Assembly (NCBI RefSeq): GCF_018128925.1 | Contig: NZ_CP067007.1 | Coordinates: 846,164 to 910,163 of the forward strand | Source of the DNA: Nitrosopumilus sp. K4 | GTDB taxonomy: Archaea > Thermoproteota > Nitrososphaeria > Nitrososphaerales > Nitrosopumilaceae | Length of the DNA: 64,000 nucleotides | Reading direction: 5' to 3' | In this document: positions 1 through 64,000 of the stretch, piece after piece | How the letters are laid out: the number at the start of each line of letters is the position of its first letter | Numbering within the stretch: position 1 is the first letter of the stretch | Made by a program: the position numbers and the translations under genes | The notes under the pieces: model-generated | What the model was told of the DNA's origin: nothing | Seen by the model: the letters and a program-made list of their open reading frames with translations, nothing else | The model's database searches: none

Positions 1-445
1 TAACAGTTCCTTGCTGAACTGCATTTAATTGTCCTAGACCGGCATTTGCCATATCAAGCAAATCCAAAATATGGCTACGGTTTGTCTTCTTTTTGTTAAG
101 ATAGTAAGTATTTTCTCCAGATTCATCCATTTCCCTTGTAATTTCAACAACGTCAGAATCAACAGGGATTTTTCTATCAGAATTGTCAAAATGAACGCTT
201 GATCTTGCCATTTTTGGCCCACGTCGACTCCCTTCAATATCATGAATTAGAGAACGAAGTTTATCGACTCTCATTATTTTGGGTTTATTCTCACCCATTG
301 CAAAGATAATGGCATCTAAGATGTTACTTTTGCCTGAACCGTTTGGTCCAGATATTGAAACCAATCCAGGTTCAAAATTTACAGTAGTATTCTTAAATCC
401 AAACGACTTGAAACCAAAGATCTCTACTTTTTTGACATGTACCAA
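1..445 (-). CDS. smc: Chromosome segregation protein SMC, N-terminal part (runs off the window)
   Basis: SMC ATPases fold and segregate chromosomes with kleisin partners. The visible 148 residues begin VHVKKVEIFGFKSFG, followed by the Walker A loop GPNGSGKSN near residue 34 and a QxxGxG-like stretch NAGLGQLNAVQQG at the window edge. This is the usual order of an SMC/Rad50-type head, and the KSFGFKN opening is typical of SMC rather than Rad50. The chosen start is TTG at 445, because the reading frame is closed by a TGA a few codons upstream; a second TTG at about 453 is possible. The protein is truncated by the window, not by a mutation. Confidence 0.9.
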   Translation of the reverse strand, partial: MVHVKKVEIFGFKSFGFKNTTVNFEPGLVSISGPNGSGKSNILDAIIFAMGENKPKIMRVDKLRSLIHDIEGSRRGPKMARSSVHFDNSDRKIPVDSDVVEITREMDESGENTYYLNKKKTNRSHILDLLDMANAGLGQLNAVQQGTV

Positions 446-597
446 TAACAATATTGTGTAAAATCATGAGATAATCGATTGTTAACAAGTTTAGTTGACA
501 TAATTGCATAATTTTTCTTGTTTTACTATCAAATTTTTCGTATTGGTGGGTATTATGAAATATCCATTCAAGATCGTGTGCCTAAAGCACACATAGA

Positions 598-702
598 TCA
601 AGTTTTTTCTTGTTTAACATTTGAATGATTTTTGGTTTCTAAATTTTTCAGAGTTTTTAATTCATATTCAATCAACCTGATTAGTTCTGCTGGAAACTCC
701 AT
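598..702 (-). CDS. Possible 34-aa protein or gene remnant
   Basis: From an ATG at 702 the frame reads MEFPAELIRLIEYELKTLKN and ends EKT. It remains open upstream of the ATG for about 15 codons (NFVVLVKYKTHFILF) with no conventional start codon. The composition, two short beta-like strands followed by an amphipathic helix, resembles real protein. Without an initiation codon for the longer form it may be a remnant. I do not recognise a family. Confidence 0.25.
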   Translation of the reverse strand: MEFPAELIRLIEYELKTLKNLETKNHSNVKQEKT

Positions 703-774
703 AAACAAAATGAAGTGTGTTTTGTATTTAACCAGAACTACAAAATTATTCTAGTGCCCAAAATCAAGCCTACC

Positions 775-780
775 TATAAT
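775..780 (+). promoter_or_regulatory. TATA-like box for the C-N hydrolase gene
   Basis: TATAAT lies about 27 nt before the ATG at 804. This spacing places the expected archaeal transcription start at or next to the start codon, so a leaderless transcript is likely. Confidence 0.5.
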
Positions 781-803
781 TATCCATTAATCAAAAAACA
801 ATC

Positions 804-1541
804 ATGGTCAAAATAGGCATCATCCAAACAAAATCATACAGAAATAACAAAGTAGGGATTAGTTCAGTTTCAAGATTGCTGAAGAATCTTGGAAAAAAAG
901 AAACAGATCTGGTATGTTTGCCTGAACAATGGTTACAAGATAATAGAATAACAGATTATGACAAAGAATTTTTAGATTTTAAAAAAATTGCAAGAGATTT
1001 TTCAATGACCATAATTCCAGGAGCATTTTATGAAAGAATAAAACACAGAATGGCCATATCATCTCCAATAATAGGTCCAGAAGGAGAAATTGTTGGCAGG
1101 CAAGAAAAAATCCACCCGTTTGACTATGAGAGAAATCTTGTGAAACCAGGCAGAGAAGCAAAAATTTTCAACACATCATGCAAGTTTGGCGTGATCATTT
1201 GTTATGACATGGTTTTTCCAGATGTAGCAAACACACTTGTCAAAAAAGGTGCAGAAGTACTAATCTCACCCAGCAGGATTGTCAAAAGAGGTATAAATCC
1301 ATGGCAAATGTACGTACAAGTACGAGCATTAGAAAACAGAGTGCCCATTCTGGCAGCAAATGTAAACAATCACAGGTTTGGAGGAAATAGCATTATCGTA
1401 GATCTTGTTGAAAAAAACAAAGTTGTCATTCCAAAGATAACTCATCTAAGAGGAGAAAACGCTACAGCAAAAGAATTCAATCTATTAAAATACAATCAAA
1501 TTCGAAAAACAAGATTTTCAGATGAGCGGAGTTTCAAATAA
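804..1541 (+). CDS. Carbon-nitrogen hydrolase (nitrilase/omega-amidase superfamily)
   Basis: A 245-residue enzyme of the superfamily that cleaves non-peptide C-N bonds in amides and related compounds. The catalytic triad is visible: Glu41 in LPEQW, Lys102 in QEKIHPF and Cys133 in IICYDMVFP. The length is close to the 250-280 residues usual for single-domain members. The substrate cannot be read from the sequence; small amides or omega-amides are plausible. It is cytosolic, with no signal peptide. The gene is convergent with the inositol phosphate synthase gene and separated from it by only two bases. Confidence 0.85.
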   Translation: MVKIGIIQTKSYRNNKVGISSVSRLLKNLGKKETDLVCLPEQWLQDNRITDYDKEFLDFKKIARDFSMTIIPGAFYERIKHRMAISSPIIGPEGEIVGRQEKIHPFDYERNLVKPGREAKIFNTSCKFGVIICYDMVFPDVANTLVKKGAEVLISPSRIVKRGINPWQMYVQVRALENRVPILAANVNNHRFGGNSIIVDLVEKNKVVIPKITHLRGENATAKEFNLLKYNQIRKTRFSDERSFK

Positions 1542-1543
1542 AA

Positions 1544-2638
1544 CTATTCGCCTGCAACAAATTTTTCACATGCTGCCTTTGCTGCAACATCAGAAGTTTG
1601 TTCAATAGGATGCTTCATCAAGTATGCACTTGCAGGTTTTATTGGACCACCAATTCCACGATCAAGAGCAATTTTTGCCAATCGAACTGCATCAATTACG
1701 ATGCCAGCAGAGTTTGCTTTATCATCAACCTCTAAACGAACTTCCATGTTATATGGAATGTTTGCCCATTGCCTTCCCTCAATCCTCATAAACATGAGTT
1801 TTGTGTTACCTAAGAAAGGAATAAAGTCAGAAGGACCAACATAGATTTGATCATCATCTAACCTTTCATCAAGTTGGCTTTGAACGCTTTCAGTTTTAGA
1901 AATTTTCTTTGAGACTAATCGGTCTTGCTCTTTCATGTTAAGAAAGTCAGTGTTACCACCAACATTGATTTGATATGTTTTTTCAATTTTTGTACCACGG
2001 TCATTACATAGTTTTGCTAAAGTTCTATGAACGATAGTAGCACCAACTTGTCCTTTGATATCATCACCTATACAGGGGATATTTTTTTCTTCGAATTTTT
2101 TTGCCCATGTTTCATCAGATGCAATGAACGAAGGAATACAATTTACAAATGCAGTATTAGTATCTAGACAAATCTGTGCCCAGAACTCAGTTACTTTATC
2201 TGAACCTACAGGCAAATAAGAAACAATAATTTCAGCCCCTGTTTCATTGATAATTTTTTTTACTTCTTCAGCAATTTCTTCAGTAGTTTTTGAGCTTTTG
2301 ATTGGTTTTACTCTATTTTCAACCCATAACCCTACACCGTCTAAAATAGGACTTTCATAGACTTTGGCATCAGTTTTTGGCATGGTGTCTTTAGGAACCC
2401 AATTTACCATGTTGGGGTATTCGTAAATTGCTTCCATCAAAGGTTTTCCAACTTTGTTTTCACCCACATCAAAACCACAAACAAAGTCAATATCATGAAT
2501 TCCATAACCAGCTAATTTATCATGAATAATTCCTATTACTTGCTGAGAAGGATTCTGACGATAATATTCAATACCTTGAATTAAACCAGAAAAACAATTT
2601 CCTATACCAACTAAACCTACCTTAATTCTACCTGTCAT
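1544..2638 (-). CDS. ino1: Inositol-3-phosphate synthase
   Basis: Converts glucose 6-phosphate to 1L-myo-inositol 1-phosphate with NAD, feeding archaeal inositol phospholipids. The 364-residue protein opens with the Rossmann motif VGLVGIGNCFSGLIQG near residues 8-22. It also contains the family stretches GDDIKGQVGATIVHR and NVGGNTDFLNM and, near the C-terminus, the lysine-containing GPIKPASAYLMKHP. The length matches the short archaeal/actinobacterial form. The ATG start at 2638 places the Rossmann motif right at the N-terminus, as expected. It is transcribed divergently from deoxyhypusine synthase. Confidence 0.92.
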   Translation of the reverse strand: MTGRIKVGLVGIGNCFSGLIQGIEYYRQNPSQQVIGIIHDKLAGYGIHDIDFVCGFDVGENKVGKPLMEAIYEYPNMVNWVPKDTMPKTDAKVYESPILDGVGLWVENRVKPIKSSKTTEEIAEEVKKIINETGAEIIVSYLPVGSDKVTEFWAQICLDTNTAFVNCIPSFIASDETWAKKFEEKNIPCIGDDIKGQVGATIVHRTLAKLCNDRGTKIEKTYQINVGGNTDFLNMKEQDRLVSKKISKTESVQSQLDERLDDDQIYVGPSDFIPFLGNTKLMFMRIEGRQWANIPYNMEVRLEVDDKANSAGIVIDAVRLAKIALDRGIGGPIKPASAYLMKHPIEQTSDVAAKAACEKFVAGE

Positions 2639-2715
2639 TCGAAATTTGGTGTTATTAGGCGGGTTTAAAGTTTTCTTAAAAACACCAAAAGAAATTCCAA
2701 TTTTTCAAGGCAGAA

Positions 2716-2724
2716 TTTTATAAT
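2716..2724 (+). promoter_or_regulatory. TATA-like box for deoxyhypusine synthase
   Basis: TTTTATAAT is centred about 25-26 nt before the ATG at 2745. This fits a leaderless transcript and supports that ATG over earlier in-frame codons. Confidence 0.5.
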
Positions 2725-2744
2725 CGTAATCAAGGGAATAAGAC

Positions 2745-3686
2745 ATGGTAACGCCCGGTAGACCTGTGAAAGACATCGAAATAAATTCAAATACATCCTT
2801 AGAAAAAATATTTGAAGAATTATCACAATCAGGAGGATTTGAATCGGTTAATCTTTCAGATGGGCTAAATATTTTATCAGAGATGATCACTGATCCAAAA
2901 TGCTTACGATTTGTCTCATTTGTAGGAGCAGTTGTTTCAACAGGGCTAAGAGGAATTATCAAAGACATGATGAAGAACAAATGGTTTGATGTAGCCATTA
3001 CAACATGCGGTGCATTAGATCATGACATTGCAAGACATTTTTCAAATTACAAAGAAGGATCGTTTACCATGGATGATGGAGAGTTAGCAGATCAAAACAT
3101 CCATAGATTAGGAAATGTGTTGGTGCCAATGGACAGTTACGGACCACTAATTGAAGAGAAGATGCAGTCATTTTTGGAAGAAGAGTATCAAAAAGGAGTA
3201 AAAGAAATGTCCACAGCCCAAATTTGTAAAATGATAGGAAAAAACTTAGGAGAGAATTCATTTCTGTATTGGGCATACAAAAACAACATTAACGTCATTG
3301 TTCCAGGAATAATGGATGGTGCAGTCGGTAGTCAGATTTGGTTATTTTCACAAAAACACAGTGATTTTAAATTGAATTTGGCTGAAGATGCAAATTTGTT
3401 ATCAGGTTTAATTTTCAAGGCTGAGAAATCAGGAGCATTGATGTTAGGGGGAGGAATTTCAAAACATCACACATTATGGTGGAATCAGTACAGAGAAGGA
3501 TTAGACTATGCGTTTTACATAACCACTGCACAAGAATTTGACGGCAGTCTTAGCGGTGCACTGGTTAGAGAGGCAATATCATGGGGCAAAGTTACTCAAA
3601 GAGCACGACAAGCAACGTTGCATGCAGAAGTAACAACAATACTTCCATTCATTTATGCAGCATTACTTGCAAAATTAAAAAAATAG
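2745..3686 (+). CDS. dys: Deoxyhypusine synthase
   Basis: Transfers the butylamine group of spermidine to a lysine of archaeal IF5A, the first step of hypusine formation. The 313 residues show DHDIARHF and GSFTMDDGEL in the first half, GGGISKHH near residue 230, and TAQEFDGSLSGA followed by AISWGK, where Lys282 corresponds to the lysine that forms the enzyme intermediate. This is close to the usual archaeal length. The ATG at 2745 is supported by a TATA box at the right distance. The IF5A substrate gene is not in the window. Confidence 0.93.
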   Translation: MVTPGRPVKDIEINSNTSLEKIFEELSQSGGFESVNLSDGLNILSEMITDPKCLRFVSFVGAVVSTGLRGIIKDMMKNKWFDVAITTCGALDHDIARHFSNYKEGSFTMDDGELADQNIHRLGNVLVPMDSYGPLIEEKMQSFLEEEYQKGVKEMSTAQICKMIGKNLGENSFLYWAYKNNINVIVPGIMDGAVGSQIWLFSQKHSDFKLNLAEDANLLSGLIFKAEKSGALMLGGGISKHHTLWWNQYREGLDYAFYITTAQEFDGSLSGALVREAISWGKVTQRARQATLHAEVTTILPFIYAALLAKLKK

Positions 3687-3734
3687 TATTTCAAATTAGT
3701 AAAAACTTTATTCAATTCATTTGAAAATAATGTA

Positions 3735-4448
3735 TTGTCTACAAAAATGAGAATTAGAGAATTAAAAAAAATGGATCTTGAAGGAGGTTATTTGATAGAT
3801 GGATTTCCCTCAGTAGGATTCAGCAGTGCAATTTCAACAGAATCGATGATTCATACTTCAAAATTTTCAATTACAGGAGTCATATCGTCAGATAGTTTTC
3901 CCCCCATCAGTCTAATTAAAGATGGAAAACCAAATTTTCCTACAAGAATATTTGTAAATGAAGAGTCTAAAGTTTCAATATTCCTATCATATCTTACACT
4001 TCATGAATCACTACACAGAACTGCTGCAAGATTAATGTTAAACTGGGCAAGAAAAAAGAAAATTAAATTAGTTGTAAGTAGCGTTGCAGTTAAAACTCCT
4101 GAAGGATCAGAAGAGGTAGTTGCAGTTGGAAGCACCGAAGAAGCTAGGAAAAAAATTAAAGAAGTAGGTTTCAAAGTATTAGAAAACGGCGTTGTTCCAG
4201 GAATTCCAGGAATGTTACTTAATGAAGCAAGTTTAATGGAACAAGATGTGATTGTTATTTTATTTCATTCAGATGGAACAGGTCCTGATTTTAGATCAAG
4301 TGCAAAACTTTGTGAGGCAATGGGCAAACTGATTCCAGGAATTGCGTGTGACATGTCACTATTACAGAAAGAAGCAGAAAAAGCTGAAGTCATGATCAAA
4401 GAAACCGAAGAAGAATCAAGGCAATTAAAAGACACGATGTACAGATAA
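3735..4448 (+). CDS. PAC2-family protein (proteasome assembly chaperone-like), copy 1
   Basis: 237 residues resembling archaeal PAC2 proteins, which share a fold with eukaryotic proteasome-assembly chaperones. The signature is the N-terminal GGYLIDGFPSVGFSSAIS, then an alternating alpha/beta core containing VVSSVAVKTPEG and GIPGMLLNEASL, and a Lys/Glu-rich C-terminal helix. The start is probably the TTG at 3735, because a TTTA box lies about 27 nt before it; an ATG four codons later is the alternative. A second family member is at 49140. A role in proteasome assembly is inferred from the family only. Confidence 0.75.
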   Translation: MSTKMRIRELKKMDLEGGYLIDGFPSVGFSSAISTESMIHTSKFSITGVISSDSFPPISLIKDGKPNFPTRIFVNEESKVSIFLSYLTLHESLHRTAARLMLNWARKKKIKLVVSSVAVKTPEGSEEVVAVGSTEEARKKIKEVGFKVLENGVVPGIPGMLLNEASLMEQDVIVILFHSDGTGPDFRSSAKLCEAMGKLIPGIACDMSLLQKEAEKAEVMIKETEEESRQLKDTMYR

Positions 4449-4487
4449 ATCAGAAGAGAGAAAAATTCAGATTATCAGATTAGACAA

Positions 4488-5105
4488 ATGAACCATATTC
4501 TAGATTTTGTATTTGCAGTAGTAATAATATCGGCATCAGGAGTGATGGCACCAGGTCCATTATTTGCAGCAAACATTGTCTATGGCACTAAGGAAAGCAC
4601 CAGAGCAGGAATAAAAATGGCCGCAGGGCATACAATTGTTGAGTTCCCCCTAGTAATTCTTTTAGGAATAGGAGTGTTTTCATTAGAAGTTTTTCCAGAG
4701 TTTAGAACAGTTATTTCAATAGTAGGGGCAATTACACTCTTTATTTTCGCAGGAATCCAAATAAAATCATTATTTCAAAAAAGAAAAACATTACAAAATG
4801 ATCAAAAACACGGAGCAGTAATTGCAGGAATTACACTTAGCGCACTGAATCCATTTTTCATAGCATGGTGGTTAAGTGTAGGTTTCAAATTAATTTCAGA
4901 TGCAATGATGATATGGGCATTTGGAGGAATCATAGTATTATTTTTGCTACATATTTGGATGGATTTTGCTTGGTTAGGTTCAGTTGCGTTTTTAGCAAAA
5001 AAAAGTGCAAGAATTTTATCAAACAAAAATTACAAAATCATGATGTTAGGACTAAGCATCAGTCTGATATATTTTGGAATCACATTTCTAAACGACGTGA
5101 TTTAG
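4488..5105 (+). CDS. LysE-family membrane exporter
   Basis: 205 residues with about six hydrophobic segments and the LysE/RhtB N-terminal signature MAPGPLFAANI near residues 20-30. Family members export amino acids or other small solutes; the substrate here is unknown. A conserved-looking ALNPFFIAWWLSVG near residue 125 matches the family's second repeat. It follows the PAC2 gene by 39 bases on the same strand and may be cotranscribed. Its stop codon overlaps the stop region of the convergent small gene by four bases. Confidence 0.85.
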   Translation: MNHILDFVFAVVIISASGVMAPGPLFAANIVYGTKESTRAGIKMAAGHTIVEFPLVILLGIGVFSLEVFPEFRTVISIVGAITLFIFAGIQIKSLFQKRKTLQNDQKHGAVIAGITLSALNPFFIAWWLSVGFKLISDAMMIWAFGGIIVLFLLHIWMDFAWLGSVAFLAKKSARILSNKNYKIMMLGLSISLIYFGITFLNDVI

Positions 5106-5341
5106 CCACAATCTAAAATTTCCATTTGAGGCTCACATTGTTCATTAAACGAATATATTTTTTCAAGTGTTTCTTCACAAAATTCAGGATCTAATGAATT
5201 TTCATAAATGTTCAAATCATTGATGAGCTGAATATGTTTTACACCACATGAATTTGATGAGACGTTAACCAATGTGATAACCGTTGTCGCTACCAAAATA
5301 ACTAAAATTAGATTTCTGATCTTATTTTTTTGTAATATCAA
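5102..5341 (-). CDS. Small membrane-anchored protein of unknown function
   Basis: From TTG 5341 the frame gives 79 residues: a short basic N-terminus (QKNKIRN), one hydrophobic segment (LILVILVATTVITLV), then an outer domain with four cysteines (SCGVKH, PEFCEE, EQCEP, ILDCG). The Cys spacing suggests two disulfides outside the membrane. The frame extends upstream to an ATG at 5413 inside the Alba gene, but the hydrophobic anchor argues for the later start. It overlaps the end of the Alba gene by about 20 bases and may be translationally coupled to it. I do not recognise a family. Confidence 0.55.
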   Translation of the reverse strand: MILQKNKIRNLILVILVATTVITLVNVSSNSCGVKHIQLINDLNIYENSLDPEFCEETLEKIYSFNEQCEPQMEILDCG

Positions 5342-5876
5342 TTTCAATAGTAGAAACGTTACGCTGTTTTCCATCTTGAGAAGTGAGTGAATCCGACGAA
5401 ATCCTAACATCACTAATTACATAGCCAACAGTATCCATTCTTTTTACAATCATTTGAGAAACATCTACTGCTTGTGTGATTCGTTTACCTCTTGCCTTAA
5501 TAGTAACAGTTTCCATATTAGCAAGTTGAGTAAGTGTTGCTGAAACATACGTCATAATTGGTTTAGTGCCTACAAAAATTACATCGCGTTCTTCAGATTT
5601 TGTTTCTTGTTTTTCTTGAGGAGTGTCTAATTGTGGTTCTGGTTCTGGTGCATCTAATTGTGGTTCTGGTTCTGGTGCATCTAATTGTGGTTCTGGTTCT
5701 GGTGCATCTAATTGTGGTTCTGGTTCTGGTGCATCTAATTGTGGTTCTGGTTCTGGTGCATCTAATTGTGGTTCTGGTTCTGGTGCATCTAATTGTGGTT
5801 CTGGTTCTGGTTTTTGTGAATCTTGAAATTCAGACAAAATATCTTCTGCATCTTTGGATTTTTTTGGATCACTCAA
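5322..5876 (-). CDS. Alba-domain nucleic-acid-binding protein with N-terminal acidic repeats
   Basis: 184 residues in two parts. Residues 1 to about 97 are acidic and proline-rich and contain seven copies of the nonapeptide EPEPQLDAP. Residues from about 98 onward are a complete Alba domain (DVIFVGTKPIMTYVSATL, TVTIKARGKRITQAVDVSQ, a dimer helix, and a final strand STIEIDITKK). Alba proteins coat DNA and RNA as dimers, and the GKRI lysine region is the usual nucleic-acid contact and acetylation area. Known Alba proteins are about 90 residues, so the repeat tail doubles the size. The downstream small membrane gene overlaps its 3' end. Confidence 0.88.
   Translation of the reverse strand: MSDPKKSKDAEDILSEFQDSQKPEPEPQLDAPEPEPQLDAPEPEPQLDAPEPEPQLDAPEPEPQLDAPEPEPQLDAPEPEPQLDTPQEKQETKSEERDVIFVGTKPIMTYVSATLTQLANMETVTIKARGKRITQAVDVSQMIVKRMDTVGYVISDVRISSDSLTSQDGKQRNVSTIEIDITKK
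5626..5811 (-). repeat. Perfect 27-bp tandem repeat, seven units, inside the Alba gene
   Basis: Seven head-to-tail 27-bp units, each encoding nine residues (EPEPQLDAP); the last unit differs only at its final codon (Asp-Thr-Pro instead of Asp-Ala-Pro). The DNA units appear identical base for base, implying recent expansion or ongoing homogenisation. Because 27 is a multiple of three, copy-number changes keep the Alba domain in frame. Several frames remain open across the array, which creates false reading frames on the other strand. Confidence 0.95.
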
Positions 5877-5911
5877 TTTCTATTCCTTAATAACGAAAAG
5901 TGCTCTGGCTT

Positions 5912-6157
5912 TTATTTATTTTTAAGGTTCTGTTGTTGGATATAGTCCTCTAAAATTTTTTCAACATCAATATTTTTGGAATTCTTAACCTTATCTACAA
6001 GGTTTTTTTCCTCTATCTCATAGCAGTTCAGTACATCTTGAAAATCTTTGAAAACTAAAAGGATTTTATCTTTGAAAATACAATGATACAGTTTTTCTTT
6101 TTCCATTTGTTCAGGTTTTATGTTAATTCCATCCTCACCTGAAGAAAGTGGCGAATC
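5912..6157 (-). CDS. Hypothetical protein, 81 aa
   Basis: A small Lys/Glu-rich soluble protein starting MDSPLSSGEDGI, with a central KLYHCIFKDKILLVFKDF and a helical C-terminus ending QQQNLKNK. The start is the ATG at 6157 rather than one four codons upstream, because AATATTTAAT at 6181-6190 lies about 28 nt before it. It shares a divergent spacer with the DNA polymerase IV gene. I do not recognise a family or function. Confidence 0.6.
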   Translation of the reverse strand, partial: DSPLSSGEDGINIKPEQMEKEKLYHCIFKDKILLVFKDFQDVLNCYEIEEKNLVDKVKNSKNIDVEKILEDYIQQQNLKNK

Positions 6158-6232
6158 CATAAACAACATAAGAATTGAACAATATTTAATGAATTCAAAA
6201 TATAGTAATAATCAAAAACCATACAAAGATTA

Positions 6233-7327
6233 TTGGGAAATAGAATAGTTTTCCACATTGATTTTGATTATTTTTATGCCCAGTGTGAAGAGATACGCAA
6301 GCCGGAATTAAAATCAAAACCAGTGTGCGTGTGTGTTTTTTCAGACAGAGGAGGAGACAGTGGAGCTATTGCCACTGCTAATTACACAGCAAGGAAATAC
6401 GGTGTAAAATCAGGAATTCCCATAATGTTTGCAAAAAAGAGATTAGAGGGAAGAGAAGATGCAGTATTTTTGCCAGTTGATTTTGAATTCTATAGTGAAA
6501 TGTCTGAAAAAGGAATGGAAATAATGAAAGAAAATTCAGATGTTTTTGAATATGTTGGCAGAGATGAGGCATATCTAGACGTTACAAAAAGAACAGATGG
6601 AAGTTATGAAAAAGCAAGCCATCTTGCTCAACAAATTAAGAATGCAATTAGAGAAAAACTCAAACTGAGTTGTTCCATAGGAGTGTCACCCAATAAATTA
6701 ATTTCAAAAATAGCTTCAGACTTTAGAAAACCAGACGGGTTAACAATAGTGCCACCTGAAAAAGTAGAGGCTTTTCTAGATCCATTAAAAATAAGGGACA
6801 TTCCAGGAATAGGTAAAAAAACGGAAGAAAGATTTGTTCAAATGAATCTTGAGACAGTAAGAGATTTAAAAAAATTAGATGTATTTACGTTAAATAAAGA
6901 ATTTGGAAGAAAAAGTAGTACCTATATTTTTAATTCAGTAAGAGGTATAAACACAGACCCGGTTAAAGAAAGAGAACCAACAATTCAATTTAGCAAACTT
7001 ATCACACTAAAAAAAGATTCAAAAGATTTTGATTTCTTATCTGAGAATTTGAAGCAATTATGTAAAGAATTGCACAAGATTGTTCTAAACAACAATAGAA
7101 TGTTCAAATCAGTAGGGGTTCAATTCATTCAATCAGACTTGTCAAATAAAACAAAATCTAGAATGCTGAGAAATCCAACTGATAGTTTGGAAGAATTGGA
7201 AAAGAATGCAGAGCAATTGCTAAAAGATGCACTAATTGATCAACAAATAACAATTAGACGATTAGGCGTGAAAGTTTCAGAATTGTCTGAGATTTCAGGT
7301 CAAAGCAGTATCACTAGTTACTTTTAG
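6233..7327 (+). CDS. dinB: DNA polymerase IV (Y-family translesion polymerase)
   Basis: A 364-residue Dpo4/DinB-type polymerase that copies past damaged bases. Acidic active-site residues sit in VFHIDFDYFYAQ (Asp10, with Tyr15 in the steric-gate position) and in GRDEAYLDV (Asp111, Glu112). SCSIGVSPNKLISKIASDFRK is the typical palm/fingers motif, followed by helix-hairpin-helix IPGIGKKTEE and a little-finger domain. The C-terminus QSSITSYF is a clear PCNA-interacting (PIP) box. The start is TTG 6233, with an AAAATATA box about 29 nt upstream. Its last 14 bases overlap the convergent archaeosortase gene. Confidence 0.94.
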   Translation: MGNRIVFHIDFDYFYAQCEEIRKPELKSKPVCVCVFSDRGGDSGAIATANYTARKYGVKSGIPIMFAKKRLEGREDAVFLPVDFEFYSEMSEKGMEIMKENSDVFEYVGRDEAYLDVTKRTDGSYEKASHLAQQIKNAIREKLKLSCSIGVSPNKLISKIASDFRKPDGLTIVPPEKVEAFLDPLKIRDIPGIGKKTEERFVQMNLETVRDLKKLDVFTLNKEFGRKSSTYIFNSVRGINTDPVKEREPTIQFSKLITLKKDSKDFDFLSENLKQLCKELHKIVLNNNRMFKSVGVQFIQSDLSNKTKSRMLRNPTDSLEELEKNAEQLLKDALIDQQITIRRLGVKVSELSEISGQSSITSYF

Positions 7328-8258
7328 AGACAGATTTTCCTTCAGATTCTAATTTTTTCAATCTCTTAGATTCAATTAGAATTACAATTAATAAAAAGAT
7401 AAAGAGCCAAGGCAAAAACAGAATTTCTCCAGCTACTGAATGGAATTCTTCCCATTTAGCCGCATCAGTAGTTACTTTTAGAGCATACCAAGATAATGAA
7501 AATATTCGGATTACATTTACACCAATTGTTCCGCAAATTCCAAGTGCAAAGTAAATTGATTTTCTATGTCGTGGAATATTCATTTTTAGTAAGAATGCAC
7601 CCATCACTAAGGAATAGATGATAATACTGTGAACTCCAGCAGATGGCCAAAAAACTTGGAGGACCATAGGGCCATAGTCGCCTTTAAGGAACATTATGTT
7701 ATCACGAGCTGTTGCAACACCTAGATCAAACAAAGTGACTAGCCAGACATTTGTTTGAACAAGGTAAGGTACAACGTATTGTAATGGACCAAGTGAATCA
7801 TAGGGGAAAAATGCATCCAATGAAAGAATTATCGCACTCCCTCCCAAGAATATTGGGCCTGCAGGTGCAATACGAATCCATCTAGTACCAAAGAACATGC
7901 TCAGAGCAGACATTACAAACAAAGTCATCAATACAAAATCCCATAACCAAGTCCACGAGTAAATTAACTGAACACCATAATGTTCAGCTGAATCTAAAAT
8001 ATAATCGCGTAATCCATATTCCAAACTTGTCAAATACACAATCATAAGAGATGCCAGAGGAATTACAGAAATTAATCTCTTTTTAGAGATTACAATTTTT
8101 AGTCCAACTAATTCGGCAATTATGAAAACAAGAGCAAACAGAAATCCCCCACGACCTTGATTCCAGCTCAAGCTAAAAGTGTCAGGGAATACAACTAAGG
8201 CAAATAGAATTGGGCTAGCAATAATACCCATTCCGGCCATAAGATTCCAATTTTGCAA
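7314..8258 (-). CDS. Archaeosortase/exosortase-family membrane protein (thaumarchaeosortase-like)
   Basis: 314 residues with about eight hydrophobic segments. Exosortase-family proteins are multipass cysteine enzymes thought to process C-terminal sorting signals of surface proteins, with a Cys/Arg/His triad. Here the corresponding positions appear to be Ser206 in WPSAGVHS, Arg251 in NVIRIFSLSW and His273 in FHSVAGEILFLPW. Ser stands where most members have Cys. The layout and spacing fit the thaumarchaeal branch of the family. No obvious target protein with a matching sorting signal is adjacent. The protein acts in the cytoplasmic membrane. Confidence 0.75.
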   Translation of the reverse strand: MQNWNLMAGMGIIASPILFALVVFPDTFSLSWNQGRGGFLFALVFIIAELVGLKIVISKKRLISVIPLASLMIVYLTSLEYGLRDYILDSAEHYGVQLIYSWTWLWDFVLMTLFVMSALSMFFGTRWIRIAPAGPIFLGGSAIILSLDAFFPYDSLGPLQYVVPYLVQTNVWLVTLFDLGVATARDNIMFLKGDYGPMVLQVFWPSAGVHSIIIYSLVMGAFLLKMNIPRHRKSIYFALGICGTIGVNVIRIFSLSWYALKVTTDAAKWEEFHSVAGEILFLPWLFIFLLIVILIESKRLKKLESEGKSVSKSN

Positions 8259-8291
8259 TATGGGAATTTCAGAAATTGGCCAATAAATAGC

Positions 8292-8444
8292 TCAACACTG
8301 GTCAGAACAAGAAAATTTTTCAGGACATGAAAGATGCTCATATGTTGGTTCAGAAATCCTATCTTGAACCAAGAATAACACTACAGCATAGTTTTCATGT
8401 TTGGGGATGGTTTTTGAACACTTTTTGCATCTTAATGAACTCAT
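8292..8444 (-). CDS. Mini zinc-ribbon protein, 50 aa
   Basis: A 50-codon frame from ATG 8444 encodes MSSLRCKKCSKTIPKHENYA and ends with EHLSCPEKFSCSDQC. It has CxxC near the N-terminus (Cys6, Cys9) and three cysteines near the end (Cys40, Cys46, Cys50), so a structural zinc site is likely. An AT-rich AAATATA element lies roughly 20 nt upstream of the start. It sits between the archaeosortase and nreA genes on the same strand. The family is not recognised; it is probably one of the many small zinc proteins of these archaea. Confidence 0.65.
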   Translation of the reverse strand: MSSLRCKKCSKTIPKHENYAVVLFLVQDRISEPTYEHLSCPEKFSCSDQC

Positions 8445-8521
8445 GACAAGAGTCTATCAAAAATATACATTAGAAATGAGATGTTATGTTTTGAAATAAC
8501 TAAAGGAGTTGAGCATAATGG

Positions 8522-9679
8522 CTAGAAAAAATCAGCAATTGTTTTTTGTTTCATTAATTTTACAATATTTCCTTTCAACAACCATTCAGTTTTACTTATG
8601 CTCATTTTTTTAGAAGCCAAATCTAAAGCGTTCTCAAAAGTATCAGCAAGAAGATAATTCTGTTTCATAGCAGAACGAATACCCTCTCTAACTTGCCAAA
8701 CACCTACAGGAATTGCATATTCAGGTCTGATTTCTCGAAGAATAACAACCCCAGATTGGATTTTGTGTTTTGACAAATACTCAGATACTGCAAGCTTTGC
8801 AGCAAAATATGCTCCAGCAATTGCAGGAGGATGTGAAATTCCTCTTGCATCTTCATGATCAGAGCCAAATCCCAAAACACCATTTGAATACCATGCTTCA
8901 ATCATTTCATATATCCACCTGTGAGGAAACAACACTATTGAGAAAACATTTCCCAAATGCTCAAAAGAAAAAATACGATAAGAATCAATTAATGGATAGT
9001 CTAAAATTTCTTCAACAAGAGATTTTGATATGATATCATCGGTTGCAGTAATACTCCATTTTGTAGGAACTAGTTTTCGGTCATGTCCAAGCATACCAAT
9101 GCTAAAACATTTTTGAATTTTTGAGATTTCAATTCCAGAGTTATACAAATTTAGAACAGCATCCTGAGCTTTTAGGTCATGATCATAGAATGTTTTTTCA
9201 ATTGATTTCTCAGTGGAAGAATGTGAAAATTTTGCAGATTTTATTTCACCAATAGGACCAAAAGGGGCACTTTCACCATCAAGGGAAATATTAGAAGATG
9301 TTGATTTAAAAAATTCTAAATCAGAATCAGTAGGTTTTGAAGACATCGCAAGCTCTTGTAAATTTTCAAGATACTTCCCCTCAGTTTGATTTACAGGAAT
9401 TTTTTGAATTCCCCTAACCAAATTAAGTCGAAAGTTTACAATTTCTTCCAGTGATTTTCCGCTCCATTTTTCAGGGTTATCAAGTAATTCAGTATCACCG
9501 TGAATAGGAGGGACCATCGGTCCGACGAAGACCTTGGGATAGTTGTAAGAACCAACAAAAACAGAGGGAGGGCTCGAACCACTTACAGAATCAGAAGAAT
9601 GAAGATTGCCATATTTGGATAAATCCTCATGCCATTTTGCAAGAATTGATTTTCGAATATCTTGAGAATTTGCCGACAA
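8522..9679 (-). CDS. nreA: Nre-family DNA repair protein with PIP box
   Basis: 385 residues matching archaeal NreA, a protein conserved across archaea and linked in Haloferax to repair after mitomycin-type damage. Recognisable stretches are VFVGSYNYPKVFVGPM (residues ~40-55), DNPEKWSGKSLEEIVNFR, KFSHSSTEKS and HRWIYEMIEAWYSNGVLGFG. The last eight residues, QKTIADFF (Gln378, Ile381, Phe384, Phe385), form a strong PCNA-binding PIP box, a known feature of the family. Together with polymerase IV 1.2 kb away it makes two PCNA clients in one neighbourhood. Confidence 0.88.
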   Translation of the reverse strand: MSANSQDIRKSILAKWHEDLSKYGNLHSSDSVSGSSPPSVFVGSYNYPKVFVGPMVPPIHGDTELLDNPEKWSGKSLEEIVNFRLNLVRGIQKIPVNQTEGKYLENLQELAMSSKPTDSDLEFFKSTSSNISLDGESAPFGPIGEIKSAKFSHSSTEKSIEKTFYDHDLKAQDAVLNLYNSGIEISKIQKCFSIGMLGHDRKLVPTKWSITATDDIISKSLVEEILDYPLIDSYRIFSFEHLGNVFSIVLFPHRWIYEMIEAWYSNGVLGFGSDHEDARGISHPPAIAGAYFAAKLAVSEYLSKHKIQSGVVILREIRPEYAIPVGVWQVREGIRSAMKQNYLLADTFENALDLASKKMSISKTEWLLKGNIVKLMKQKTIADFF

Positions 9680-9780
9680 CCAAAAAACGTGCCTAGCATA
9701 AGCCTATTAATCTGCCTAATAGCACAAATTGACATACAGTCAACGTATCATGTTTAAGGGCCAAAATCCAAGTTGAACAA

Positions 9781-10704
9781 ATGCCAATCAACAGTATTGT
9801 GTCATTTTTGCCAAGCGCCACAGAGTTGCTATATGAATTTGGAGAAGAAGCAAAAATTACAGGAGTAACACACGAATGTCTTTATCCCAAAGGGGCAAAA
9901 TCAAAACCAATAGTAATTAATTCAGTAGTGGATTCTAATAATCTCAGCAGTAATGAAATTGATCAGACAACATGTCAATTACTAAAAGAAGGAAAAGATA
10001 TTTTTGTTTTAAATGAAGAAAATCTAAAACGTGCAAATCCGGATTTGATCATATCTCAAGAGACGTGTGAAGTGTGTGCAGCATATACAAATCAGGTTAA
10101 CAAGGCAGTGCAAATTTTGGATAAAAAACCAATTCTTCATTCAATGGATCCACATAACGTAGATGAGATCATCGACTCAGTCATTAAGTTAGGAGAAATT
10201 TTGGGCAAACAAGAAAAAGCATCACAGATAGTAGAGTCATTAAAAATAAGAATTCAAAGAATTGAAAAAATAAGAAACGGCAATTGTCCTAAAATTTTGG
10301 CAATTGAATGGATAGAACCATTTTTCACAGCAGGACATTGGGTTCCACAGATGATAGAAATAGCAGGAGGGAAAAATATGATCAGTAAAACAGGAGAACA
10401 TTCCAGACGTTTAACAATAGAAGAGATCAGAGAAGCAGACCCAGACACAATAATATTAATGCCATGCGGTTTTGATGTTAAAAGGACAGTTCAAGAATAT
10501 AATCAAATTCTAAAAAATAATCAAGAATGGAATTCATTAAGAGCAGTCAAAGGAGGAAAAGTGTTTGCAGTAGATGCAAATTCTTTTTTTAGCAAACCCA
10601 GTATCAGAACAATCACAGGAATAGAAATTTTAACAAAAATCATTCAACTAAAAAACAATACAAACATAGACATTCCTACAAACTCATTTTTACAGATAAA
10701 ATAA
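9781..10704 (+). CDS. Cobalamin-binding protein (BtuF-like, class III periplasmic-binding fold)
   Basis: 307 residues with the BtuF/FepB-like opening INSIVSFLPSATELLYEFG and the family stretches DLIISQETCEVCA and LAIEWIEPFFTAGHWVPQMIEIAGG. Such proteins deliver vitamin B12 or related corrinoids to BtuCD. There is no signal peptide or lipobox, so this copy may be cytosolic or exported by an unusual route. No btuC or btuD gene is nearby. A TTTAAG box about 27 nt upstream supports the ATG at 9781. Iron-chelate binding is an alternative, but the sequence is nearer the cobalamin group. Confidence 0.75.
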   Translation: MPINSIVSFLPSATELLYEFGEEAKITGVTHECLYPKGAKSKPIVINSVVDSNNLSSNEIDQTTCQLLKEGKDIFVLNEENLKRANPDLIISQETCEVCAAYTNQVNKAVQILDKKPILHSMDPHNVDEIIDSVIKLGEILGKQEKASQIVESLKIRIQRIEKIRNGNCPKILAIEWIEPFFTAGHWVPQMIEIAGGKNMISKTGEHSRRLTIEEIREADPDTIILMPCGFDVKRTVQEYNQILKNNQEWNSLRAVKGGKVFAVDANSFFSKPSIRTITGIEILTKIIQLKNNTNIDIPTNSFLQIK

Positions 10705-10716
10705 ACATAGAGAATA

Positions 10717-10821
10717 CTAGTCGTTATTCTCTAATTCATCATCTTCTGGATCTCTTCTACTAGGCCTAATTGGGACAAATATCAGCGTCACAAAAAAGGA
10801 TTCTTTTGCTAAAAGATACAT
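10717..10821 (-). CDS. Putative 34-aa single-helix protein
   Basis: From ATG 10821 the frame encodes MYLLAKESFFVTLIFVPIRP followed by a charged tail SRRDPEDDELENND. One hydrophobic stretch at residues 8-18 and an acidic C-terminus suggest a small membrane-associated peptide. It fills most of the gap between the cobalamin-binding gene and the leftward redox pair. The coding call rests only on the composition and the clean start and stop. Confidence 0.35.
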   Translation of the reverse strand: MYLLAKESFFVTLIFVPIRPSRRDPEDDELENND

Positions 10822-10869
10822 TTCAAGGTTGTAAAAAATTGTCTAATAGGTAATTCTTAGTCTATTGAT

Positions 10870-11349
10870 TCAAGAATTAACCTTGCATTCAATTTTCAAG
10901 GATCGGAGGGTAGTAAAATACGTAATGAGTAATAGTATGATTGCTGCAATTCTGATAGGAATTTCAAAATTTGTCAGAAATGCAGATGCAGTTGCCCCAA
11001 TAGTTCCAAATGTAGAGATAATTGCAAACCCAATAGGCCCACAACTACACGCACCAGCAGCTGCTCCAATAAATGAGCCAAAAACACTGCCACCCATCTT
11101 CTTTTTGGAGCTTTTTAAAATATTAATTCGATAAACATTCATTGGGATTACAAGGGCAGAAAGTCCAGATAAAATAACAATTAGTGTAAAACCAAGCTCA
11201 GTCCCTTTAGGAATATGGCTTACAACATAAGGTTCAAGGAAAATATACTCAGAGATTATCAGCAGCCCCATCAACATCGAAATGAAAATCAACGATGCCA
11301 ATACCACGTATCTGAGATTTGAAAATACAAGATTCAGAGTATTTGTCAT
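10870..11349 (-). CDS. Four-helix membrane protein with a CSCGP motif
   Basis: 159 residues with four predicted membrane helices (about 12-34, 52-73, 88-112, 125-150). The third carries GAAAGACSCGPIGFA, a Cys-x-Cys inside or at the edge of the membrane. It starts one base after the stop of the DsbA-like gene, so the two are almost certainly cotranscribed. A redox-partner role for the thioredoxin-fold protein is possible by analogy with DsbB and VKOR, but it has no recognisable similarity to either and lacks their CxxC loop pairs. Confidence 0.7.
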   Translation of the reverse strand: MTNTLNLVFSNLRYVVLASLIFISMLMGLLIISEYIFLEPYVVSHIPKGTELGFTLIVILSGLSALVIPMNVYRINILKSSKKKMGGSVFGSFIGAAAGACSCGPIGFAIISTFGTIGATASAFLTNFEIPIRIAAIILLLITYFTTLRSLKIECKVNS

Positions 11350-11350
11350 A

Positions 11351-12013
11351 TTAGATCATAGAATCAATTACCTGTTTAAAAACAGAATAGGGTTGTGCAC
11401 CACTAATTTGTTGTTGCTGTCCATCAGGTCCAACAATAAAGAATCCAGGAGTGCCTCTTACGCCATGTTTCTTTGCTTCAGCAATATTGTACTGAACACG
11501 TTTTGAATACTTGCCAGAATCAAGGCAACTTTCAAACAATTCCATGTCCAGACCAAGACTAAAGGCAAAAGCTTTCAATCGCTCAGAATTTGCCCATCCA
11601 TTATCAATTTGAGATTCCTGGGAGTTATACAATACATCATGAAATTCCCAGTATTTCCCTTGATCCTCAGCGCAATAGGTTGCCTGAGCTGCTTTAGGAG
11701 AATCACGTCCTAAAAAGGCAAGATCAACAAAGACAAAATTTGCTTTTCCAGTATCCACATAATTTTTAAAAACAGAGGGTTTGGTATTATGAAACCAATT
11801 ATAACATTGATGGCATTGGTAATCGCCAAATTCGACAATAGTAACAGGAGCAGAGGGATCTCCCAGTAGTGCGGAGCCCATAGCAGTAGAAATAGTACCA
11901 TGAGTTCGAGTCATGTCCATATTGAGTTGTTCAGAAGAAGAAGATGAATAAGATGTAATGATTCCAATAATCACAGCAGCAACTACACCAGCTATGATTA
12001 TTCCTTTTTTCAT
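11351..12013 (-). CDS. DsbA-like membrane-anchored thioredoxin-fold oxidoreductase
   Basis: 220 residues: a signal anchor at 3-20, a Ser-rich linker, then a DsbA-type thioredoxin fold beginning near residue 55. The active site is CHQC (Cys67-Cys70) in VEFGDYQCHQCYNWF, and the cis-proline is in GVRGTPGFFIVG. Proteins of this type form or isomerise disulfides outside the cell membrane, and two further cysteines (TYCAED, FESCLD) are typical. It is the first gene of a two-gene operon with the CSCGP membrane protein. Confidence 0.85.
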   Translation of the reverse strand: MKKGIIIAGVVAAVIIGIITSYSSSSSEQLNMDMTRTHGTISTAMGSALLGDPSAPVTIVEFGDYQCHQCYNWFHNTKPSVFKNYVDTGKANFVFVDLAFLGRDSPKAAQATYCAEDQGKYWEFHDVLYNSQESQIDNGWANSERLKAFAFSLGLDMELFESCLDSGKYSKRVQYNIAEAKKHGVRGTPGFFIVGPDGQQQQISGAQPYSVFKQVIDSMI

Positions 12014-12043
12014 ACAGAAAATTACTAAAATTGTTTAAAAAAC

Positions 12044-12238
12044 TTATTCCAAATTATGAGAAGATTTCCTCTTAAACAAATTAGTGAATTTGGATATAGC
12101 AGTGTCTATAGGGCAAACATCACAAGATACGCCAGCATGTTCATCAAGATGCTTTTCAAATTTTTTTCGGGAGTCAAAAACAGAATCACATTTAGTACAA
12201 TATACTTTTGTGACATTATTTTTTGAAGGTTTATCCAC
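12044..12238 (-). CDS. C2H2 zinc-finger mini-protein, 64 aa
   Basis: The protein contains a classical C2H2 finger, YCTKCDSVFDSRKKFEKHLDEH (Cys14, Cys17, His30, His34 counted from the GTG at 12238), then a second CxxC at Cys39/Cys42 and a basic tail. The GTG at 12238 is preferred over the GTG five codons upstream (12253), because the palindromic TTATAA at about 12264 lies 26 nt before it. It is divergent from the membrane protein gene at 12289, which the same TATA could serve. A DNA- or RNA-binding regulatory role is likely but unproven. Confidence 0.75.
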   Translation of the reverse strand: MDKPSKNNVTKVYCTKCDSVFDSRKKFEKHLDEHAGVSCDVCPIDTAISKFTNLFKRKSSHNLE

Positions 12239-12260
12239 AAGGAATTTCTGCACCTAGTCC

Positions 12261-12268
12261 TTATAAAG
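12261..12268. promoter_or_regulatory. Palindromic TATA element shared by two divergent small genes
   Basis: TTATAAAG contains the palindrome TTATAA at 12261-12266. It lies 25 nt before the rightward ATG at 12289 and about 26 nt before the leftward GTG at 12238, so both genes could be transcribed without leaders from one TBP site. Confidence 0.45.
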
Positions 12269-12288
12269 ATCCTGTTGAAACCCAACTC

Positions 12289-12582
12289 ATGAAAAAAATT
12301 CTAGACAAAGCAGTTACAGGTTTTTTTGTTATGTGTTTTGGGATTATTTGGTTTTTTAGTACAAAATATCATGTAAGGTCAAATCAATACAACATTATTG
12401 CATATGACACATTTGGAAAAGAGTTTAATCTAGAGGGGATCAGAACAACATTCAAAACAAAACAAGTTGCAATAAGTTTCCTTAGAGAATACAAAAAACG
12501 TTTTCCATTGTATGATTTTACAATAGAAGAACAAATTCCGGAATTTAAGAAAAGAACAGTGTTTTCATTTAATGAAAATTAG
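12289..12582 (+). CDS. Hypothetical protein with one N-terminal membrane segment, 97 aa
   Basis: Begins MKKILDKAVTGFFVMCFGII with a single hydrophobic helix (residues ~9-26), then a basic, aromatic-rich soluble part (KYHVRSNQYNIIAYDTFGKE, QEEY-like helix, FEIEEQ-like end) with no cysteines beyond the helix. A longer frame from TTG 12223 would overlap the divergent zinc-finger gene; the ATG at 12289 fits the TATA box at 12261. The last four bases overlap the stop of the convergent zinc-finger gene. No family recognised. Confidence 0.6.
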   Translation: MKKILDKAVTGFFVMCFGIIWFFSTKYHVRSNQYNIIAYDTFGKEFNLEGIRTTFKTKQVAISFLREYKKRFPLYDFTIEEQIPEFKKRTVFSFNEN

Positions 12583-12971
12583 AGATAATGCATTTTCATA
12601 TGGTTTTGGTATTCCACTTCATAGCGAGTAACAAAACCACAATGAGTACATGAAAACATTTCTCCAGTTGGTGGGGGCGAATCACGTTCGATTGATTTTC
12701 CAGTTATTGATCTTATCGAAATAACGTCGTTGTTGCTTATTACCGCAAAGTTATGACCTTCACCAATAGAATCTAAAAATTCCTTTATTGAAGAGATAAC
12801 TACGCTTGTATCTATGGTTTCATCATCATCAAACATAGACAGTGTAAATTGATGATTTTTCAAGGTGGGAATTGCGGCAACTTGATCTGAGACATAAACT
12901 AATAATTCATTTTTGATTGAGACAACCTCCCTACAATCCACAGTAAGCATATGATTTGTTTGCAAATTCAT
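12579..12971 (-). CDS. Protein with C-terminal C2H2 zinc finger, 130 aa
   Basis: The first 95 residues form an unrecognised alpha/beta domain (HMLTVDCREVVSIKNELLVY, then an acidic FDDDETIDTSV loop and NNDVISIRSITGK). The final 25 residues are a C2H2 finger, CTHCGFVTRYEVEYQNHMKMH, with Cys108, Cys111, His124 and His128. A ligand- or partner-sensing domain joined to a nucleic-acid-binding finger is a reasonable inference. It is one of several zinc-finger proteins in the surrounding 10 kb. Confidence 0.7.
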   Translation of the reverse strand: MNLQTNHMLTVDCREVVSIKNELLVYVSDQVAAIPTLKNHQFTLSMFDDDETIDTSVVISSIKEFLDSIGEGHNFAVISNNDVISIRSITGKSIERDSPPPTGEMFSCTHCGFVTRYEVEYQNHMKMHYL

Positions 12972-13030
12972 TATTTTAGTTTAACAGATTTTGAAATGAT
13001 TATTATTGTTTAAAATATTATTTTGAATAA

Positions 13031-13417
13031 ATGAAAGACTCAGAGACATTTGGGATAGAAAAAGGTCATGGTAAAGAAGTCATCGAATGGTTAAATGAAC
13101 AGACTAAATCTCAAAAGTCCAAGTTAGAAGCAAGACTGTATGGTTATACTGTGAGCACAAAAAATTTTGGGGATTTTGAAATGTTTTCATGGATTGGAGA
13201 TGTGCAGGTAGCAAGAAAGATGATTATCAAGGCAAGTAAAAGATTCAAAATCAAAGTTATTGAAGGAGGTTACAAACCAAAAGAAAGAATTTTCAAAATG
13301 AGAAAATTTGATTATGCAAAAGTAAGAAAAGGCGAAAAAACAATTGGACAAATTGAATTTGAAGCATCAAGATTTGGAAACAGTCAATGGGAAGTAAAAG
13401 ATGAAGAAAGAAAATAA
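13031..13417 (+). CDS. Hypothetical basic protein, 128 aa
   Basis: A soluble, strongly basic protein (KASKRFKIKVIEGGYKPKER, MRKFDYAKVRKGEK) with an alternating strand/helix pattern and no cysteines or membrane segments. It begins at ATG 13031 downstream of the AT-rich spacer TTTAAAATATTA. The following dehydrogenase gene has an upstream ATG at 13401 that would overlap it by 17 bases; with the preferred start at 13443 the gap is 25 bases and cotranscription is likely. Function unknown. Confidence 0.6.
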   Translation: MKDSETFGIEKGHGKEVIEWLNEQTKSQKSKLEARLYGYTVSTKNFGDFEMFSWIGDVQVARKMIIKASKRFKIKVIEGGYKPKERIFKMRKFDYAKVRKGEKTIGQIEFEASRFGNSQWEVKDEERK

Positions 13418-13442
13418 ATCACAAAACGGAGAAAATCAGATC

Positions 13443-14315
13443 ATGAATATTGGTATCATAGGCACTGGAATGCTAGGAAACGCAGTAGGACTGCATTTGT
13501 TAGAAGCAGGAAATAATTTGACAGTATACAACAGAACAAGAGAAAAAACAAAAGAACTGGAAAGTAAAGGAGCAAAAGTCGTAGATTCACCAAAACAAGT
13601 TGCAGAAAACTCAGAGATAGTCATCATAGTTGTAAAAGATTCAAAGGCAGTACGTCAAATTTCATTTGACAATAACGGAATTGTTTTTGGAAAACATGAT
13701 GGATTGACAGTAGCAGATATGAGTACGATTGACCCATCAGAATCGGAAAAAATTACAGAGGAATTTGAAAAATTCAAAATAAACAAACTAGACATTCCGG
13801 TTATGGGAGGACCAAATGTAGCCATATCAGGTGATTTAGTAGTCATGGCATCAGGTCACAAATCAACGTTTGAAAAATTCAAAAAAGTGTTTGAAACCAT
13901 AGGAAATAGAGTATTCTATTTAGGAGAAAAAAGCATTGCACATTCAGTAAAATTGGCAATGAATCTTCAAATTGCCATGTTAGCACTTGCGTTGTCTGAA
14001 GGAATTACTCTTGTCAGGGCATCCAATATAGATCCAAAGATATTTCTTGAAATACTGAATTCAACCTATTTCAAAACAGGAATGAGTGAGAAAAAAGCGT
14101 ACAAAATGATTGATGATAAATTTGATGCAACATTTACTCTAGAAAACTTGAAAAAAGACATCGCTACAATAACTGATTATGCAAAATCAAACGGAGTTAA
14201 TTTGCCTATGATAAAAAAGGCTCAAGAAATTTACGAAAATGCATCAGATATGGGATTTGGAAAGATAGACTATACTGGAATATTAGCATATATCAAAAAA
14301 ATCAACGAGTCATAA
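13443..14315 (+). CDS. Beta-hydroxyacid dehydrogenase-family NAD(P)-dependent oxidoreductase
   Basis: A 3-hydroxyisobutyrate dehydrogenase/glyoxylate reductase-type enzyme of 290 residues. The N-terminus is the Rossmann motif NIGIIGTGMLGNAVGLHLLE, which is why the ATG at 13443 is preferred to the earlier one at 13401. The substrate-binding motif is LDIPVMGGPNVAISGDL, and the catalytic lysine is in HSVKLAMNLQIAML. The C-terminal helical domain is complete. The substrate is not evident; succinic semialdehyde reduction would be relevant to the thaumarchaeal carbon cycle but is speculation. Confidence 0.82.
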   Translation: MNIGIIGTGMLGNAVGLHLLEAGNNLTVYNRTREKTKELESKGAKVVDSPKQVAENSEIVIIVVKDSKAVRQISFDNNGIVFGKHDGLTVADMSTIDPSESEKITEEFEKFKINKLDIPVMGGPNVAISGDLVVMASGHKSTFEKFKKVFETIGNRVFYLGEKSIAHSVKLAMNLQIAMLALALSEGITLVRASNIDPKIFLEILNSTYFKTGMSEKKAYKMIDDKFDATFTLENLKKDIATITDYAKSNGVNLPMIKKAQEIYENASDMGFGKIDYTGILAYIKKINES

Positions 14316-14377
14316 TTGACAGAATTAAGAGTGAAAAATACCAAAAATTCTATAAGATACAATAATCATCAGAAATC

Positions 14378-15139
14378 ATGAGAGTTCAAGATAAAGTTGC
14401 AATTGTCACTGGGGCATCAAGTGATATTGGAAAAGGAGTTGTCAAAAGACTCGTAGAAGAAGGTGCAAAAGTAATACTAGTTGCAAGAAATCTAGAAGGC
14501 CTAGAAAAAGCAAGAAAAGAAATCGGAAACGAAGAAGCAACAGCTTCAGTGACATGTGATCTTACAGATGAATCACAAGTACAACAAGCAGTAAATCAAA
14601 TTGTCGACACATATGGCAAAATAGACATCTTAGTAAATAACGCAGGAGCAATTAATGATCCTGTTCATTTTCACCAAATGCAAGATTCAGAAATTAAAAA
14701 ATTAATCGATGTGAATTTATTCGGAGTATTTCACATGACAAAAGCGGTATTGGGGAAAATGTACGAGGTCAGAAATGGCGCAATAGTCAACATTGGTTCA
14801 ATTTCAGGTGAAAGAGCTATTCCAAGAGTACATTTGGCAGCATATTCATCAACAAAGGCAGCAATTTCCATGTTCACAAAGGCAATAGCTGTAGAATATG
14901 CAAGACGAAACATCAGATGTAATTGTGTCAATCCAGGAATTATTAATTCAGGAATGATCAAACCATATCTTGACGATCCTCAAGCAAGAAAGGTTCTAGA
15001 AGAAAGACTTCCATTAGCAAGAATCGGAGAACCAACAGATGTTGCAAATGCAGTATTGTATTTAGCATCAGATGAAGCAAATTGGATTACAGGCACCATA
15101 CTTAACGTAGATGGCGGAAAGGCAGCTTCAGAAGGTTAG
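14378..15139 (+). CDS. Short-chain dehydrogenase/reductase (FabG-like)
   Basis: 253 residues of classical SDR layout: cofactor motif [10 protein letters not shown] at 11-20, NNAGA at 87-91, and the catalytic Ser143, Tyr156 and Lys160 in GSISGE...AAYSSTK. The C-terminus ([20 protein letters not shown]) is the usual 3-oxoacyl-reductase ending. SDRs reduce or oxidise carbonyls with NAD(P)H; the substrate here is unknown. It lies 62 bases after another dehydrogenase gene on the same strand, and its end overlaps the convergent DUF99 gene by 12 bases. Confidence 0.87.
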
Positions 15140-15709
15140 ACCTTTTTGGAGCAAGGTCCTAGCAAGTAACTGAGACACACGTATTGGTTCAGGAAAAGAG
15201 CCTTGTAATGTCAAGTCATCAAGGATTTTTCTAACTTCATTAGTGGTGCAGCCTTCTTTTCGGATAAAAACATCATTGGATGTATGCAATGTGATTTTTT
15301 CTCGAGTTCCAAGTTTTTTGTATTCTGAAATTTTTGATTTGTATGATTCTGGAAAATGATGTTTTATTGCAGATTCTATTCCAGATGATTCGTGGTATGT
15401 TATTCCAATTATAGGAATTTGTAACTTGTCAAATAATTTTTTGATGTCTATAATATTATACAAAGATACAATCAATCCAGAAATAATCACATAGCTGACA
15501 TCAGGTCGTTCTAGATCAGCATACATTTTTAAAATTACATCAGTGGCATCATCGCCTTCCAGTGTAGCACTACCAAAAACAAACCCATCTATTAAAAAAT
15601 CACGTCTCATAACTAAACCGCAAAGAATTGATTTTTTTGAATTCTGTCTAAAACTTTCAGCAATTGCCAAACATCGCAGTCCTTTTTTCTCAAGATGAAG
15701 AGATCTCAT
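15128..15709 (-). CDS. DUF99-family protein (endonuclease V-related fold)
   Basis: 193 residues matching the archaeal DUF99 family, which is related to endonuclease V and has been named endonuclease dU. Family stretches are LRCLAIAESF near the start, the Asp-containing DFLIDGFVFGSATLEGDDAT, YVIISGLIVSLYNIIDI and IPIIGITYHESSGIE. A role in repair of deaminated bases is suggested by the family name, not by anything specific here. The gene start overlaps the end of a 41-aa membrane protein gene by 20 bases. Confidence 0.72.
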   Translation of the reverse strand: MRSLHLEKKGLRCLAIAESFRQNSKKSILCGLVMRRDFLIDGFVFGSATLEGDDATDVILKMYADLERPDVSYVIISGLIVSLYNIIDIKKLFDKLQIPIIGITYHESSGIESAIKHHFPESYKSKISEYKKLGTREKITLHTSNDVFIRKEGCTTNEVRKILDDLTLQGSFPEPIRVSQLLARTLLQKGLTF

Positions 15710-15815
15710 TGTTTTTTCTCCTCAAGTATAACCTGTAGCTTATTCCAGTAACACCCATAATTACAGCTGTAATTACAGACCAAATTAAGAATGAAGAAAT
15801 TTCAAGTTCGGCCAT
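15690..15815 (-). CDS. Small single-helix membrane protein, 41 aa
   Basis: From ATG 15815: MAELEISSFLIWSVITAVIM, continuing GVTGISYRLYLRRKNNEISSS. There is one hydrophobic helix at residues 8-26 followed by a basic stop-transfer segment, so the N-terminus is probably outside. It overlaps the start of the DUF99 gene by 20 bases, which argues for translational coupling. AT-rich DNA (CATTAAAG) lies about 27-30 nt upstream. It has no cysteines and no recognised family. Confidence 0.6.
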   Translation of the reverse strand: MAELEISSFLIWSVITAVIMGVTGISYRLYLRRKNNEISSS

Positions 15816-15920
15816 TACAAATACAAGAGAAAATAATGCATTAAAGTTTAGGTTTTCATAAAATCAATGAAAAAACAGTTTTTCTGAAACATCTAAATAG
15901 ATTTGATACAGACAGGATTT

Positions 15921-16130
15921 ATGCCTGAAAGCACATGCCCAGAATGTGGTAAGAGGTTATTTCATGAAAATGAAGATACTCTAAAAGTGCAAGAAACAAT
16001 TCATTCAAAATTTTGTAGAAAAAAGCAAGGCGAAGTACATAGTTTTATGCACAGGGATCCTGCACACATGAGCACTTTTGATCCAGAGCGTGAAAACGAT
16101 TCAACAGGAACGCCTGTTTTGAAAAAATAG
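15921..16130 (+). CDS. Small zinc-binding protein, 69 aa
   Basis: Begins MPESTCPECGKRLFHENED at the ATG at 15921, preferred over a start six codons earlier because the CxxC then sits at the N-terminus as in other zinc ribbons. The second half of the site is probably His/Cys in HSKFCRKK. The tail FMHRDPAHMSTFDPERE is unstructured. It precedes the geranylgeranyl reductase gene on the same strand by 46 bases. Function unknown. Confidence 0.6.
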   Translation: MPESTCPECGKRLFHENEDTLKVQETIHSKFCRKKQGEVHSFMHRDPAHMSTFDPERENDSTGTPVLKK

Positions 16131-16176
16131 TATCAAATACTCAAAATTATATCCAAGCATTTTAAAATTAGATTAA

Positions 16177-17391
16177 TTGGTACAGAAATTCAATTTTGAT
16201 CTTGTTGTGGTAGGAGGAGGTCCAGCAGGGTCATCTGCAGCATTTGAGGCAGCAAAAAACGGCATTAGTGTTGCATTGATTGAAAAAGAAAAAACAATTG
16301 CAGAGACAGTAAGGACTAGTGGGGTTACATGGATTCAGAACATCAAAGAGTTTGGCATCCCAAACGACTGCTTTAATCCTATCAAAAAGTTTTCATTCTG
16401 TTCTCCAAATAACGAAGTAACAATTAGCGATACAGAATACAGAGCAGCGGTTTTAGATGTGAGAAAAACATATCGATGGTTGGCAAAACAAGCTGAAATG
16501 CAAGGATCTAAAATTTTTGTAAAAACAAACATTTCAGACGTAATAAAAAATAGCAACGGGGACATTGTAGGGGTTAAAGGAACAAATCAGGACGGACAGA
16601 TAGAATTCCATTCCAAAGTTGTTATCGATGCTAGCGGTTTTCCTTCAACAGTGTGTAAAGCGATGAATCTAGTTACTCAGTGGGAAAGATTTGGTGCAGG
16701 GGCCGAATACGAAGTAGAAGCTGAAAATGTTGAAAGAGACACATGGTGGTTAATGGTAGGTCAAGAATATTCTCCAGCAGGATATGCATGGATTTTCCCA
16801 ATTTCAGAAAAAATTGTAAGAATAGGAGTAGGAATAGGTAAACCAGAATCCAATGTAGATCCTACTGAAAGATTAAAAGAATTGATGGAAAAAAAATTAG
16901 GCCCAATAAAAAAACTAGGAAAAATCACTCCAATTGAGTTTCATTATGGATTAATTCCAAATGACGGATTATCAAGGAAGACTGTTTACAATAACTTAAT
17001 GTTAGTAGGAGATTCAGCAGGACAAGCAAATCCTCTTGTTCTGGAAGGAATCAGATATGCGATAAAATTTGGAAGAGTTGCTGGAAAAGTTTCAGCAAAT
17101 GCAATAAAATCAGGAAACACAAATGAAAAATCATTGATGCCATATGAAGACAACTGGAGAAAAGAAATCCAATCCAAGATAAATTCCGCATCCAAAGTTC
17201 AAGATAGATGGATTGGACTATCAGACAAGGAATGGGATAATGAGCTTGACATCATAAATGAGCTCAATCCAGAAGAGTTTTTGGATTTTATAAAAGCAGA
17301 TTTTGGATTATCAAACATGGTAAAACTTGCAGCACATCATCCAAAATTAGCAGTAAGACAGTTATTCAACATAGTAAAAAATGCAAAATAA
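16177..17391 (+). CDS. Geranylgeranyl reductase-family FAD-dependent oxidoreductase
   Basis: 404 residues; family members saturate the isoprenoid chains of archaeal lipids or other prenyl compounds. The FAD-binding motif VVVGGGPAGSSAAFEA is at 10-25, the substrate-site stretch PAGYAWIFPISE near 210, and the second FAD motif LMLVGDSAGQANPLVLEGIRYA near 280. The start is TTG 16177, with ATTATAT about 29 nt upstream. Thaumarchaea carry several paralogues, so the exact lipid substrate is uncertain. It is convergent with the secreted-protein gene, four bases apart. Confidence 0.87.
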   Translation: MVQKFNFDLVVVGGGPAGSSAAFEAAKNGISVALIEKEKTIAETVRTSGVTWIQNIKEFGIPNDCFNPIKKFSFCSPNNEVTISDTEYRAAVLDVRKTYRWLAKQAEMQGSKIFVKTNISDVIKNSNGDIVGVKGTNQDGQIEFHSKVVIDASGFPSTVCKAMNLVTQWERFGAGAEYEVEAENVERDTWWLMVGQEYSPAGYAWIFPISEKIVRIGVGIGKPESNVDPTERLKELMEKKLGPIKKLGKITPIEFHYGLIPNDGLSRKTVYNNLMLVGDSAGQANPLVLEGIRYAIKFGRVAGKVSANAIKSGNTNEKSLMPYEDNWRKEIQSKINSASKVQDRWIGLSDKEWDNELDIINELNPEEFLDFIKADFGLSNMVKLAAHHPKLAVRQLFNIVKNAK

Positions 17392-17395
17392 TCTT

Positions 17396-20353
17396 TCATC
17401 GAACATTAAAGAAATCAGTCACAACAACATCATGGTATTGTAGTTGTGCCACATAAGTTCCAGATTCAAATGGTTTTGACAATACTTCGTTAAACAAGCC
17501 AGAGGAATTGTCTTTTAATGCAATTTCTTCAACAAGATTTCCTCTTTGATCATATACATCAACAAAGAGATCTTCTCTGAAGGCAAGTGTTTTTTGTACA
17601 GCTCCTGCAACAATTAATTCATCATTTTCATAGTTTACTTCGACTACTGCAGAGCGTGAACGTATTGGGAGATATCGCTCAATGGCATATTTGAGATCAT
17701 TTAGTTTATCATCAACTTGCTCAGCATCCCTATTGGCCAAACCCAACTTAATCTCGTTTATGAGAGAGGAAATTTTTGGATGAGACACAGATGGCTCACC
17801 ACTGAATTTTTCTATAAAAGTCTGTAATTCTTCAAAATCCCTAGCCAAATCAACCATGTTCAGATCAGAGGGAGTGTAAACATTCTCAAATTGTTCACTG
17901 ACATTTACTATTTGAGTTGCTTTGGTGTTTTTGAATTGAAGTTCTACAACATACAAACCAGGCTCAGTGGGTGCAATCCATTGAGTATAGAAATCACCGT
18001 GTTTGGTATCAGTAAACTCTAAACTACTATGAGAGGTTCCATCCATATTGTAAATTGTGACGTAAAGGTTTTCTCGTCTATCAAAAATGGATTTTTCAAC
18101 AGAACCGTGTATTATCCAAATATCTTTTTCAGGATCATAGTTGATATCATAAATGATGCTCGGATGAGTCATTACAAGATATTCACTCAAGAATTCTGCA
18201 ATTTCCAGGATTTTAGACTCTGCATCAACGAAATTTCCAATTTCAATTAATTCATAAGCATCAGAAGTCATCTGATTATATTCTTCAGCATAAGCTGCAA
18301 ACCCGCTATTATAGAAAGTATTGACTACATTGGAAAGATTTTCTAATTTTTCACGGTAATCAATTCGAATTAATTCATCACCACTATATCCAACATCAGA
18401 ACCATACGGATCATCTTCATATGCTTTTGAAACTTTTTTCCATTCATCAAAGAGTTCTCTGACCAATCTATCTGCAGCATCAAGATCATTTGCAATTACA
18501 AGATCACGTACTTGATCAATTTCTTCATTAAATGATTCTGTAAAATCAACATATCCAGGAAGGAATTTGTTTTTCCTGAGACTCAAATCAACGAGATTTT
18601 CAAGAGATTTTGCACGCTGTAAAATATCACTTGCACGAACTTTTAATGCATCTTGATCATAAGAATCCAAATCAGATTTGATTTTTGGGGCCTGAGAATT
18701 CACCCATGTCAGCAAGACCTCAATTCGATCAATTCTCATTACAGAGGGATTGCCAGAATTCATCTTTTCAGCAGTATTTAGAATTTTTAATGCGTTGTTA
18801 ATGAGAAAGAGGTTTCGATAATCTGCTTGCAGTTCAGCTTTTTCTTTCATGGATTGATATTCAAATTTCATGATGGAGAGAGGGTTTCTTTTTTCACGAA
18901 GTTCATTCATAGAAGCATCAAATTCAGAGACAATACCCAATATCTCATCAGGAGAATCTGCATTTCCAACTCTAGAAAGAAGGGATTCCCAGTCATCAAC
19001 AAAAGGACTGCTCAATCCGCTTGTCTTAGAAATTTCAACTGCATTAGAAAGTCGAGAAGAGATATCAACAATCTGCTTCATTTGTCGTATTTCTGTTTCA
19101 GACTCTAGGATGTCACTGACTGAAGAGGCAAGTTCCAAATCCGAAGACAAATTGTTCCAATCAGGAGCAATAAGATTGGCCAAATCAGAGTTGTCCTCAT
19201 TATCTGATGAGATAAATCTCTCCACATTATCTAATTCACGAAGCAAAATGGCTGCATCATACAAGGATGACACACGATCTTTTGATTCAAGTAATTCTTC
19301 AATAGTATCTTTTGATTGAAGAGAAGGTTTTAGTGATTCCCAGTCACTGTTAACTACCCCATACAAGGTACTTTCATTTCTAGAAACTATGTCAAGAAAT
19401 CTTGCTTTTGAGAGCAAGTCAATCAAATCTGAAATATATCCAGAGTATACAGGAGCAGTTCCTCGAGCAAAAATAAATCCAATTTGTTCTTTTACAGTTC
19501 TATTCATTACAGTGTCTGATTTTTTCATCAAGTTCAACAAGCTCTCCTCTAATTCATCAAAAGAAGGCGCTCGTTTTGCAGGGGTTTTTTCCGGATTTAC
19601 ATTTTGTATGTCAACAAATGCATCAGACAAAATATCGATTGCTCTTTTTTTATCTCCTATTTCATAATAAAATATTGCAGAAAATATTGAACTCTCAATA
19701 GATTTTGCAATTTCAAATGAAATCTCATTATTCTCTAATAAAGATTCAATCGAATCAAGAGAGGAGGAGATAACAGGTCGTATAATAGGAGTGATTTCAA
19801 ACAAGAAAGATTCAGAATAAAATTCAGACCATAAATCAACATAATTTTTTTCTAGTTCATCAATGTTGTTTTGAGATACATCAATTTGATTTGATGAATC
19901 CAGTCCAAAAGTATCATCAATCAATAAGAGAAAATCAGTGACCAAAATTCTTGCTTCAATAGTCTTTTCTTCATTTGTTGGTTCGTTAAATTCAGTTGAA
20001 GATACAGAAAAGAAAGCATTTGTAGAATAATCACCGTAAAATAATTTTACTTCATATTCTCCGGGCAACCCACAGATTCTGCCTTCTAAAGGAATAGAAT
20101 CACTAAGAAAAACACCGTTTGACATAGGAATCAGTTGCTGTATTTGACACAAGTCACCTTCAGGATTGACAATTTGCATTATCAGAAAAGAGTCAGGAAG
20201 CAGATTTGCCACATTTCCATAAATGAACAGAGGTTCACCGTAATCATATTCACCAAAATTATCAAGAAGGGTAATTCTATCAGGAGTTTGGGCACTTGCA
20301 TAAACAGGCATTAAAAGTAGAATTGCTAAACCCCAGACCACAAATTTTTGCAT
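17396..20353 (-). CDS. Large secreted protein with beta-domains separated by long helical regions
   Basis: 985 residues from ATG 20353, chosen because MQKFVVWGLAILLLMPVYAS then forms a clean signal peptide; an upstream ATG at 20377 adds eight residues. After the signal comes a beta-rich module (YDYGEPLFIYGNVANL). A helical section of some 600 residues, rich in Ser/Asp/Leu, follows. Two related beta modules end the protein: DIWIIHGSVEKSIFDRRENLYVTI and ELIVAGAVQKTLAFREDLFVDV share the same plan. There is no C-terminal anchor and there are very few cysteines. It is probably an extracellular or S-layer-associated protein; no enzyme motif is seen. Confidence 0.75.
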   Translation of the reverse strand: MQKFVVWGLAILLLMPVYASAQTPDRITLLDNFGEYDYGEPLFIYGNVANLLPDSFLIMQIVNPEGDLCQIQQLIPMSNGVFLSDSIPLEGRICGLPGEYEVKLFYGDYSTNAFFSVSSTEFNEPTNEEKTIEARILVTDFLLLIDDTFGLDSSNQIDVSQNNIDELEKNYVDLWSEFYSESFLFEITPIIRPVISSSLDSIESLLENNEISFEIAKSIESSIFSAIFYYEIGDKKRAIDILSDAFVDIQNVNPEKTPAKRAPSFDELEESLLNLMKKSDTVMNRTVKEQIGFIFARGTAPVYSGYISDLIDLLSKARFLDIVSRNESTLYGVVNSDWESLKPSLQSKDTIEELLESKDRVSSLYDAAILLRELDNVERFISSDNEDNSDLANLIAPDWNNLSSDLELASSVSDILESETEIRQMKQIVDISSRLSNAVEISKTSGLSSPFVDDWESLLSRVGNADSPDEILGIVSEFDASMNELREKRNPLSIMKFEYQSMKEKAELQADYRNLFLINNALKILNTAEKMNSGNPSVMRIDRIEVLLTWVNSQAPKIKSDLDSYDQDALKVRASDILQRAKSLENLVDLSLRKNKFLPGYVDFTESFNEEIDQVRDLVIANDLDAADRLVRELFDEWKKVSKAYEDDPYGSDVGYSGDELIRIDYREKLENLSNVVNTFYNSGFAAYAEEYNQMTSDAYELIEIGNFVDAESKILEIAEFLSEYLVMTHPSIIYDINYDPEKDIWIIHGSVEKSIFDRRENLYVTIYNMDGTSHSSLEFTDTKHGDFYTQWIAPTEPGLYVVELQFKNTKATQIVNVSEQFENVYTPSDLNMVDLARDFEELQTFIEKFSGEPSVSHPKISSLINEIKLGLANRDAEQVDDKLNDLKYAIERYLPIRSRSAVVEVNYENDELIVAGAVQKTLAFREDLFVDVYDQRGNLVEEIALKDNSSGLFNEVLSKPFESGTYVAQLQYHDVVVTDFFNVR

Positions 20354-20432
20354 ACAGAGATCAAAACCTGCGCTCATATTACTTAAAACTTAGGCAGGCA
20401 TAATTAGTAAGAACTGTTCAAATTGTTTAGAA

Positions 20433-20645
20433 TCAAGTCAAGGCAACTAGATTATAGTTGCCTGACTTGATACCGGGCACAGATGTAGCAACATTCTCAA
20501 TAAAATACATGCAAAGGGAATGGAATTGTTCAGATGTTAACAGACCACAGTTTTTACAAATTAATTGATTCACTTGATTGCATTCAACACATTTTGAATA
20601 ATTTACCAAAGTTCCACCACAAGATCTACAAGATTCATCAGGCAT
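20433..20645 (-). CDS. Double zinc-ribbon mini-protein, 70 aa
   Basis: Four CxxC-type pairs are visible: SCRSCGGT, KCVECNQ and ICKNCGLL, plus a lone Cys in SLCMYF, so one or two zinc ribbons are expected. The C-terminal half is less structured and ends NYNLVALT. It is divergent from a methyltransferase gene. The function is unknown; small zinc ribbons of this type often accompany nucleic-acid or ribosome complexes. Confidence 0.65.
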   Translation of the reverse strand: MPDESCRSCGGTLVNYSKCVECNQVNQLICKNCGLLTSEQFHSLCMYFIENVATSVPGIKSGNYNLVALT

Positions 20646-20755
20646 TTTGTTTCAATATCTCAACACATGTTTTTGATATAAGCAAAACGTAGAACTTGTT
20701 CATACCCAAAACCAGTAAACTTAAGGTTATAATGTAAAAAAGACATCAAAAAATC

Positions 20756-21397
20756 ATGGATCCGGTAAAGAAAACATTTGACGAATGGGCTGAAAACGGC
20801 AGAGCAGAATTAATGGAAAGAGAGCATGGAAAAAATGTTCAGCGTTTTCTAAAAACAATCAGATTTGAAAAACCGTTTACGTTCTTAGATGTAGGATGTG
20901 GCAATGGATGGGTTGTAAGAAAAATCGCTCAAGAAAAAAACTGTAAAAAAGCAATAGGCATAGACAAAAGCAAGAAAATGATCAATCAAGCAAACAAAAA
21001 GAAAATATCAAAGAAAGAAAGTTTCATCCATACAGATATTCAGTCTTGGAGATACAGAGGAAAATTTGATTATGTTTTTTCCATGGAGTCGTTATACTAT
21101 GTAGATTCAATTGAAGAATCACTATCAAAAATTTTTAAGATGTTAAGATCAGAAGGAGAGTTTTTCTGTGGCACTGATTTCTATAAAGACAACAAGGCAA
21201 CTGCAAGGTGGGCAAAGATGATGAATCTAAAGATGCATCTACATTCAAAACAAGAATGGAGGAGACTTTTCAATGATGCAGGGTTTGAAACAAAAACAAA
21301 ACAAATCAAAAATCCCAGAGGCAATCAAAAATGGAAACGTGATTTAGGAACATTATTCATAATAGGAAAAAAGCCAAAAAAGCAATACTCAAATTAA
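20756..21397 (+). CDS. Class I SAM-dependent methyltransferase
   Basis: 213 residues with the SAM motif FLDVGCGNGWVVRKIAQ near residues 43-60, an acidic second motif GIDKSKKMINQA, and the post-motif region YVFSMESLYYVDSIEESL. It fits the small Rossmann methyltransferase group (Methyltransf_11/25-like). The basic C-terminus (NPRGNQKWKRD) could suit an RNA or protein substrate, but the target is not known. The end of the gene contains the TATA box of the RNase P RNA gene. Confidence 0.8.
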   Translation: MDPVKKTFDEWAENGRAELMEREHGKNVQRFLKTIRFEKPFTFLDVGCGNGWVVRKIAQEKNCKKAIGIDKSKKMINQANKKKISKKESFIHTDIQSWRYRGKFDYVFSMESLYYVDSIEESLSKIFKMLRSEGEFFCGTDFYKDNKATARWAKMMNLKMHLHSKQEWRRLFNDAGFETKTKQIKNPRGNQKWKRDLGTLFIIGKKPKKQYSN

Positions 21398-21399
21398 AT
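21391..21399 (+). promoter_or_regulatory. TATA-like box for RNase P RNA, overlapping a stop codon
   Basis: AAATTAAAT is centred about 26 nt before the inferred 5' end of the RNase P RNA at 21421. It includes the TAA that ends the methyltransferase gene. Confidence 0.45.
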
Positions 21400-21420
21400 C
21401 AAAACCATTACAAGTAGTGA

Positions 21421-21690
21421 GCTGGAGCACGACATCCTGCTACGGCAGAGGAAACTCCTCCCTCCATGCAAGAAATATGATCCGGAGATGGATAACCAGA
21501 GATGGTTGGCAACGGAGCAGAAAAAATCCAACCTGGTGCACTGTGATGGTAAAACCTGAGATTGCCAGAGAAGGAATGAAAGAGCCGCCCCATATGGAGC
21601 AAAGCCAAACAGAACCATAGGATCTTGCACCAGGTTCAGGTAGGCTGCAAAGCGTAATATCGTGAAAACAGAAGGAGGGTTACTCCCAGC
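21421..21690 (+). ncRNA. rnpB: RNase P RNA, archaeal type A
   Basis: A GC-rich island in AT-rich DNA with the conserved RNase P cores. Near 21445-21470 AGAGGAAACTCC leads into CTCCATGC, matching the bacterial/archaeal GAGGAAAGTCC...CTCCAT core. Near 21595-21615 GGAGCAAAGCCAAACAGAACC is followed about 20 nt later by GGTTCAGGTAGGCTGC, the hallmark 3' core. The end carries AACAGAAGGAGGGTTAC. The P1 helix is formed by GCTGGAG at 21421 and CTCCCAGC ending at 21690, with one bulge. The RNA is the catalytic subunit that trims tRNA 5' ends. Several protein-like frames across it are artefacts. Confidence 0.92.
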
Positions 21691-21723
21691 ACACAAAATT
21701 TTTGAAAATAGAAAATATTCAGA

Positions 21724-23091
21724 TTATTGCATAGAACTTACATGTTCTTTGCACACATCTGCAGCACAGCCACATGTTGCATCACAAAGACATGAGCCTT
21801 GCATTTCACAATCACATTCAGAGCCCATTTCTGCAGATGCAGCACATCCACATGCTGCTTCTTCCCTGCTAGCATCTGTTGGAGGAGGAGTGGTTGTTTC
21901 TTGAGGGGCAGATTCCTCATATACACTACGAGTTTGTGTGTAATCAGACTCATCTCTTAGTTGTGCCTCTCCTCTGTTGGTTTGATAACCGCCAGAAGAG
22001 GAACTTGTTTGATAACCAACTAATCTATCAGGAGCAATTCCCTGTTGACCCTCTTGTTGATTCTTTAATGCTCGATTACTAAACATGAAGAATGCACCAC
22101 CACCAATGGCTGCCATTGCTGCCATTCCATATACGATAAAGATAGGAAATTCACCAGTAGAAGTTGTGGCATAGCCCTCTGGAGGCTTTGGAGTAACACC
22201 AGCAATTTCAACACCATCTAAAACATCTAGTGCACCAAATCCAATAGCGTAAAGATTTCCCTGATCAGAGGATTGAACACTTCTAAAGACATATCTTTGA
22301 TCAGCAGTAACTTCTGCTTCAAAGACTCTTTCTACTTGTCTGCCTTCCCTTAGACTGCTTTCACCCATAGTCCAGCTAGAGACAACAAATCCAGAAATAT
22401 CCTCACTCAATCCAAATGTTCCTGCATCCACATTGATGCCAGTTGGATCAAACAAGAAATGCCAATTTGTCAATGGTTGTTTTAAGATAAAATCAGCATC
22501 AATCATTTTTTTATTAAAAATTTGTTCACCTTCAGTACCTTTTAGAACATTATAAAGAGTGGGTTCTTCTTCTTGAATAAGGTTAATTGGGTGGTTAATA
22601 TCAACACCGTCAATTACAATTTTTTCATTAGTTGAAAGCCCTCGCCAACCCAAATCAATCAAAGTTCGGACTTGATCTTTTGTGATAACATAGTCAGTAA
22701 GGGTTCCTTCAATGATGATTTTATAATCAATAGAAGTGTTGAGGTTTCTTCCTTTAAGATGAATATCATAGATAACATTAAGATCAGAAATTCTGGCCTG
22801 ACTACCATCATCGGCAATATTCTGGTTTAATTTTTCTATCAAATGCTGAACGCCTGGGTTTGATGAATCGGCAGTTCCAGAAATTGTCCAGGTCTTTTGA
22901 TGAAGTTCATCAAAGAGTTGACCACCGTTTGGATATTCAATAAAGAATGTCTTTTGGTAGTTCATCTTAAATGGAGATTCAGCATTATTAGGATTAATTC
23001 TTGCATCTAATTGTGCGCCAAATGCTGCAGAACTGCTACTAAATACAATTAATCCAGCAATTAATACTGTTAACAGTATAGCCCTAGACAC
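21724..23091 (-). CDS. Signal-peptide membrane protein with a Cys-rich cytoplasmic tail
   Basis: 455 residues: signal peptide 1-25 (ILLTVLIAGLIVFSSSSAAFG), an extracellular beta-rich domain of about 290 residues, one membrane helix (FPIFIVYGMAAMAAIGGG, near 320-340), then a polar Gln/Ser/Thr-rich tail. The final 45 residues contain nine cysteines arranged as CGC, CDC, CLC and CGC pairs plus a last Cys, resembling a metallothionein-like or metal-loading segment. With the signal peptide at one end and one late helix, the tail should lie in the cytoplasm. It is convergent with rnpB, 33 bases away. No family function known to me. Confidence 0.75.
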   Translation of the reverse strand: MSRAILLTVLIAGLIVFSSSSAAFGAQLDARINPNNAESPFKMNYQKTFFIEYPNGGQLFDELHQKTWTISGTADSSNPGVQHLIEKLNQNIADDGSQARISDLNVIYDIHLKGRNLNTSIDYKIIIEGTLTDYVITKDQVRTLIDLGWRGLSTNEKIVIDGVDINHPINLIQEEEPTLYNVLKGTEGEQIFNKKMIDADFILKQPLTNWHFLFDPTGINVDAGTFGLSEDISGFVVSSWTMGESSLREGRQVERVFEAEVTADQRYVFRSVQSSDQGNLYAIGFGALDVLDGVEIAGVTPKPPEGYATTSTGEFPIFIVYGMAAMAAIGGGAFFMFSNRALKNQQEGQQGIAPDRLVGYQTSSSSGGYQTNRGEAQLRDESDYTQTRSVYEESAPQETTTPPPTDASREEAACGCAASAEMGSECDCEMQGSCLCDATCGCAADVCKEHVSSMQ

Positions 23092-23214
23092 AAGAAAATT
23101 GCTGATTCTGAAAGTAATAAACTTATCCAGTCAAACGAAAATCAGATCGACGATTTTTGAAAAAGTAATATGTAGTGAATCATGTAGACTTTAACAGTTT
23201 TAGGAGAAAATAGG

Positions 23215-24135
23215 ATGATTACAGTATTAGCAGGAGGAACAGGTTCAGTAAAGTTAGTCAGAGGACTGGTGTCTCAAGAATCAAAAGTTAATGTTGTAAG
23301 CAATGTAGGAGACAATTACTGGTTATACGGATTGTATGTGTGTCCAGATATAGATACAATTGTCTATGGGTTAGCAGATTTACTAGATCAGGAAAAAGGA
23401 TGGGGAATCAAAAAAGACACTTTCAATTTTCTAAGACAGATGGAAGTATTTGGAGAAGAGACATGGTTCAGAGTTGGAGATAGAGATGCTGCAACACATT
23501 TGATCAGAACAAACATGTTAAAAAACGGCAAAAATTTGAGCGATATTACAAAATGGATGTGTGAGAAATTTGCAGTCAGTGCAAACATAATCCCTGTTAC
23601 AGATAACAGCGTAGAGACAAGAATCATAACAGACAAAGGAGAATTACATCTTCAAGAGTACTGGGTAAAACACAGAGGGAAAGATCCTGTAGAAGGAATT
23701 CAATATATCGGTGCAGACAAAGCCAGACCAAATCCTGAAGCAGTAAATGCAATTCATGATGCAGATATGGTCATATTAGCACCAGGAAATCCATTAACAT
23801 CAATTGGTCCAATGTTACAAATTAAAGGGATTAGAAAAGAGTTATCAAAAATAAAGAAAAAGGTTGTTGCAGTAAGTCCATTAATCGGAGACAAGGCAAT
23901 AACAGGACCTGCTGCAAAATACATGGAAGCTGCAGGGATTGAAACAAATGCATATGGCCTTGCAAAGATGTACTCTGATGTGTGTTCAAACATAATTGTA
24001 GATTCCAAGGATAAATTATTGATAAAGAAAATTCAAAATCTAGACATGAAAGTTTACGACACAAAAATCACAATGAAAAATAAAATTGCCGAAGACGCAT
24101 TGGCAAATTTCATTTTAAAACAAGTGCACGTATAA
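23215..24135 (+). CDS. cofD: 2-phospho-L-lactate transferase (F420 biosynthesis)
   Basis: Joins the lactyl-phosphate unit to the deazaflavin Fo, forming F420-0. The 306-residue protein starts with the nucleotide loop ITVLAGGTGSVKLVRGL and shows the family stretches NVGDNYWLYGLYVCPDIDTI, WFRVGDRDAATHL and GPMLQIKGIR. It is followed, with one base between stop and start, by cofC, which makes its activated substrate, so the two form an operon. Thaumarchaea are known to contain F420. Cytosolic. Confidence 0.93.
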   Translation: MITVLAGGTGSVKLVRGLVSQESKVNVVSNVGDNYWLYGLYVCPDIDTIVYGLADLLDQEKGWGIKKDTFNFLRQMEVFGEETWFRVGDRDAATHLIRTNMLKNGKNLSDITKWMCEKFAVSANIIPVTDNSVETRIITDKGELHLQEYWVKHRGKDPVEGIQYIGADKARPNPEAVNAIHDADMVILAPGNPLTSIGPMLQIKGIRKELSKIKKKVVAVSPLIGDKAITGPAAKYMEAAGIETNAYGLAKMYSDVCSNIIVDSKDKLLIKKIQNLDMKVYDTKITMKNKIAEDALANFILKQVHV

Positions 24136-24136
24136 C

Positions 24137-24775
24137 TTGAAAATAGCAGCAATCATTCCAGTAAAGACTTTTTCACAAGCAAAAACGCGCCTAAATTTAT
24201 CAGATAGTCAAAAAGAAGAATTATGCAAAATCATGCTAGAAGAAATTTTACATACATTATCAATATCACCTCAAATTGAAAAAATAATTGTTGTGACAAA
24301 AGAAAAAAGTGCAATAGACATGGCAAAAAAATTCAATGCAATTTCAATCATAGACGATGAAGAAAAAAGTGTTAATGGAGCTGTGGCTTTAGCTGACAAG
24401 TATCTATTAGAAAACGGATTTGATGCATCAATAGTATTTCCACAAGACATACCATTTATCAAAACACAAGATATCGATTTTATTCTAAACTACAAGATAC
24501 CACCAAATTTTGCAATTGTAGTTCCATCTAGAAGATTTGACGGAACAAATGCACTAGTACGTATGCCAGTGAATTTAATGAAGACCCATTATGACGAAGA
24601 CAGTTACAAAATCCACATGAATACTGCTAAGGTTCACACACGAAATGTAGCGCTTGTGTTTTCAAAACGAATAATGTGGGATGTTGATAATATTGAAGAT
24701 TTAGAATTCCTTTTAGAACAAAACGAAAAACCACACATCACACAAAAAATCAAAAGTGTTTTAGAATCAAATTAA
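24137..24775 (+). CDS. cofC: 2-phospho-L-lactate guanylyltransferase
   Basis: Activates 2-phospholactate (or a related three-carbon phosphate) with GTP for CofD. 212 residues with the nucleotidyltransferase opening IAAIIPVKTFSQAKTRL, the metal/nucleotide motif VFPQDIPFIKTQDIDFIL near residue 100, and VVPSRRFDGTNALVRMP, all typical of CofC. The start is TTG at 24137, one base after the cofD stop. The tight spacing and matching pathway make the assignment firm. Confidence 0.9.
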   Translation: MKIAAIIPVKTFSQAKTRLNLSDSQKEELCKIMLEEILHTLSISPQIEKIIVVTKEKSAIDMAKKFNAISIIDDEEKSVNGAVALADKYLLENGFDASIVFPQDIPFIKTQDIDFILNYKIPPNFAIVVPSRRFDGTNALVRMPVNLMKTHYDEDSYKIHMNTAKVHTRNVALVFSKRIMWDVDNIEDLEFLLEQNEKPHITQKIKSVLESN

Positions 24776-24885
24776 TCAAATTTTCCAAAAATACGCTAAA
24801 TTATGCATGAGATCACCAACAGACTTATAAGAAATGAATCAGCAATGGTTAAATATTATCATAAAAAGTTCGCGAGGTAAAATGA

Positions 24886-25794
24886 ATGGTTAAAAGTGTA
24901 AATCCAAAAGACAGATGTCCAAGATGTGGACAAGGCACCCTAGTTACAGATGCAAATACTGGGGAAAATTTTTGTGGAAAGTGTGGATTTGTAATTACTG
25001 ACAAAGTAGAAGAATCAGGACCAGAGTGGAGATCATTTTCGAATGAAGGAGAAAACAAAAGCAGAGCAGGAGTTCCAACATCACTTGCAATGCACGACAT
25101 GGGATTAGCAACTGTAATCAATCCTCAAAATCGTGATGCTACTGGAAAACCACTTACAGCATCAATGAAAAGTACAATTGAAAGACTAAGAACGTGGGAC
25201 AGCAGAAGTCAAGTTCATGAACCAGTTGACAGAAACTTCAGACAAGCGTTTAGTGAACTTGATAGATTAAAAGACAAACTTGCAGTAGGTGATGCAGTAA
25301 TTGAAAAAGCAGCTTATATTTACAGAAAGGCATTAGAAAAAGGATTGGTTAGAGGAAGATCAATATCTGCACTCATTGCATCAGCATTGTATGCTGCATG
25401 TAGAGACACTGAAACACCAAGAACACTAAAAGATATCGGGCAGGCAAGTAACATAAAAAGAAAAGACATTGCAAGATGTTATCGCCTATTACTACGAGAG
25501 TTAAATTTGAAAATGCCAGTAGTTGATCCTGTCAAATGTATTTCCAGGATTGCAAGCAAAGCAGGGCTATCTGAAAAAACTAAAAGAAAAGCAACAAAGA
25601 TTTTGCAAACAGCAGAAGAGAATAAAATTTCAGCTGGAAAAGATCCCATGGGATTGGCAGCAGCAGCTCTTTACGTAGCATGTGTGACAAATGGCGAAAA
25701 CAAAACACAAAGAGATGTAGCAGAAGCTGCAGGAGTTACAGAGGTCACCATCAGAAATAGATACAAAGGACTTAAAGTTGCATTAAATCTCTAA
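24886..25794 (+). CDS. tfb: Transcription initiation factor B (TFB)
   Basis: 302 residues: an N-terminal zinc ribbon with Cys11, Cys14, Cys30 and Cys33, a B-reader/linker region (GPEWRSFSNEGENKSRAGVPTS), and two cyclin repeats from about residue 105 (RLKDKLAVGDAVIEKAAYIY and CISRIASKAGLSEKTKRKAT). It binds TBP-DNA and recruits RNA polymerase. Start at the second of two nearby ATGs, with an AAATATTAT box about 30 nt upstream; a GAGGT stretch precedes it by about eight bases. Thaumarchaea usually have several TFBs. The TBP gene is 14 kb away in this window. The end overlaps a convergent protease gene by 12 bases. Confidence 0.94.
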   Translation: MVKSVNPKDRCPRCGQGTLVTDANTGENFCGKCGFVITDKVEESGPEWRSFSNEGENKSRAGVPTSLAMHDMGLATVINPQNRDATGKPLTASMKSTIERLRTWDSRSQVHEPVDRNFRQAFSELDRLKDKLAVGDAVIEKAAYIYRKALEKGLVRGRSISALIASALYAACRDTETPRTLKDIGQASNIKRKDIARCYRLLLRELNLKMPVVDPVKCISRIASKAGLSEKTKRKATKILQTAEENKISAGKDPMGLAAAALYVACVTNGENKTQRDVAEAAGVTEVTIRNRYKGLKVALNL

Positions 25795-26793
25795 TTGAGA
25801 TTTCTTTTTTGAGTTAAAATAAGTCAAAATCAAGAGGGTTAAAGAAACAACACCAGAAATTAGAAAGATCACTTCCATAGAATTTAACAGTGGGTGATAA
25901 AATGCTTCATCGACTGAAATTTCATTTATTTGAGATACAAAGTGTGCATAAGAGAAAATAAAATAATTTGTCCCCCAGTGAACAACAATTGCAGGTAATA
26001 GACCAAATCTAAAGTATAGCCATCCAAGAATAATTCCACTTGCAGAAGCCTGTGCAAATTTACCCTCACTCCACGGTTCACCTGTGGCAATATGGGCAAA
26101 TCCAAAAAGGATTCCAACAAGCACAATCAAAACCAGAGCTTTTTTTGAATCATAAACGTGTAGATTTGCATTAGGATTCCAAAGGGATTTAAAAAAATAC
26201 TTTGCAGAAAACTTATGGGCATATAATGCAAAAACAGGGATTCCTATCAATAATGCCCTAAAACCAATCTCTTCAGCTAGGGGAGCCAATGTTACAAGCA
26301 AGAATTGCTCCAAATCATTGTCAGCAGGAGGGGGCAAAGTTTCAATTCCAAACCCCTCTTGAGTCAAAGTAACAATAGCTGAAACCAGAATTAAGATGGA
26401 AAACCATTTTGTGATAGAAACAAGATAATTCGAATCAGAAACAGTTTTTCCAGAAGAAAGAAGCGGGGATAAAGTTTGCAAAAATCCATTTTTTGGTCCA
26501 AAAATAGACATTGCAAAAAGAATTGCATAGAGGGACCACAACAATACAAATGCATCACCAATTGTCACAGCAAATGGTAATGAAAGATCCAGCCCACTAA
26601 AAGAACTAAGCTCAAAAAGAGGATAATCAAAATTAATGTCAGATCCCAGATCAGTGTTAAAAACAACAAACAATCCCATTGGAAATGATAACAACATCAT
26701 TCCAAAAATAACAGATAGTAATGCAGAATGTGGAATACCTAAACTTTGAAGAATTTTGTTAGACTCTTGCAATTTTGGTCTAATGGAGTTCAA
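25783..26793 (-). CDS. CPBP-family intramembrane metalloprotease
   Basis: 336 residues with about eight membrane helices. The CAAX-protease/bacteriocin-processing (CPBP, Rce1-like) motifs are present: EEIGFRAL near residue 172, FGFAHIATG near 232, and HWGTNYFIF near 290, which supply the glutamate, arginine and histidine ligands. Substrate unknown; prenylated or membrane peptides in related enzymes. The gene starts inside the last 14 bases of the eIF1 gene and is probably cotranscribed with it. Confidence 0.82.
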   Translation of the reverse strand: MNSIRPKLQESNKILQSLGIPHSALLSVIFGMMLLSFPMGLFVVFNTDLGSDINFDYPLFELSSFSGLDLSLPFAVTIGDAFVLLWSLYAILFAMSIFGPKNGFLQTLSPLLSSGKTVSDSNYLVSITKWFSILILVSAIVTLTQEGFGIETLPPPADNDLEQFLLVTLAPLAEEIGFRALLIGIPVFALYAHKFSAKYFFKSLWNPNANLHVYDSKKALVLIVLVGILFGFAHIATGEPWSEGKFAQASASGIILGWLYFRFGLLPAIVVHWGTNYFIFSYAHFVSQINEISVDEAFYHPLLNSMEVIFLISGVVSLTLLILTYFNSKKKSQLEI

Positions 26794-27088
26794 TGCTTGA
26801 TTCTGGAAAGCCCAAACTAATCAAAGAATCCTTAATCGTGTCTCGATGGTCTCCTTGTAAAAAGATATACCCATCTTTTGCAGTACCACCACAAGCATAT
26901 TTACTTTTGAGTTCTTTGGCAACATTTTCTAGATTGTTTAATTTTGGATCCAGACCCTCAATCATAGTTCCTTTTTTCTTAAATCTTCTAGTCTCCAAAC
27001 GAATTATAATTTTAGTACTGTCTTTAGCAAGTTCGCCACAAGCACATAGATCTTCAGGTAGACCACATGTATTACAAATTACTGCCAT
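26780..27088 (-). CDS. Translation initiation factor aIF1 (SUI1)
   Basis: 102 residues with the SUI1 fold: KIIIRLETRRFKKKGTMIEG, KELKSKYACGGTAKDG, and the final IFLQGDHRDTIKDSLISLGF. It promotes correct start-codon choice on the small ribosomal subunit. The first 17 residues contain ICNTCGLPEDLCACG, four cysteines (5, 8, 15, 17) able to bind zinc, as in other archaeal aIF1 proteins. The CPBP protease gene overlaps its 3' end. Confidence 0.92.
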   Translation of the reverse strand: MAVICNTCGLPEDLCACGELAKDSTKIIIRLETRRFKKKGTMIEGLDPKLNNLENVAKELKSKYACGGTAKDGYIFLQGDHRDTIKDSLISLGFPESSIELH

Positions 27089-27187
27089 ACGTTCTATGAA
27101 GATGCCATTTAACGCACTATTAAGCCTTGTTTGGATTTATTCCATAGTCAAATAATGATTTTTTAGACAGAAAAATCAAAATGAAGT

Positions 27188-27517
27188 GTGTCAAAAGATC
27201 TTACAAAAAAAGCAGCAGAAATGCTTCTCAACGGGGCCACATTACTTAGCGAGCCATGCCCATACTGTTCAGGGGTAAGAGTGATGAAAGACGGAAAAGC
27301 CTTGTGTGTCAATTGTGGAAGAGAGCCAGAAAACAGAAAGATTCCACATGTAGATAAAAAAGTGGAAAAAAGCACATTGGAATCTATTTTAGAGAAGAAA
27401 CTTGAAAATCTATCAAAAGAGTTAGAATCAGAAAAAGATCATGAAAAACAGCAAGAAATTCTAAAATCGATCAATTCTATTATGGAGACGCTCGATAAGA
27501 TAAAAAACAAACAATAA
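27188..27517 (+). CDS. SSSCA1-type zinc-ribbon protein
   Basis: 109 residues from GTG 27188. The N-terminal half matches the Sjogren's syndrome/scleroderma autoantigen 1 family: a helix (KKAAEMLLNGATLLSEPC) followed by a zinc ribbon with Cys24, Cys27, Cys40 and Cys43 (CPYCSG and CVNCGREP). The C-terminal half is a long Lys/Glu coiled coil. In other archaea this family often lies beside information-processing genes; its molecular role is unclear. The Sec61-beta gene follows 35 bases later on the same strand. Confidence 0.75.
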   Translation: MSKDLTKKAAEMLLNGATLLSEPCPYCSGVRVMKDGKALCVNCGREPENRKIPHVDKKVEKSTLESILEKKLENLSKELESEKDHEKQQEILKSINSIMETLDKIKNKQ

Positions 27518-27552
27518 AGTTTTTATGTAAAAATCCGGGGACAAAAGCTACC

Positions 27553-27720
27553 ATGAGCAGTAAAAAGAAATCAGCACCACTTCCAGCATCAAGCGGAGGT
27601 CTCATGCGTTTCTTTGAAGATGAGACAAAAGGATTCAGAATAGATCCAAAAATTGTGGTGTCAATTCCAATTAGTTTAATTGCAATCTCATGGGCAATCG
27701 ATATCTTCTTAGCTCCGTGA
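27553..27720 (+). CDS. Preprotein translocase subunit Sec61-beta
   Basis: A 55-residue protein: a polar basic N-terminus (MSSKKKSAPLPASSGGLMRF), the conserved linker EDETKGFRIDPKIV, and a single C-terminal membrane helix (VSIPISLIAISWAIDIFLA). This order and length are exactly those of archaeal Sec61-beta, the tail-anchored third subunit of the SecY channel. It lies between the SSSCA1-type and DUF2070 genes on the same strand. Confidence 0.88.
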   Translation: MSSKKKSAPLPASSGGLMRFFEDETKGFRIDPKIVVSIPISLIAISWAIDIFLAP

Positions 27721-27727
27721 TCAAATT

Positions 27728-29467
27728 ATGGAAAAATCTTCAGACGACGTTTCAAATATACACAACAGGTTTTCCCTTACACTGATCAATCCATCATCTC
27801 ATTACTTTTCTCTAGTTGCGTCATTGGCCATAGGAGCAGTAATTACTGCGACAACATATCTTGGATATTTCGGTTCAGAAGATTTTTTGTGGAGAATACC
27901 ACTTGTAGTGGGGGTTTTAGCAGTATCACAATTAATTGATACGAGGTTTACAAAAAAGAAAGAATATTCAAAAGTACTTCATGCATCACTTTTTGCAAAT
28001 ATGTTATGGGTAGTCACATTATTCATGGGACTGCTAGCAAGTGTTGTATTAGTAAAAGAGGCATCTTTGTTTTTTGTAACGTTTGGAATGTTTTTGTTTG
28101 CAAGTTTCAGAATAGGGATTTTTACAACTACATTAGGAGCAAGTATCAAAAAAGCATGGGCAATATGTTTTGTGCAACCTTTAGCAATGTTTTTGGTTTT
28201 AATTCCACAAGACATATGGATTCAGACATTAACAAATCCAATTACACTAGCATATGGAATAGCGTTTTTGATCATAGCAAGTGTGTGGTCAGTGTTGACA
28301 GATAGAGCAGGAAGACCAGGAATGGAAAGTACACATAAAACAATTCAAGCATATCTTGCATCCCAAGGAAACGACTACACAGAAGCAGAAGAGATAATGG
28401 AGCAGCGCTCAAGCAAAACTAAAGTGTCAACATCTCAAATTCGATTATTATCATCAGAAGGAAATTCAGAATTTAGAATGGTTTTGCCAGAGATTCACCC
28501 CGGACCATATCATCCAGTAGGAGGAAGCAACATCCCATACCTAATTTACAAAAACCTAGATGCATCTGCAATGGTAATGCATAGTATTTCTGATCATGCG
28601 TTAAACTTACCATCAAAAAATGAAGTTGAGAATTATTTGAAGAATTTAGACAAAAGCAAGGTAACTGAAGAAGGTCTTGTTTGTACAGAACCAGTAACAG
28701 TTCAAATCAACAAAGCCAGAGTCATAGGATTGTTATTTGGCAATAATCCATTGTTGTTTTTGTCATTATCACCTCACGGCATGGAGGATATTCCAAGTTA
28801 CATGAAAACAGAGATCGAACAATATGCAAAGAATAGAAACTATACGAGGATAATGATCGTAGATTGTCACAATGCAATGGGTCCTGAAATTTCAAAAGAA
28901 GACGGAGAAGACATGCTAAAGGCTGCAAAATCATGTTTAGATTCCCTGATAACAAAAGAAAATTATCCAATAGAATTCGGATATGCAAATTCTGACGACA
29001 TGGATGTATGGACAGAAGATTTAGGAATGGGAGGATTAGGAATAGTATGTCTCAGAATTAATGAAAAAAAATACTTCTTAGGATGGGCAGATGCAAACAA
29101 TATGGAAAATGGAGTAAGAGAGAAAATTGTAGAAAACTTTGCAAAAAGAGATTACAATCTGTTAGAAATTTGCACCTCAGACACACATTTTGCACCAGTG
29201 AAAGCCAGAAACAAAAATGGATACTACCAATTAGGTTTGATTACAAGTGCAGACAAGTTATCAAAGTGGTTCTTTAGTATTGCAAAGAATGCAGAAGAGA
29301 AAACAACTTCAGGTAAATTCGAAATATTAGAAAATCAAACAGAAGTCAAAATAATGGGTCAGGGGATTTTTGAGGATTATTCAAAAGCTCTGGATAACTC
29401 TTTGAAAATAACTAAAGGGTTCCTGATAGGCAGTGTGATTCTATTCGTCACTAGTTTGTTCCTATAG
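27728..29467 (+). CDS. DUF2070-family archaeal membrane protein
   Basis: 579 residues: about six membrane helices in residues 25-190, a large soluble region, and one C-terminal helix (FLIGSVILFVTSLFL). The soluble part carries the family signature LPEIHPGPYHPVGGSNIPY near residue 258, with CHNAMGPEIS and CTSDTHFAPVKARN later. The conserved His and Asp residues suggest a metal-dependent activity, but the family has no assigned function. It starts seven bases after the Sec61-beta stop, a neighbourhood seen for this family in other archaea as far as I recall. Its end overlaps a convergent nuclease gene by 17 bases. Confidence 0.83.
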   Translation: MEKSSDDVSNIHNRFSLTLINPSSHYFSLVASLAIGAVITATTYLGYFGSEDFLWRIPLVVGVLAVSQLIDTRFTKKKEYSKVLHASLFANMLWVVTLFMGLLASVVLVKEASLFFVTFGMFLFASFRIGIFTTTLGASIKKAWAICFVQPLAMFLVLIPQDIWIQTLTNPITLAYGIAFLIIASVWSVLTDRAGRPGMESTHKTIQAYLASQGNDYTEAEEIMEQRSSKTKVSTSQIRLLSSEGNSEFRMVLPEIHPGPYHPVGGSNIPYLIYKNLDASAMVMHSISDHALNLPSKNEVENYLKNLDKSKVTEEGLVCTEPVTVQINKARVIGLLFGNNPLLFLSLSPHGMEDIPSYMKTEIEQYAKNRNYTRIMIVDCHNAMGPEISKEDGEDMLKAAKSCLDSLITKENYPIEFGYANSDDMDVWTEDLGMGGLGIVCLRINEKKYFLGWADANNMENGVREKIVENFAKRDYNLLEICTSDTHFAPVKARNKNGYYQLGLITSADKLSKWFFSIAKNAEEKTTSGKFEILENQTEVKIMGQGIFEDYSKALDNSLKITKGFLIGSVILFVTSLFL

Positions 29468-30092
29468 TTTTCAGGTTATCCAGATTCCCATAAAACTCAT
29501 CAATAAAAGACGAGAATTGAAAAACAGGCACTATTGGAACGTTCTCAATAAAGTCAATTTTGTCTTGATACAGAGTGACTATAACAGGTACTGCTAATGC
29601 ATTTTGTGTTTTTGAGACATATTTTTTTGTCCTTTCAATTTGCTTTTTTACAGCTTCAGTCAATGCACTGGCACTATACCGCTTCCAATGTTTACAGTCA
29701 ATTAACATGGCAACACCCAATCTAATTCCAATTACGTCAATTTCCATCCTAGGCTTTGTCAGGATGAGATTTTTAATTACAGCAAAATCCTTTGATGAAA
29801 GAATCTCAGCTACAAGACCCTCAAAATCCTTCCAGTCTAAAATGACAGATATCTCGTCTAATGGAAAACCATTTTGAATTAATTCAATTGCAGCCTTTAA
29901 TTTATCACTGGTTTCAAAATAATACAGACTTTCACCCTTAGCCCCTATACCACGTTTAACAAATTCATCTAAAACTTTCTCCGAGTCAGACTCTGAAGTT
30001 TTTGTAATTACAGCAAAATCCTTTGCAGAAATACCGCCAGGGATTATTCCTCGTAACCCTTCAATCATGTTTGGGAAAAATCTCATTTTCAT
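29451..30092 (-). CDS. Restriction endonuclease-like (Mrr-type) protein with N-terminal winged helix
   Basis: 213 residues. The N-terminal ~90 look like a winged-helix domain (KDFAVITKTSESDSEKVLDEFVKRG). The C-terminal domain has the PD-(D/E)xK nuclease pattern: WKDFEGLVAEIL (Glu), RMEIDVIGIRLG (Asp), and IDCKHW, where Asp-Cys-Lys forms the D/ExK core. Such archaeal proteins may act in DNA repair or restriction. No methylase or other restriction gene is close. An ATG two codons downstream of the stated start is equally possible. Confidence 0.75.
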   Translation of the reverse strand: MKMRFFPNMIEGLRGIIPGGISAKDFAVITKTSESDSEKVLDEFVKRGIGAKGESLYYFETSDKLKAAIELIQNGFPLDEISVILDWKDFEGLVAEILSSKDFAVIKNLILTKPRMEIDVIGIRLGVAMLIDCKHWKRYSASALTEAVKKQIERTKKYVSKTQNALAVPVIVTLYQDKIDFIENVPIVPVFQFSSFIDEFYGNLDNLKTIGTN

Positions 30093-30195
30093 TTTGTTTT
30101 AATCAACGTGATATAGGTCTTAAGAGTAAAAAATTCAGGTTATTATGAAATAGAATTCTAAATAGGTTTTAGTACTTCAACTAAAGAGACTAGTC

Positions 30196-32652
30196 ATGAA
30201 ACTATTGCTAGTATTCATACTAGCTCTGTTGGGAGGAACTTTTTCTGGATTCGAAGTGTTTGGAGAAAGTACGTTTTTTGAAACAGTAAAATTCATTCAA
30301 TACTTAGATGAAAATACTGCATTAGAAGAAGTAAGAAATGGGAATTTAGACATTTACTATTATAGAATTTCATCAGATAGGTTAGAGAGTTCAGATTCAA
30401 GAGAAGGGCTACGGATTTTTGATTCAACGGGAGGATCATACAGTATTTTAACAAATCCTGCAGAGACAGAAAAATTCAACCCGTTTTCAATTAAAGAAGT
30501 AAGATTTGCTTTGAACTATCTGGTGGATAGAAAATTAATTGTAAATGAGCTTATGGGAGGATATGGATCTCCAATGATTTCATACTATAGCCCCTCAGAT
30601 CCGGAGTACCTTACAATCATAGAACAGTTAGAGAAATTCAATTTCAGATACAACCCAACACTTGCAGAAGAAATGATTTCAGATGCATTAATGTCAAAAG
30701 ATGCCAAAAAAATTAATGAAAAGTGGATGTTCAATGGAAAACCAATCGAAATTACAATCTTTATCAGAAGCGATGATCCTGTAAGAAAATCAATTGGGGA
30801 GATTTTAGCCTCAGAACTACAAAACATAGGATTTGAGGTGAAAAAAGAATTCGGAGATTTGAACAAGGCGTTTGTAATAGTATATGGTTCAGACCCATCA
30901 GATCTAAAATGGAATTTATACACAGAAGGGTGGGGAAGATCAGCATTTGTAAGATATGATTCAGTAGGGATAGGACAGATGTATTCCCCATGGTTTTCTA
31001 ACATGCCAGGATTCAATGACCCAAATTATTGGAATTACAAAAATGAAAAAATTGACGAGTTAACACAGAAGATCTACACAGGTACTTTTGAATCATCAGA
31101 AGAAAGAAGCAGTCTGATTCAAGAGGCAATAACAGAAGGGATTAATGAATCCGTGAGAATTTTTCTTGCAAGTAAGATTGATCAATATGTTGTAAATGAA
31201 AAAATCAATGGCATAGTAAATGATTTTGGTGCAGGTGTTCCAAGCAGATTCACGCCAATAAACGCCAAAGGTGACAAAGAGGAATTAGTAATAGGGGTAA
31301 AGCAAATCTATCAAGGGGCATGGAATCCAGTGATGGGTTTAAGCGATAGTTATAGTAGACATATTTGGGGAATAATTTCGGACCCTATAACATTCAAACA
31401 TCCATTTTCTGGAGAAACATTCCCAGTAAGAGCAAGTTGGAATGTTGAAACAGCAGGTCCAACCAGCAAAATGAACGTACCCAAAGATGCAATGATTTGG
31501 GATCCAAAAAATCAAGAGTGGGTCAATGTATCACCAGAAACACAATCAATTAGCAAAGTTACATTTGATTTTGAATTTAGCAAATGGCATAATGGGCAAA
31601 TGATGGATATGAATGATATTTTGTATTCATTATACTTTACAATTGAATGGGGTACGCAGATAAACGAAAATGACAAAACATTTGATACTGAGTTTACACC
31701 AAGAGCTGCACAAACAGTTCAAACAATAAAAGGGATCAATCCAATTGACGAAGACACAATAGAAGTTTATGTAGATTATTGGCATTTTGATGAAGGAGAA
31801 ATTGCAGATTGGGCTGCGTTATGGAGCACGATACCATGGGAAATATCTGCAGCAATGGAAGAGGCAGTGCTTGATGGAAAGGTATCATATTCCAGATCAG
31901 GAGCCACAAGTAAAAATGTCAATTGGGTATCACTCATCATTCCAAAAGATTCTAAACTGATTCAAGAATATTTGGAAGAATTCAAAAGAACAAATTACAT
32001 TCCAGAAGTTTTTCAGGGTTTTGAGAACAATCAAGAATATTTTGATTCAAGATATGAATCATCAATAAAATGGATAGAAACCAACAATCATGCAGTAATT
32101 AGTAATGGACCATTTTTCTTAAAATCATATTCACCAGAATCACGAACAATAGCAGTAAGCAGTTTTAATGATTCCACATATCCATTTGAAGTAGGACATT
32201 GGTCAGAATTTGAGGCGGCAAAAATTCCCAAAATATCACACATAGAGATGCCCAAAATCATCAACAAAAATTCAGACATAAGCATACAAGTATCAACAAT
32301 TAATGCAGATTCTATTCTCTTTTTTGTCTCAAATAGCAAGGGAAACGTAATAGCCTCAGAGTCAACAGAGGTCAGATCAAATACAACAGAGGTTCATCTC
32401 CAAGAGGATACCATCAACAGATTGGATGTAGGCGCAAACAGTCTGAAAATATTTGCAATTTCAAGTAAAGTGTTAAAACCAGATTACTATACGACTAGTT
32501 TTCTTGTTACAGAAAGCTATGAAGAACTACCAAAAGCAAATCAAGACAAAGTAGAGTTTGACACATATGACGTGTATCAAATCGCATGGATAATAATTCC
32601 AATTATAATTATCACTGCAATCATAATTATCAAAAAAATAAAATCAATTTGA
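30196..32652 (+). CDS. Large membrane-anchored family 5 extracellular solute-binding protein
   Basis: 818 residues: signal peptide 1-22, a binding-protein body, and a C-terminal membrane helix (IAWIIIPIIIITAIIIIKKI) that would anchor it outside. Family 5 (oligopeptide/dipeptide) motifs are present but in unusual order: VRFALNYLVDRKLIVNELMGGYG near residue 100 and RYNPTLAEEMISDA near 155, typical of the second lobe, precede ELVIGVKQIYQGAWNP near 370 and KWHNGQMMDMNDILYSLYF near 460, typical of the first lobe. No permease or ATPase gene is adjacent. The ligand is unknown. Confidence 0.8.
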   Translation: MKLLLVFILALLGGTFSGFEVFGESTFFETVKFIQYLDENTALEEVRNGNLDIYYYRISSDRLESSDSREGLRIFDSTGGSYSILTNPAETEKFNPFSIKEVRFALNYLVDRKLIVNELMGGYGSPMISYYSPSDPEYLTIIEQLEKFNFRYNPTLAEEMISDALMSKDAKKINEKWMFNGKPIEITIFIRSDDPVRKSIGEILASELQNIGFEVKKEFGDLNKAFVIVYGSDPSDLKWNLYTEGWGRSAFVRYDSVGIGQMYSPWFSNMPGFNDPNYWNYKNEKIDELTQKIYTGTFESSEERSSLIQEAITEGINESVRIFLASKIDQYVVNEKINGIVNDFGAGVPSRFTPINAKGDKEELVIGVKQIYQGAWNPVMGLSDSYSRHIWGIISDPITFKHPFSGETFPVRASWNVETAGPTSKMNVPKDAMIWDPKNQEWVNVSPETQSISKVTFDFEFSKWHNGQMMDMNDILYSLYFTIEWGTQINENDKTFDTEFTPRAAQTVQTIKGINPIDEDTIEVYVDYWHFDEGEIADWAALWSTIPWEISAAMEEAVLDGKVSYSRSGATSKNVNWVSLIIPKDSKLIQEYLEEFKRTNYIPEVFQGFENNQEYFDSRYESSIKWIETNNHAVISNGPFFLKSYSPESRTIAVSSFNDSTYPFEVGHWSEFEAAKIPKISHIEMPKIINKNSDISIQVSTINADSILFFVSNSKGNVIASESTEVRSNTTEVHLQEDTINRLDVGANSLKIFAISSKVLKPDYYTTSFLVTESYEELPKANQDKVEFDTYDVYQIAWIIIPIIIITAIIIIKKIKSI

Positions 32653-33138
32653 TAACCCATAATCTTTGAGAATATCATCAATTTGAGATTCGGATTCAAT
32701 CTTGGAATATTCATCCAATAAATTTTGGTTTAGCTCGTAGAAGGTGTGACCCCATTTGAATTTGTCAAGCAGTTTCAGGGCATCATCTTTGAAACCTAAG
32801 ATAAAGAGAGTAGCAGAAAGTGCTTCAGCAGTAGTCAATTTGTTAAGTTTGGCATAATTTACAGGATTTCCCGCCAAAAGGGGGGGAAGTTTTCTCTTTA
32901 TCCCATCAAATTTTTTTGAAAATGCTTGCTCTGCCAAATTCCACGAACAGTCAATCCCAACAATAGTGTTGGCCAGTGTTTTTTCACTAGGCAATAAGAA
33001 GTGCTCTGAGAAAGGATCCAAAACCAAACTTTTGCTTGTAATTTTTTTAATGCTTTTTGCAAGTCCAAACTTTATCATCTTAGCAGCTGTGCACTTTTTT
33101 GGATCATCTTGATAAAACATCAAAACTTGAATCTTCAC
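32644..33138 (-). CDS. Tsr3-type 16S rRNA aminocarboxypropyltransferase
   Basis: 164 residues of the Tsr3/DUF367 family, a SPOUT-like enzyme that adds the aminocarboxypropyl group of SAM to a pseudouridine in small-subunit rRNA. Family motifs: YQDDPKKCTAAKMIKFGLA near the start, LDPFSEHFLLPSE, GIDCSWNLAEQAF near residue 63, and LPPLLAGNPVNYAKLNKLTTAEALSA near 85-110. The length matches archaeal members. The last nine bases overlap the convergent binding-protein gene. Confidence 0.9.
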   Translation of the reverse strand: MKIQVLMFYQDDPKKCTAAKMIKFGLAKSIKKITSKSLVLDPFSEHFLLPSEKTLANTIVGIDCSWNLAEQAFSKKFDGIKRKLPPLLAGNPVNYAKLNKLTTAEALSATLFILGFKDDALKLLDKFKWGHTFYELNQNLLDEYSKIESESQIDDILKDYGLSN

Positions 33139-33169
33139 AATAATTTTGCAAAAGAAGAGTATTTGGAAC

Positions 33170-36100
33170 TTACTCTAGTGTCTTGTAGTTTATTTTATAG
33201 TAGAACCTAGAGGCCTGATCATCTTTTAGAATACTTACATTCCAAGTCATATCAGATAAAAATTCTTCAGAGGATTCTGGGAGAATGTCAAATTTCTCCA
33301 GACGCACATCTGGTCCACTATATCTGACCTTAAGACTCATACCATCAACTTCAACAACTTCATAGATTTGCCCAGGTTTTCTTGTGGATTCCTTTACAAG
33401 ACATTCCAAATCAGGTCCAATAATGCAAACACCAGATTCAGATGTAATTTTCAGATTCACATCGGCCTGATCAACTCTATTGGTAAGCATTGAACCAGAA
33501 AATACTCGGGGTGCAACGTTATTTCCATCCACAGATTTTTGTAAAATAGTAACAGACACATCAGATTCTGTGATTCGGTTCTCTTTTTCGATAATAGTTG
33601 AAGGTGTTTTCATCTCAGCAGGTCTTTCAACTACATTGAATGGAAGGGATTTTGTGTCAAAATCAGCATCAACTGTAAATTCGTATTTGCCAATACTTGA
33701 AGGCAAATCAATTATCGGAAATTGATAAGTAAATGAACCAGAGGGGCTAGGTCTTAAAGTGGTTACTTTTCCAACATGTTTTCCACAGAAAAATGAGCCG
33801 CATGTTATTTCGGTATCAGATTTTTTAATTACGCTGACATCAAATTTTTCCAAGTAGATCAGTTTATTGGGTTTTCCAGAAAGCACTACAACATCACCTG
33901 GATAGTATTCAGCCTTATCAGCGGACAATAATAGTTCAACATCATCATCAGAACCAAACGTAAAGTCATTTACAACGCCAAATGAGGATTCAACTTTTTT
34001 GTTTTGATAAATTGCATGTATTTTGTATTGACCCTCGGAGAACACAGTGATAGGCAAATCAAACAGACTCTCAAAAGAGCCACCTACTTTAGGATAAACT
34101 TGAGATTCCAGGATTTGTTTGTAAGGGAATGTGCCGCTTAAGACACGTATTGTTACACGATCAGGCACAACCAAGCCCTCATCACCTTGTTGACGGGGGA
34201 TAACATTTCCAACCACCTTTAATTTTTCACCTGCATTGTAAATTGATTTTTCAGTGGAGACAAAGATAGGCGTTGAGCTAAGCGAGTCATTTTCAGGATC
34301 AGAGGATACCTTAAAGAAAATGGTTTTTGAATATCCAGGAACTGAAGCCTCTATCTTGTAAACACCGTAGTTTGACACAGTTAATGAGCGGCCTTCAGAT
34401 TTTATAGCCAATGGTTTTTCAGAAATAGGGGTAGTCCAAGTCCAAGAAAACCTTTGATCTTCAATTGTTGCACCAGAATTTCTCACACTACCGTCAGGTT
34501 TTGTAAGAGATACAGTTACAGAAGTTTGACCAGTAGGAGGCAAAATACCGCTCAAAAGTAATTTCTCCCCCAAGCCAAACACTTCTTTGTTTAAAGTAAG
34601 TGTTTGAGAACCTGTTTGTTTTAGTGGATCAACAACATCAAATGAAATTATTTTTGTCAGATCATTGTATTGTGCTTTTAATTTGTAGGTGCCTTCAAAG
34701 AAGGCATTTTTGTTGATATCTAATTTAACATTAAAGTTGCCAGAAGATTCAGGTATGGCAGTTAATTTGTAAGGCACGACAACTAGTTGATCTTTGCTAG
34801 TTGTCCTAGCACCTTCAGGAACACCCATTATGGATACAGGAGTGCCATCATTATTCAAAACAAAAACTGTTACAACAGCGGTTTCAAAGCTAGAACGTGT
34901 TGTAGGATTTGCGATGAACCCATCTAGAATCAACGTCTCTCCAAAATCATATGAGGGTTTGTTTGTTTGAAGGGTCAAGGGTTCATCAGATACAACAAAT
35001 TCGTCTGGATTCACAACTGCATGGATTATTTTTGAAGCAGTGCCAACTTCTTTAGACACTGTAATTCTGTAATCACCTAATCGTTGTTGTTCATTTGGAA
35101 TATTAAATGAATATGCAAATGAACCGTCACCTTGAATTCGCGCAACATCTAAGATTTTAAAACTTGAAGTGCTAGTAGTAGAGCCTAAAGTATTTTTCGT
35201 TTGGATGATTTCTAAGTCAAGTGAAGGGATCCAAATGTTGTTTAATCGTCCACTGATCTGAACAGTTTCTCCCAATCCATATGCTACGTTGTCAGTCCAA
35301 AGTGAAATAGGCACAGATTCCTTTACGTCTTTAGAAACTTCAAAGGTTGTTTTTACTGCCTTGTCAAAATACTCGCCAATCACCTCATAGGTACCATATA
35401 CAGGCTTGACAGGACTGACAAATACAGTGGTGGTGAACTTTCCATTTGTTGGAAACAGATTGCCATTTGCAATAACAATACCATCAGGATTAGTTATGGT
35501 GAATTTTAGACCTTCGAGTGGAATTATTTTAGAGGTGGTCCCAGTTAAAACAACGGTTTGCCCAGGGATGTATACAGATTTGTCAGTTTGAAGAGTTATA
35601 GAACCTTCTTGAACAATTTCAGTTTCAATTATTTTATCACCCACGGTAAAACTTGTCTGAGAAGTTGCACCAGCATATTTTACATTCAAGTTGTATGTAC
35701 CCTCAGAAATTCCAAGAACTTTTTGTAGATTCAAAGATGTTTTAAAATTCAAATTCATGTCAGGGTATAGTTCAACAATTTTATTGTAATTTGGACCAGA
35801 AATTGTCAGGATAACTTTTTCAGGTTGGAAATACGGATAAGTAATCACTACTTCTTCAGAAACTTTTCCAGATATTTTTGCAGTCTCTCCAAAAAGATAA
35901 TGTTGTTTATCTACAGACAAAGTAACATATGTTCCCTGTTGTTCCTCAGAGAAGGTTTGTTTTCCATTTGAAGAGCCAGCATTTGATGTTGCAAACTTCC
36001 AATCAGTAATGGAATCATTATCATATCCATCATAGATTCTTTGCCATGATGAAAAATCATTTTTCAAATCAGCAAACAAAGGAGTTTTGTCGATTACAAC

Positions 36101-36445
36101 TCCATTTTTGTCACGCAGTTCAATAGAATCATTTGAATCAGTAAACCAAACAGTTTGATAAGAATATTTTAAGAATTTTCCAGGACCAATGATCGTTCCA
36201 GCAGGGATTGTCATTGTTTTTTTCAAAACAGTGGTGGATGCAATTTCCCATCCACTAACATCAATTTTAGAATCAGTAGGATTGTAAAGCTCAACCCATT
36301 CTGAAATATTTACAGAGTCATCCCCAGGAGGATTTAAGTCAACTTCGTTAATTACGACATGGTCAGGAAAAGATTGAGCACTAGCAGGAATTATGATTAT
36401 TCCTAGAAAAAGTACGGAAAACAGTATAGCAATATTTCTAATCAT
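33170..36445 (-). CDS. Secreted lamin-tail-domain protein with repeated Ig/MG2-like beta domains
   Basis: 1091 residues with a signal peptide (IAILFSVLFLGIIIIPASAQ). Residues ~28-150 form a lamin-tail domain (VVINEVDLNPPGDD, ISEWVELYNPTDSKIDVSGWEI). Then come at least six related beta domains of about 100 residues, each opening with a motif like LxTDKxxYxxGxTVxxxG (for example near residues 285, 380, 490, 615, 735 and 845) and ending with a TFEV/SFxV strand. A final domain carries three Cys-containing stretches (ITCGSFFCGKH and GVCIIGPDLECLV). No membrane anchor at the end. It is probably a cell-surface or adhesive protein. Confidence 0.8.
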   Translation of the reverse strand: MIRNIAILFSVLFLGIIIIPASAQSFPDHVVINEVDLNPPGDDSVNISEWVELYNPTDSKIDVSGWEIASTTVLKKTMTIPAGTIIGPGKFLKYSYQTVWFTDSNDSIELRDKNGVVIDKTPLFADLKNDFSSWQRIYDGYDNDSITDWKFATSNAGSSNGKQTFSEEQQGTYVTLSVDKQHYLFGETAKISGKVSEEVVITYPYFQPEKVILTISGPNYNKIVELYPDMNLNFKTSLNLQKVLGISEGTYNLNVKYAGATSQTSFTVGDKIIETEIVQEGSITLQTDKSVYIPGQTVVLTGTTSKIIPLEGLKFTITNPDGIVIANGNLFPTNGKFTTTVFVSPVKPVYGTYEVIGEYFDKAVKTTFEVSKDVKESVPISLWTDNVAYGLGETVQISGRLNNIWIPSLDLEIIQTKNTLGSTTSTSSFKILDVARIQGDGSFAYSFNIPNEQQRLGDYRITVSKEVGTASKIIHAVVNPDEFVVSDEPLTLQTNKPSYDFGETLILDGFIANPTTRSSFETAVVTVFVLNNDGTPVSIMGVPEGARTTSKDQLVVVPYKLTAIPESSGNFNVKLDINKNAFFEGTYKLKAQYNDLTKIISFDVVDPLKQTGSQTLTLNKEVFGLGEKLLLSGILPPTGQTSVTVSLTKPDGSVRNSGATIEDQRFSWTWTTPISEKPLAIKSEGRSLTVSNYGVYKIEASVPGYSKTIFFKVSSDPENDSLSSTPIFVSTEKSIYNAGEKLKVVGNVIPRQQGDEGLVVPDRVTIRVLSGTFPYKQILESQVYPKVGGSFESLFDLPITVFSEGQYKIHAIYQNKKVESSFGVVNDFTFGSDDDVELLLSADKAEYYPGDVVVLSGKPNKLIYLEKFDVSVIKKSDTEITCGSFFCGKHVGKVTTLRPSPSGSFTYQFPIIDLPSSIGKYEFTVDADFDTKSLPFNVVERPAEMKTPSTIIEKENRITESDVSVTILQKSVDGNNVAPRVFSGSMLTNRVDQADVNLKITSESGVCIIGPDLECLVKESTRKPGQIYEVVEVDGMSLKVRYSGPDVRLEKFDILPESSEEFLSDMTWNVSILKDDQASRFYYKINYKTLE

Positions 36446-36569
36446 CGTAATTGTCTATTTTGAGTCGGTAACAGCCTCATTTTAGAATGAAATTGAGGAA
36501 AAGTTGAGCTAGTTGTTAAAGTCATATATCTTAAGTTATTCAATTTCAGTTTTAAGGTGTGCGTAGGAA

Positions 36570-36824
36570 TCATTCGTTTTGAGAATCACAGTGAGGACAC
36601 CGTTTATTGAATATTTTAGAGCCACATTCAGCACATAGACCTTCCCCAACATCCATCTCTATTGATTTTTTGCGCCTACCAACATAGATTTTGATGCCAA
36701 AATACATTGCAATCACAACCAAAGCAGCATAAATTGGAGCCATGAATGGCAGTAATCCTACCATAAACAACAACAATCCAACTATCAAGAGGATATCTCG
36801 ACGTTCAAATTTCAATTGAATCAA
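36570..36824 (-). CDS. Small membrane protein with C-terminal zinc ribbon, 84 aa
   Basis: A basic N-terminus (MIQLKFERRD), two close hydrophobic helices spanning residues ~12-48, a basic loop (YVGRRKKSIEMD), then a zinc-ribbon tail with CAECGSKIF and RCPHCDSQ (two CxxC pairs). The ribbon should be cytoplasmic. It lies upstream, in transcription, of nothing on this strand for 120 bases. Architecture is common among thaumarchaeal small proteins; function unknown. Confidence 0.65.
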   Translation of the reverse strand: MIQLKFERRDILLIVGLLLFMVGLLPFMAPIYAALVVIAMYFGIKIYVGRRKKSIEMDVGEGLCAECGSKIFNKRCPHCDSQNE

Positions 36825-36849
36825 AATTGGAAAGAATTCATAAAAACGT

Positions 36850-36918
36850 GCCGGAGCTCAGAGCCATTAGTTTTACTTCATCTAAAGTCATTACTCTAAC
36901 TCTTCCTCATTGCTCGGC
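36850..36918 (-). ncRNA. Candidate C/D box sRNA
   Basis: Read leftward, the segment has a 7-bp terminal stem with one bulge: GCCGAGC at 36918-36912 and GCTCCGGC at 36857-36850. Just inside are a box C-like ATGAGGA (36910-36904) and a perfect box D CTGA (36861-36858). Internal D'-like ATGA (36891-36888) and C'-like ATGAAGT (36881-36875) leave guides of 12 and 13 nt and a 6-nt spacer, which is the standard archaeal geometry. A TTTTT run follows the 3' stem, and GTTATTATC at 36940-36948 is a possible promoter. Boxes C, D' and C' each deviate from consensus. It would guide 2'-O-methylation; the target is not identified. Confidence 0.5.
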
Positions 36919-36960
36919 AAGAGTATTAGCATGTGATTTGATAATAACATAATGATTGAG

Positions 36961-37037
36961 TGGTGGGATCGGCGAGATTTGAACGCGCGACCTCTGCGTC
37001 CCAAACGCAGAATCATACCAAGCTAGACCACGATCCC
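36961..37037 (-). tRNA. tRNA-Pro (UGG), CCA encoded
   Basis: A complete cloverleaf can be drawn on the minus strand. The acceptor stem is GGGATCG/CGATCCC, the anticodon stem TCTGCG/CGCAGA with loop TTTGGGA giving anticodon TGG, and the T arm GTTCAAATC. The 3' CCA is encoded (36961-36963) after discriminator A. No intron is present. A TTTAAGC element read in the opposite sense lies 27 nt upstream of the 5' end. Confidence 0.95.
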
Positions 37038-37060
37038 AGTAAATCGTAAAAGTTGCCCAA

Positions 37061-37067
37061 TTTAAGC
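37061..37067 (-). promoter_or_regulatory. TATA-like box for tRNA-Pro
   Basis: Read leftward it is GCTTAAA, centred 27 nt before the tRNA 5' end at 37037. It would fall inside the methionine aminopeptidase frame if that gene began at its first possible TTG (37053). Confidence 0.5.
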
Positions 37068-37080
37068 TTGACAGATAATG

Positions 37081-37088
37081 ATTTTAAA
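37081..37088 (+). promoter_or_regulatory. TATA-like box for methionine aminopeptidase
   Basis: ATTTTAAA is centred about 28 nt before the TTG at 37113. This makes that TTG the likely leaderless start and keeps the promoter separate from the divergent tRNA promoter. Confidence 0.5.
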
Positions 37089-37112
37089 GGCACACAAAAG
37101 AAGACAAAATCA

Positions 37113-38009
37113 TTGCAAACAGATGACTATATCAAAGCAGGTAAAATTGCTGCAGAAGTAAGAGAGAGAGTAAGGGAGAAAAACTGGGTTGGTAAAACAG
37201 TTTATGAAATTTGTGAAGAGGTAGAAGAGGAGATTAGAAAAAGAGGAGCAAAATGCGCATTCCCAGTAAATACAAGTATTAATGAAATTGCAGCACATTA
37301 TACGGCCGAACCAAACGATCCAATAACAATTACTGATTCGGATTTAGTAAAAATTGATCTCGGTGCACAAATTAACGGATACATTGCAGACACTGCTGTG
37401 ACTGTTTGTTATGATCCGCAGTATGATGGGCTAGTGCAAGCAGCAGAGGATGCGCTAAGTAATGCAATGTCAATGATCAAAACAGGTGTTAAGGCAAGTG
37501 ATATCGGTAGAACAATAGAGACAACAATAAAGCAATTAGGATACAAACCCATTGCAAATCTTAGTGGTCATTCATTAGAACAATATACAATTCATGCTGG
37601 AAAATCAATCCCAAACATTTGGTCAATTGGAGGATTTTCATTATCTGAAAACACAGCATACGCATGTGAACCATTTGTTACAACTGAAAACGGCGGAGGT
37701 TTTGTCAGAAATGGACAAATCAAAAACATTTTTGCAATAAATTCTAGAAAGAAAACAAAGAACGAAAAGGCAGATAAACTGCTCGATTTTATTTGGGAAA
37801 ACTTCAACATGCTGCCATTTGCATTAAGATGGATTACCAAAGAATGGGAAGTAAAAGAAGCAAAAGAATTGTTAGAGCACCTAGTAAAGAAAAAAGCAGT
37901 TCAAGCATATCCTGTGCTAATCGAAGTAAATGAACAAAGAGTTGCACAAGCAGAGCACACGTTCATTCCAAATGAAAACGGGGTAACAGTGACAACCGCA
38001 GCAGAATAG
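37113..38009 (+). CDS. map: Methionine aminopeptidase, type II
   Basis: Removes the initiator methionine from new proteins. From TTG 37113 the protein has 298 residues, close to the ~295 of well-studied archaeal enzymes, and begins QTDDYIKAGKIAAEVRERVR. Metal-ligand regions are visible: KIDLGAQINGYIADTAVTV (two Asp), NLSGHSLEQYTIHAGKSIPN (His), CEPFVTTENGGG (Glu) and QAEHTFI (Glu). The frame continues upstream to TTG 37053, only 15 bases from the tRNA gene; the TATA positions favour the later start. Confidence 0.9.
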   Translation: MQTDDYIKAGKIAAEVRERVREKNWVGKTVYEICEEVEEEIRKRGAKCAFPVNTSINEIAAHYTAEPNDPITITDSDLVKIDLGAQINGYIADTAVTVCYDPQYDGLVQAAEDALSNAMSMIKTGVKASDIGRTIETTIKQLGYKPIANLSGHSLEQYTIHAGKSIPNIWSIGGFSLSENTAYACEPFVTTENGGGFVRNGQIKNIFAINSRKKTKNEKADKLLDFIWENFNMLPFALRWITKEWEVKEAKELLEHLVKKKAVQAYPVLIEVNEQRVAQAEHTFIPNENGVTVTTAAE

Positions 38010-38012
38010 AAT

Positions 38013-38195
38013 CTATTTTTCTACGGTTTCACCAAAGATTTTTTCAATGACCATCATACCATCACAAGAATTACATTTGTTTATAGATGAAAACAAGCAA
38101 TCACCTTCCTTGAAACTTCGCTTTCGTTCCATTTTACACGAATTACACTTTTCTAAGGTGTATGGAAGAATTATTTTTTCTTTAGAGAACATCAT
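38013..38195 (-). CDS. Zinc-ribbon mini-protein, 60 aa
   Basis: Starts MMFSKEKIILPYTLEKCNSCK and contains two CxxC pairs, KCNSCKME and KCNSCDGMM, separated by about 20 residues with one more Cys (GDCLF) between. A single zinc ribbon is likely. Its ATG overlaps the TGA of the DUF1512 gene by the four-base ATGA arrangement, so translation is probably coupled. Function unknown. Confidence 0.7.
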   Translation of the reverse strand: MMFSKEKIILPYTLEKCNSCKMERKRSFKEGDCLFSSINKCNSCDGMMVIEKIFGETVEK

Positions 38196-39337
38196 TGTGG
38201 AACTCCTATAGTATTTCCAACTCCAATTAGCAAAACAGATTGTCCAGGCTTTGTATTATCTTGAATCATTTCATATACTTGAGAGCGCACATTGTCGGCT
38301 TTGTCTGCAATTTCTTTGGTCATCAAATTAATTGCTTCTTTAACAGATTGTTTAATGACTATTGCAAAAATAGGAATTTTATTTTTGGATGCAATTTCTT
38401 CAATTTGATAGCGTTCAGTTCCAATCCCACCAATGGCAGCTCCAAATCCCTGTGCAACTGTTGCAGAATCTTCTCCCTCCATCTTTAATGCAGCATCAAC
38501 CATAATGATAAGATCAAGTTTATTTTCAGAAACAATTTTTTCAACAGCATCTCCAGGTCTTCCAACAGTAGAACCAGGACCTTCAGCTTTTAACAAAAAT
38601 AATTTTCTTCCTTCATATTCTGTTTGAGACAATACTGTTTGGAATGCAGCAGATTTTTTTTCAGTATTTAACATCATTTTACCAACAACCATAGGACCAA
38701 TTCCGTCACCTACAGGTTGGCCAAGTTTAAAAGCAGATATTGCTTTGTGGATTGCTTCGGCTTCTTCCATTATAAAAGGAAGTATCATTTGCAAGGGCAA
38801 AATTAATGGATAGTTGTTTTGTTTTTTTGCAGTTAAAAACAGATGATTGATTACTTTGTAAATCATTTGCAATGAAGTGGCAATTTCAAGTAAAGTTTGA
38901 ACTTTGGTTAATTCAAATTCATCTGTATCAGGAGACAAGGATTTTACATGTTCTCTTGAAAAATCTTCTCTAGACCTTACAATATGTCTCACTTTTTCAA
39001 CAATTCCATTAGGATCCATATCAACAGGCATAATTGTAAAATAATCTAAGAATCTGTCAATTTTTTCAGTAGGATCATTTTTTGGTTTCATAGATTTTTT
39101 TACATAATCTATAAGTTCAGTACGCGATTCGTTTTTGTACAATTCCAATTTTTTAATTGATTTTTTGATTTCACCAGATGTCACTTGAAGTTGAATCCTC
39201 TGACCATAGAAAATGAAAATGAAAATTGGAATTATCCAGATTAACATCATTAAAGGATTAGTATCATCACCAAATCCAAAAAATTGATCAATGTCAAAAT
39301 TACTAAAATCCAATAACTCAGCGATCGTTGGATCCAA
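38192..39337 (-). CDS. DUF1512-family archaeal protein
   Basis: 381 residues: an acidic N-terminus, one membrane helix (MMLIWIIPIFIFIFYGQRIQ, near 30-48), a helical middle (RFLDYFTIMPVDMDPNGIVEKVRHIVRSREDF), and a C-terminal alpha/beta domain (LLKAEGPGSTVGRPGDAVEKI, IIMVDAALKMEGEDSATVAQG). This matches the archaeal DUF1512 family as I recall it; the C-terminal domain looks like a nucleotide- or metal-binding Rossmann-type fold. Function unknown. It forms a coupled pair with the zinc-ribbon gene downstream. Confidence 0.75.
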   Translation of the reverse strand: MDPTIAELLDFSNFDIDQFFGFGDDTNPLMMLIWIIPIFIFIFYGQRIQLQVTSGEIKKSIKKLELYKNESRTELIDYVKKSMKPKNDPTEKIDRFLDYFTIMPVDMDPNGIVEKVRHIVRSREDFSREHVKSLSPDTDEFELTKVQTLLEIATSLQMIYKVINHLFLTAKKQNNYPLILPLQMILPFIMEEAEAIHKAISAFKLGQPVGDGIGPMVVGKMMLNTEKKSAAFQTVLSQTEYEGRKLFLLKAEGPGSTVGRPGDAVEKIVSENKLDLIIMVDAALKMEGEDSATVAQGFGAAIGGIGTERYQIEEIASKNKIPIFAIVIKQSVKEAINLMTKEIADKADNVRSQVYEMIQDNTKPGQSVLLIGVGNTIGVPQ

Positions 39338-39430
39338 ATTAAATCATTCGTCACAGTACCAGAAAAGACTAGTTTTGATGCCAAAAACTGTAAAAAATCT
39401 GTACTGGAAGGTGAAAAAATGGCGAGTGCT

Positions 39431-39439
39431 TTTATTATA
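39431..39439 (+). promoter_or_regulatory. TATA-like box for the TBP gene
   Basis: TTTATTATA is centred about 28 nt before the ATG at 39463, giving a leaderless or nearly leaderless transcript for TBP itself. Confidence 0.45.
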
Positions 39440-39462
39440 GTTCAGATAGAAAAAATCTGAAT

Positions 39463-40023
39463 ATGCCACAAACAAAACCTATTGTAAGCGTGGAAAATGT
39501 AGTAGCCTCAGCTTCTGTAGATCAAAAAATGGATTTGAATGAGATTACCAGAACATTTCCAGACGTAGAATATCATCCTGATCAGTTTCCAGGACTTGTA
39601 TTTAGATTAAAAAGTCCAAAAACTGCAACGCTGATTTTTACTTCAGGTAAAATGGTATGTACTGGTTCTAAATCAGAAGAAATGGCAAGAAAAGCAGTAA
39701 AGACAGTTGTTCAAAAACTTCGAAAAGGCGGCATTAAAGTAAAAAAAGACGCCGTAGTTGAAATTCAAAATATCGTAGCTTCAATTAACTTGGGTGGAAA
39801 AATTCACCTAGAGCAAGCTGCCAGAACACTTCCAAGAAGTATGTATGAACCAGAGCAATTTCCAGGACTCATCCACAGAATGTTAGATCCAAAAACAGTC
39901 ATTTTGTTATTCTCGTCAGGAAAACTTGTCTGTACAGGAGCTAAAAAAGAACCAGATGTTTACAGATCAGTAAACAACTTACATGCACTATTAGAAGAAA
40001 AAGACCTAATGATCTATGACTAA
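39463..40023 (+). CDS. tbp: TATA-box-binding protein (TBP)
   Basis: 186 residues built as the usual internal duplication. Repeat 1 (VSVENVVASASVDQKMDLNE, YHPDQFPGLVFRLKSPKTATLIFTSGKMVCTGSKS) and repeat 2 (VEIQNIVASINLGGKIHLEQ, YEPEQFPGLIHRMLDPKTVILLFSSGKLVCTGAK) make the saddle that bends the TATA box. It lacks the acidic C-terminal tail of some archaeal TBPs. It is a partner of TFB, encoded at 24886. Confidence 0.96.
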   Translation: MPQTKPIVSVENVVASASVDQKMDLNEITRTFPDVEYHPDQFPGLVFRLKSPKTATLIFTSGKMVCTGSKSEEMARKAVKTVVQKLRKGGIKVKKDAVVEIQNIVASINLGGKIHLEQAARTLPRSMYEPEQFPGLIHRMLDPKTVILLFSSGKLVCTGAKKEPDVYRSVNNLHALLEEKDLMIYD

Positions 40024-40172
40024 TCATAGGTCAAAACCCAATTTCATTCATTTTCTCTTTTAAATAAAAAATCAGTATATAACTAAACTAAATCTTTTAT
40101 ACAAATTTTGTAATCAGATGCATCCAATTCAGAAAAAATGATTCCCAAAGAATCTACTTTGAAAATATGGAT

Positions 40173-40198
40173 AAAGGGAGGTAAGTTGGACTCCCTTT
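40173..40198. other. Perfect 8-bp hairpin between TBP and a convergent gene
   Basis: AAAGGGAG and CTCCCTTT, separated by a 10-base loop, form a perfect inverted repeat nine bases past the stop of the leftward tRNA-binding gene. Upstream, TTTTATAC at 40095-40102 could be a promoter for a short rightward RNA ending here. It may be a transcription-ending or RNA-stabilising structure, or the end of a small RNA. A 22-codon frame (40138-40206) covers it but is probably chance. Confidence 0.4.
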
Positions 40199-40206
40199 CA
40201 AATTAA

Positions 40207-40533
40207 TTACTTTATTGGGCTTCCTAACGGAACATCTTCAACAACAGTAAGCCAGTATGGCTTATCATCAACATCAGCTGCTAACAACATTGCATTTGAT
40301 TCAACACCAGCCATTGTTTTTGGTTCCAAGTTTGCAATAACAATTACAGTTTTTCCAACAATGTCTTCAGGTTGATAATATTGTGCACCACCAATAATGA
40401 CGTCACGTTTTTCATCACCCAAATCAATAGTCCCTTTAACAATTCTAGACTTTCCAGGTATGGGTTCAGTTGAAACAATTTTTGCAACACGAAGGTCTAA
40501 CTTTGCAAAATCATCATAAGTTACTGTTGTCAT
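40207..40533 (-). CDS. tRNA-binding-domain protein (MetRS beta/EMAP II-like)
   Basis: 108 residues forming a single OB-fold tRNA-binding domain: YDDFAKLDLRVAKIVSTEPIPGKSR, RDVIIGGAQYYQPEDIVGKTVIVIANLEP and MAGVESNAMLLAAD. In bacteria and many archaea this is the C-terminal part of methionyl-tRNA synthetase; here it stands alone, as the archaeal beta subunit often does. It should raise tRNA affinity of MetRS in trans. MetG itself is not in the window. Confidence 0.88.
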   Translation of the reverse strand: MTTVTYDDFAKLDLRVAKIVSTEPIPGKSRIVKGTIDLGDEKRDVIIGGAQYYQPEDIVGKTVIVIANLEPKTMAGVESNAMLLAADVDDKPYWLTVVEDVPLGSPIK

Positions 40534-40572
40534 GATTACCCCAAAGTTTTCCTGTTAAAATGAATTTCGAAT

Positions 40573-40875
40573 TTACAAAAGATCTTTTTTTTGTATTCCA
40601 CTTGTTTCAATATCATATTTTAGTGCTGCAGGAAGCTCTTGATACTTTTTGTTCACAAGAGCAACAATTTGATCTTCAGGCACATTTACTTTTTTTAGTA
40701 ACTTTCCGCGTTGATGAGCAAAAGCATTTTTCCAAAAGCCCGCACCATCAAAGGTTCCAATTTTTGGCATGTATTTTGAAGGTTTCATTTTTTTAGTGTA
40801 AGTGACTGTGACGGAAGTTTGGCAAATGCCATTAGAACTGGAGTTACGGTTCCGGATTTTAGGCAAATTGCCCAT
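40573..40875 (-). CDS. Hypothetical basic protein, about 100 aa
   Basis: From ATG 40875 the protein begins MGNLPKIRNRNSSSNGICQT, with a conserved-looking core KIGTFDGAGFWKNAFAHQRGK and helices ending IQKKDLL. A GTG one codon earlier, or an ATG at 40788 giving 71 residues, are possible alternatives. A palindromic-looking AATATATTTAAT at 40907-40915 lies about 33-35 nt upstream, slightly too far for a leaderless start, so the start is uncertain. Basic and cytosolic; no family recognised. Confidence 0.55.
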   Translation of the reverse strand: MGNLPKIRNRNSSSNGICQTSVTVTYTKKMKPSKYMPKIGTFDGAGFWKNAFAHQRGKLLKKVNVPEDQIVALVNKKYQELPAALKYDIETSGIQKKDLL

Positions 40876-40938
40876 CACAGTCTATTTCTAACAAACTAGG
40901 AATCTAATATATTTAATGCGGAATTAACGTGTGTAGAG

Positions 40939-41355
40939 ATGGCAATAATTGAAACATCAATCCAAATAAACGCCCCAGTGGAAAAAGTTTGGGAAATAGT
41001 ATCAGATATTGACAGTGAGCCAAAGTTTTGGAAGGGGACTAAAGAAACCAAGACCATTTCAAAAGAAGGAAACACCATCAAAAGAGAGATCACAATTGCA
41101 TTTAGAGATCAAAAATGCATGCAAGAAGTAATCATGAAACCAAAAGAAAAGATTGAGGCCGTATTTACAAAGGGGATTATCAAAGGAACAAAAACACTCA
41201 ACATCATACCTCAAGATGGGAAAACAAACCTAGAGGCAGTTTGGGATATCAAATTAACAGGAATGATGAGTATGTTTACAGGAATGATTAAAAACCACAT
41301 TAAAAGCGGAACCGAGCAGGCATTGCAAAATATCAAAGAAGAAGCAGAGATGTAA
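40939..41355 (+). CDS. SRPBCC/CoxG-like lipid- or ligand-binding protein
   Basis: 138 residues with the START/polyketide-cyclase-like opening IETSIQINAPVEKVWEIVSDIDSEPKFWKG, a central set of beta strands (KTISKEGNTIKREITIAF), and the long C-terminal helix HIKSGTEQALQNIKEEAE. The fold makes a hydrophobic pocket. AATATATTT about 28 nt upstream supports the ATG at 40939. The next gene, a glycosyltransferase, starts four bases after the stop, so lipid binding for a membrane glycolipid pathway is a possible link. Confidence 0.8.
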   Translation: MAIIETSIQINAPVEKVWEIVSDIDSEPKFWKGTKETKTISKEGNTIKREITIAFRDQKCMQEVIMKPKEKIEAVFTKGIIKGTKTLNIIPQDGKTNLEAVWDIKLTGMMSMFTGMIKNHIKSGTEQALQNIKEEAEM

Positions 41356-41359
41356 TTTC

Positions 41360-42568
41360 ATGGAACTTGCAGTAGATATTTTCAACTATGTTTTCACTTC
41401 GATAATGATTGGAATTGCAGTAGCATGGATGTTTTTAATAAAATCAATGCTAGATTCTTTTAGACATACGCCGTATTTAGATAAGTTTGAAAAAACAAAC
41501 GACACCACCCCAAAAGTTTCAATCATTCTTCCAGCAAGAAACGAGGAAGAGCATATTGGAAAATGTCTAGAATCATTGATCAATCAAAATTATAAAAACT
41601 ATGAAATAATTGTAATTAATGATTCATCAGAAGACAATACAGAAAAAATAATTTCAGAGTATGGAAAAAAAGATTCCAAAATAATTCATGTCAATGCACA
41701 ACCAAAACCAGAAGGATGGATGGGGAAAAACTGGGCATGTATGGAAGGATACAAAAAAGCAACAGGAGAGTTGTTGTTATTTACAGATGCAGACACGAAA
41801 CACAAAGAGACAGTGATTTCACTTGCAGTTGCACATTTGCTTTCATTTGATCTTGATGCTTTGTCAGTTATTCCAAAAATGCTCTCATTTGATTTTTGGA
41901 CAAAAATTACACTGCCAATGATATCCACATTTCTTCACACAAGATTTTCCGCTCTCAAGGTTAATGATCCAGCAAAAAATACAGGGTATTTTTTTGGAAG
42001 TTTCTTCATAATTAAGAAAAAAACATACGACGAGGTTGGAACTCATGAAGGGGTAAAACAAGAAATCATAGAAGATGGGGCACTAGGAAAAAAAGTCAAA
42101 GAACAAGGATACAAAATAAAGATGGTAAGAGGAGAACACCTAATCAGCGCTGTTTGGGCAAGAGACAGAACAACGCTGTGGAATGCATTAAAGCGTTTGA
42201 TGATACCGCTTTATCTGCAGAGTGGAGGAATTGCCATAGGAATTTTCTTTGCAGTATTGTTTTTGCTTTTTATGCCATTTCCATTTACAATATACTCTGC
42301 AGTTTTTGCATTAGATTCTATTTCATTTTCAGTATTATTTGCAACGTCTACATTATCATCAATTCTGATCTACACAGGTTCTGTAATCGAAGTCAAAAAG
42401 GCGTTATTTTTGAAACTGAAATATTCAGTATTTGCACCAATTGGAAGTCTTGTTGTTGTTTTTGGATTTTTGGCAGGGTTGGTTCAAGCAAAAAGTTCTT
42501 CATCAGTATCATGGAGAGGGCGCAGTTATTCAATGAAGGATCATGTTCAAAGTTCAATCAGCGTATAG
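41360..42568 (+). CDS. Family 2 glycosyltransferase with membrane helices
   Basis: 402 residues: an N-terminal membrane helix, a GT-A domain with PKVSIILPARNEEEHIGKCL near residue 50, VINDSSEDNT, the DxD-type FTDADTKH near 140, and the acceptor/catalytic QEIIEDGALG near 235, then three C-terminal helices. The plan resembles HpnB-like and carotenoid glycosyltransferases that act on membrane lipids. It is the second gene of an operon with the CoxG-like protein. Donor and acceptor are unknown. Confidence 0.85.
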   Translation: MELAVDIFNYVFTSIMIGIAVAWMFLIKSMLDSFRHTPYLDKFEKTNDTTPKVSIILPARNEEEHIGKCLESLINQNYKNYEIIVINDSSEDNTEKIISEYGKKDSKIIHVNAQPKPEGWMGKNWACMEGYKKATGELLLFTDADTKHKETVISLAVAHLLSFDLDALSVIPKMLSFDFWTKITLPMISTFLHTRFSALKVNDPAKNTGYFFGSFFIIKKKTYDEVGTHEGVKQEIIEDGALGKKVKEQGYKIKMVRGEHLISAVWARDRTTLWNALKRLMIPLYLQSGGIAIGIFFAVLFLLFMPFPFTIYSAVFALDSISFSVLFATSTLSSILIYTGSVIEVKKALFLKLKYSVFAPIGSLVVVFGFLAGLVQAKSSSSVSWRGRSYSMKDHVQSSISV

Positions 42569-42608
42569 TAGTGAGCCTTTTATATAAAAAATAAAAAACT
42601 AGAATCGC

Positions 42609-43739
42609 ATGGATAAGTCAAGTGGGTTAATTGGAGGAATTGTCGGTGCTGCAATAGTTGTTGCAGTATTTGGGGCATTTTTGTTACCCACACAAATAGA
42701 ACCAGAGATTATTGAGACAGAATCAAACATTCCAAGTGCAATTGGTCAATCAAGTCAATATACAAAAGAACTTTCATTAGTAGAGATTTTTGAGAAATCA
42801 GAACCAGGAGTTGTCAGAGTAAATGTTCAAAGAGGAGAATCAGAGTCATCAAACGGAGTGGGATCCGGATTTGTTTTTGATAAAAAAGGACACATCATCA
42901 CAAATGCACATGTAATTAACGATGCAACAAAAGTAATAGTCACTTTTCTTGACGGGAGATCATACAATGCAGACATTATAGGGTATGATGAATTTACAGA
43001 TATCGGAGTTATCAAAGTAAATGCCGATTTGAAATTATTACATCCATTAACTTTAGGAGACTCTTCAAATCTCAAAGTAGGAGAACAAATTGCTGCAATC
43101 GGAAATCCATTTGGATTATCAGGTTCAATGACAGCCGGAATTGTCAGTCAATTGGGCAGATTGTTACCATCAGGTTCTGGTTTTTCAATTCCAGATGTCA
43201 TACAAACAGATGCTGCAATAAATCCTGGAAATTCAGGAGGGCCATTATTGAACATGAGAGGAGAAATTATTGGAATCAACACAGCCATTCAATCAACAAC
43301 GGGGGAATTTACAGGGGTAGGATTTGCAGTACCATCACAGACAATTGCAAAGATTGTTCCCAATTTAATTGCCAAAGGAGAATACAATCATCCATGGATT
43401 GGAATTTCAGGAAGAGATATTGATCCGGATTTGGCCAAAGTGTTGAACCTTAATGATGCAGTAGGGTTTTTGGTCGTAACAGTAGTAGATGATAGCCCTG
43501 CATCAAAAGCAGGATTACGAGGTTCAGAAGACATCATATCAGTTGATGGCATAAATTATCCAAAAGGAGGAGACATCATCCGTTCAGTTGACGGAAAAGA
43601 AGTAAGAAAGATTGACGATATTTTGATTCACCTTCAGAGAGCAAAGTCAGTGGGAGATGAAATGATCCTAGAGATTCTAAGAGATGGACGAACTACCAAC
43701 GTAACAATCACTTTGGAAGAGAGACCAAACGGAAATTAA
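42609..43739 (+). CDS. HtrA/DegP-like serine protease with PDZ domain
   Basis: 376 residues: an N-terminal membrane anchor (GLIGGIVGAAIVVAVFGAFL), a trypsin-like domain with His101 (TNAHVI), Asp131 (FTDIGVI) and Ser209 (NPGNSGGP), then a PDZ domain from about residue 270 (ILRDG-type end near 360). The protease should act outside the membrane in protein quality control. The PDZ has an apparent internal duplication of SVDGxxYPKGGDIIRSVDGKE, where two copies of a short motif lie close together. Upstream AT-rich sequence fits a promoter. Confidence 0.9.
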   Translation: MDKSSGLIGGIVGAAIVVAVFGAFLLPTQIEPEIIETESNIPSAIGQSSQYTKELSLVEIFEKSEPGVVRVNVQRGESESSNGVGSGFVFDKKGHIITNAHVINDATKVIVTFLDGRSYNADIIGYDEFTDIGVIKVNADLKLLHPLTLGDSSNLKVGEQIAAIGNPFGLSGSMTAGIVSQLGRLLPSGSGFSIPDVIQTDAAINPGNSGGPLLNMRGEIIGINTAIQSTTGEFTGVGFAVPSQTIAKIVPNLIAKGEYNHPWIGISGRDIDPDLAKVLNLNDAVGFLVVTVVDDSPASKAGLRGSEDIISVDGINYPKGGDIIRSVDGKEVRKIDDILIHLQRAKSVGDEMILEILRDGRTTNVTITLEERPNGN

Positions 43740-43750
43740 GAGAATCAAGC

Positions 43751-43757
43751 ATAAATA
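43751..43757 (+). promoter_or_regulatory. TATA-like box for the cofG operon
   Basis: ATAAATA is centred about 27 nt before the TTG start of cofG at 43781, consistent with a leaderless mRNA covering cofG, cofH and the TldE-like gene. Confidence 0.45.
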
Positions 43758-43780
43758 CTCCTACAAAAGATTCATTTCTG

Positions 43781-44950
43781 TTGAACAAACTTGTATTAAA
43801 CTCTGAGAGTTTAAACAACGTTTTAGATAACAAAGAGGTCTCACGAGACGAAGCAATTCAGATTTATGAGAATGCCCTAGTTGACGCTAATGAATTGTTT
43901 TCAACTTCTCAAACACTAAGAAAAAAATTCAAATCAAATACGGTAACATTTTCAAAAAAAGCATTTTTCAATTTAGTAAACCTGTGTAAAGATTCCTGTT
44001 CATACTGTACATACAAAGCAGAACCAGGCGAAGAAAAACTATCTCTAATGTCAAAGAGCCAGGTTTCAGAATTATTAGACATGGCAAAAAAATACCGATG
44101 TGTTGAAGTTTTATTTGTAACAGGAGAAAAACCAGAGGAAAAATACAAAGAAGCAAGAGAGTGGCTCAATAAAAATGGCTTTGCGTCTACGGCAGAATAT
44201 TTGATTCATGCATCTGAAAAAGCATTAGAAAAGGGATTGTTTCCACATACCAATGCAGGCAATTTAGAAATTGCAGAAATGAGAGAACTCAAAAAAACAA
44301 ATGTCTCAATGGGATTAATGCTTGAAAACATCAGTGAAAGACTAACTGAAAGAGGGATGCCACATCACCTTGCTTCAAGTAAAAGACCAAAAGCAAGAAT
44401 GAAGATTTTAGAAAACTCCGGGAAATTGAAAATTCCAATGACCACAGGAATTCTTGTGGGCATCGGAGAAACACCAGAGGAAATCATTGATTCAATTTTT
44501 GCAATAAAAAACATACATCAAAAGTATGGAAACATACAAGAGGTGATTTTGCAGAATTTTCAACCAAAACTAGATACAAGAATGAATGGCCACCCATCTG
44601 CAAATGAAAATTACTTCAAAATTATCGTTGCATTATCCAGAATCATAATGCCTAAAATGAATATCCAGATACCTCCAAATCTTTCTCCAAAATCATATCA
44701 AAGTTTCTTGTCAGTGGGAATTAATGACTGGGGCGGAATATCACCTCTTACGCCAGATTATGTGAATCCAGAATTCGCATGGCCAGCAATAAACAAGGTA
44801 AATGAAAATTCAAAAAATGCAGGATTTAATCTCAAGTGTAGATTCCCGGCATATCCAGAATTTTTTTCATTTCTTAGCAAAGAGTTAAGAGACAAGATGA
44901 CATTAATTGAAAACGAGGAAGGATTAGTAAAAGAGGAGTATTGGAGATGA
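43781..44950 (+). CDS. cofG: 7,8-didemethyl-8-hydroxy-5-deazariboflavin synthase, subunit CofG
   Basis: A radical SAM enzyme that, with CofH, builds the Fo chromophore of F420. 389 residues from TTG 43781. The [4Fe-4S]/SAM cysteines are Cys69, Cys73 and Cys76 in NLCKDSCSYCTYK. CofG-type stretches NAGNLEIAEMRELKKTNVSMGLMLE, TGILVGIGETPEE and NDWGGISPLTPDYVNPEFAWP are present. Its last four bases, ATGA, overlap the cofH start codon. Confidence 0.93.
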   Translation: MNKLVLNSESLNNVLDNKEVSRDEAIQIYENALVDANELFSTSQTLRKKFKSNTVTFSKKAFFNLVNLCKDSCSYCTYKAEPGEEKLSLMSKSQVSELLDMAKKYRCVEVLFVTGEKPEEKYKEAREWLNKNGFASTAEYLIHASEKALEKGLFPHTNAGNLEIAEMRELKKTNVSMGLMLENISERLTERGMPHHLASSKRPKARMKILENSGKLKIPMTTGILVGIGETPEEIIDSIFAIKNIHQKYGNIQEVILQNFQPKLDTRMNGHPSANENYFKIIVALSRIIMPKMNIQIPPNLSPKSYQSFLSVGINDWGGISPLTPDYVNPEFAWPAINKVNENSKNAGFNLKCRFPAYPEFFSFLSKELRDKMTLIENEEGLVKEEYWR

Positions 44951-46206
44951 CCATTAATTTAGACAGATTATTCAAAAACGCTGATCCACAAGTTGTCGAT
45001 ATCCTAAACAAATCACTTTCAGATAAAGAAATCACACAAGAAGAAGGCCTAAGACTTTACAATACAACAGGATTAGACTTTCATCTAGTCGGATTAGTAG
45101 CCGACGAGATAAGAAAGAAAAGAGTAGGAGATACTGTAACATATGTAGTAAATAGAAATATCAATTTTACAAATGTCTGTATCAAACAATGTGGTTTTTG
45201 TGCATTTAGCAGAGATTTTAGAGAGGAAGAAGGGTATTTTCTTCCAACTGAAGAAATTGTAAGACGTGCAAAAGAAGCACACATGTTAGGAGCAACAGAA
45301 GTATGCATTCAAGCAGGATTGCCACCGGACATGGAAGGAGATCTGTATGAAAAAATATGTAGAGAGATAAAAAAAGAGATTCCAGACATACATATTCACG
45401 GGTTTTCTCCAGAAGAGGTTCTTTATGGGGCCTCAAGGTCTCAGGTATCAATCAAAGAATACCTCAAAAGACTCAAGGATTCTGGAGTAAATACACTTCC
45501 AGGTACTGCAGCAGAGATTTTAGATCAACCATTAAGAGACAAAATATCACCAGGAAGAATCAGCGTAAAAGATTGGATAGAGGTAATAAAAACAGCACAC
45601 AGTTTGGGCATCAACACAACATCGACTATGATGTTTGGACATATTGAAACCACAGAAGACAGAGTAAAACACATTGCAAAATTAAGAGAAATTCAAAAAG
45701 AGACAGGAGGGTTTACAGAATTTGTTCCGTTAAATTTTGTTCACAGTGAAGCACCGATGTACAAACATCAATTACATGAAGGAATAAAACAAGGAGGTAG
45801 TGGAAACGACGTGCTTCTAACTCATGCAGTTGCAAGAATAATGCTAAACAAATACATCGACAACATCCAAATGTCTTGGGTCAAAGAAGGTCAGAAAATG
45901 TCACAGCTCTTACTAATGTGGGGGGCAAATGACTTCGGAGGAACTCTAATCAATGAAAGCATATCAACATCAGCGGGTTCAGAGCACGGACAACTGCTTA
46001 GACCCAAAGAGATTAGAAGAATGATCAGGGAAATAGGAAGAGTGCCAGCTGAGAGAAACACAAACTATGATAAACTTCGTACTTTTGAAAAAGAAGGCAT
46101 GCAAGATGAAGGATTAGATTCTATTTCAGATGCATCACAGTTTGGATCTTATGCAGAACTGATAAAAATAAACAAATTCCAATATACAAATCCACGGAGA
46201 AAGTAA
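44947..46206 (+). CDS. cofH: 7,8-didemethyl-8-hydroxy-5-deazariboflavin synthase, subunit CofH
   Basis: The second radical SAM enzyme of Fo synthesis, joining a tyrosine-derived radical to the ribityl-diaminouracil. 419 residues from ATG 44947, which overlaps the cofG stop (ATGA); a TTG two codons upstream is less likely. The cluster cysteines are Cys78, Cys82 and Cys85 in NVCIKQCGFCAF. IHGFSPEEVLYGA, LPGTAAEILDQPLRDKISPG and MLNKYIDNIQMSWVKEG are family stretches. It is followed immediately by a TldE-like gene. Confidence 0.93.
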   Translation: MTINLDRLFKNADPQVVDILNKSLSDKEITQEEGLRLYNTTGLDFHLVGLVADEIRKKRVGDTVTYVVNRNINFTNVCIKQCGFCAFSRDFREEEGYFLPTEEIVRRAKEAHMLGATEVCIQAGLPPDMEGDLYEKICREIKKEIPDIHIHGFSPEEVLYGASRSQVSIKEYLKRLKDSGVNTLPGTAAEILDQPLRDKISPGRISVKDWIEVIKTAHSLGINTTSTMMFGHIETTEDRVKHIAKLREIQKETGGFTEFVPLNFVHSEAPMYKHQLHEGIKQGGSGNDVLLTHAVARIMLNKYIDNIQMSWVKEGQKMSQLLLMWGANDFGGTLINESISTSAGSEHGQLLRPKEIRRMIREIGRVPAERNTNYDKLRTFEKEGMQDEGLDSISDASQFGSYAELIKINKFQYTNPRRK

Positions 46207-47562
46207 ATGTCTGCCTTTGAGAAGGCATCAAACTATTGTAAAAAATTTGAAATTGATGAATGCGAATCAGTGTTTGTAAAAAAACAAATCACAACAATTA
46301 GAATCACAGACTCAGAAATTGCAGAAATCAAACAAAATTTTGATGAGAGTTTTGGAATACGGCTAATCCATCACAAAAAATGTGTGTCGTTTCAAACAAA
46401 CGAACAAGAAAGCATAGAAGATATGATAGAAAAAGCATTACAAACAACCACACATCTAAAACCGCTAAAATTTTGGAAATCACTTCCCTACAAATCAAAC
46501 CACAAAAAAATTCCAAATACTTTTGATAACAAGTTATACAATATTTCAGGCACAAAAGCAGCAGATATCGCACAAGTTATGATAAATTCTGCACAAGACA
46601 AGAAAATTTCTACGATTTCAGGATCACTAAACATCGTATCTGAAAATTTTGAATTGTCAAATTCAAATGATCTGAATCTAAATGACAAAGCCACATACAT
46701 TTCAGGTATCATTAATGCAGAGACAGACAAGGGCGAAATGCCAGTATCTGGACTAGGCCAAGAATGTTGTAGAACACTAGATCAATTCAGTCCTGAAAAA
46801 ATAGGCCAAGATGCAAGAAAGATGTGCATAGAATCAATTAATCCAAAAAAATGCGAAAACGACACATATACGGTAATTTTTGAGCCATATTCAGTTGGGG
46901 AATTGTTGGCGTTTGTGTTTGCAGCAAATTTTAATTTCAAAACATTTTCAGAAAAGAAGAGTTGTTTTTCAAACAACATTAATCAAAAAATTGCAGTAGA
47001 TGAATTTAGTCTAATTGATGACCCACATGCAATGCAAGGAATTGGAACAAAATCATTTGATGATGAAGGCGTAGAAACTAACAGCAACAGTTTCATAGAA
47101 AAAGGAATTTTTAAAAATACATTTTCAAATCTTTTTGATAGTTTTAAAGAAAACACACAGTCTACGGGCAATGCATCAAGACCAGGTTCGCCAATGGGCC
47201 GAAGTTCTGAACCTATCCCCATATCAGCACCCCATAATCTCAGAGTAAAAAAAGGAGATACATCACAAGAAGAAATGATCAAGGATACAAAGCACGGTTT
47301 ACTTGTAGGAAGATTATGGTATACATATGCAGTGAATCCAATCAAAGGGGATTTTTCATGTACTGCAAGAAGTGGAATACAGATAATTGAAAACGGCAAG
47401 GTCAATCCAGGAAGATCAGCAAGAATAGTACACAATCTGCCAACATTATTACAAAATATTTCATCAGTTGGAAATAATCAAAAAAATGTCATCCAGTGGG
47501 CATCATTGCCATCTATTACACCATCTATCAAAGTAGAAGGAATCAAGGTAATTCCAATTTAA
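46207..47562 (+). CDS. TldD/PmbA-family protein, TldE-like
   Basis: 451 residues beginning right after the cofH stop. The family plan is visible: an N-terminal alpha/beta domain (ECESVFVKKQITTIRITDSE, SFGIRLIHHKK), a long middle, and the C-terminal barrel part (FEPYSVGELLAFVFAANFN, GIGTKSFDDEGVETNSNSFIEKG, GLLVGRLWYTYAVNPIKGDFSCTARSG). The HExxxH metal motif of TldD is absent, so this is the inactive TldE/PmbA type that normally needs a TldD partner. No TldD is in the window. Why it sits with cofGH is unknown. Confidence 0.82.
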   Translation: MSAFEKASNYCKKFEIDECESVFVKKQITTIRITDSEIAEIKQNFDESFGIRLIHHKKCVSFQTNEQESIEDMIEKALQTTTHLKPLKFWKSLPYKSNHKKIPNTFDNKLYNISGTKAADIAQVMINSAQDKKISTISGSLNIVSENFELSNSNDLNLNDKATYISGIINAETDKGEMPVSGLGQECCRTLDQFSPEKIGQDARKMCIESINPKKCENDTYTVIFEPYSVGELLAFVFAANFNFKTFSEKKSCFSNNINQKIAVDEFSLIDDPHAMQGIGTKSFDDEGVETNSNSFIEKGIFKNTFSNLFDSFKENTQSTGNASRPGSPMGRSSEPIPISAPHNLRVKKGDTSQEEMIKDTKHGLLVGRLWYTYAVNPIKGDFSCTARSGIQIIENGKVNPGRSARIVHNLPTLLQNISSVGNNQKNVIQWASLPSITPSIKVEGIKVIPI

Positions 47563-47600
47563 AACGTTAAATTCCATACTGGTTTTGATGAATATCGTCA

Positions 47601-48545
47601 TTAATTTAGCGAAAAACCAAATATGAGATAAATCACATATCCAATTGCCAAAGCAATCCCAACATTCCTAGAGATTATTCCCTTCATCATTGCAAATAAC
47701 AATGCAAAACTAAATGCAATCATAATGGCATAATCAACAAAGACTTGATCCGAAACAGCAACGCCATACAATGCTGATGCCACACCCATAATCATCAAAA
47801 TATTATAGATGTTGCTTCCAATGATATTTCCAATTCCAATATCAGCATGGCCTTTTCTGATAGCAATTACAGATGTAATTAGCTCAGGTAATGAAGTTCC
47901 TATTGCAATAACAGTTAATCCAATTATACGTTCAGAAATTCCAAATGTTTGAGCCACTATTACTGCATTATCTACAGTAAATTCTGCGCCAAAATAAAGA
48001 AGCAGGATTCCAACACCCATCAAACCAAATGAACGCAAGAAAACATTTCCTTTTTCTGGAGGCGCCTCTTCATTATTCTCTTCACGTTGTGATTTTGCAT
48101 CACGATATGTGTAAATTGTAAAAGCAATTAGCAACCCAACTAACAGCAAGCCATCATATTGAGAAATAGAACCATCAACAGATAATGCAATCAAAAGTAA
48201 TGAAAAACCAAGCATTATTGGCATGTCTTTTTTCAGGGTTGTCTTTTTAACAACAAGAGGAGTCAACATAGCAGCTATTCCGATTACCATTCCAATGTTT
48301 GCAATATTACTTCCAATAATATTTCCCAAAATAATATCACTGTGTTCGCCAGTCGCAGCTATGCTTGCTGCAAGTTCTGGGGTTGATGTACCATATGCAA
48401 CAACAGTCATTCCAATTACAATATTACTGATTCTTAATTTCTTAGCAATTGCAACACCGCCGTTTACAAGCCAGTTTCCCCCATAACAGAGCATAACAAG
48501 TCCAACCATGGTTAATCCCACATTTACCATCAATTCCAGTTCCAT
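47601..48545 (-). CDS. Calcium/sodium antiporter family (CaCA, YrbG-like)
   Basis: 314 residues with about ten helices arranged as two inverted halves. Each half carries the alpha-repeat signature of cation exchangers: VVAYGTSTPELAASIAA near residue 48-64 and VIAIGTSLPELITSVIAI near 212-229, the glutamates of which bind the cation, with GNIIGSNIANIG and GNIIGSNIYNIL following. This matches prokaryotic Na+/Ca2+ or K+/Ca2+ exchangers. The central loop is acidic (REENNEEAPPEKG). Confidence 0.92.
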   Translation of the reverse strand: MELELMVNVGLTMVGLVMLCYGGNWLVNGGVAIAKKLRISNIVIGMTVVAYGTSTPELAASIAATGEHSDIILGNIIGSNIANIGMVIGIAAMLTPLVVKKTTLKKDMPIMLGFSLLLIALSVDGSISQYDGLLLVGLLIAFTIYTYRDAKSQREENNEEAPPEKGNVFLRSFGLMGVGILLLYFGAEFTVDNAVIVAQTFGISERIIGLTVIAIGTSLPELITSVIAIRKGHADIGIGNIIGSNIYNILMIMGVASALYGVAVSDQVFVDYAIMIAFSFALLFAMMKGIISRNVGIALAIGYVIYLIFGFSLN

Positions 48546-48698
48546 GAGAAAACATCAAAACGGACCTGTTTAAAGTGGGTGATTTACTCTAAATTCACAA
48601 ATATAACAAGCAAATTGAATCTGCAGGCACGAAAAAGAGTGTAAAAAAACCAGCTAGATAGATCAACAAAGCTTGGGTTTAAGATTAATAAGGTAATG

Positions 48699-48715
48699 TA
48701 CCGTACCATACGGTA
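48699..48715. promoter_or_regulatory. Palindromic operator overlapping the start codon of a regulator gene
   Basis: TACCGT and ACGGTA flank a 5-base spacer (ACCAT), a perfect 6-bp dyad whose last base is the A of the ATG at 48715. A TATA-like TTTAAGATTAATA lies at 48678-48690, so the dyad covers the transcription start region. Binding here would block RNA polymerase. The downstream winged-helix protein is the obvious candidate binder. Confidence 0.55.
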
Positions 48716-49062
48716 TGATGCGAGCAAGACTAACATACGTACCTGTAGAGGTAGCAGATCAATTCGAAGATTTTATCATAAAAAGAGACGAGCAAGTACT
48801 AGATGCAGTAAAAGCAAGAACAAGAGATTACAGCACACTGTCTCTTCTGAAATTACTGTATCAACTTAGAGGCAATTCGATGACGTTTTCGGATTTGTAT
48901 TCAAAATCAAAGATCAGGATGAAAAAGTCATTTCTGAATTATTTGCACCTATGTGTTGACTATAATTTTGTCAAAAAAGAAGCAGTAGGATCAAACATGA
49001 TCTATTCGATAACAGACAAAGGAAGACTCATGTTAAGCTTATTCATGCAAAAAGGCAACTAA
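48715..49062 (+). CDS. Winged-helix DNA-binding protein (PadR/MarR-like size), probable regulator
   Basis: 115 residues. After an N-terminal helical part (VAEVADQFEDFIIKRDEQ-like) comes a winged helix: LSLLKLLYQLRGNSMTFSDLYSKSKI (helix-turn-helix), SFLNYLHLCVDYNFVKKEA, and the wing NMIYSITDKGRLMLSLF. It starts with two ATGs in a row. The palindrome at 48699-48715 at its own start suggests autoregulation. Target genes are unknown; the PAC2 gene follows 77 bases downstream. Confidence 0.75.
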   Translation: MMRARLTYVPVEVADQFEDFIIKRDEQVLDAVKARTRDYSTLSLLKLLYQLRGNSMTFSDLYSKSKIRMKKSFLNYLHLCVDYNFVKKEAVGSNMIYSITDKGRLMLSLFMQKGN

Positions 49063-49139
49063 ACAGAAAAACGTCTAACACTTTAGTAACAAAATACTTA
49101 GCTAGTAGAGTAATTAGACAGAAGGGGTCGACGTAAGAG

Positions 49140-49865
49140 ATGGCAGAGGGATTTCCAGAGGCAGAAGTGTATGAGTTTAAAAAATCAGAATTCAAAAATC
49201 CAATAATATTTGCAGGATTTGTTGGCGCAGGGCTTGTAGGTCCAATTGCGATTAACCACATAATTGAGCAATTAGATATGAAAGAGATAGGAGTCATGAG
49301 ATCAAAATACCTCCCACCATCTACAGTTTTCATGAAAGGTAGACTGCGTCACCCCTTCAGATTTTATTCGGATGAAAAAGGAACGGTGTGTGCAATAATT
49401 TGTGAAATCACATTAAGAATGGAAGGACTGTATTCTCTGGTAGGTACTATTTTAGATTGGGCAGCATCAAAGGGCTCAAAAGAGATTGTCATTTTAGATG
49501 GAGTTGCAAGTAATGAACACGACAACAAAGCATATTGCGCAGCAGAAGAAGATTTGGTACGAACAATGGCAGACAGAGACATCAGCATGATCCCACAAGG
49601 ATTCATCACAGGTCTTCCAGGAGGCATTTTGAATGAATGCCTAGTCAGAGAAATTCAAGGGCTGACCTTGCTTGCCAAGGCAGACAAGATAGCACCAGAT
49701 CCAACGGCAGCTGCCACACTGATTGAAGCATTAAATCGCTTCTACTACATGAACATAGACACAACAGAATTGAAGGAAGAAAAAGACAGGCTTCATTCAG
49801 AATTTAGCGAGTTATCTCAAAAATATGTAGAACATAGAGAAGAGATAGCTGGAATGTACATGTGA
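49140..49865 (+). CDS. PAC2-family protein (proteasome assembly chaperone-like), copy 2
   Basis: 241 residues: FAGFVGAGLVGPIAINHIIEQL near residues 23-44 is the family's N-terminal signature. EIVILDGVASNEHDNK and QGFITGLPGGILNECLVRE follow, and a C-terminal coiled coil (LKEEKDRLHSEFSELSQKYVEH) ends the protein. It is clearly a paralogue type distinct from the copy at 3735. Proteasome-related function is inferred from the family alone. Confidence 0.8.
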   Translation: MAEGFPEAEVYEFKKSEFKNPIIFAGFVGAGLVGPIAINHIIEQLDMKEIGVMRSKYLPPSTVFMKGRLRHPFRFYSDEKGTVCAIICEITLRMEGLYSLVGTILDWAASKGSKEIVILDGVASNEHDNKAYCAAEEDLVRTMADRDISMIPQGFITGLPGGILNECLVREIQGLTLLAKADKIAPDPTAAATLIEALNRFYYMNIDTTELKEEKDRLHSEFSELSQKYVEHREEIAGMYM

Positions 49866-49914
49866 TCGAAACCACAAGCAAATTCTTTTATTCAAAACAA
49901 ATCCGCATCAAATC

Positions 49915-50937
49915 ATGGCCCTAACCTACAAAAAAGCAGGAGTGGATATTTCTAAAATCAAAAAGAGCCAAGTTGCAATTGGAAAAATGATTGCATCAAC
50001 ACACAAACTCCAAAAGATGGCAAAGATAACACATGGGTTTGGACATTATGCAGGGATTGTGGAAATTCCTGGTGGAAAACTTTTGGCAACACATACAGAC
50101 GGAGTGGGAACAAAAGTAGTAATTGCAAACATGATGAAAAAATACAACACAATAGGGATTGATTGCGTTGCAATGAATGTTAATGACATTATCTGTATTG
50201 GAGCAACACCAATATCATTTGTCGATTATATTGCAGCAAATAGAAACGATCAAACAATTTTCAAAAAAATAGTCGAAGGACTGGTAAAAGGCGCAAAAAA
50301 ATCTGCAATGCCAATTGTCGGAGGAGAAACAGCAATAATGCCAGATGTGATAGAAGGTAAAGGATTTGCATTTGACTTAGCAGGAATGGTAGTAGGATTA
50401 GTATCAAAAAAAGACATGGTGTTGGGAAACAAAATAAAACCAGGAGACATCATAATTGGGGCAAACAGCACAGGGATTCATTCAAACGGGTATTCTTTAG
50501 CAAGAAAAGCAATACTATCAAAATATTCAGTAAAAGACAAAGTCAAAGGAATAGGAAACATAGGAGATGCATTGTTAAGACCAACTGAGATTTATGTAAA
50601 ACCAGTACTAGAAATCATTCAAAAATGCAAAGTAAATGGCCTGGCTCACATCACAGGAGGCTCATTTACAAAGATGATGAGGCTCAAAAAAACAGGCTAT
50701 GATATCGATTCTCTGCCAAAATTACCTCCAATAATGGGACTGATAGAAGAACAAGGAGTAAAACCCGAAGAAATGTACAAGACGTTTAACATGGGCGTAG
50801 GGTTTTGTGTAGTGTCACCAAAAGATCAAGCATCAAAAATAAAATCAATTTTCAAAAAACATAAGATTTCAAGTCAAGAGATAGGACAGATCACATCAAA
50901 GAAAGGAGTTTTTGTAAACTCTACAAAAATCACATAA
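49915..50937 (+). CDS. purM: Phosphoribosylformylglycinamidine cyclo-ligase (AIR synthetase)
   Basis: Purine synthesis step that closes the imidazole ring with ATP. 340 residues with the PurM signatures ATHTDGVGTKVVIANMMKKYNTIGIDCVAMNVNDIIC (read in parts near 60-100), GGETAIMPDVI near 137, GANSTGIHSNGYSLARK near 182 and HITGGSFTKMMRL near 243. A TTTTAT box lies 26 nt before the ATG. Cytosolic, usual length. Confidence 0.95.
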   Translation: MALTYKKAGVDISKIKKSQVAIGKMIASTHKLQKMAKITHGFGHYAGIVEIPGGKLLATHTDGVGTKVVIANMMKKYNTIGIDCVAMNVNDIICIGATPISFVDYIAANRNDQTIFKKIVEGLVKGAKKSAMPIVGGETAIMPDVIEGKGFAFDLAGMVVGLVSKKDMVLGNKIKPGDIIIGANSTGIHSNGYSLARKAILSKYSVKDKVKGIGNIGDALLRPTEIYVKPVLEIIQKCKVNGLAHITGGSFTKMMRLKKTGYDIDSLPKLPPIMGLIEEQGVKPEEMYKTFNMGVGFCVVSPKDQASKIKSIFKKHKISSQEIGQITSKKGVFVNSTKIT

Positions 50938-51012
50938 TTTAACAAATACGAAATAATTTTCAACTAAATATCGCCTTATATTGCCGATTTCTAAAAGCAA
51001 ATAGGGAAAAAA

Positions 51013-52254
51013 TTGGCAGCTGAGGCACATTTCATTGAAACGATCATAGGTGTAGGAATCCTGTTATTTGCTGCAAAATTAATGGCAGAATTATTTCTAA
51101 GACTCAAGCTTCCAATCGTATTAGGAGAATTAATTGCAGGAATGATCATAGGGCCATTTGCACTAGGAGCATACATTCTTGATGCAGATGGATTGCCATT
51201 ACTTCACATCAACGACGAGATAAGAGTATTAGGAGAAATCGGTGCAATCGTAATTTTATTCATGGCAGGATTGGAGATGACGCCAAAAGAATTCCTCAAA
51301 GGAGGAAAATCATCATTTACAGTTGGGACGTTGGGTGTTGTAGTTCCATTTTTTGCAGGTTTGGTAGTTTTTCAAGTATTTGGATTTGATGCATTACAAT
51401 CAATGTTAATTGCAACTGCACTTACTGCGACAAGTATTGCAATTTCAATTCAAGTATTAAGTGAATTTGGAAAATTAAAAACCCCAGAAGCTCGTCTCAT
51501 CATAGGAGCTGCAGTAGTAGATGACATTTTAGCAATTGCCATATTATCTGTTGTATCGTCAATTGCAGGAGGAGAAGGAGGAGTAGACAACATAGACATA
51601 ATGGAAGTTACAATCACAATCCTTCAAGTGTTAGGATTCTTTGCAATTATGCTCATAGTATCAGTGCTTGTAATTCCAAAAATAATCACACCTAGATTGT
51701 GGAAGGCAAAAGGCAGTGTAGAAGGAATTGCTACTGCGTGCTTTTTTGGAGCAGCTGCATTAGCAGGATCAATTGGATTATCACCTATCGTAGGAGCATT
51801 TGCAGTAGGCATGGCCTTATCAACCACCAAAGTATTTGAAAAAGTCGAAAACTACATTGGAAAAATAGGGTTGATTTTTGCACCGTTATTCTTTGCAATC
51901 ATCGGCGCACAAGTTGACTTTAGACAAGTGAATTTGGAAATACTCATGCTAAGCGGAATCATAATTGCAATTGCAATTGTAACAAAACTATTTGGTTGCG
52001 GTCTACCTGCAATGATGTTCCTGAAAGACAAAGCTCAAGGAATGAGAGTAGGAATAGGAATGATTTCAAGAGGGGAAGTAGGACTCATTGTTGCAGGAGT
52101 TGGAGTATCATCAGGAGCATTGACATCAGATGTGTATTCTACAATTGTCATAATGGTTGCAGTGACTACAATCATCACTCCAATTTGGTTAAAGATGGAA
52201 TACAAAAAAGAACAAAAAAGTCAGAGTGGTCAGCCCCAAGTAAGTAATCCATAG
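51013..52254 (+). CDS. CPA2-family cation/proton antiporter
   Basis: 413 residues with about 12 helices, from TTG 51013. Kef/NapA-type motifs: LPIVLGELIAGMIIGP near residue 35, GAIVILFMAGLEM near 78, and the ion-binding AAVVDDILAIAI near 171 with two Asp. No TrkA-N or CBS domain is attached, unlike the antiporter at 58547. It should exchange Na+ or K+ for protons. The upstream spacer is AT-rich. Confidence 0.88.
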   Translation: MAAEAHFIETIIGVGILLFAAKLMAELFLRLKLPIVLGELIAGMIIGPFALGAYILDADGLPLLHINDEIRVLGEIGAIVILFMAGLEMTPKEFLKGGKSSFTVGTLGVVVPFFAGLVVFQVFGFDALQSMLIATALTATSIAISIQVLSEFGKLKTPEARLIIGAAVVDDILAIAILSVVSSIAGGEGGVDNIDIMEVTITILQVLGFFAIMLIVSVLVIPKIITPRLWKAKGSVEGIATACFFGAAALAGSIGLSPIVGAFAVGMALSTTKVFEKVENYIGKIGLIFAPLFFAIIGAQVDFRQVNLEILMLSGIIIAIAIVTKLFGCGLPAMMFLKDKAQGMRVGIGMISRGEVGLIVAGVGVSSGALTSDVYSTIVIMVAVTTIITPIWLKMEYKKEQKSQSGQPQVSNP

Positions 52255-52310
52255 CAAGAACAAAATCCAAAAAGTCTTAAATTATACAGAAAGTCCCAAA
52301 CTGACAAGAG

Positions 52311-52646
52311 ATGTCTCAAACCCAGTCTGCAGTAACACCAGAGATTTTAGAAGAAATAAAGAGGATTCAAAATGAGATTTCAGAATTAAAAAATCTCAAA
52401 GTGGAGATAGAATCAAAACCAAAGAGAAAGACAGCTGCTAAGAAAAAGACTACAAAGAGAAAGACAGCTGCTAAGAAAAAGACTACAAAGAGAAAGACAG
52501 CTGCTAAGAAAAAGACTACAAAGAGAAAGACAGCTGCTAAGAAAAAGACTACAAAGAGAAAGACAGCTGCTAAGAAAAAGACTACAAAGAGAAAGACAGC
52601 TGCTAAGAAAAAGACTACAAAGAGAAAGACAAGCAGACGTAGATAG
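52311..52646 (+). CDS. Histone H1-like Lys-rich repeat protein
   Basis: 111 residues. Residues 1-37 form a short helical head (TPEILEEIKRIQNEISELKN). Residues 38-103 are six perfect copies of the 11-mer KRKTAAKKKTT, and the end is KRKTSRRR. The composition, Lys/Ala/Thr with spaced Pro, is that of H1 C-terminal tails and bacterial AlgP/Hc1-type DNA-binding proteins, so nonspecific DNA or RNA binding is expected. The head could dimerise. Neighbours give no clue. Function inferred from composition only. Confidence 0.75.
   Translation: MSQTQSAVTPEILEEIKRIQNEISELKNLKVEIESKPKRKTAAKKKTTKRKTAAKKKTTKRKTAAKKKTTKRKTAAKKKTTKRKTAAKKKTTKRKTAAKKKTTKRKTSRRR
52422..52619 (+). repeat. Perfect 33-bp tandem repeat, six units, coding for KRKTAAKKKTT
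   Basis: Six identical 33-bp units in frame, followed by a partial seventh (KRKT). Codon choice is the same in every unit, which means the array expanded recently at DNA level instead of being kept only by protein selection. Copy number is likely to vary between strains. Confidence 0.95.
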
Positions 52647-52701
52647 GCATCAAATCAGCCAAATATTTAACGAATTTATGTCTAAATCAGTATGAATTTG
52701 C

Positions 52702-54282
52702 ATGAGTAAACTAGATTCTGTATTATCAAAAGCATGCACGGAAATTACACAGAATTTACTTACAATAAATGATCCAACAAAAAAACAAGTCAAAGAAGAA
52801 ATAAAAAAAATATGTGCAAAATATTCACTTGAGAGAATTCCAAGAAATCATGAAATTCTTTCAGTTGTGAATGAAAAAGACTTTATGAAATTGAGAAAAG
52901 TGCTCTTGAAAAAACCAATGAAAACAGCATCAGGAGTTTCAGTGGTAGCATTGATGCCAAAACCATTTGCATGTCCACATGGCAGATGCACATATTGCCC
53001 AGGAGGGATAGAGTTTAACTCACCAAACAGCTATACTGGAAACGAACCATCTACAATTAACGCTATTGAAAACAACTACGATCCTAAATTACAAATCACA
53101 TCCAAAATTGAAAAACTAATTGCGTTTGGACATGATCCATCTAAAATGGAAATTGTGATTGTTGGAGGGACATTTCTTTTCATGCCAAAAGATTATCAAG
53201 AAAATTTTATCAAATCATGTTATGACGCATTAAATGGAGTTGATTCAAAGTCGCTAGAAGAAGCAAAATCAAATAACGAACATGCAAAAATTCGAAACGT
53301 AGGATTCACTATAGAAACAAAACCAGACTATTGTAAACAAAAGCATGTTGATGATATGTTGAATTATGGCATTACAAGAATAGAAATAGGAGTGCAATCA
53401 CTACAAGAAAGAGTTTATGACATTGTAAACAGAGGTCACAACTACAATGACGTAACAGAATCATTTCAAATTGCAAAAGACGCTGGATACAAAATTGTTG
53501 CACACATGATGCCAGGATTGCCAACAGTGACACCAGAAGAAGACATTTCTGATTTCAAGAAATTATTCACAGATTCAAATCTGAAACCAGATATGCTGAA
53601 AATATATCCATCATTAGTAATTGAAAACACTCCAATGTATGATGAATACAAAAAAGGAGAATACACTCCATACTCAAATGATGAAATGATTAGAGTTCTA
53701 ACCGAAGTAAAGAAAAACGTTCCAAAGTGGGTACGTATTATGAGAGTGCAAAGGGAGATATCCCCAAATGAAATCATTGCAGGCCCAAAATCAGGGAATT
53801 TAAGGCAAATTGTTCATGAAAACCTCAAAAAACAAGGCTTGTCATGCAGATGTATTAGATGTAGAGAAGCAGGATTATCAAATAAAAAATCTCAAGAATC
53901 AAATCTTAAACTAAACAGAATTGATTACGAATCATCAGGAGGGAAAGAAGTATTCCTGTCATTTGAAGATGAAAATGAGTCAATCTATGGATTTTTGAGA
54001 TTAAGAAAACCCAGCAGCATAGCACACAGGGACGAAGTGAAAAACAATTGCATTGTTCGTGAAATTCATGTTTATGGAAAATCCCTAAAGATTGGACAAA
54101 AAGAAGAAAATGAAATACAACATTCAGGACTTGGTAAACACCTAATGAAAGAAGCTGAAAATATTTCAAAAAAGGAGTTTGACGCAAAAAAGCTTCTCGT
54201 AATTAGTGCAGTAGGAACAAGAGAGTATTATCAAAAATTAGGGTATTCGTTATATGGGCCATACATGGCAAAATCATTGTAA
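52702..54282 (+). CDS. elp3: Elp3-type tRNA U34 modification enzyme (radical SAM plus acetyltransferase)
   Basis: 526 residues; adds carboxymethyl-type groups to the wobble uridine. The radical SAM domain has Cys91, Cys96 and Cys99 in CPHGRCTYCPGG, and VGFTIETKPDYC near 190. RCIRCREAG marks the zinc-binding linker, and the C-terminal GNAT domain runs from about 400 (IVREIHVYG, HSGLGKHLMKEAE, GTREYYQKLGY). In archaea Elp3 works without the other Elongator subunits. lysS starts five bases after its stop. Confidence 0.94.
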   Translation: MSKLDSVLSKACTEITQNLLTINDPTKKQVKEEIKKICAKYSLERIPRNHEILSVVNEKDFMKLRKVLLKKPMKTASGVSVVALMPKPFACPHGRCTYCPGGIEFNSPNSYTGNEPSTINAIENNYDPKLQITSKIEKLIAFGHDPSKMEIVIVGGTFLFMPKDYQENFIKSCYDALNGVDSKSLEEAKSNNEHAKIRNVGFTIETKPDYCKQKHVDDMLNYGITRIEIGVQSLQERVYDIVNRGHNYNDVTESFQIAKDAGYKIVAHMMPGLPTVTPEEDISDFKKLFTDSNLKPDMLKIYPSLVIENTPMYDEYKKGEYTPYSNDEMIRVLTEVKKNVPKWVRIMRVQREISPNEIIAGPKSGNLRQIVHENLKKQGLSCRCIRCREAGLSNKKSQESNLKLNRIDYESSGGKEVFLSFEDENESIYGFLRLRKPSSIAHRDEVKNNCIVREIHVYGKSLKIGQKEENEIQHSGLGKHLMKEAENISKKEFDAKKLLVISAVGTREYYQKLGYSLYGPYMAKSL

Positions 54283-54287
54283 AGAAA

Positions 54288-55874
54288 ATGGAACAACAGG
54301 AAGTAATCGGTAAAGGTACATGGATAGACAAGTTAGCATTTGAATTACTAGAACGTGAAAAATCACTTGGAAGAAAATTAGATTTGCTTAGAGTAGAAAG
54401 TGGATTAGGAGCATCAGGGGTTCCACATATAGGAAGTTTAGGCGATGCAGTCAGAGCATACGGGGTTAAACTTGCATTAGAAAATTTAGGATACAAATCA
54501 GAGTTAATTGCATATTCTGATGACCTTGACGGATTAAGAAAAATTCCCGAGGGATTTCCAGAGTCATTAGAGGAACATCTTGCAAAGCCAGTATCATTAA
54601 TCCCAGATCCATTTGGTTGTCATGATTCATACGGAATGCATATGAGCAGCATTCTTTTGGATGGGCTTGACAGAACAGGGATAAAATACGAATTTAGAAG
54701 AGCAATAGACACATACAAAAAAGGACTCCTAAAGGATCAAATTCACACAATTTTACAAAACAGTACAAAGATCGGAGATAAGATTTCAGAATTGGTAGGA
54801 CAAGAAAAATATCAAAAATTTCTGCCATATTTTCCAGTATGTGCAAACTGCAGCAAATTATACACTGCAGAATCATTTGAGTATCTTGAGAACGAAAAAA
54901 AGGTCAGATACAAGTGTCATGATGCAGAAATTGGAGGAAAAATGATCAAAGGGTGTGGCCATGATGGAGAAGCAGACATTGGAAAAGATTTAGGAAAATT
55001 AGCATGGAAAGTTGAATTTGCGGCAAGATGGGCAGCATTTGACATAAGATTTGAAGCTTATGGAAAAGACATAATGGATTCAGTAAAAGTAAATGACTGG
55101 GTAGCAGATGAAATTTTAAACTATCCACATCCACACCACGTAAAATATGAGATGTTTTTAGACAAAGGCGGAAAGAAGATTTCAAAATCACTGGGAAACG
55201 TACTAACTGCACAAAAATGGCTAGAGTTCGGAGACCCAAAATCAATCTTACTATTACTTTACAAAAGAATTACGGGTGCAAGAGAGCTTGGATTTGAAGA
55301 TATTCCATCATTAATGAACGAATATAATGAATTGGAAGATATATTCTTTGGAAAATTAAAGGTAGACAACCAAGCAAAATTAACAAAATCAAAAGGACTG
55401 TATGAATATGTCAATCTATTAGATATCCCAAAACAGGCCAGCACCCATGTCAACTATAGGCTCTTAGTAGAACTTGCAAAGATCTTCAAAGAAGACAGAA
55501 AAGAAAGAGTAATGAAAAAGCTAATTGATTACGGAGTAATTAAAAACCCAGAACCAAAGGTAGAGAAACTCATCGAACTTGCAGGAAACTTTGCAGACGA
55601 GTTTGACCAGCAAGAGAAAGCAGAAATTGAATTAGATGACAATGCCAAAAAAGCACTGAAAATACTTTCAGAAACACTTGGGGCAGATAACGAGCCAGAA
55701 GACATTCAAAACACGATTTACCAAATTGCAAAATCAAATGATGTTCAACCAAAAGATTTCTTCAAGATATTATACCAAATAATTCTAGGAACATCACGAG
55801 GTCCAAAGATAGGACCGTTCATTTCAGATATTGGCAGAAAACAAGTTGCAAAAACTCTTGCAGAATATATCTAA
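54288..55874 (+). CDS. lysS: Lysyl-tRNA synthetase, class I
   Basis: 528 residues; charges tRNA-Lys with a class I Rossmann catalytic domain, the form typical of many archaea. The HIGH-type motif is GASGVPHIGSL near residues 41-51 and the KMSKS-type motif GGKKISKSLGN near 291-301. A zinc-knuckle region has CANCSKLYT and a later CHD/GCGHDGE. The all-helical anticodon domain closes the protein. It is the middle gene of an apparent elp3-lysS-membrane protein operon. Confidence 0.95.
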   Translation: MEQQEVIGKGTWIDKLAFELLEREKSLGRKLDLLRVESGLGASGVPHIGSLGDAVRAYGVKLALENLGYKSELIAYSDDLDGLRKIPEGFPESLEEHLAKPVSLIPDPFGCHDSYGMHMSSILLDGLDRTGIKYEFRRAIDTYKKGLLKDQIHTILQNSTKIGDKISELVGQEKYQKFLPYFPVCANCSKLYTAESFEYLENEKKVRYKCHDAEIGGKMIKGCGHDGEADIGKDLGKLAWKVEFAARWAAFDIRFEAYGKDIMDSVKVNDWVADEILNYPHPHHVKYEMFLDKGGKKISKSLGNVLTAQKWLEFGDPKSILLLLYKRITGARELGFEDIPSLMNEYNELEDIFFGKLKVDNQAKLTKSKGLYEYVNLLDIPKQASTHVNYRLLVELAKIFKEDRKERVMKKLIDYGVIKNPEPKVEKLIELAGNFADEFDQQEKAEIELDDNAKKALKILSETLGADNEPEDIQNTIYQIAKSNDVQPKDFFKILYQIILGTSRGPKIGPFISDIGRKQVAKTLAEYI

Positions 55875-55875
55875 A

Positions 55876-56076
55876 ATGGCTCACAGCGAACACAACAGAT
55901 CAAAGAACAGCGGAGGATTTGCGCTAATTATTCTAGGCGCATTGTTGTTATTTTTGGCACCAAACATCAATCCAACTAGTTCAGAACTTGGAACAATGGC
56001 ACTAATTGGAGGTATCATAATAGGCGCAATTGGATTCTACATCAAATTCATCAAAAACAGGCCAAAGAAAGTATAA
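55876..56076 (+). CDS. Small two-helix membrane protein, 66 aa
   Basis: Starts MAHSEHNRSKNSGGFALIIL at the ATG one base after the lysS stop; a longer reading from inside lysS is ignored. Two membrane helices (about 14-32 and 41-60) are joined by a short polar loop (PNINPTSSELG) and end in a basic tail (KFIKNRPKKV). It is probably cotranscribed with lysS. No family recognised. Confidence 0.7.
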   Translation: MAHSEHNRSKNSGGFALIILGALLLFLAPNINPTSSELGTMALIGGIIIGAIGFYIKFIKNRPKKV

Positions 56077-56114
56077 AGAAACGTTCATCTTTTGGGGCAA
56101 AAGGGAATAAAACA

Positions 56115-56918
56115 ATGGGTCTTTTTGGAAAGAAAAAAGAGAACAAAGAAGAGGTAATCTCTGAAAACAGTGAAGAATTTGTTCTAAAAGAAGAGCTTGA
56201 AAAAGAAGTAGAAAGTCTTCAAACACAATTTAGAGCAAAACAAGAAGAAATTGAAGATATTAATCAAAAACTGCAGAACGTCAAAGAAGAGTACGAGCAA
56301 GCAGTAAGCAACCTAATGGAGGTAAAAAAAGAAACAAACCAAAAAAAGATAGAGTTAGACACAGTTCAGCGAGAATACAAAGAACTTAAAACAAAAATTG
56401 AAAGTGCAGATGAAAAATTAAACAATAACAAAAAATCAATAGATGAGCTGGGAAAAGCAGAATCAAATCTTGCAAAAATCAAACAAGAAGTAGAAAAAAT
56501 TACAAAAGAATATGATGAAATTAAATCTCAAGTTTCAGCAGAGCAAGAATCATTACACAAAATACGTGCACAGCAAATCCAAGCACAACAAGAACTTGAA
56601 GAAGTAAATGCCAGACTATACAATGCAAGACAGGAATTCACAACCACATCAGAAAACCCGATGACAGATACTACCACACCATTGTCTATAAAAGAACAAG
56701 AATTTATCGCAAGCCAGACAAACAGCCAAAAAGGAAACAGTGGGATCATAGAAGCGGCAAGTGCAGTGGTGGGATCACTAAAGTCAAAACTAAGCATGAA
56801 AGAAAAAGAGCTTGAAACAGTTCAGCAATTATTAGAAAAAGAAAGAGAAGAACATGAAAAAACCAAAGAAGAGTTTGAAAAACTCAAGAAAAAAACAGGT
56901 ACATTAGACAAATCATAA
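56115..56918 (+). CDS. Coiled-coil protein, 267 aa
   Basis: Begins GLFGKKKENKEEVIS and then runs as a nearly continuous Glu/Lys/Gln coiled coil from about residue 25 to 180, broken by a Thr/Ser-rich stretch (TTTSENPMTDTTTPL) and a short conserved-looking segment QEFIASQTNSQKGNSGIIEAASAVVGSLKSK, followed by a second coiled coil. No enzymatic motif. It may be structural, for example in cell division, the envelope or chromosome organisation, but nothing here decides. The end overlaps the convergent PPOX gene by six bases. Confidence 0.75.
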   Translation: MGLFGKKKENKEEVISENSEEFVLKEELEKEVESLQTQFRAKQEEIEDINQKLQNVKEEYEQAVSNLMEVKKETNQKKIELDTVQREYKELKTKIESADEKLNNNKKSIDELGKAESNLAKIKQEVEKITKEYDEIKSQVSAEQESLHKIRAQQIQAQQELEEVNARLYNARQEFTTTSENPMTDTTTPLSIKEQEFIASQTNSQKGNSGIIEAASAVVGSLKSKLSMKEKELETVQQLLEKEREEHEKTKEEFEKLKKKTGTLDKS

Positions 56919-57359
56919 TTCTGCAAAATATTTTTTCCATTTTGATTTAATTTCATCTTCTGTTGCACCCAAATCATATAACGGAGAAATTACGTCTTGG
57001 ACATCTGTGACATTAACCAACACAATAGCGTTTATGGGACTCTGGATTCCTGCTTTTCTATAATGAGTCAAAACATCATCAAATATTTTTCCATTTTTTA
57101 TTATTCGTGACTTACCCTTGAATAAAAATCCTTTACGTGAGAGAGGATCAATTACATTGATTTCAACAAGAGGATTTTTTTCTAGATTCCTCATTGTGTC
57201 CGGTGAGCGAATATCTGCAAATGCAAGTGTGTCTGAATCCCACCCAATTATGGTCCCTTTAGGAGAGATGTTTGGAGAATTACCATCTGAAACAGATGCC
57301 ACAAAGCCTAGTTTTTGAACATTCAAAAAATTTTTTATTTGTTCAGAAATCAAACCCAT
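56913..57359 (-). CDS. Pyridoxamine 5'-phosphate oxidase-like flavin-binding protein
   Basis: 148 residues of the split-barrel flavin family: ISEQIKNFLNVQKLGFVASVSDGNSPNISPKGTIIGWDS near the N-terminus, RNLEKNPLVEINVIDPLSRKGFLFKGKSRII in the middle. Members bind FMN or F420. Because F420 is made here, an F420-dependent reductase is possible, but the F420-specific features cannot be separated from FMN ones by eye. Cytosolic. Confidence 0.8.
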   Translation of the reverse strand: MGLISEQIKNFLNVQKLGFVASVSDGNSPNISPKGTIIGWDSDTLAFADIRSPDTMRNLEKNPLVEINVIDPLSRKGFLFKGKSRIIKNGKIFDDVLTHYRKAGIQSPINAIVLVNVTDVQDVISPLYDLGATEDEIKSKWKKYFAEL

Positions 57360-57398
57360 AATTCAAATCAGAAAATAATACTATAATTAATTTTCAAA

Positions 57399-57497
57399 TT
57401 ATCTCATGGCTTCAGCAGCAAATTGAGAGAAGAAGAAAAACCCAATGCCACCTCCAATAATTCCAATCCATGCGGCAATCTTTTGAGCCTTGGTCAT
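57399..57497 (-). CDS. Single-helix membrane mini-protein, 32 aa
   Basis: From ATG 57497: MTKAQKIAAWIGIIGGGIGF, then FFFSQFAAEAMR. One glycine-rich hydrophobic helix (residues 8-25) with a basic N-terminus. It has clean start and stop codons and a weak TATTATTG about 25 nt upstream. It fills a gap that otherwise has no gene. Function unknown; possibly an accessory peptide of a membrane complex. Confidence 0.55.
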   Translation of the reverse strand: MTKAQKIAAWIGIIGGGIGFFFFSQFAAEAMR

Positions 57498-57535
57498 GAA
57501 TATTCTGCAATAAACGTATTATTGAATCTAATTGA

Positions 57536-57652
57536 TTAGTTTTTTGATCTCACAGGATCGTGTTCTTTACCAATATGCTTTGCCAATTCAATAACATCAT
57601 CACCAAACTCTTTCCCACAATATGTGCAATTGAATTCAAATTGAGTTGACAT
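57536..57652 (-). CDS. Single C2H2 zinc-finger mini-protein, 38 aa
   Basis: The whole protein is one C2H2 finger: MSTQFEFNCTYCGKEFGD, then DVIELAKHIGKEHDPVRSKN. Cys9, Cys12, His26 and His31 have the normal spacing. AATAATG-type sequence at 57674-57680 lies 26 nt before the ATG at 57652, as in a leaderless gene. Such stand-alone fingers are common in thaumarchaea; role unknown. Confidence 0.7.
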   Translation of the reverse strand: MSTQFEFNCTYCGKEFGDDVIELAKHIGKEHDPVRSKN

Positions 57653-57704
57653 TGGGTTAAGTCGCTAGTTAACATTATTAAAAAATTTACATCAAAAAAA
57701 GAAC

Positions 57705-57890
57705 TTAGCCATAGACAATGCAGTGTTCACATTCACAGTTGGGTTGTTGTTTTGATTTTGCAAGACATTTTTTATGTTGGCCTGCCTGACATTGGACGCA
57801 TATCTCATCCAGATTGTCAACATTGGTGTATTTTTTTGATTGATCAAAACCAAATCCGCCATCTTTAGGCCCTACCATGTTTTGATACAA
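57705..57890 (-). CDS. Cys-rich small protein, 61 aa
   Basis: Starts at TTG 57890 (MYQNMVGPKDGGFGFDQSKK), or at an ATG four codons later. The second half has seven cysteines (ICVQCQAGQHKKCLAKS and NCECEHCIVYG) plus one His, suggesting a treble-clef or double zinc knuckle. It follows the 101-aa gene by 14 bases on the same strand. It belongs to the island of mini-genes here. No family recognised. Confidence 0.6.
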   Translation of the reverse strand: MYQNMVGPKDGGFGFDQSKKYTNVDNLDEICVQCQAGQHKKCLAKSKQQPNCECEHCIVYG

Positions 57891-57904
57891 CCGACGTAGT
57901 ATTT

Positions 57905-58210
57905 CTACTTCACTAAAAGCCCTTCTTTGATTGCTTGCTGAAGTTCTTCCTTTTGCATCTCAATTATTCCTCTTATCTCAAAAGTATCTATAAAACCCCC
58001 TGCAGAAGCACGCGTTGCTTTTAACAGATAACGAAGTGATCCTTCCTCTATTTTTCCGACATAATACCCATAAAGAAAATCCAACTCATTGTCGCATTTC
58101 CAGATCTTCTTTACATTTGGAAATGTTTGTTTTATTTCAGAAGGAATTTCCTGTATTCGTCTTTTGATGTATTGATCTAGGGATTTCTGGATAGAAGAGT
58201 CCTGCAACAT
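57905..58210 (-). CDS. Hypothetical protein, 101 aa
   Basis: A soluble alpha/beta protein: MLQDSSIQKSLDQYIKRRIQ (helix), FPNVKKIWKCDNELDFLYGYYVGKIEE, KATRASAGGFIDTFEIRGII, and a final helix KEELQQAIKEGLL. CTAAAAGG at 58234-58241 lies 26 nt before its ATG, overlapping the stop codon of the upstream membrane mini-protein. Function unknown. Confidence 0.6.
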   Translation of the reverse strand: MLQDSSIQKSLDQYIKRRIQEIPSEIKQTFPNVKKIWKCDNELDFLYGYYVGKIEEGSLRYLLKATRASAGGFIDTFEIRGIIEMQKEELQQAIKEGLLVK

Positions 58211-58237
58211 TGTACTTAGATTTTCCCAGCATTCCTT

Positions 58238-58387
58238 TTAGTCATTTTCATCTGATTTTTTATCAGAATCAGGCTTGTCCCATAAATGCATGGTTCCTCG
58301 AATCATAAAAGAGCCAACAATTATTGCAACTAACCCACCTACAATAAACAAGAAAAATCTGCCAACGCTTTTGATTCCAGCCAACAC
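58238..58387 (-). CDS. Single-helix membrane protein, about 49 aa
   Basis: From GTG 58387 the protein is MLAGIKSVGRFFLFIVGGLV, then AIIVGSFMIRGTMHLWDKPD and a Lys/Asp-rich tail. One membrane helix at about 10-28. The frame is open up to a GTG at 58444, but the palindromic TATA at 58405-58414 lies 25 nt before 58387 and would sit inside the longer form, so the short form is preferred. It is divergent from the Cys-rich mini-gene at 58439. Function unknown. Confidence 0.5.
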   Translation of the reverse strand: MLAGIKSVGRFFLFIVGGLVAIIVGSFMIRGTMHLWDKPDSDKKSDEND

Positions 58388-58404
58388 ATTCAATACAATT
58401 AATG

Positions 58405-58414
58405 TATAATTATA
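58405..58414. promoter_or_regulatory. Perfect palindromic TATA shared by divergent mini-genes
   Basis: TATAATTATA reads the same on both strands. Its centre is 29 nt before the rightward ATG at 58439 and about 23-26 nt before the leftward GTG/TTG at 58387/58384. A single TBP site could therefore serve both leaderless genes. Confidence 0.55.
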
Positions 58415-58438
58415 ATTGACTGAAAACAAAGGAAGGAC

Positions 58439-58546
58439 ATGCACTGCAACAACTCAAAAATTGGGTGTTATCACGATGATTACAGGCATTACGAGGGCAA
58501 CGGCAAATGCATGGTCAAAGGCTGTAAATGTGAGAAATTGGAATAG
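58439..58546 (+). CDS. Cys/His-rich mini-protein, 35 aa
   Basis: From ATG 58439: MHCNNSKIGCYHDDYRHYEG, then NGKCMVKGCKCEKLE. Five cysteines (3, 10, 24, 29, 31) and three histidines in 35 residues point to tight metal binding. A strong TATA element lies 29 nt upstream. It is divergent from the membrane mini-protein at 58238-58387, and its stop is one base from the end of the convergent antiporter gene. Composition and promoter make a real gene likely despite the size. Confidence 0.6.
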   Translation: MHCNNSKIGCYHDDYRHYEGNGKCMVKGCKCEKLE

Positions 58547-60157
58547 TTATTTTTGTTCTTCTTGAACAAGCAAATCCATAATCATTTGGTCATTTACAAT
58601 TCCCACAACATGTTGGTAATCAAGAGACAGTACGGGCATCAAATGGAAGTGTTGTGAATTTAATTTTTGGACTGCTGAGAACAGATATTCATCTAGTGTC
58701 ACATGAGCAATGTTAGGGTATACTATTTTGCCAATTTGTACCATTGAGCGCATATCTTTGGTGACTTTTTTTATCTCCTTTGGAGAAACAGCTCCCAAAA
58801 GATTTTCAGCATCATCAAATACAAGATAGGATGTTTTGTCTGCATCAGGATATTCTTGTAGGTATTCAGAAACCGTTAGGGTGTGAGGTACTCGAGTAAA
58901 CTTTTCGCTCATAACATCCTCAACTTTTAGATTAGAAACAGCTTTTCTAAAATACAAGGGCATCATACCAATTTCGGAAGAGCCAATTTTGATTTGAACA
59001 ATTTTTTTGAGACTCTTTTGCAATAACACACTAGATAAAACCATCATCATCAAGGTTCCAAATACCAATAAGGAAAAGAGATCTTCTTCAAGTAAATTAG
59101 AACTAAGCAATGACAACATAAGTGCCAGATCAACTGCGCCTTTTGACATTACACCATATGCTACTGCATTTGTAGGTCTCATACGTGCAAATTTGGCAGC
59201 TATGTACGAACCAAAGAATTTGACACCCACAATAACTGCCAAGAATCCCACAATAATCCAAAGGGGCAGATTCCAGAAGTTTGGAAGAAAGTGTAATCCT
59301 ATTCCTGCAAAAAATATCGGAATAAAAATTCCATAACCTACAGCATGAAGACTTTTTGAAATCTCAAAGTATTCTTCTCGTGGCATTCTAGACACAGCAA
59401 CGCCAAGAAGTAATGCACCAATTGCACCATGAATTCCACTTATTTCTGCAAAATAGGCAACAAGAAGGATAAAACCAACTACTGCGGCAAAATAGATCTC
59501 CTTTGCTTTGAGATGTTTCTTTATTCCACGCATAATGCGAGGTAAAACAAAGACAGAGAATGCACCAGCAACACCAAAGAAGATTATCATTTTTATAAAC
59601 AGCCATGCAATGTCGGTAATTTCAGTAACGTCTCCAGCAGAATTAATTTGAATCATAACACTGACAAAAATAATTGCGATAAACTCCACAATAGCAGTCA
59701 TAGTAAATATTTCCAGGCCCAGAGTAGAACGGAGTTTTCCAAGATCAGTTAAGATTTTTGCAGTAACGCCAAGACTCGAAGCACCTATCACAGATGCAAT
59801 TGCAAATGCATTTACAAACTCCATGTCAGTTGCAATACCTAATGCAGATGCAGCACTAAACGGAACTAAAAACGCAACAGCAGCTCCTGCAAAAATTCTT
59901 TTTCTCAAAACTCTAAAAAGACCAGGAACATCGATTTCTTCTAATCCAATTAAGAAAAACAAAAAGAAGACACCAATGGATATAAACAACTCAATTTCAT
60001 CAATCGGCTCAACTAATGCAAAAAGTGCAGGTCCAACAATTATTCCTGCAATAACATTTCCAAGAATTGTGGGTTGTTTTATTCTATGAAGTAATTCACC
60101 AAATAACTTTGCAGATAAAATCAGAACCCCAATGTAGAGAATTGCCTCAAACGTCAA
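58547..60157 (-). CDS. CPA2-family cation/proton antiporter with C-terminal CBS pair
   Basis: 536 residues: 12-13 helices in the first 390 residues with Kef-type motifs (PTILGNVIAGIIVGP near 30, IGVFFLFFLIGLEE near 62, VIGASSLGVTAKIL near 123). The ion-binding helix reads ...TAIVEFIAII, with Glu rather than the Asp-Asp pair of the antiporter at 51013. A soluble tail from about 415 has two CBS-like motifs (VEDVMSEKFTRVPHTLTV and NIAHVTLDEYLFSAVQKL), which usually bind adenine nucleotides and regulate the channel or exchanger. Confidence 0.85.
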   Translation of the reverse strand: MTFEAILYIGVLILSAKLFGELLHRIKQPTILGNVIAGIIVGPALFALVEPIDEIELFISIGVFFLFFLIGLEEIDVPGLFRVLRKRIFAGAAVAFLVPFSAASALGIATDMEFVNAFAIASVIGASSLGVTAKILTDLGKLRSTLGLEIFTMTAIVEFIAIIFVSVMIQINSAGDVTEITDIAWLFIKMIIFFGVAGAFSVFVLPRIMRGIKKHLKAKEIYFAAVVGFILLVAYFAEISGIHGAIGALLLGVAVSRMPREEYFEISKSLHAVGYGIFIPIFFAGIGLHFLPNFWNLPLWIIVGFLAVIVGVKFFGSYIAAKFARMRPTNAVAYGVMSKGAVDLALMLSLLSSNLLEEDLFSLLVFGTLMMMVLSSVLLQKSLKKIVQIKIGSSEIGMMPLYFRKAVSNLKVEDVMSEKFTRVPHTLTVSEYLQEYPDADKTSYLVFDDAENLLGAVSPKEIKKVTKDMRSMVQIGKIVYPNIAHVTLDEYLFSAVQKLNSQHFHLMPVLSLDYQHVVGIVNDQMIMDLLVQEEQK

Positions 60158-60176
60158 TTTTGTTAATCAATATCTC

Positions 60177-60512
60177 CTAGTTTAACGAAGACAATTTATT
60201 TTCAAGATCAATTATCGTCTTTTGATACATTTCTTCTTTTGATTTTGCAAAGTCTTTATGGTCTTGAATGATTTGATATAACGCTTCCTTGTATGCAGAA
60301 TCACCCTCCTTTAGAACATCACACGAATCAAGATCGAGGACATGACCAGTAACAGTTGCCATGGCTCCTTTCTGATTAAATTTAACAATCCCACCAAATG
60401 CCTCAATTAACATAAAACCAGACTCTGCCTTGCATTTGTATGACACCCTACCAGTCTCAGTGTTAAATAACTGAGTAATCCCTCCAGGCATCTTTTGGAC
60501 GATAACTGTCAT
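60177..60512 (-). CDS. Hypothetical protein, 111 aa
   Basis: A soluble protein with a beta-rich first half (TVIVQKMPGGITQLFNTETGRVSYKCKAESGFMLI, GGIVKFNQKGAMATVTGHVLDLD) and a helical tail (YKEALYQIIQDHKDFAKSKEEMYQKTIIDLENKLS). Two cysteines only. It lies between the antiporter and ferritin genes on the same strand, 19 bases from the former. Function unknown. Confidence 0.6.
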   Translation of the reverse strand: MTVIVQKMPGGITQLFNTETGRVSYKCKAESGFMLIEAFGGIVKFNQKGAMATVTGHVLDLDSCDVLKEGDSAYKEALYQIIQDHKDFAKSKEEMYQKTIIDLENKLSSLN

Positions 60513-60559
60513 GGATTATCACCAAAATATCGAATATTAATGATTTTAGAAAAAAGAAT

Positions 60560-61075
60560 CTATGCTGGAGCGTCAGCTGGTGCGGTTGCCTCTGCTGCCA
60601 GAATTTTGTCAATTTCATTGATTGCAAGTTTATCTCTTCCAATCAATTCGAATTTTTGTAACAAAGTCTCAAACTTTGTTTCTTCTTGAACTTGTTCGTT
60701 GACAAACCATTCTAGAAATGCATATGTAGAATGATCCTTGTCTTTTTGCGCAATTTCAACCATTTTGTGAATTGCAGCAGTTACTACCTGCTCATTTTTT
60801 AGGGACGTCTTAAGAGTAGTCTCAAGGGACTTGTAGTTTCCAGAAGGGGCCTTTATTGCAGGTATTGTTGCAGGAATTCCCAAGTCGTTTAGATAGTGAA
60901 CTACCTTCAACATGTGAGTTCTTTCCTCATCAGATTGTGCATAAAAGAAACTTGCTCCTCCATCATAGCCTGTAACTTCACACCAAGAAGCCATTGCTAA
61001 GTAAGTATTAGATGCATTTGCTTCAAGTGCAATCTGGTCGTTTAATGCTTTTTCCATGTTTTTTGAAATTTTCAT
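60560..61075 (-). CDS. ftn: Ferritin
   Basis: 171 residues of the ferritin four-helix bundle. The ferroxidase ligands are Glu18 in DQIALEAN, Glu51 and His54 in EERTHML, Glu94 in KNEQVV, and the E(Q)VQEE of NEQVQEETKF. It stores iron as a mineral inside a 24-mer. An AT-rich box (read leftward AAGTATTTTTAAT) about 28 nt upstream fits the promoter. The C-terminal Ala/Pro tail (AAEATAPADAPA) is unusual. The neighbouring Nramp-like transporter suggests a metal-handling pair. Confidence 0.92.
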   Translation of the reverse strand: MKISKNMEKALNDQIALEANASNTYLAMASWCEVTGYDGGASFFYAQSDEERTHMLKVVHYLNDLGIPATIPAIKAPSGNYKSLETTLKTSLKNEQVVTAAIHKMVEIAQKDKDHSTYAFLEWFVNEQVQEETKFETLLQKFELIGRDKLAINEIDKILAAEATAPADAPA

Positions 61076-61134
61076 TAGTCAGTTGTTCTCATCATAATTA
61101 AAAATACTTTCGTTAGTTTCAGCTAAATTTTCAA

Positions 61135-62409
61135 TCATACAAAAACAGAGAAAAATCGTATCGCAATGAAAAACAATGCAAATCCAGACAGAAATACAAT
61201 ACCACCAATGCTTAAAACTTTTAGCCAAAATGATGGCTGGTGTTCTTTGTCCAAAGATTGTCCAGTTACTAACTTGTAATTAAAAATTGCAATTATAGGT
61301 GCAATCACAAAGGATAAAACAGTAGCAAAATCAACCAGTTGTTTCAAATTGTCATTAAACTGCAAAACTACAAACAAAGAACCAATAGAAAGCATTAACA
61401 GAAATAAAATGTAAAATGCCCTAATTTTTGTTCTGATTAGTTGTTCTTTTGAGGTAAAAATCAATTCGATAGTTCTTTGTAATGATCTTGAATAACCATC
61501 AAAGATTGCAAGGATTGTTCCAAACATCACAGTAAATGCAGAAGCTGAAATGATTACATAGCTCCAATCACCTATTGTTTGAGTGTATAATGTAACAATT
61601 TTCTGTGCAAAAAGCGCATTGTTGTTAGGCAATTCCTCTCCAGAACCATAAAAAATGAAAGCACCAAGAGTCACAAACATCACAGCAAGAATACCAGTAA
61701 CAACATATGCTAATCGAAATTCAAACAAAGTTTCTTTAAGTTTTGGTCTGTAATTTGTCTGCTTCATTCGCTCCAGAGTCCACAAGCTATTCCAGCTTGA
61801 AAGATCAACTGCAGTTGGCATCCACCCCATCAAAGCCAGTAAGAAAAAGATTCCCGATACAGTCCACAGATCCTGAGGGATAAATCCAGATACAGGCTCA
61901 ATCGGACCAACCCACAAAGTTATTAAAAATGCAGAAATTGTGGAGACAAGCAATGTAATTGCTACAATCTTTATCAAGCCATCAAGTGCATTGTATTTTC
62001 CAATTGCCAAAACAGACACACATATTGCAAATAAAATTATGATTGTCCACTCTCCAAGAAAATTAATTCCAAACAGATTCTCAAAAAACCCCGCCGTAAC
62101 AAACCCAACAGCACCGGTAACAAAAAACATAGAAGCAATTGTTAAAAGAAAATACAGCCACAAGGCAGGCATTCCTAATTTTTTATATCCATCTATGATG
62201 CTGGTTTGAGTTACATTTGCATATCTTGATCCATATTCAAAAAAAGGGTATTTCATAGCCATTACCAAAATTACAAATCCAATCAATAGCAACCCATAAT
62301 CAGCACCTGCTCTTGTAGATTGAACTAAATGAGACACGCCTATTGCAGTACTTGCAAAAAGCACACCAGGGCCTGCAGTCTTTGAAAAAGATGAAAGTTT
62401 GTCGTTCAT
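61135..62409 (-). CDS. Nramp-superfamily transporter lacking the usual metal-binding motif
   Basis: 424 residues with 11-12 helices, from ATG 62409; a longer frame upstream is ignored because ATATAAC at 62433-62440 lies 27 nt before this ATG. TM1 begins with the family glycine motif TAGPGVLFASTAIGVSHLVQS, but where Nramp proteins have DPGN this has GVSH. TM6 has MGWMPTAVDLSSW in place of the MPH region. So it belongs to the Nramp-related group of unknown substrate. It is adjacent to ferritin on the same strand. Confidence 0.8.
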   Translation of the reverse strand: MNDKLSSFSKTAGPGVLFASTAIGVSHLVQSTRAGADYGLLLIGFVILVMAMKYPFFEYGSRYANVTQTSIIDGYKKLGMPALWLYFLLTIASMFFVTGAVGFVTAGFFENLFGINFLGEWTIIILFAICVSVLAIGKYNALDGLIKIVAITLLVSTISAFLITLWVGPIEPVSGFIPQDLWTVSGIFFLLALMGWMPTAVDLSSWNSLWTLERMKQTNYRPKLKETLFEFRLAYVVTGILAVMFVTLGAFIFYGSGEELPNNNALFAQKIVTLYTQTIGDWSYVIISASAFTVMFGTILAIFDGYSRSLQRTIELIFTSKEQLIRTKIRAFYILFLLMLSIGSLFVVLQFNDNLKQLVDFATVLSFVIAPIIAIFNYKLVTGQSLDKEHQPSFWLKVLSIGGIVFLSGFALFFIAIRFFSVFV

Positions 62410-62499
62410 TTTAATAAATGAAAGAAAGGTACGATATAACAAATTATCAGAATTTAAAAAGTAACTCAAAGTTAAATATAAGAAAAAATTATTTTTCTC

Positions 62500-62805
62500 A
62501 TGCTTTTTGGAGTATTTGCAATACATAGTCCAGAATCATGTCCAATGAACAATAAAGAGAGCAGAGAAATGTTCATGCAAATTCAAGACAAAATCGAAGC
62601 TAATCTAGAAAGTTTCAAAGTATCAAAGATTCTAGGATTCTACATGTCTGTGCTGGAGCATGAATGGATCATCATCTTAGATGCAGATAATTCACACGAT
62701 ATTGAAAAACTCTGCATAGAAGTCGGAATTTCATCTGTAAGTACTGTGAAAATTGTTCCAATCAACATGTATTCAGATGCAATAGAAAAAATGAAGTCAC
62801 TATAG
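62500..62805 (+). CDS. Hypothetical protein, 101 aa (ferredoxin-like/dimeric barrel type)
   Basis: MLFGVFAIHSPESCPMNNKE is followed by helix SREMFMQIQDKIEANLESFK, a strand-turn-strand MSVLEHEWIIILDADN, a helix and a last strand. The beta-alpha-beta-beta-alpha-beta order suggests a small alpha/beta barrel monomer related to the DUF3303/GYD-type group. AAATATA lies about 25 nt before the ATG at 62500. The SPESCP motif could be a metal or thiol site. Function unknown. Confidence 0.6.
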   Translation: MLFGVFAIHSPESCPMNNKESREMFMQIQDKIEANLESFKVSKILGFYMSVLEHEWIIILDADNSHDIEKLCIEVGISSVSTVKIVPINMYSDAIEKMKSL

Positions 62806-62815
62806 CATCAATTTT

Positions 62816-63367
62816 TTATTTTTTATATCTAAAACATCCCACAGTATGATCATTGATCATGCCTACTGCCTGCATTAGGGCATAACATATTGTGGGTCCA
62901 ACAAAAGTAAAACCTCGTTTTTTTAGATCCTTGCTTAGTTTTTCAGAAAGGGGAGTAGATGCAGGAATTTCAGATAGTTTTCTGAATTTATTTTTGATGG
63001 GCCTGTAATTTACAAACCCCCACAAGTATTTGTCAAAAGAGCCAAATTCCTTTTGAACCTTAAGAAATTGTTTGGCGTTGTTTACTGCAGATGTTATTTT
63101 TAGTCTGTTTCGAATTATCGAGTCATCTAAAAGCAGTTTTGAGAGTTTTTTCTCATCAAATCTTGCAACTTTTTTTGGATCAAAGTTTGAAAAAGCCTTT
63201 CTGTATCCCTCCCTTCGGTTTAGAATTGTAACCCAAGAAAGTCCAGCTTGTGCGCCTTCAAGAATCAAAAATTCAAATAATTTCTGATCATCATGGACAG
63301 GTCTGCCCCATTCATCATCATGATATGAAATGTTTGGTTCATCTTTTGCCCATTGACATCGATTCAT
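62816..63367 (-). CDS. tag: DNA-3-methyladenine glycosylase I
   Basis: 183 residues of the Tag family, which excises 3-methyladenine from DNA. The zinc site is Cys4 (MNRCQW), His16, His174 and Cys178 (NDHTVGCF), and the catalytic Glu is probably Glu37 in ILEGAQAGLSW. NRREGYRKAFSNFDPKKVA and GFTFVGPTICYALMQAVGMIN are family stretches. Tag is mainly bacterial, so acquisition by transfer is possible. The gene is convergent with the 101-aa hypothetical gene. Confidence 0.92.
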   Translation of the reverse strand: MNRCQWAKDEPNISYHDDEWGRPVHDDQKLFEFLILEGAQAGLSWVTILNRREGYRKAFSNFDPKKVARFDEKKLSKLLLDDSIIRNRLKITSAVNNAKQFLKVQKEFGSFDKYLWGFVNYRPIKNKFRKLSEIPASTPLSEKLSKDLKKRGFTFVGPTICYALMQAVGMINDHTVGCFRYKK

Positions 63368-63444
63368 GATTAAAAAAACAATTTCAGATTCAAATATCTT
63401 TGTAACTTGTCAATATTAATAATCACAATTGAGATATCAAAATC

Positions 63445-63870
63445 GTGAAACTAAATCAACAGTTATTTCAGATTAATCGAAATTTTCTAATCTGTTTTAT
63501 TGTCTCATCTTCACTTTCTGCAATAACAGCTCAATTACTTTCAGAATATGAAAGCCACATAGTCACAACAATAACAATTGTGATTGGATACACCATTTAC
63601 TTTGGAATTTTTTCATTTCTTTTTTACATGGACAATAGAAGGCGTTACAGCCAAATGAAAAAAGGTTTGATTAAAAAAGAGATCCTCAGTTTAATTTCTT
63701 CATTTGGGATTGGAGAAATCGTATACCTAGGCATAAGATGGCCCACCCTATACTATTTTCTTGAAATCAACATAGAGGCTTTTGCTGCTTCGTTAATTTC
63801 AGAAGGCATTGCAACTGTATGTTACATGGCATCTGTAACAATTTTTTTGAGAAAAACAAAGACGTTTTAG
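63445..63870 (+). CDS. Four-helix membrane protein, 141 aa
   Basis: From GTG 63445, about four membrane helices (14-33, 40-62, 80-104, 112-135) joined by short loops, with a basic loop RRRYSQMKKGLIKKEIL between the second and third and Glu/Arg residues inside the membrane region (GIGEIVYLGIRWPT). No family recognised. Its stop is one base from the end of the convergent dienelactone hydrolase gene. Confidence 0.65.
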   Translation: MKLNQQLFQINRNFLICFIVSSSLSAITAQLLSEYESHIVTTITIVIGYTIYFGIFSFLFYMDNRRRYSQMKKGLIKKEILSLISSFGIGEIVYLGIRWPTLYYFLEINIEAFAASLISEGIATVCYMASVTIFLRKTKTF

Positions 63871-63871
63871 A

Positions 63872-64000
63872 CTATAAATTTTCTTTTAGAAAACGCAAGG
63901 TCTTTTGCCATGCATCCTGTGATGCATCGGGTGCAAATCTTTCACCTGAAGGGTTTGCAAATGCATGGTCAACTCCAGGATAGATATGAATTTCGTTTTG
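63872..64000 (-). CDS. Dienelactone hydrolase-family protein, C-terminal end (runs off the window)
   Basis: The last 43 residues are visible: NEIHIYPGVDHAFANPSGER, then a helical ending (DAWQKTLRFLKENL). The GVDHAFAN stretch carries the catalytic histidine of dienelactone hydrolase-type alpha/beta hydrolases. The rest of the gene, including the nucleophile, lies outside the window. Confidence 0.8.
   Translation of the reverse strand, partial: QNEIHIYPGVDHAFANPSGERFAPDASQDAWQKTLRFLKENL

Follow-up and report, generated by a model that had tools for sequence, protein, structure and literature searches.

The stretch of Nitrosopumilus sp. K4 DNA analyzed here (64,000 nucleotides; hereafter, the window) contains a gene that raises the question of what an acidic, repetitive extension does on Alba, normally a bare basic domain of about 90 residues. 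The Alba domain of the encoded protein is ordinary. The 184-aa protein matches PF01918 in Pfam with 53.7 bits over residues 99-161, against a curated cut-off of 25 bits, and its best match among PDB Alba sequences scores 1.9e-17. Furthermore, Foldseek aligns the AF2 model, in which the domain has pLDDT values mostly between 73 and 85, to Alba structures with an E value of 1.1e-8 and a probability of 1.0. The protein shares its domain sequence, its fold and K17 (the second lysine of the GKKP motif) with archaeal Alba/Sac10b (PF01918; Sso10b, 1h0x; A. fulgidus Alba, 1nfh). It differs from them in the possession of 96 extra N-terminal residues (a short tip followed by an acidic linker of minisatellite origin), in a threonine at the K16 acetylation site, in a methionine at the F60 position and in its overall charge: the full protein has a pI of 4.2, where theirs is about 10, and a charge of -21, compared to a pI of 9.7 for the domain alone, with the tail contributing -25 and the Alba domain about +4. 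The 1.646-Mb single-contig genome encodes four Alba genes, of which only this copy is extended. A sequence-only reading of the window had suggested looking for the tail in other Alba paralogues; none of those in the K4 genome has one, their open frames measuring 109, 104 and 94 codons. The features of the locus are collected in Table 1.

Table 1. Positions within the window of the tailed Alba gene, its parts and its upstream elements.
Feature	Position	Strand	Basis or remark
Complete tailed Alba gene (tip, linker and domain)	5322..5876	(-)	184 aa, TTG start; Pfam and PDB Alba matches
Alba domain, residues 97-184	5322..5588	(-)	GTKP replaces GKKP, hence no K16
Acidic, Pro-rich disordered linker, residues 18-96	5589..5825	(-)	Composition and length survey; unstructured in the model
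Minisatellite encoding PEPEPQLDA units	5626..5811	(-)	27 bp x 6.9, 100% identical (TRF)
N-terminal tip DAEDILSEF, residues 9-17	5826..5852	(-)	pN/pS; 16/20 genera; low-confidence helix 9-15
Possible ribosome-binding site (AAGGA), upstream of the TTG codon	5884..5888	(-)	Predicted from the sequence
TATA-like promoter element across the 85-aa gene's stop codon	5909..5921	(-)	Similar in most orthologues
Gene for a conserved 85-aa protein, syntenic neighbor of the tailed Alba	5912..6169	(-)	35/35 long loci

The compared loci are orthologous because the gene for the 85-aa protein is found in all 35 long loci and because they share their usual neighbors, which include PAC2, LysE and a Y-family polymerase gene. 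Distinct complete orthologues start just before the tip with TTG (45) or ATG (15), and nearly all are preceded by a TATA-like box, with mostly ~41 nt between the upstream stop and the alba start. The upstream 85-aa protein yielded a confident model with no fold match in the PDB, and hence no functional hint. Its C-terminal helix contains DVEKILEDY, which resembles the tip and is the only other sequence within the window to match a loose version of its pattern; we do not claim a motif common to both proteins, since the match is loose across orthologues and the last codons of the gene double as the alba TATA box. In one locus (L185, from genome G018) a single open frame, uninterrupted by a stop codon, spans the 85-aa gene and the tailed Alba gene. 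At the other end of the gene, a small ORF with a hydrophobic segment (window 5102-5413, minus strand) overlaps the alba 3' end; counterparts with 36-56% identity are present in 32 of the 35 loci, and its true start probably lies downstream of the listed GTG.

The sequence-only reading described the extension as an acidic, Pro-rich tail made of seven essentially identical 27-bp units ahead of the Alba domain, each adding a charge of about -3, and expected its length to vary between strains. Analysis of the translated protein bears out this description: seven near-perfect units, in frame, encode six PEPEPQLDA and one PEPEPQLDT, each unit carries E, E and D, and the units match at 100% in TRF. 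Only the word tail is in need of correction, as the repeats do precede the Alba domain but form a linker rather than the end of the protein, with conserved residues 1-17 coming first. An assembly artefact as the source of the array is ruled out by comparable arrays in independent closed single-contig genomes, where they reach ~20 copies of an 18-bp unit, and by the differences in copy number among near relatives with 97-98% identical domain DNA. L050, L038 and L027 carry 1, 3 and 4 copies, respectively, with domain DNA ~97% identical, and the tails of L145 and L149 measure 58 and 87 aa, with domain DNA 98.5% identical. Short-read assemblies break at the linker (36 of 80 fetched contigs start at most 300 nt upstream of the Alba domain, against ~1.5 expected), so many database copies of the tailed Alba are truncated. 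Tails were found almost throughout the family, which disposes of the notion that the orthologues might all be tail-less.

Judging from these orthologues, the sequence of the repeat is swapped wholesale between lineages, a feature not noticed in the earlier reading. Tandem arrays are present in 47 of 61 distinct tails and absent from the remaining 14, and their periods (12, 18, 21, 24, 27, 30, 39, 45, 54, 72 and 99 bp) are multiples of three in 47/47 cases, as expected for any coding repeat. The repeat units are mostly unlike one another, and include PEPEPQL(D/E/S)(A/S), PEPEPT, PEPT, PEPVAE and PEPQTESP. Some lineages have Cys-rich units, as in the very long linkers of L184 (599 aa; HGDGSCCSES, with the GSCCSES unit) and L186 (377 aa; GGSCGCSHDEPSND, with GSCGCSHDEP units), which possibly bind metal. 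Across 60 distinct orthologues, the stretch between tip and domain ranges from 15 to 599 aa (median 75.5) and its net charge from -96 to +1 (median -15.5), with a median composition of 27% D+E and 25% P; in the AF2 model, the K4 linker has no secondary structure. In a few orthologues the linker is short and almost neutral; Nitrosotenuis-type tails are of this kind, and yet they keep the tip.

This range of lengths, the 14 tails devoid of an array and the complete change of unit between lineages are what might be expected if the minisatellite were a selectively neutral by-product of slippage that a disordered region can absorb, with function residing in the tip only, or nowhere in the extension, and the proteomes of Cenarchaeum and Nitrosopumilus are indeed repeat-rich compared to those of other archaea (PMC3836704). 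We nevertheless consider such an origin improbable, given that unrelated arrays converge on an acidic, mostly Pro-rich composition and that most lineages have arrays at the same place.

Comparison of the orthologues further indicates that the tip, which had gone unremarked, and not the repeat, is the most conserved part of the extension. Nearly all Nitrosopumilaceae orthologues present the same layout, consisting of the tip, a hypervariable and usually acidic linker, and Alba, with DAEDILSEF or a close variant sitting 2-9 residues from the start (the tip peptide of the K4 protein reads KKSKDAEDILSEFDSR). Across 62 orthologous sequences, which were recognized partly via a loose tip pattern that biases tip pN slightly down, pN and pS are 0.086 and 0.609 for the tip (ratio 0.14), 0.099 and 0.667 for the Alba domain (ratio 0.15), and 0.59 and 0.549 for the four codons after the tip (ratio 1.07). 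These values place the tip under the same degree of constraint as the folded domain, and indicate no constraint on the codons just after it. Among the complete, intact members of the tailed group that were inspected by eye, all have a tip except those from genus g21. Of 136 near-complete Nitrosopumilaceae genomes, 96, belonging to 16 of the 20 genera, contain a match to a profile of the tip, and with rare exceptions they contain a single one. In the K4 genome, the profile recovers the tailed Alba gene with an E value of 1.5e-9 and finds the tip in no other protein, the next best match having an E value of 0.39. A scan of viral contigs for signs of viral spread returned no relatives. The AF2 model places a helix at residues 9-15 with low confidence (pLDDT below 60), and the tip segment has a higher hydrophobic moment than shuffled sequences (P 0.005).

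The location of the tip, 2-9 residues after a start codon that is commonly TTG, could also point to a role of the N-terminal 17 residues in translation initiation, processing or turnover (for instance, as a degron) instead of docking. We regard this as very unlikely. Selection acts here on amino acids, and the synonymous sites of the tip are as free as those of the domain, which disfavors a role at the RNA level; a degron, in turn, would have no need of the long linker.

The GKKP motif of the Alba domain also distinguishes the tailed proteins. In Sulfolobus Alba, Lys16 of this motif is acetylated and its acetylation reduces DNA binding, although K16 is poorly conserved across Albas in general (PMC11621453). 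The acetylatable lysine is typical of Sulfolobus Alba and optional for the family, and its replacement in the K4 protein (GTKP) does not exclude Alba membership. Among 62 tip-bearing sequences, the K16 equivalent is T in 47, V in 3, N in 3, S in 2, A in 2, and L, I, Q, D and M in one each, compared to a lysine in 42 of 42 sequences with a short, plain N-terminus, paralogues included. The Alba proteins of g21 (L201, L223 and L224) have a glycine at this position, and the remaining entries scored as tip-less (T, S or I at K16) correspond to tailed genes that are frame-broken, incomplete or missed by the pattern. The variety of replacements suggests that the constraint on this residue was released. 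The loss of K16 and the gain of the tail may have been one event on one branch, so their association lacks statistical independence.

A tree of 53 Alba domains, inferred with both FastTree and IQ-TREE, recovers the tailed proteins as one group, sister to the tail-less Alba of genus g15, which we take to be Nitrosotalea-type. The node joining both has a UFBoot value of 91, and the tailed node itself a value of 44 (IQ-TREE). A single origin of the tailed group appears likely. The outgroup families f7 and f2, presumably Nitrososphaera-like and Nitrosocaldus-like, have plain N-termini without the tip or acidic repeats. The g21 proteins, which have an acidic tail with no recognizable tip, are nested inside the tailed group, a pattern that reads as tip loss.

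By analogy, the closest working parallel to this architecture is E. coli SSB, the likeness being in build and not in homology. In E. coli SSB, a disordered linker of 56 residues ends in an acidic tip of nine; the tip binds partners, and tip and DNA compete for the DNA-binding sites (PMC7145534). The tailed Alba has in common with the bacterial SSB C-terminal tail the layout of a nucleic-acid-binding core (in its case, a putative activity), a variable, low-complexity disordered linker and a conserved nine-residue acidic/hydrophobic tip. In contrast, its core is an Alba and not an OB fold, its extension is N-terminal rather than C-terminal, and there is no sequence homology. FtsZ, with a hypervariable disordered linker ending in a conserved C-terminal docking peptide, shares the arrangement of linker and conserved peptide with the tailed Alba, and differs from it in its core, in the terminus involved and in function. 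RGG-extended Alba proteins of eukaryotes share the Alba core and a low-complexity tail, but RGG tails are basic and RNA-binding, whereas the extension described here is acidic, lies at the N-terminus and has a conserved tip at its end.

The combination of a constrained core, an unconstrained acidic linker and a constrained amphipathic tip argues for a docking peptide on a tether. We give an even chance to the proposal that the tailed Alba is a putative partner-recruiting tip on an acidic spacer, borne by an Alba of probably lowered DNA affinity. From this pattern we infer binding of the tip to a partner, a role of the linker as spacer and charge element, and reduced affinity. An Alba paralogue would have been remade into a tip-linker-core protein whose dimer would bind nucleic acid, with each subunit extending an acidic, proline-stiffened disordered linker carrying DAEDILSEF. 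The nine-residue acidic amphipathic tip would dock in a groove of the partner, which would thus be brought to Alba-coated DNA or RNA. The minisatellite would provide a cheap, length-variable source of linker, and its units could turn over freely because mainly spacing, solubility and negative charge would be needed. The negative charge close to the DNA face and the replacement of K16 would probably combine to make this protein a weaker or more exchangeable binder than an ordinary Alba. Recruitment through a specific tip fits the pattern of selection better than a nonspecific attraction of basic proteins to the repeats, one of the functions put forward in the sequence-only reading. Competition with DNA for the binding face, another of them, is in keeping with the absence of K16 and may occur as an additional effect; the third was that the tail could space Alba filaments.

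Such competition might also operate in cis and require no partner, if the acidic linker and the tip folded onto the basic face of Alba, within their own dimer or on a neighboring one, competed with DNA and limited filament growth or bridging. This form of autoinhibition would be consistent with the opposite charges of tail and domain, with the absence of K16, which lies beside the DNA face, from all tailed proteins, and with the competition between the SSB tip and DNA for the SSB core (PMC7145534). It seems to us rather doubtful, since charge alone would be enough for it, with no call for nine fixed residues that include the hydrophobic A, I, L and F; moreover, it is the sequence of the tip that is kept and not that of the charged repeats, and the short, nearly neutral Nitrosotenuis-type tails retain the tip. 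The recruitment of a partner by the tip has points counted against it as well: the tip could fold back on Alba in cis or could be a processing or degradation signal, and the proposal is weakened by the pLDDT below 60 of the helix, by the tip-less g21 and by the few near-neutral short linkers. A broader version, which we put forward only tentatively, would make the tailed Alba an SSB-like hub evolved from a chromatin protein in ammonia-oxidizing archaea. Its tip would dock one or more DNA- or RNA-processing factors, the reach of its linker would be quickly adjustable, and the gain of the tip and the loss of K16, as a switch away from acetylation control, would have come together after the Nitrosotalea split.

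Among the papers searched, none describes the Alba tail or tip. The main text of a 2024 Alba survey names no Thaumarchaeota or Nitroso- genera, and the passage of the N. limnia genome paper that lists two Alba genes makes no remark on a tail. The tip-linker extension appears to be a new addition to an otherwise known domain. Nitrosopumilaceae are among the most abundant ocean archaea. Histone makes up less than 0.06% of the N. maritimus proteome (PMC7613761), and the chromatin of the family may therefore depend more on Alba-type proteins. The nine near-invariant residues offer a direct bait for finding the partner of this Alba, and the fast-changing linker between two constrained parts can serve as a natural experiment on the properties that a disordered linker has to keep.

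Elsewhere in the window, positions 52311-52646 of the plus strand encode a 111-aa protein whose basic tail, (KRKTAAKKKTT)n, is similar to that of histone H1 and stems from another perfect minisatellite (33 bp x 6.4 in TRF). Similar Lys-rich proteins were found in 14 of the 61 family genomes searched and are absent from the three other genomes of its genus. By composition alone, this tail is the charge-opposite counterpart of the Alba tail.
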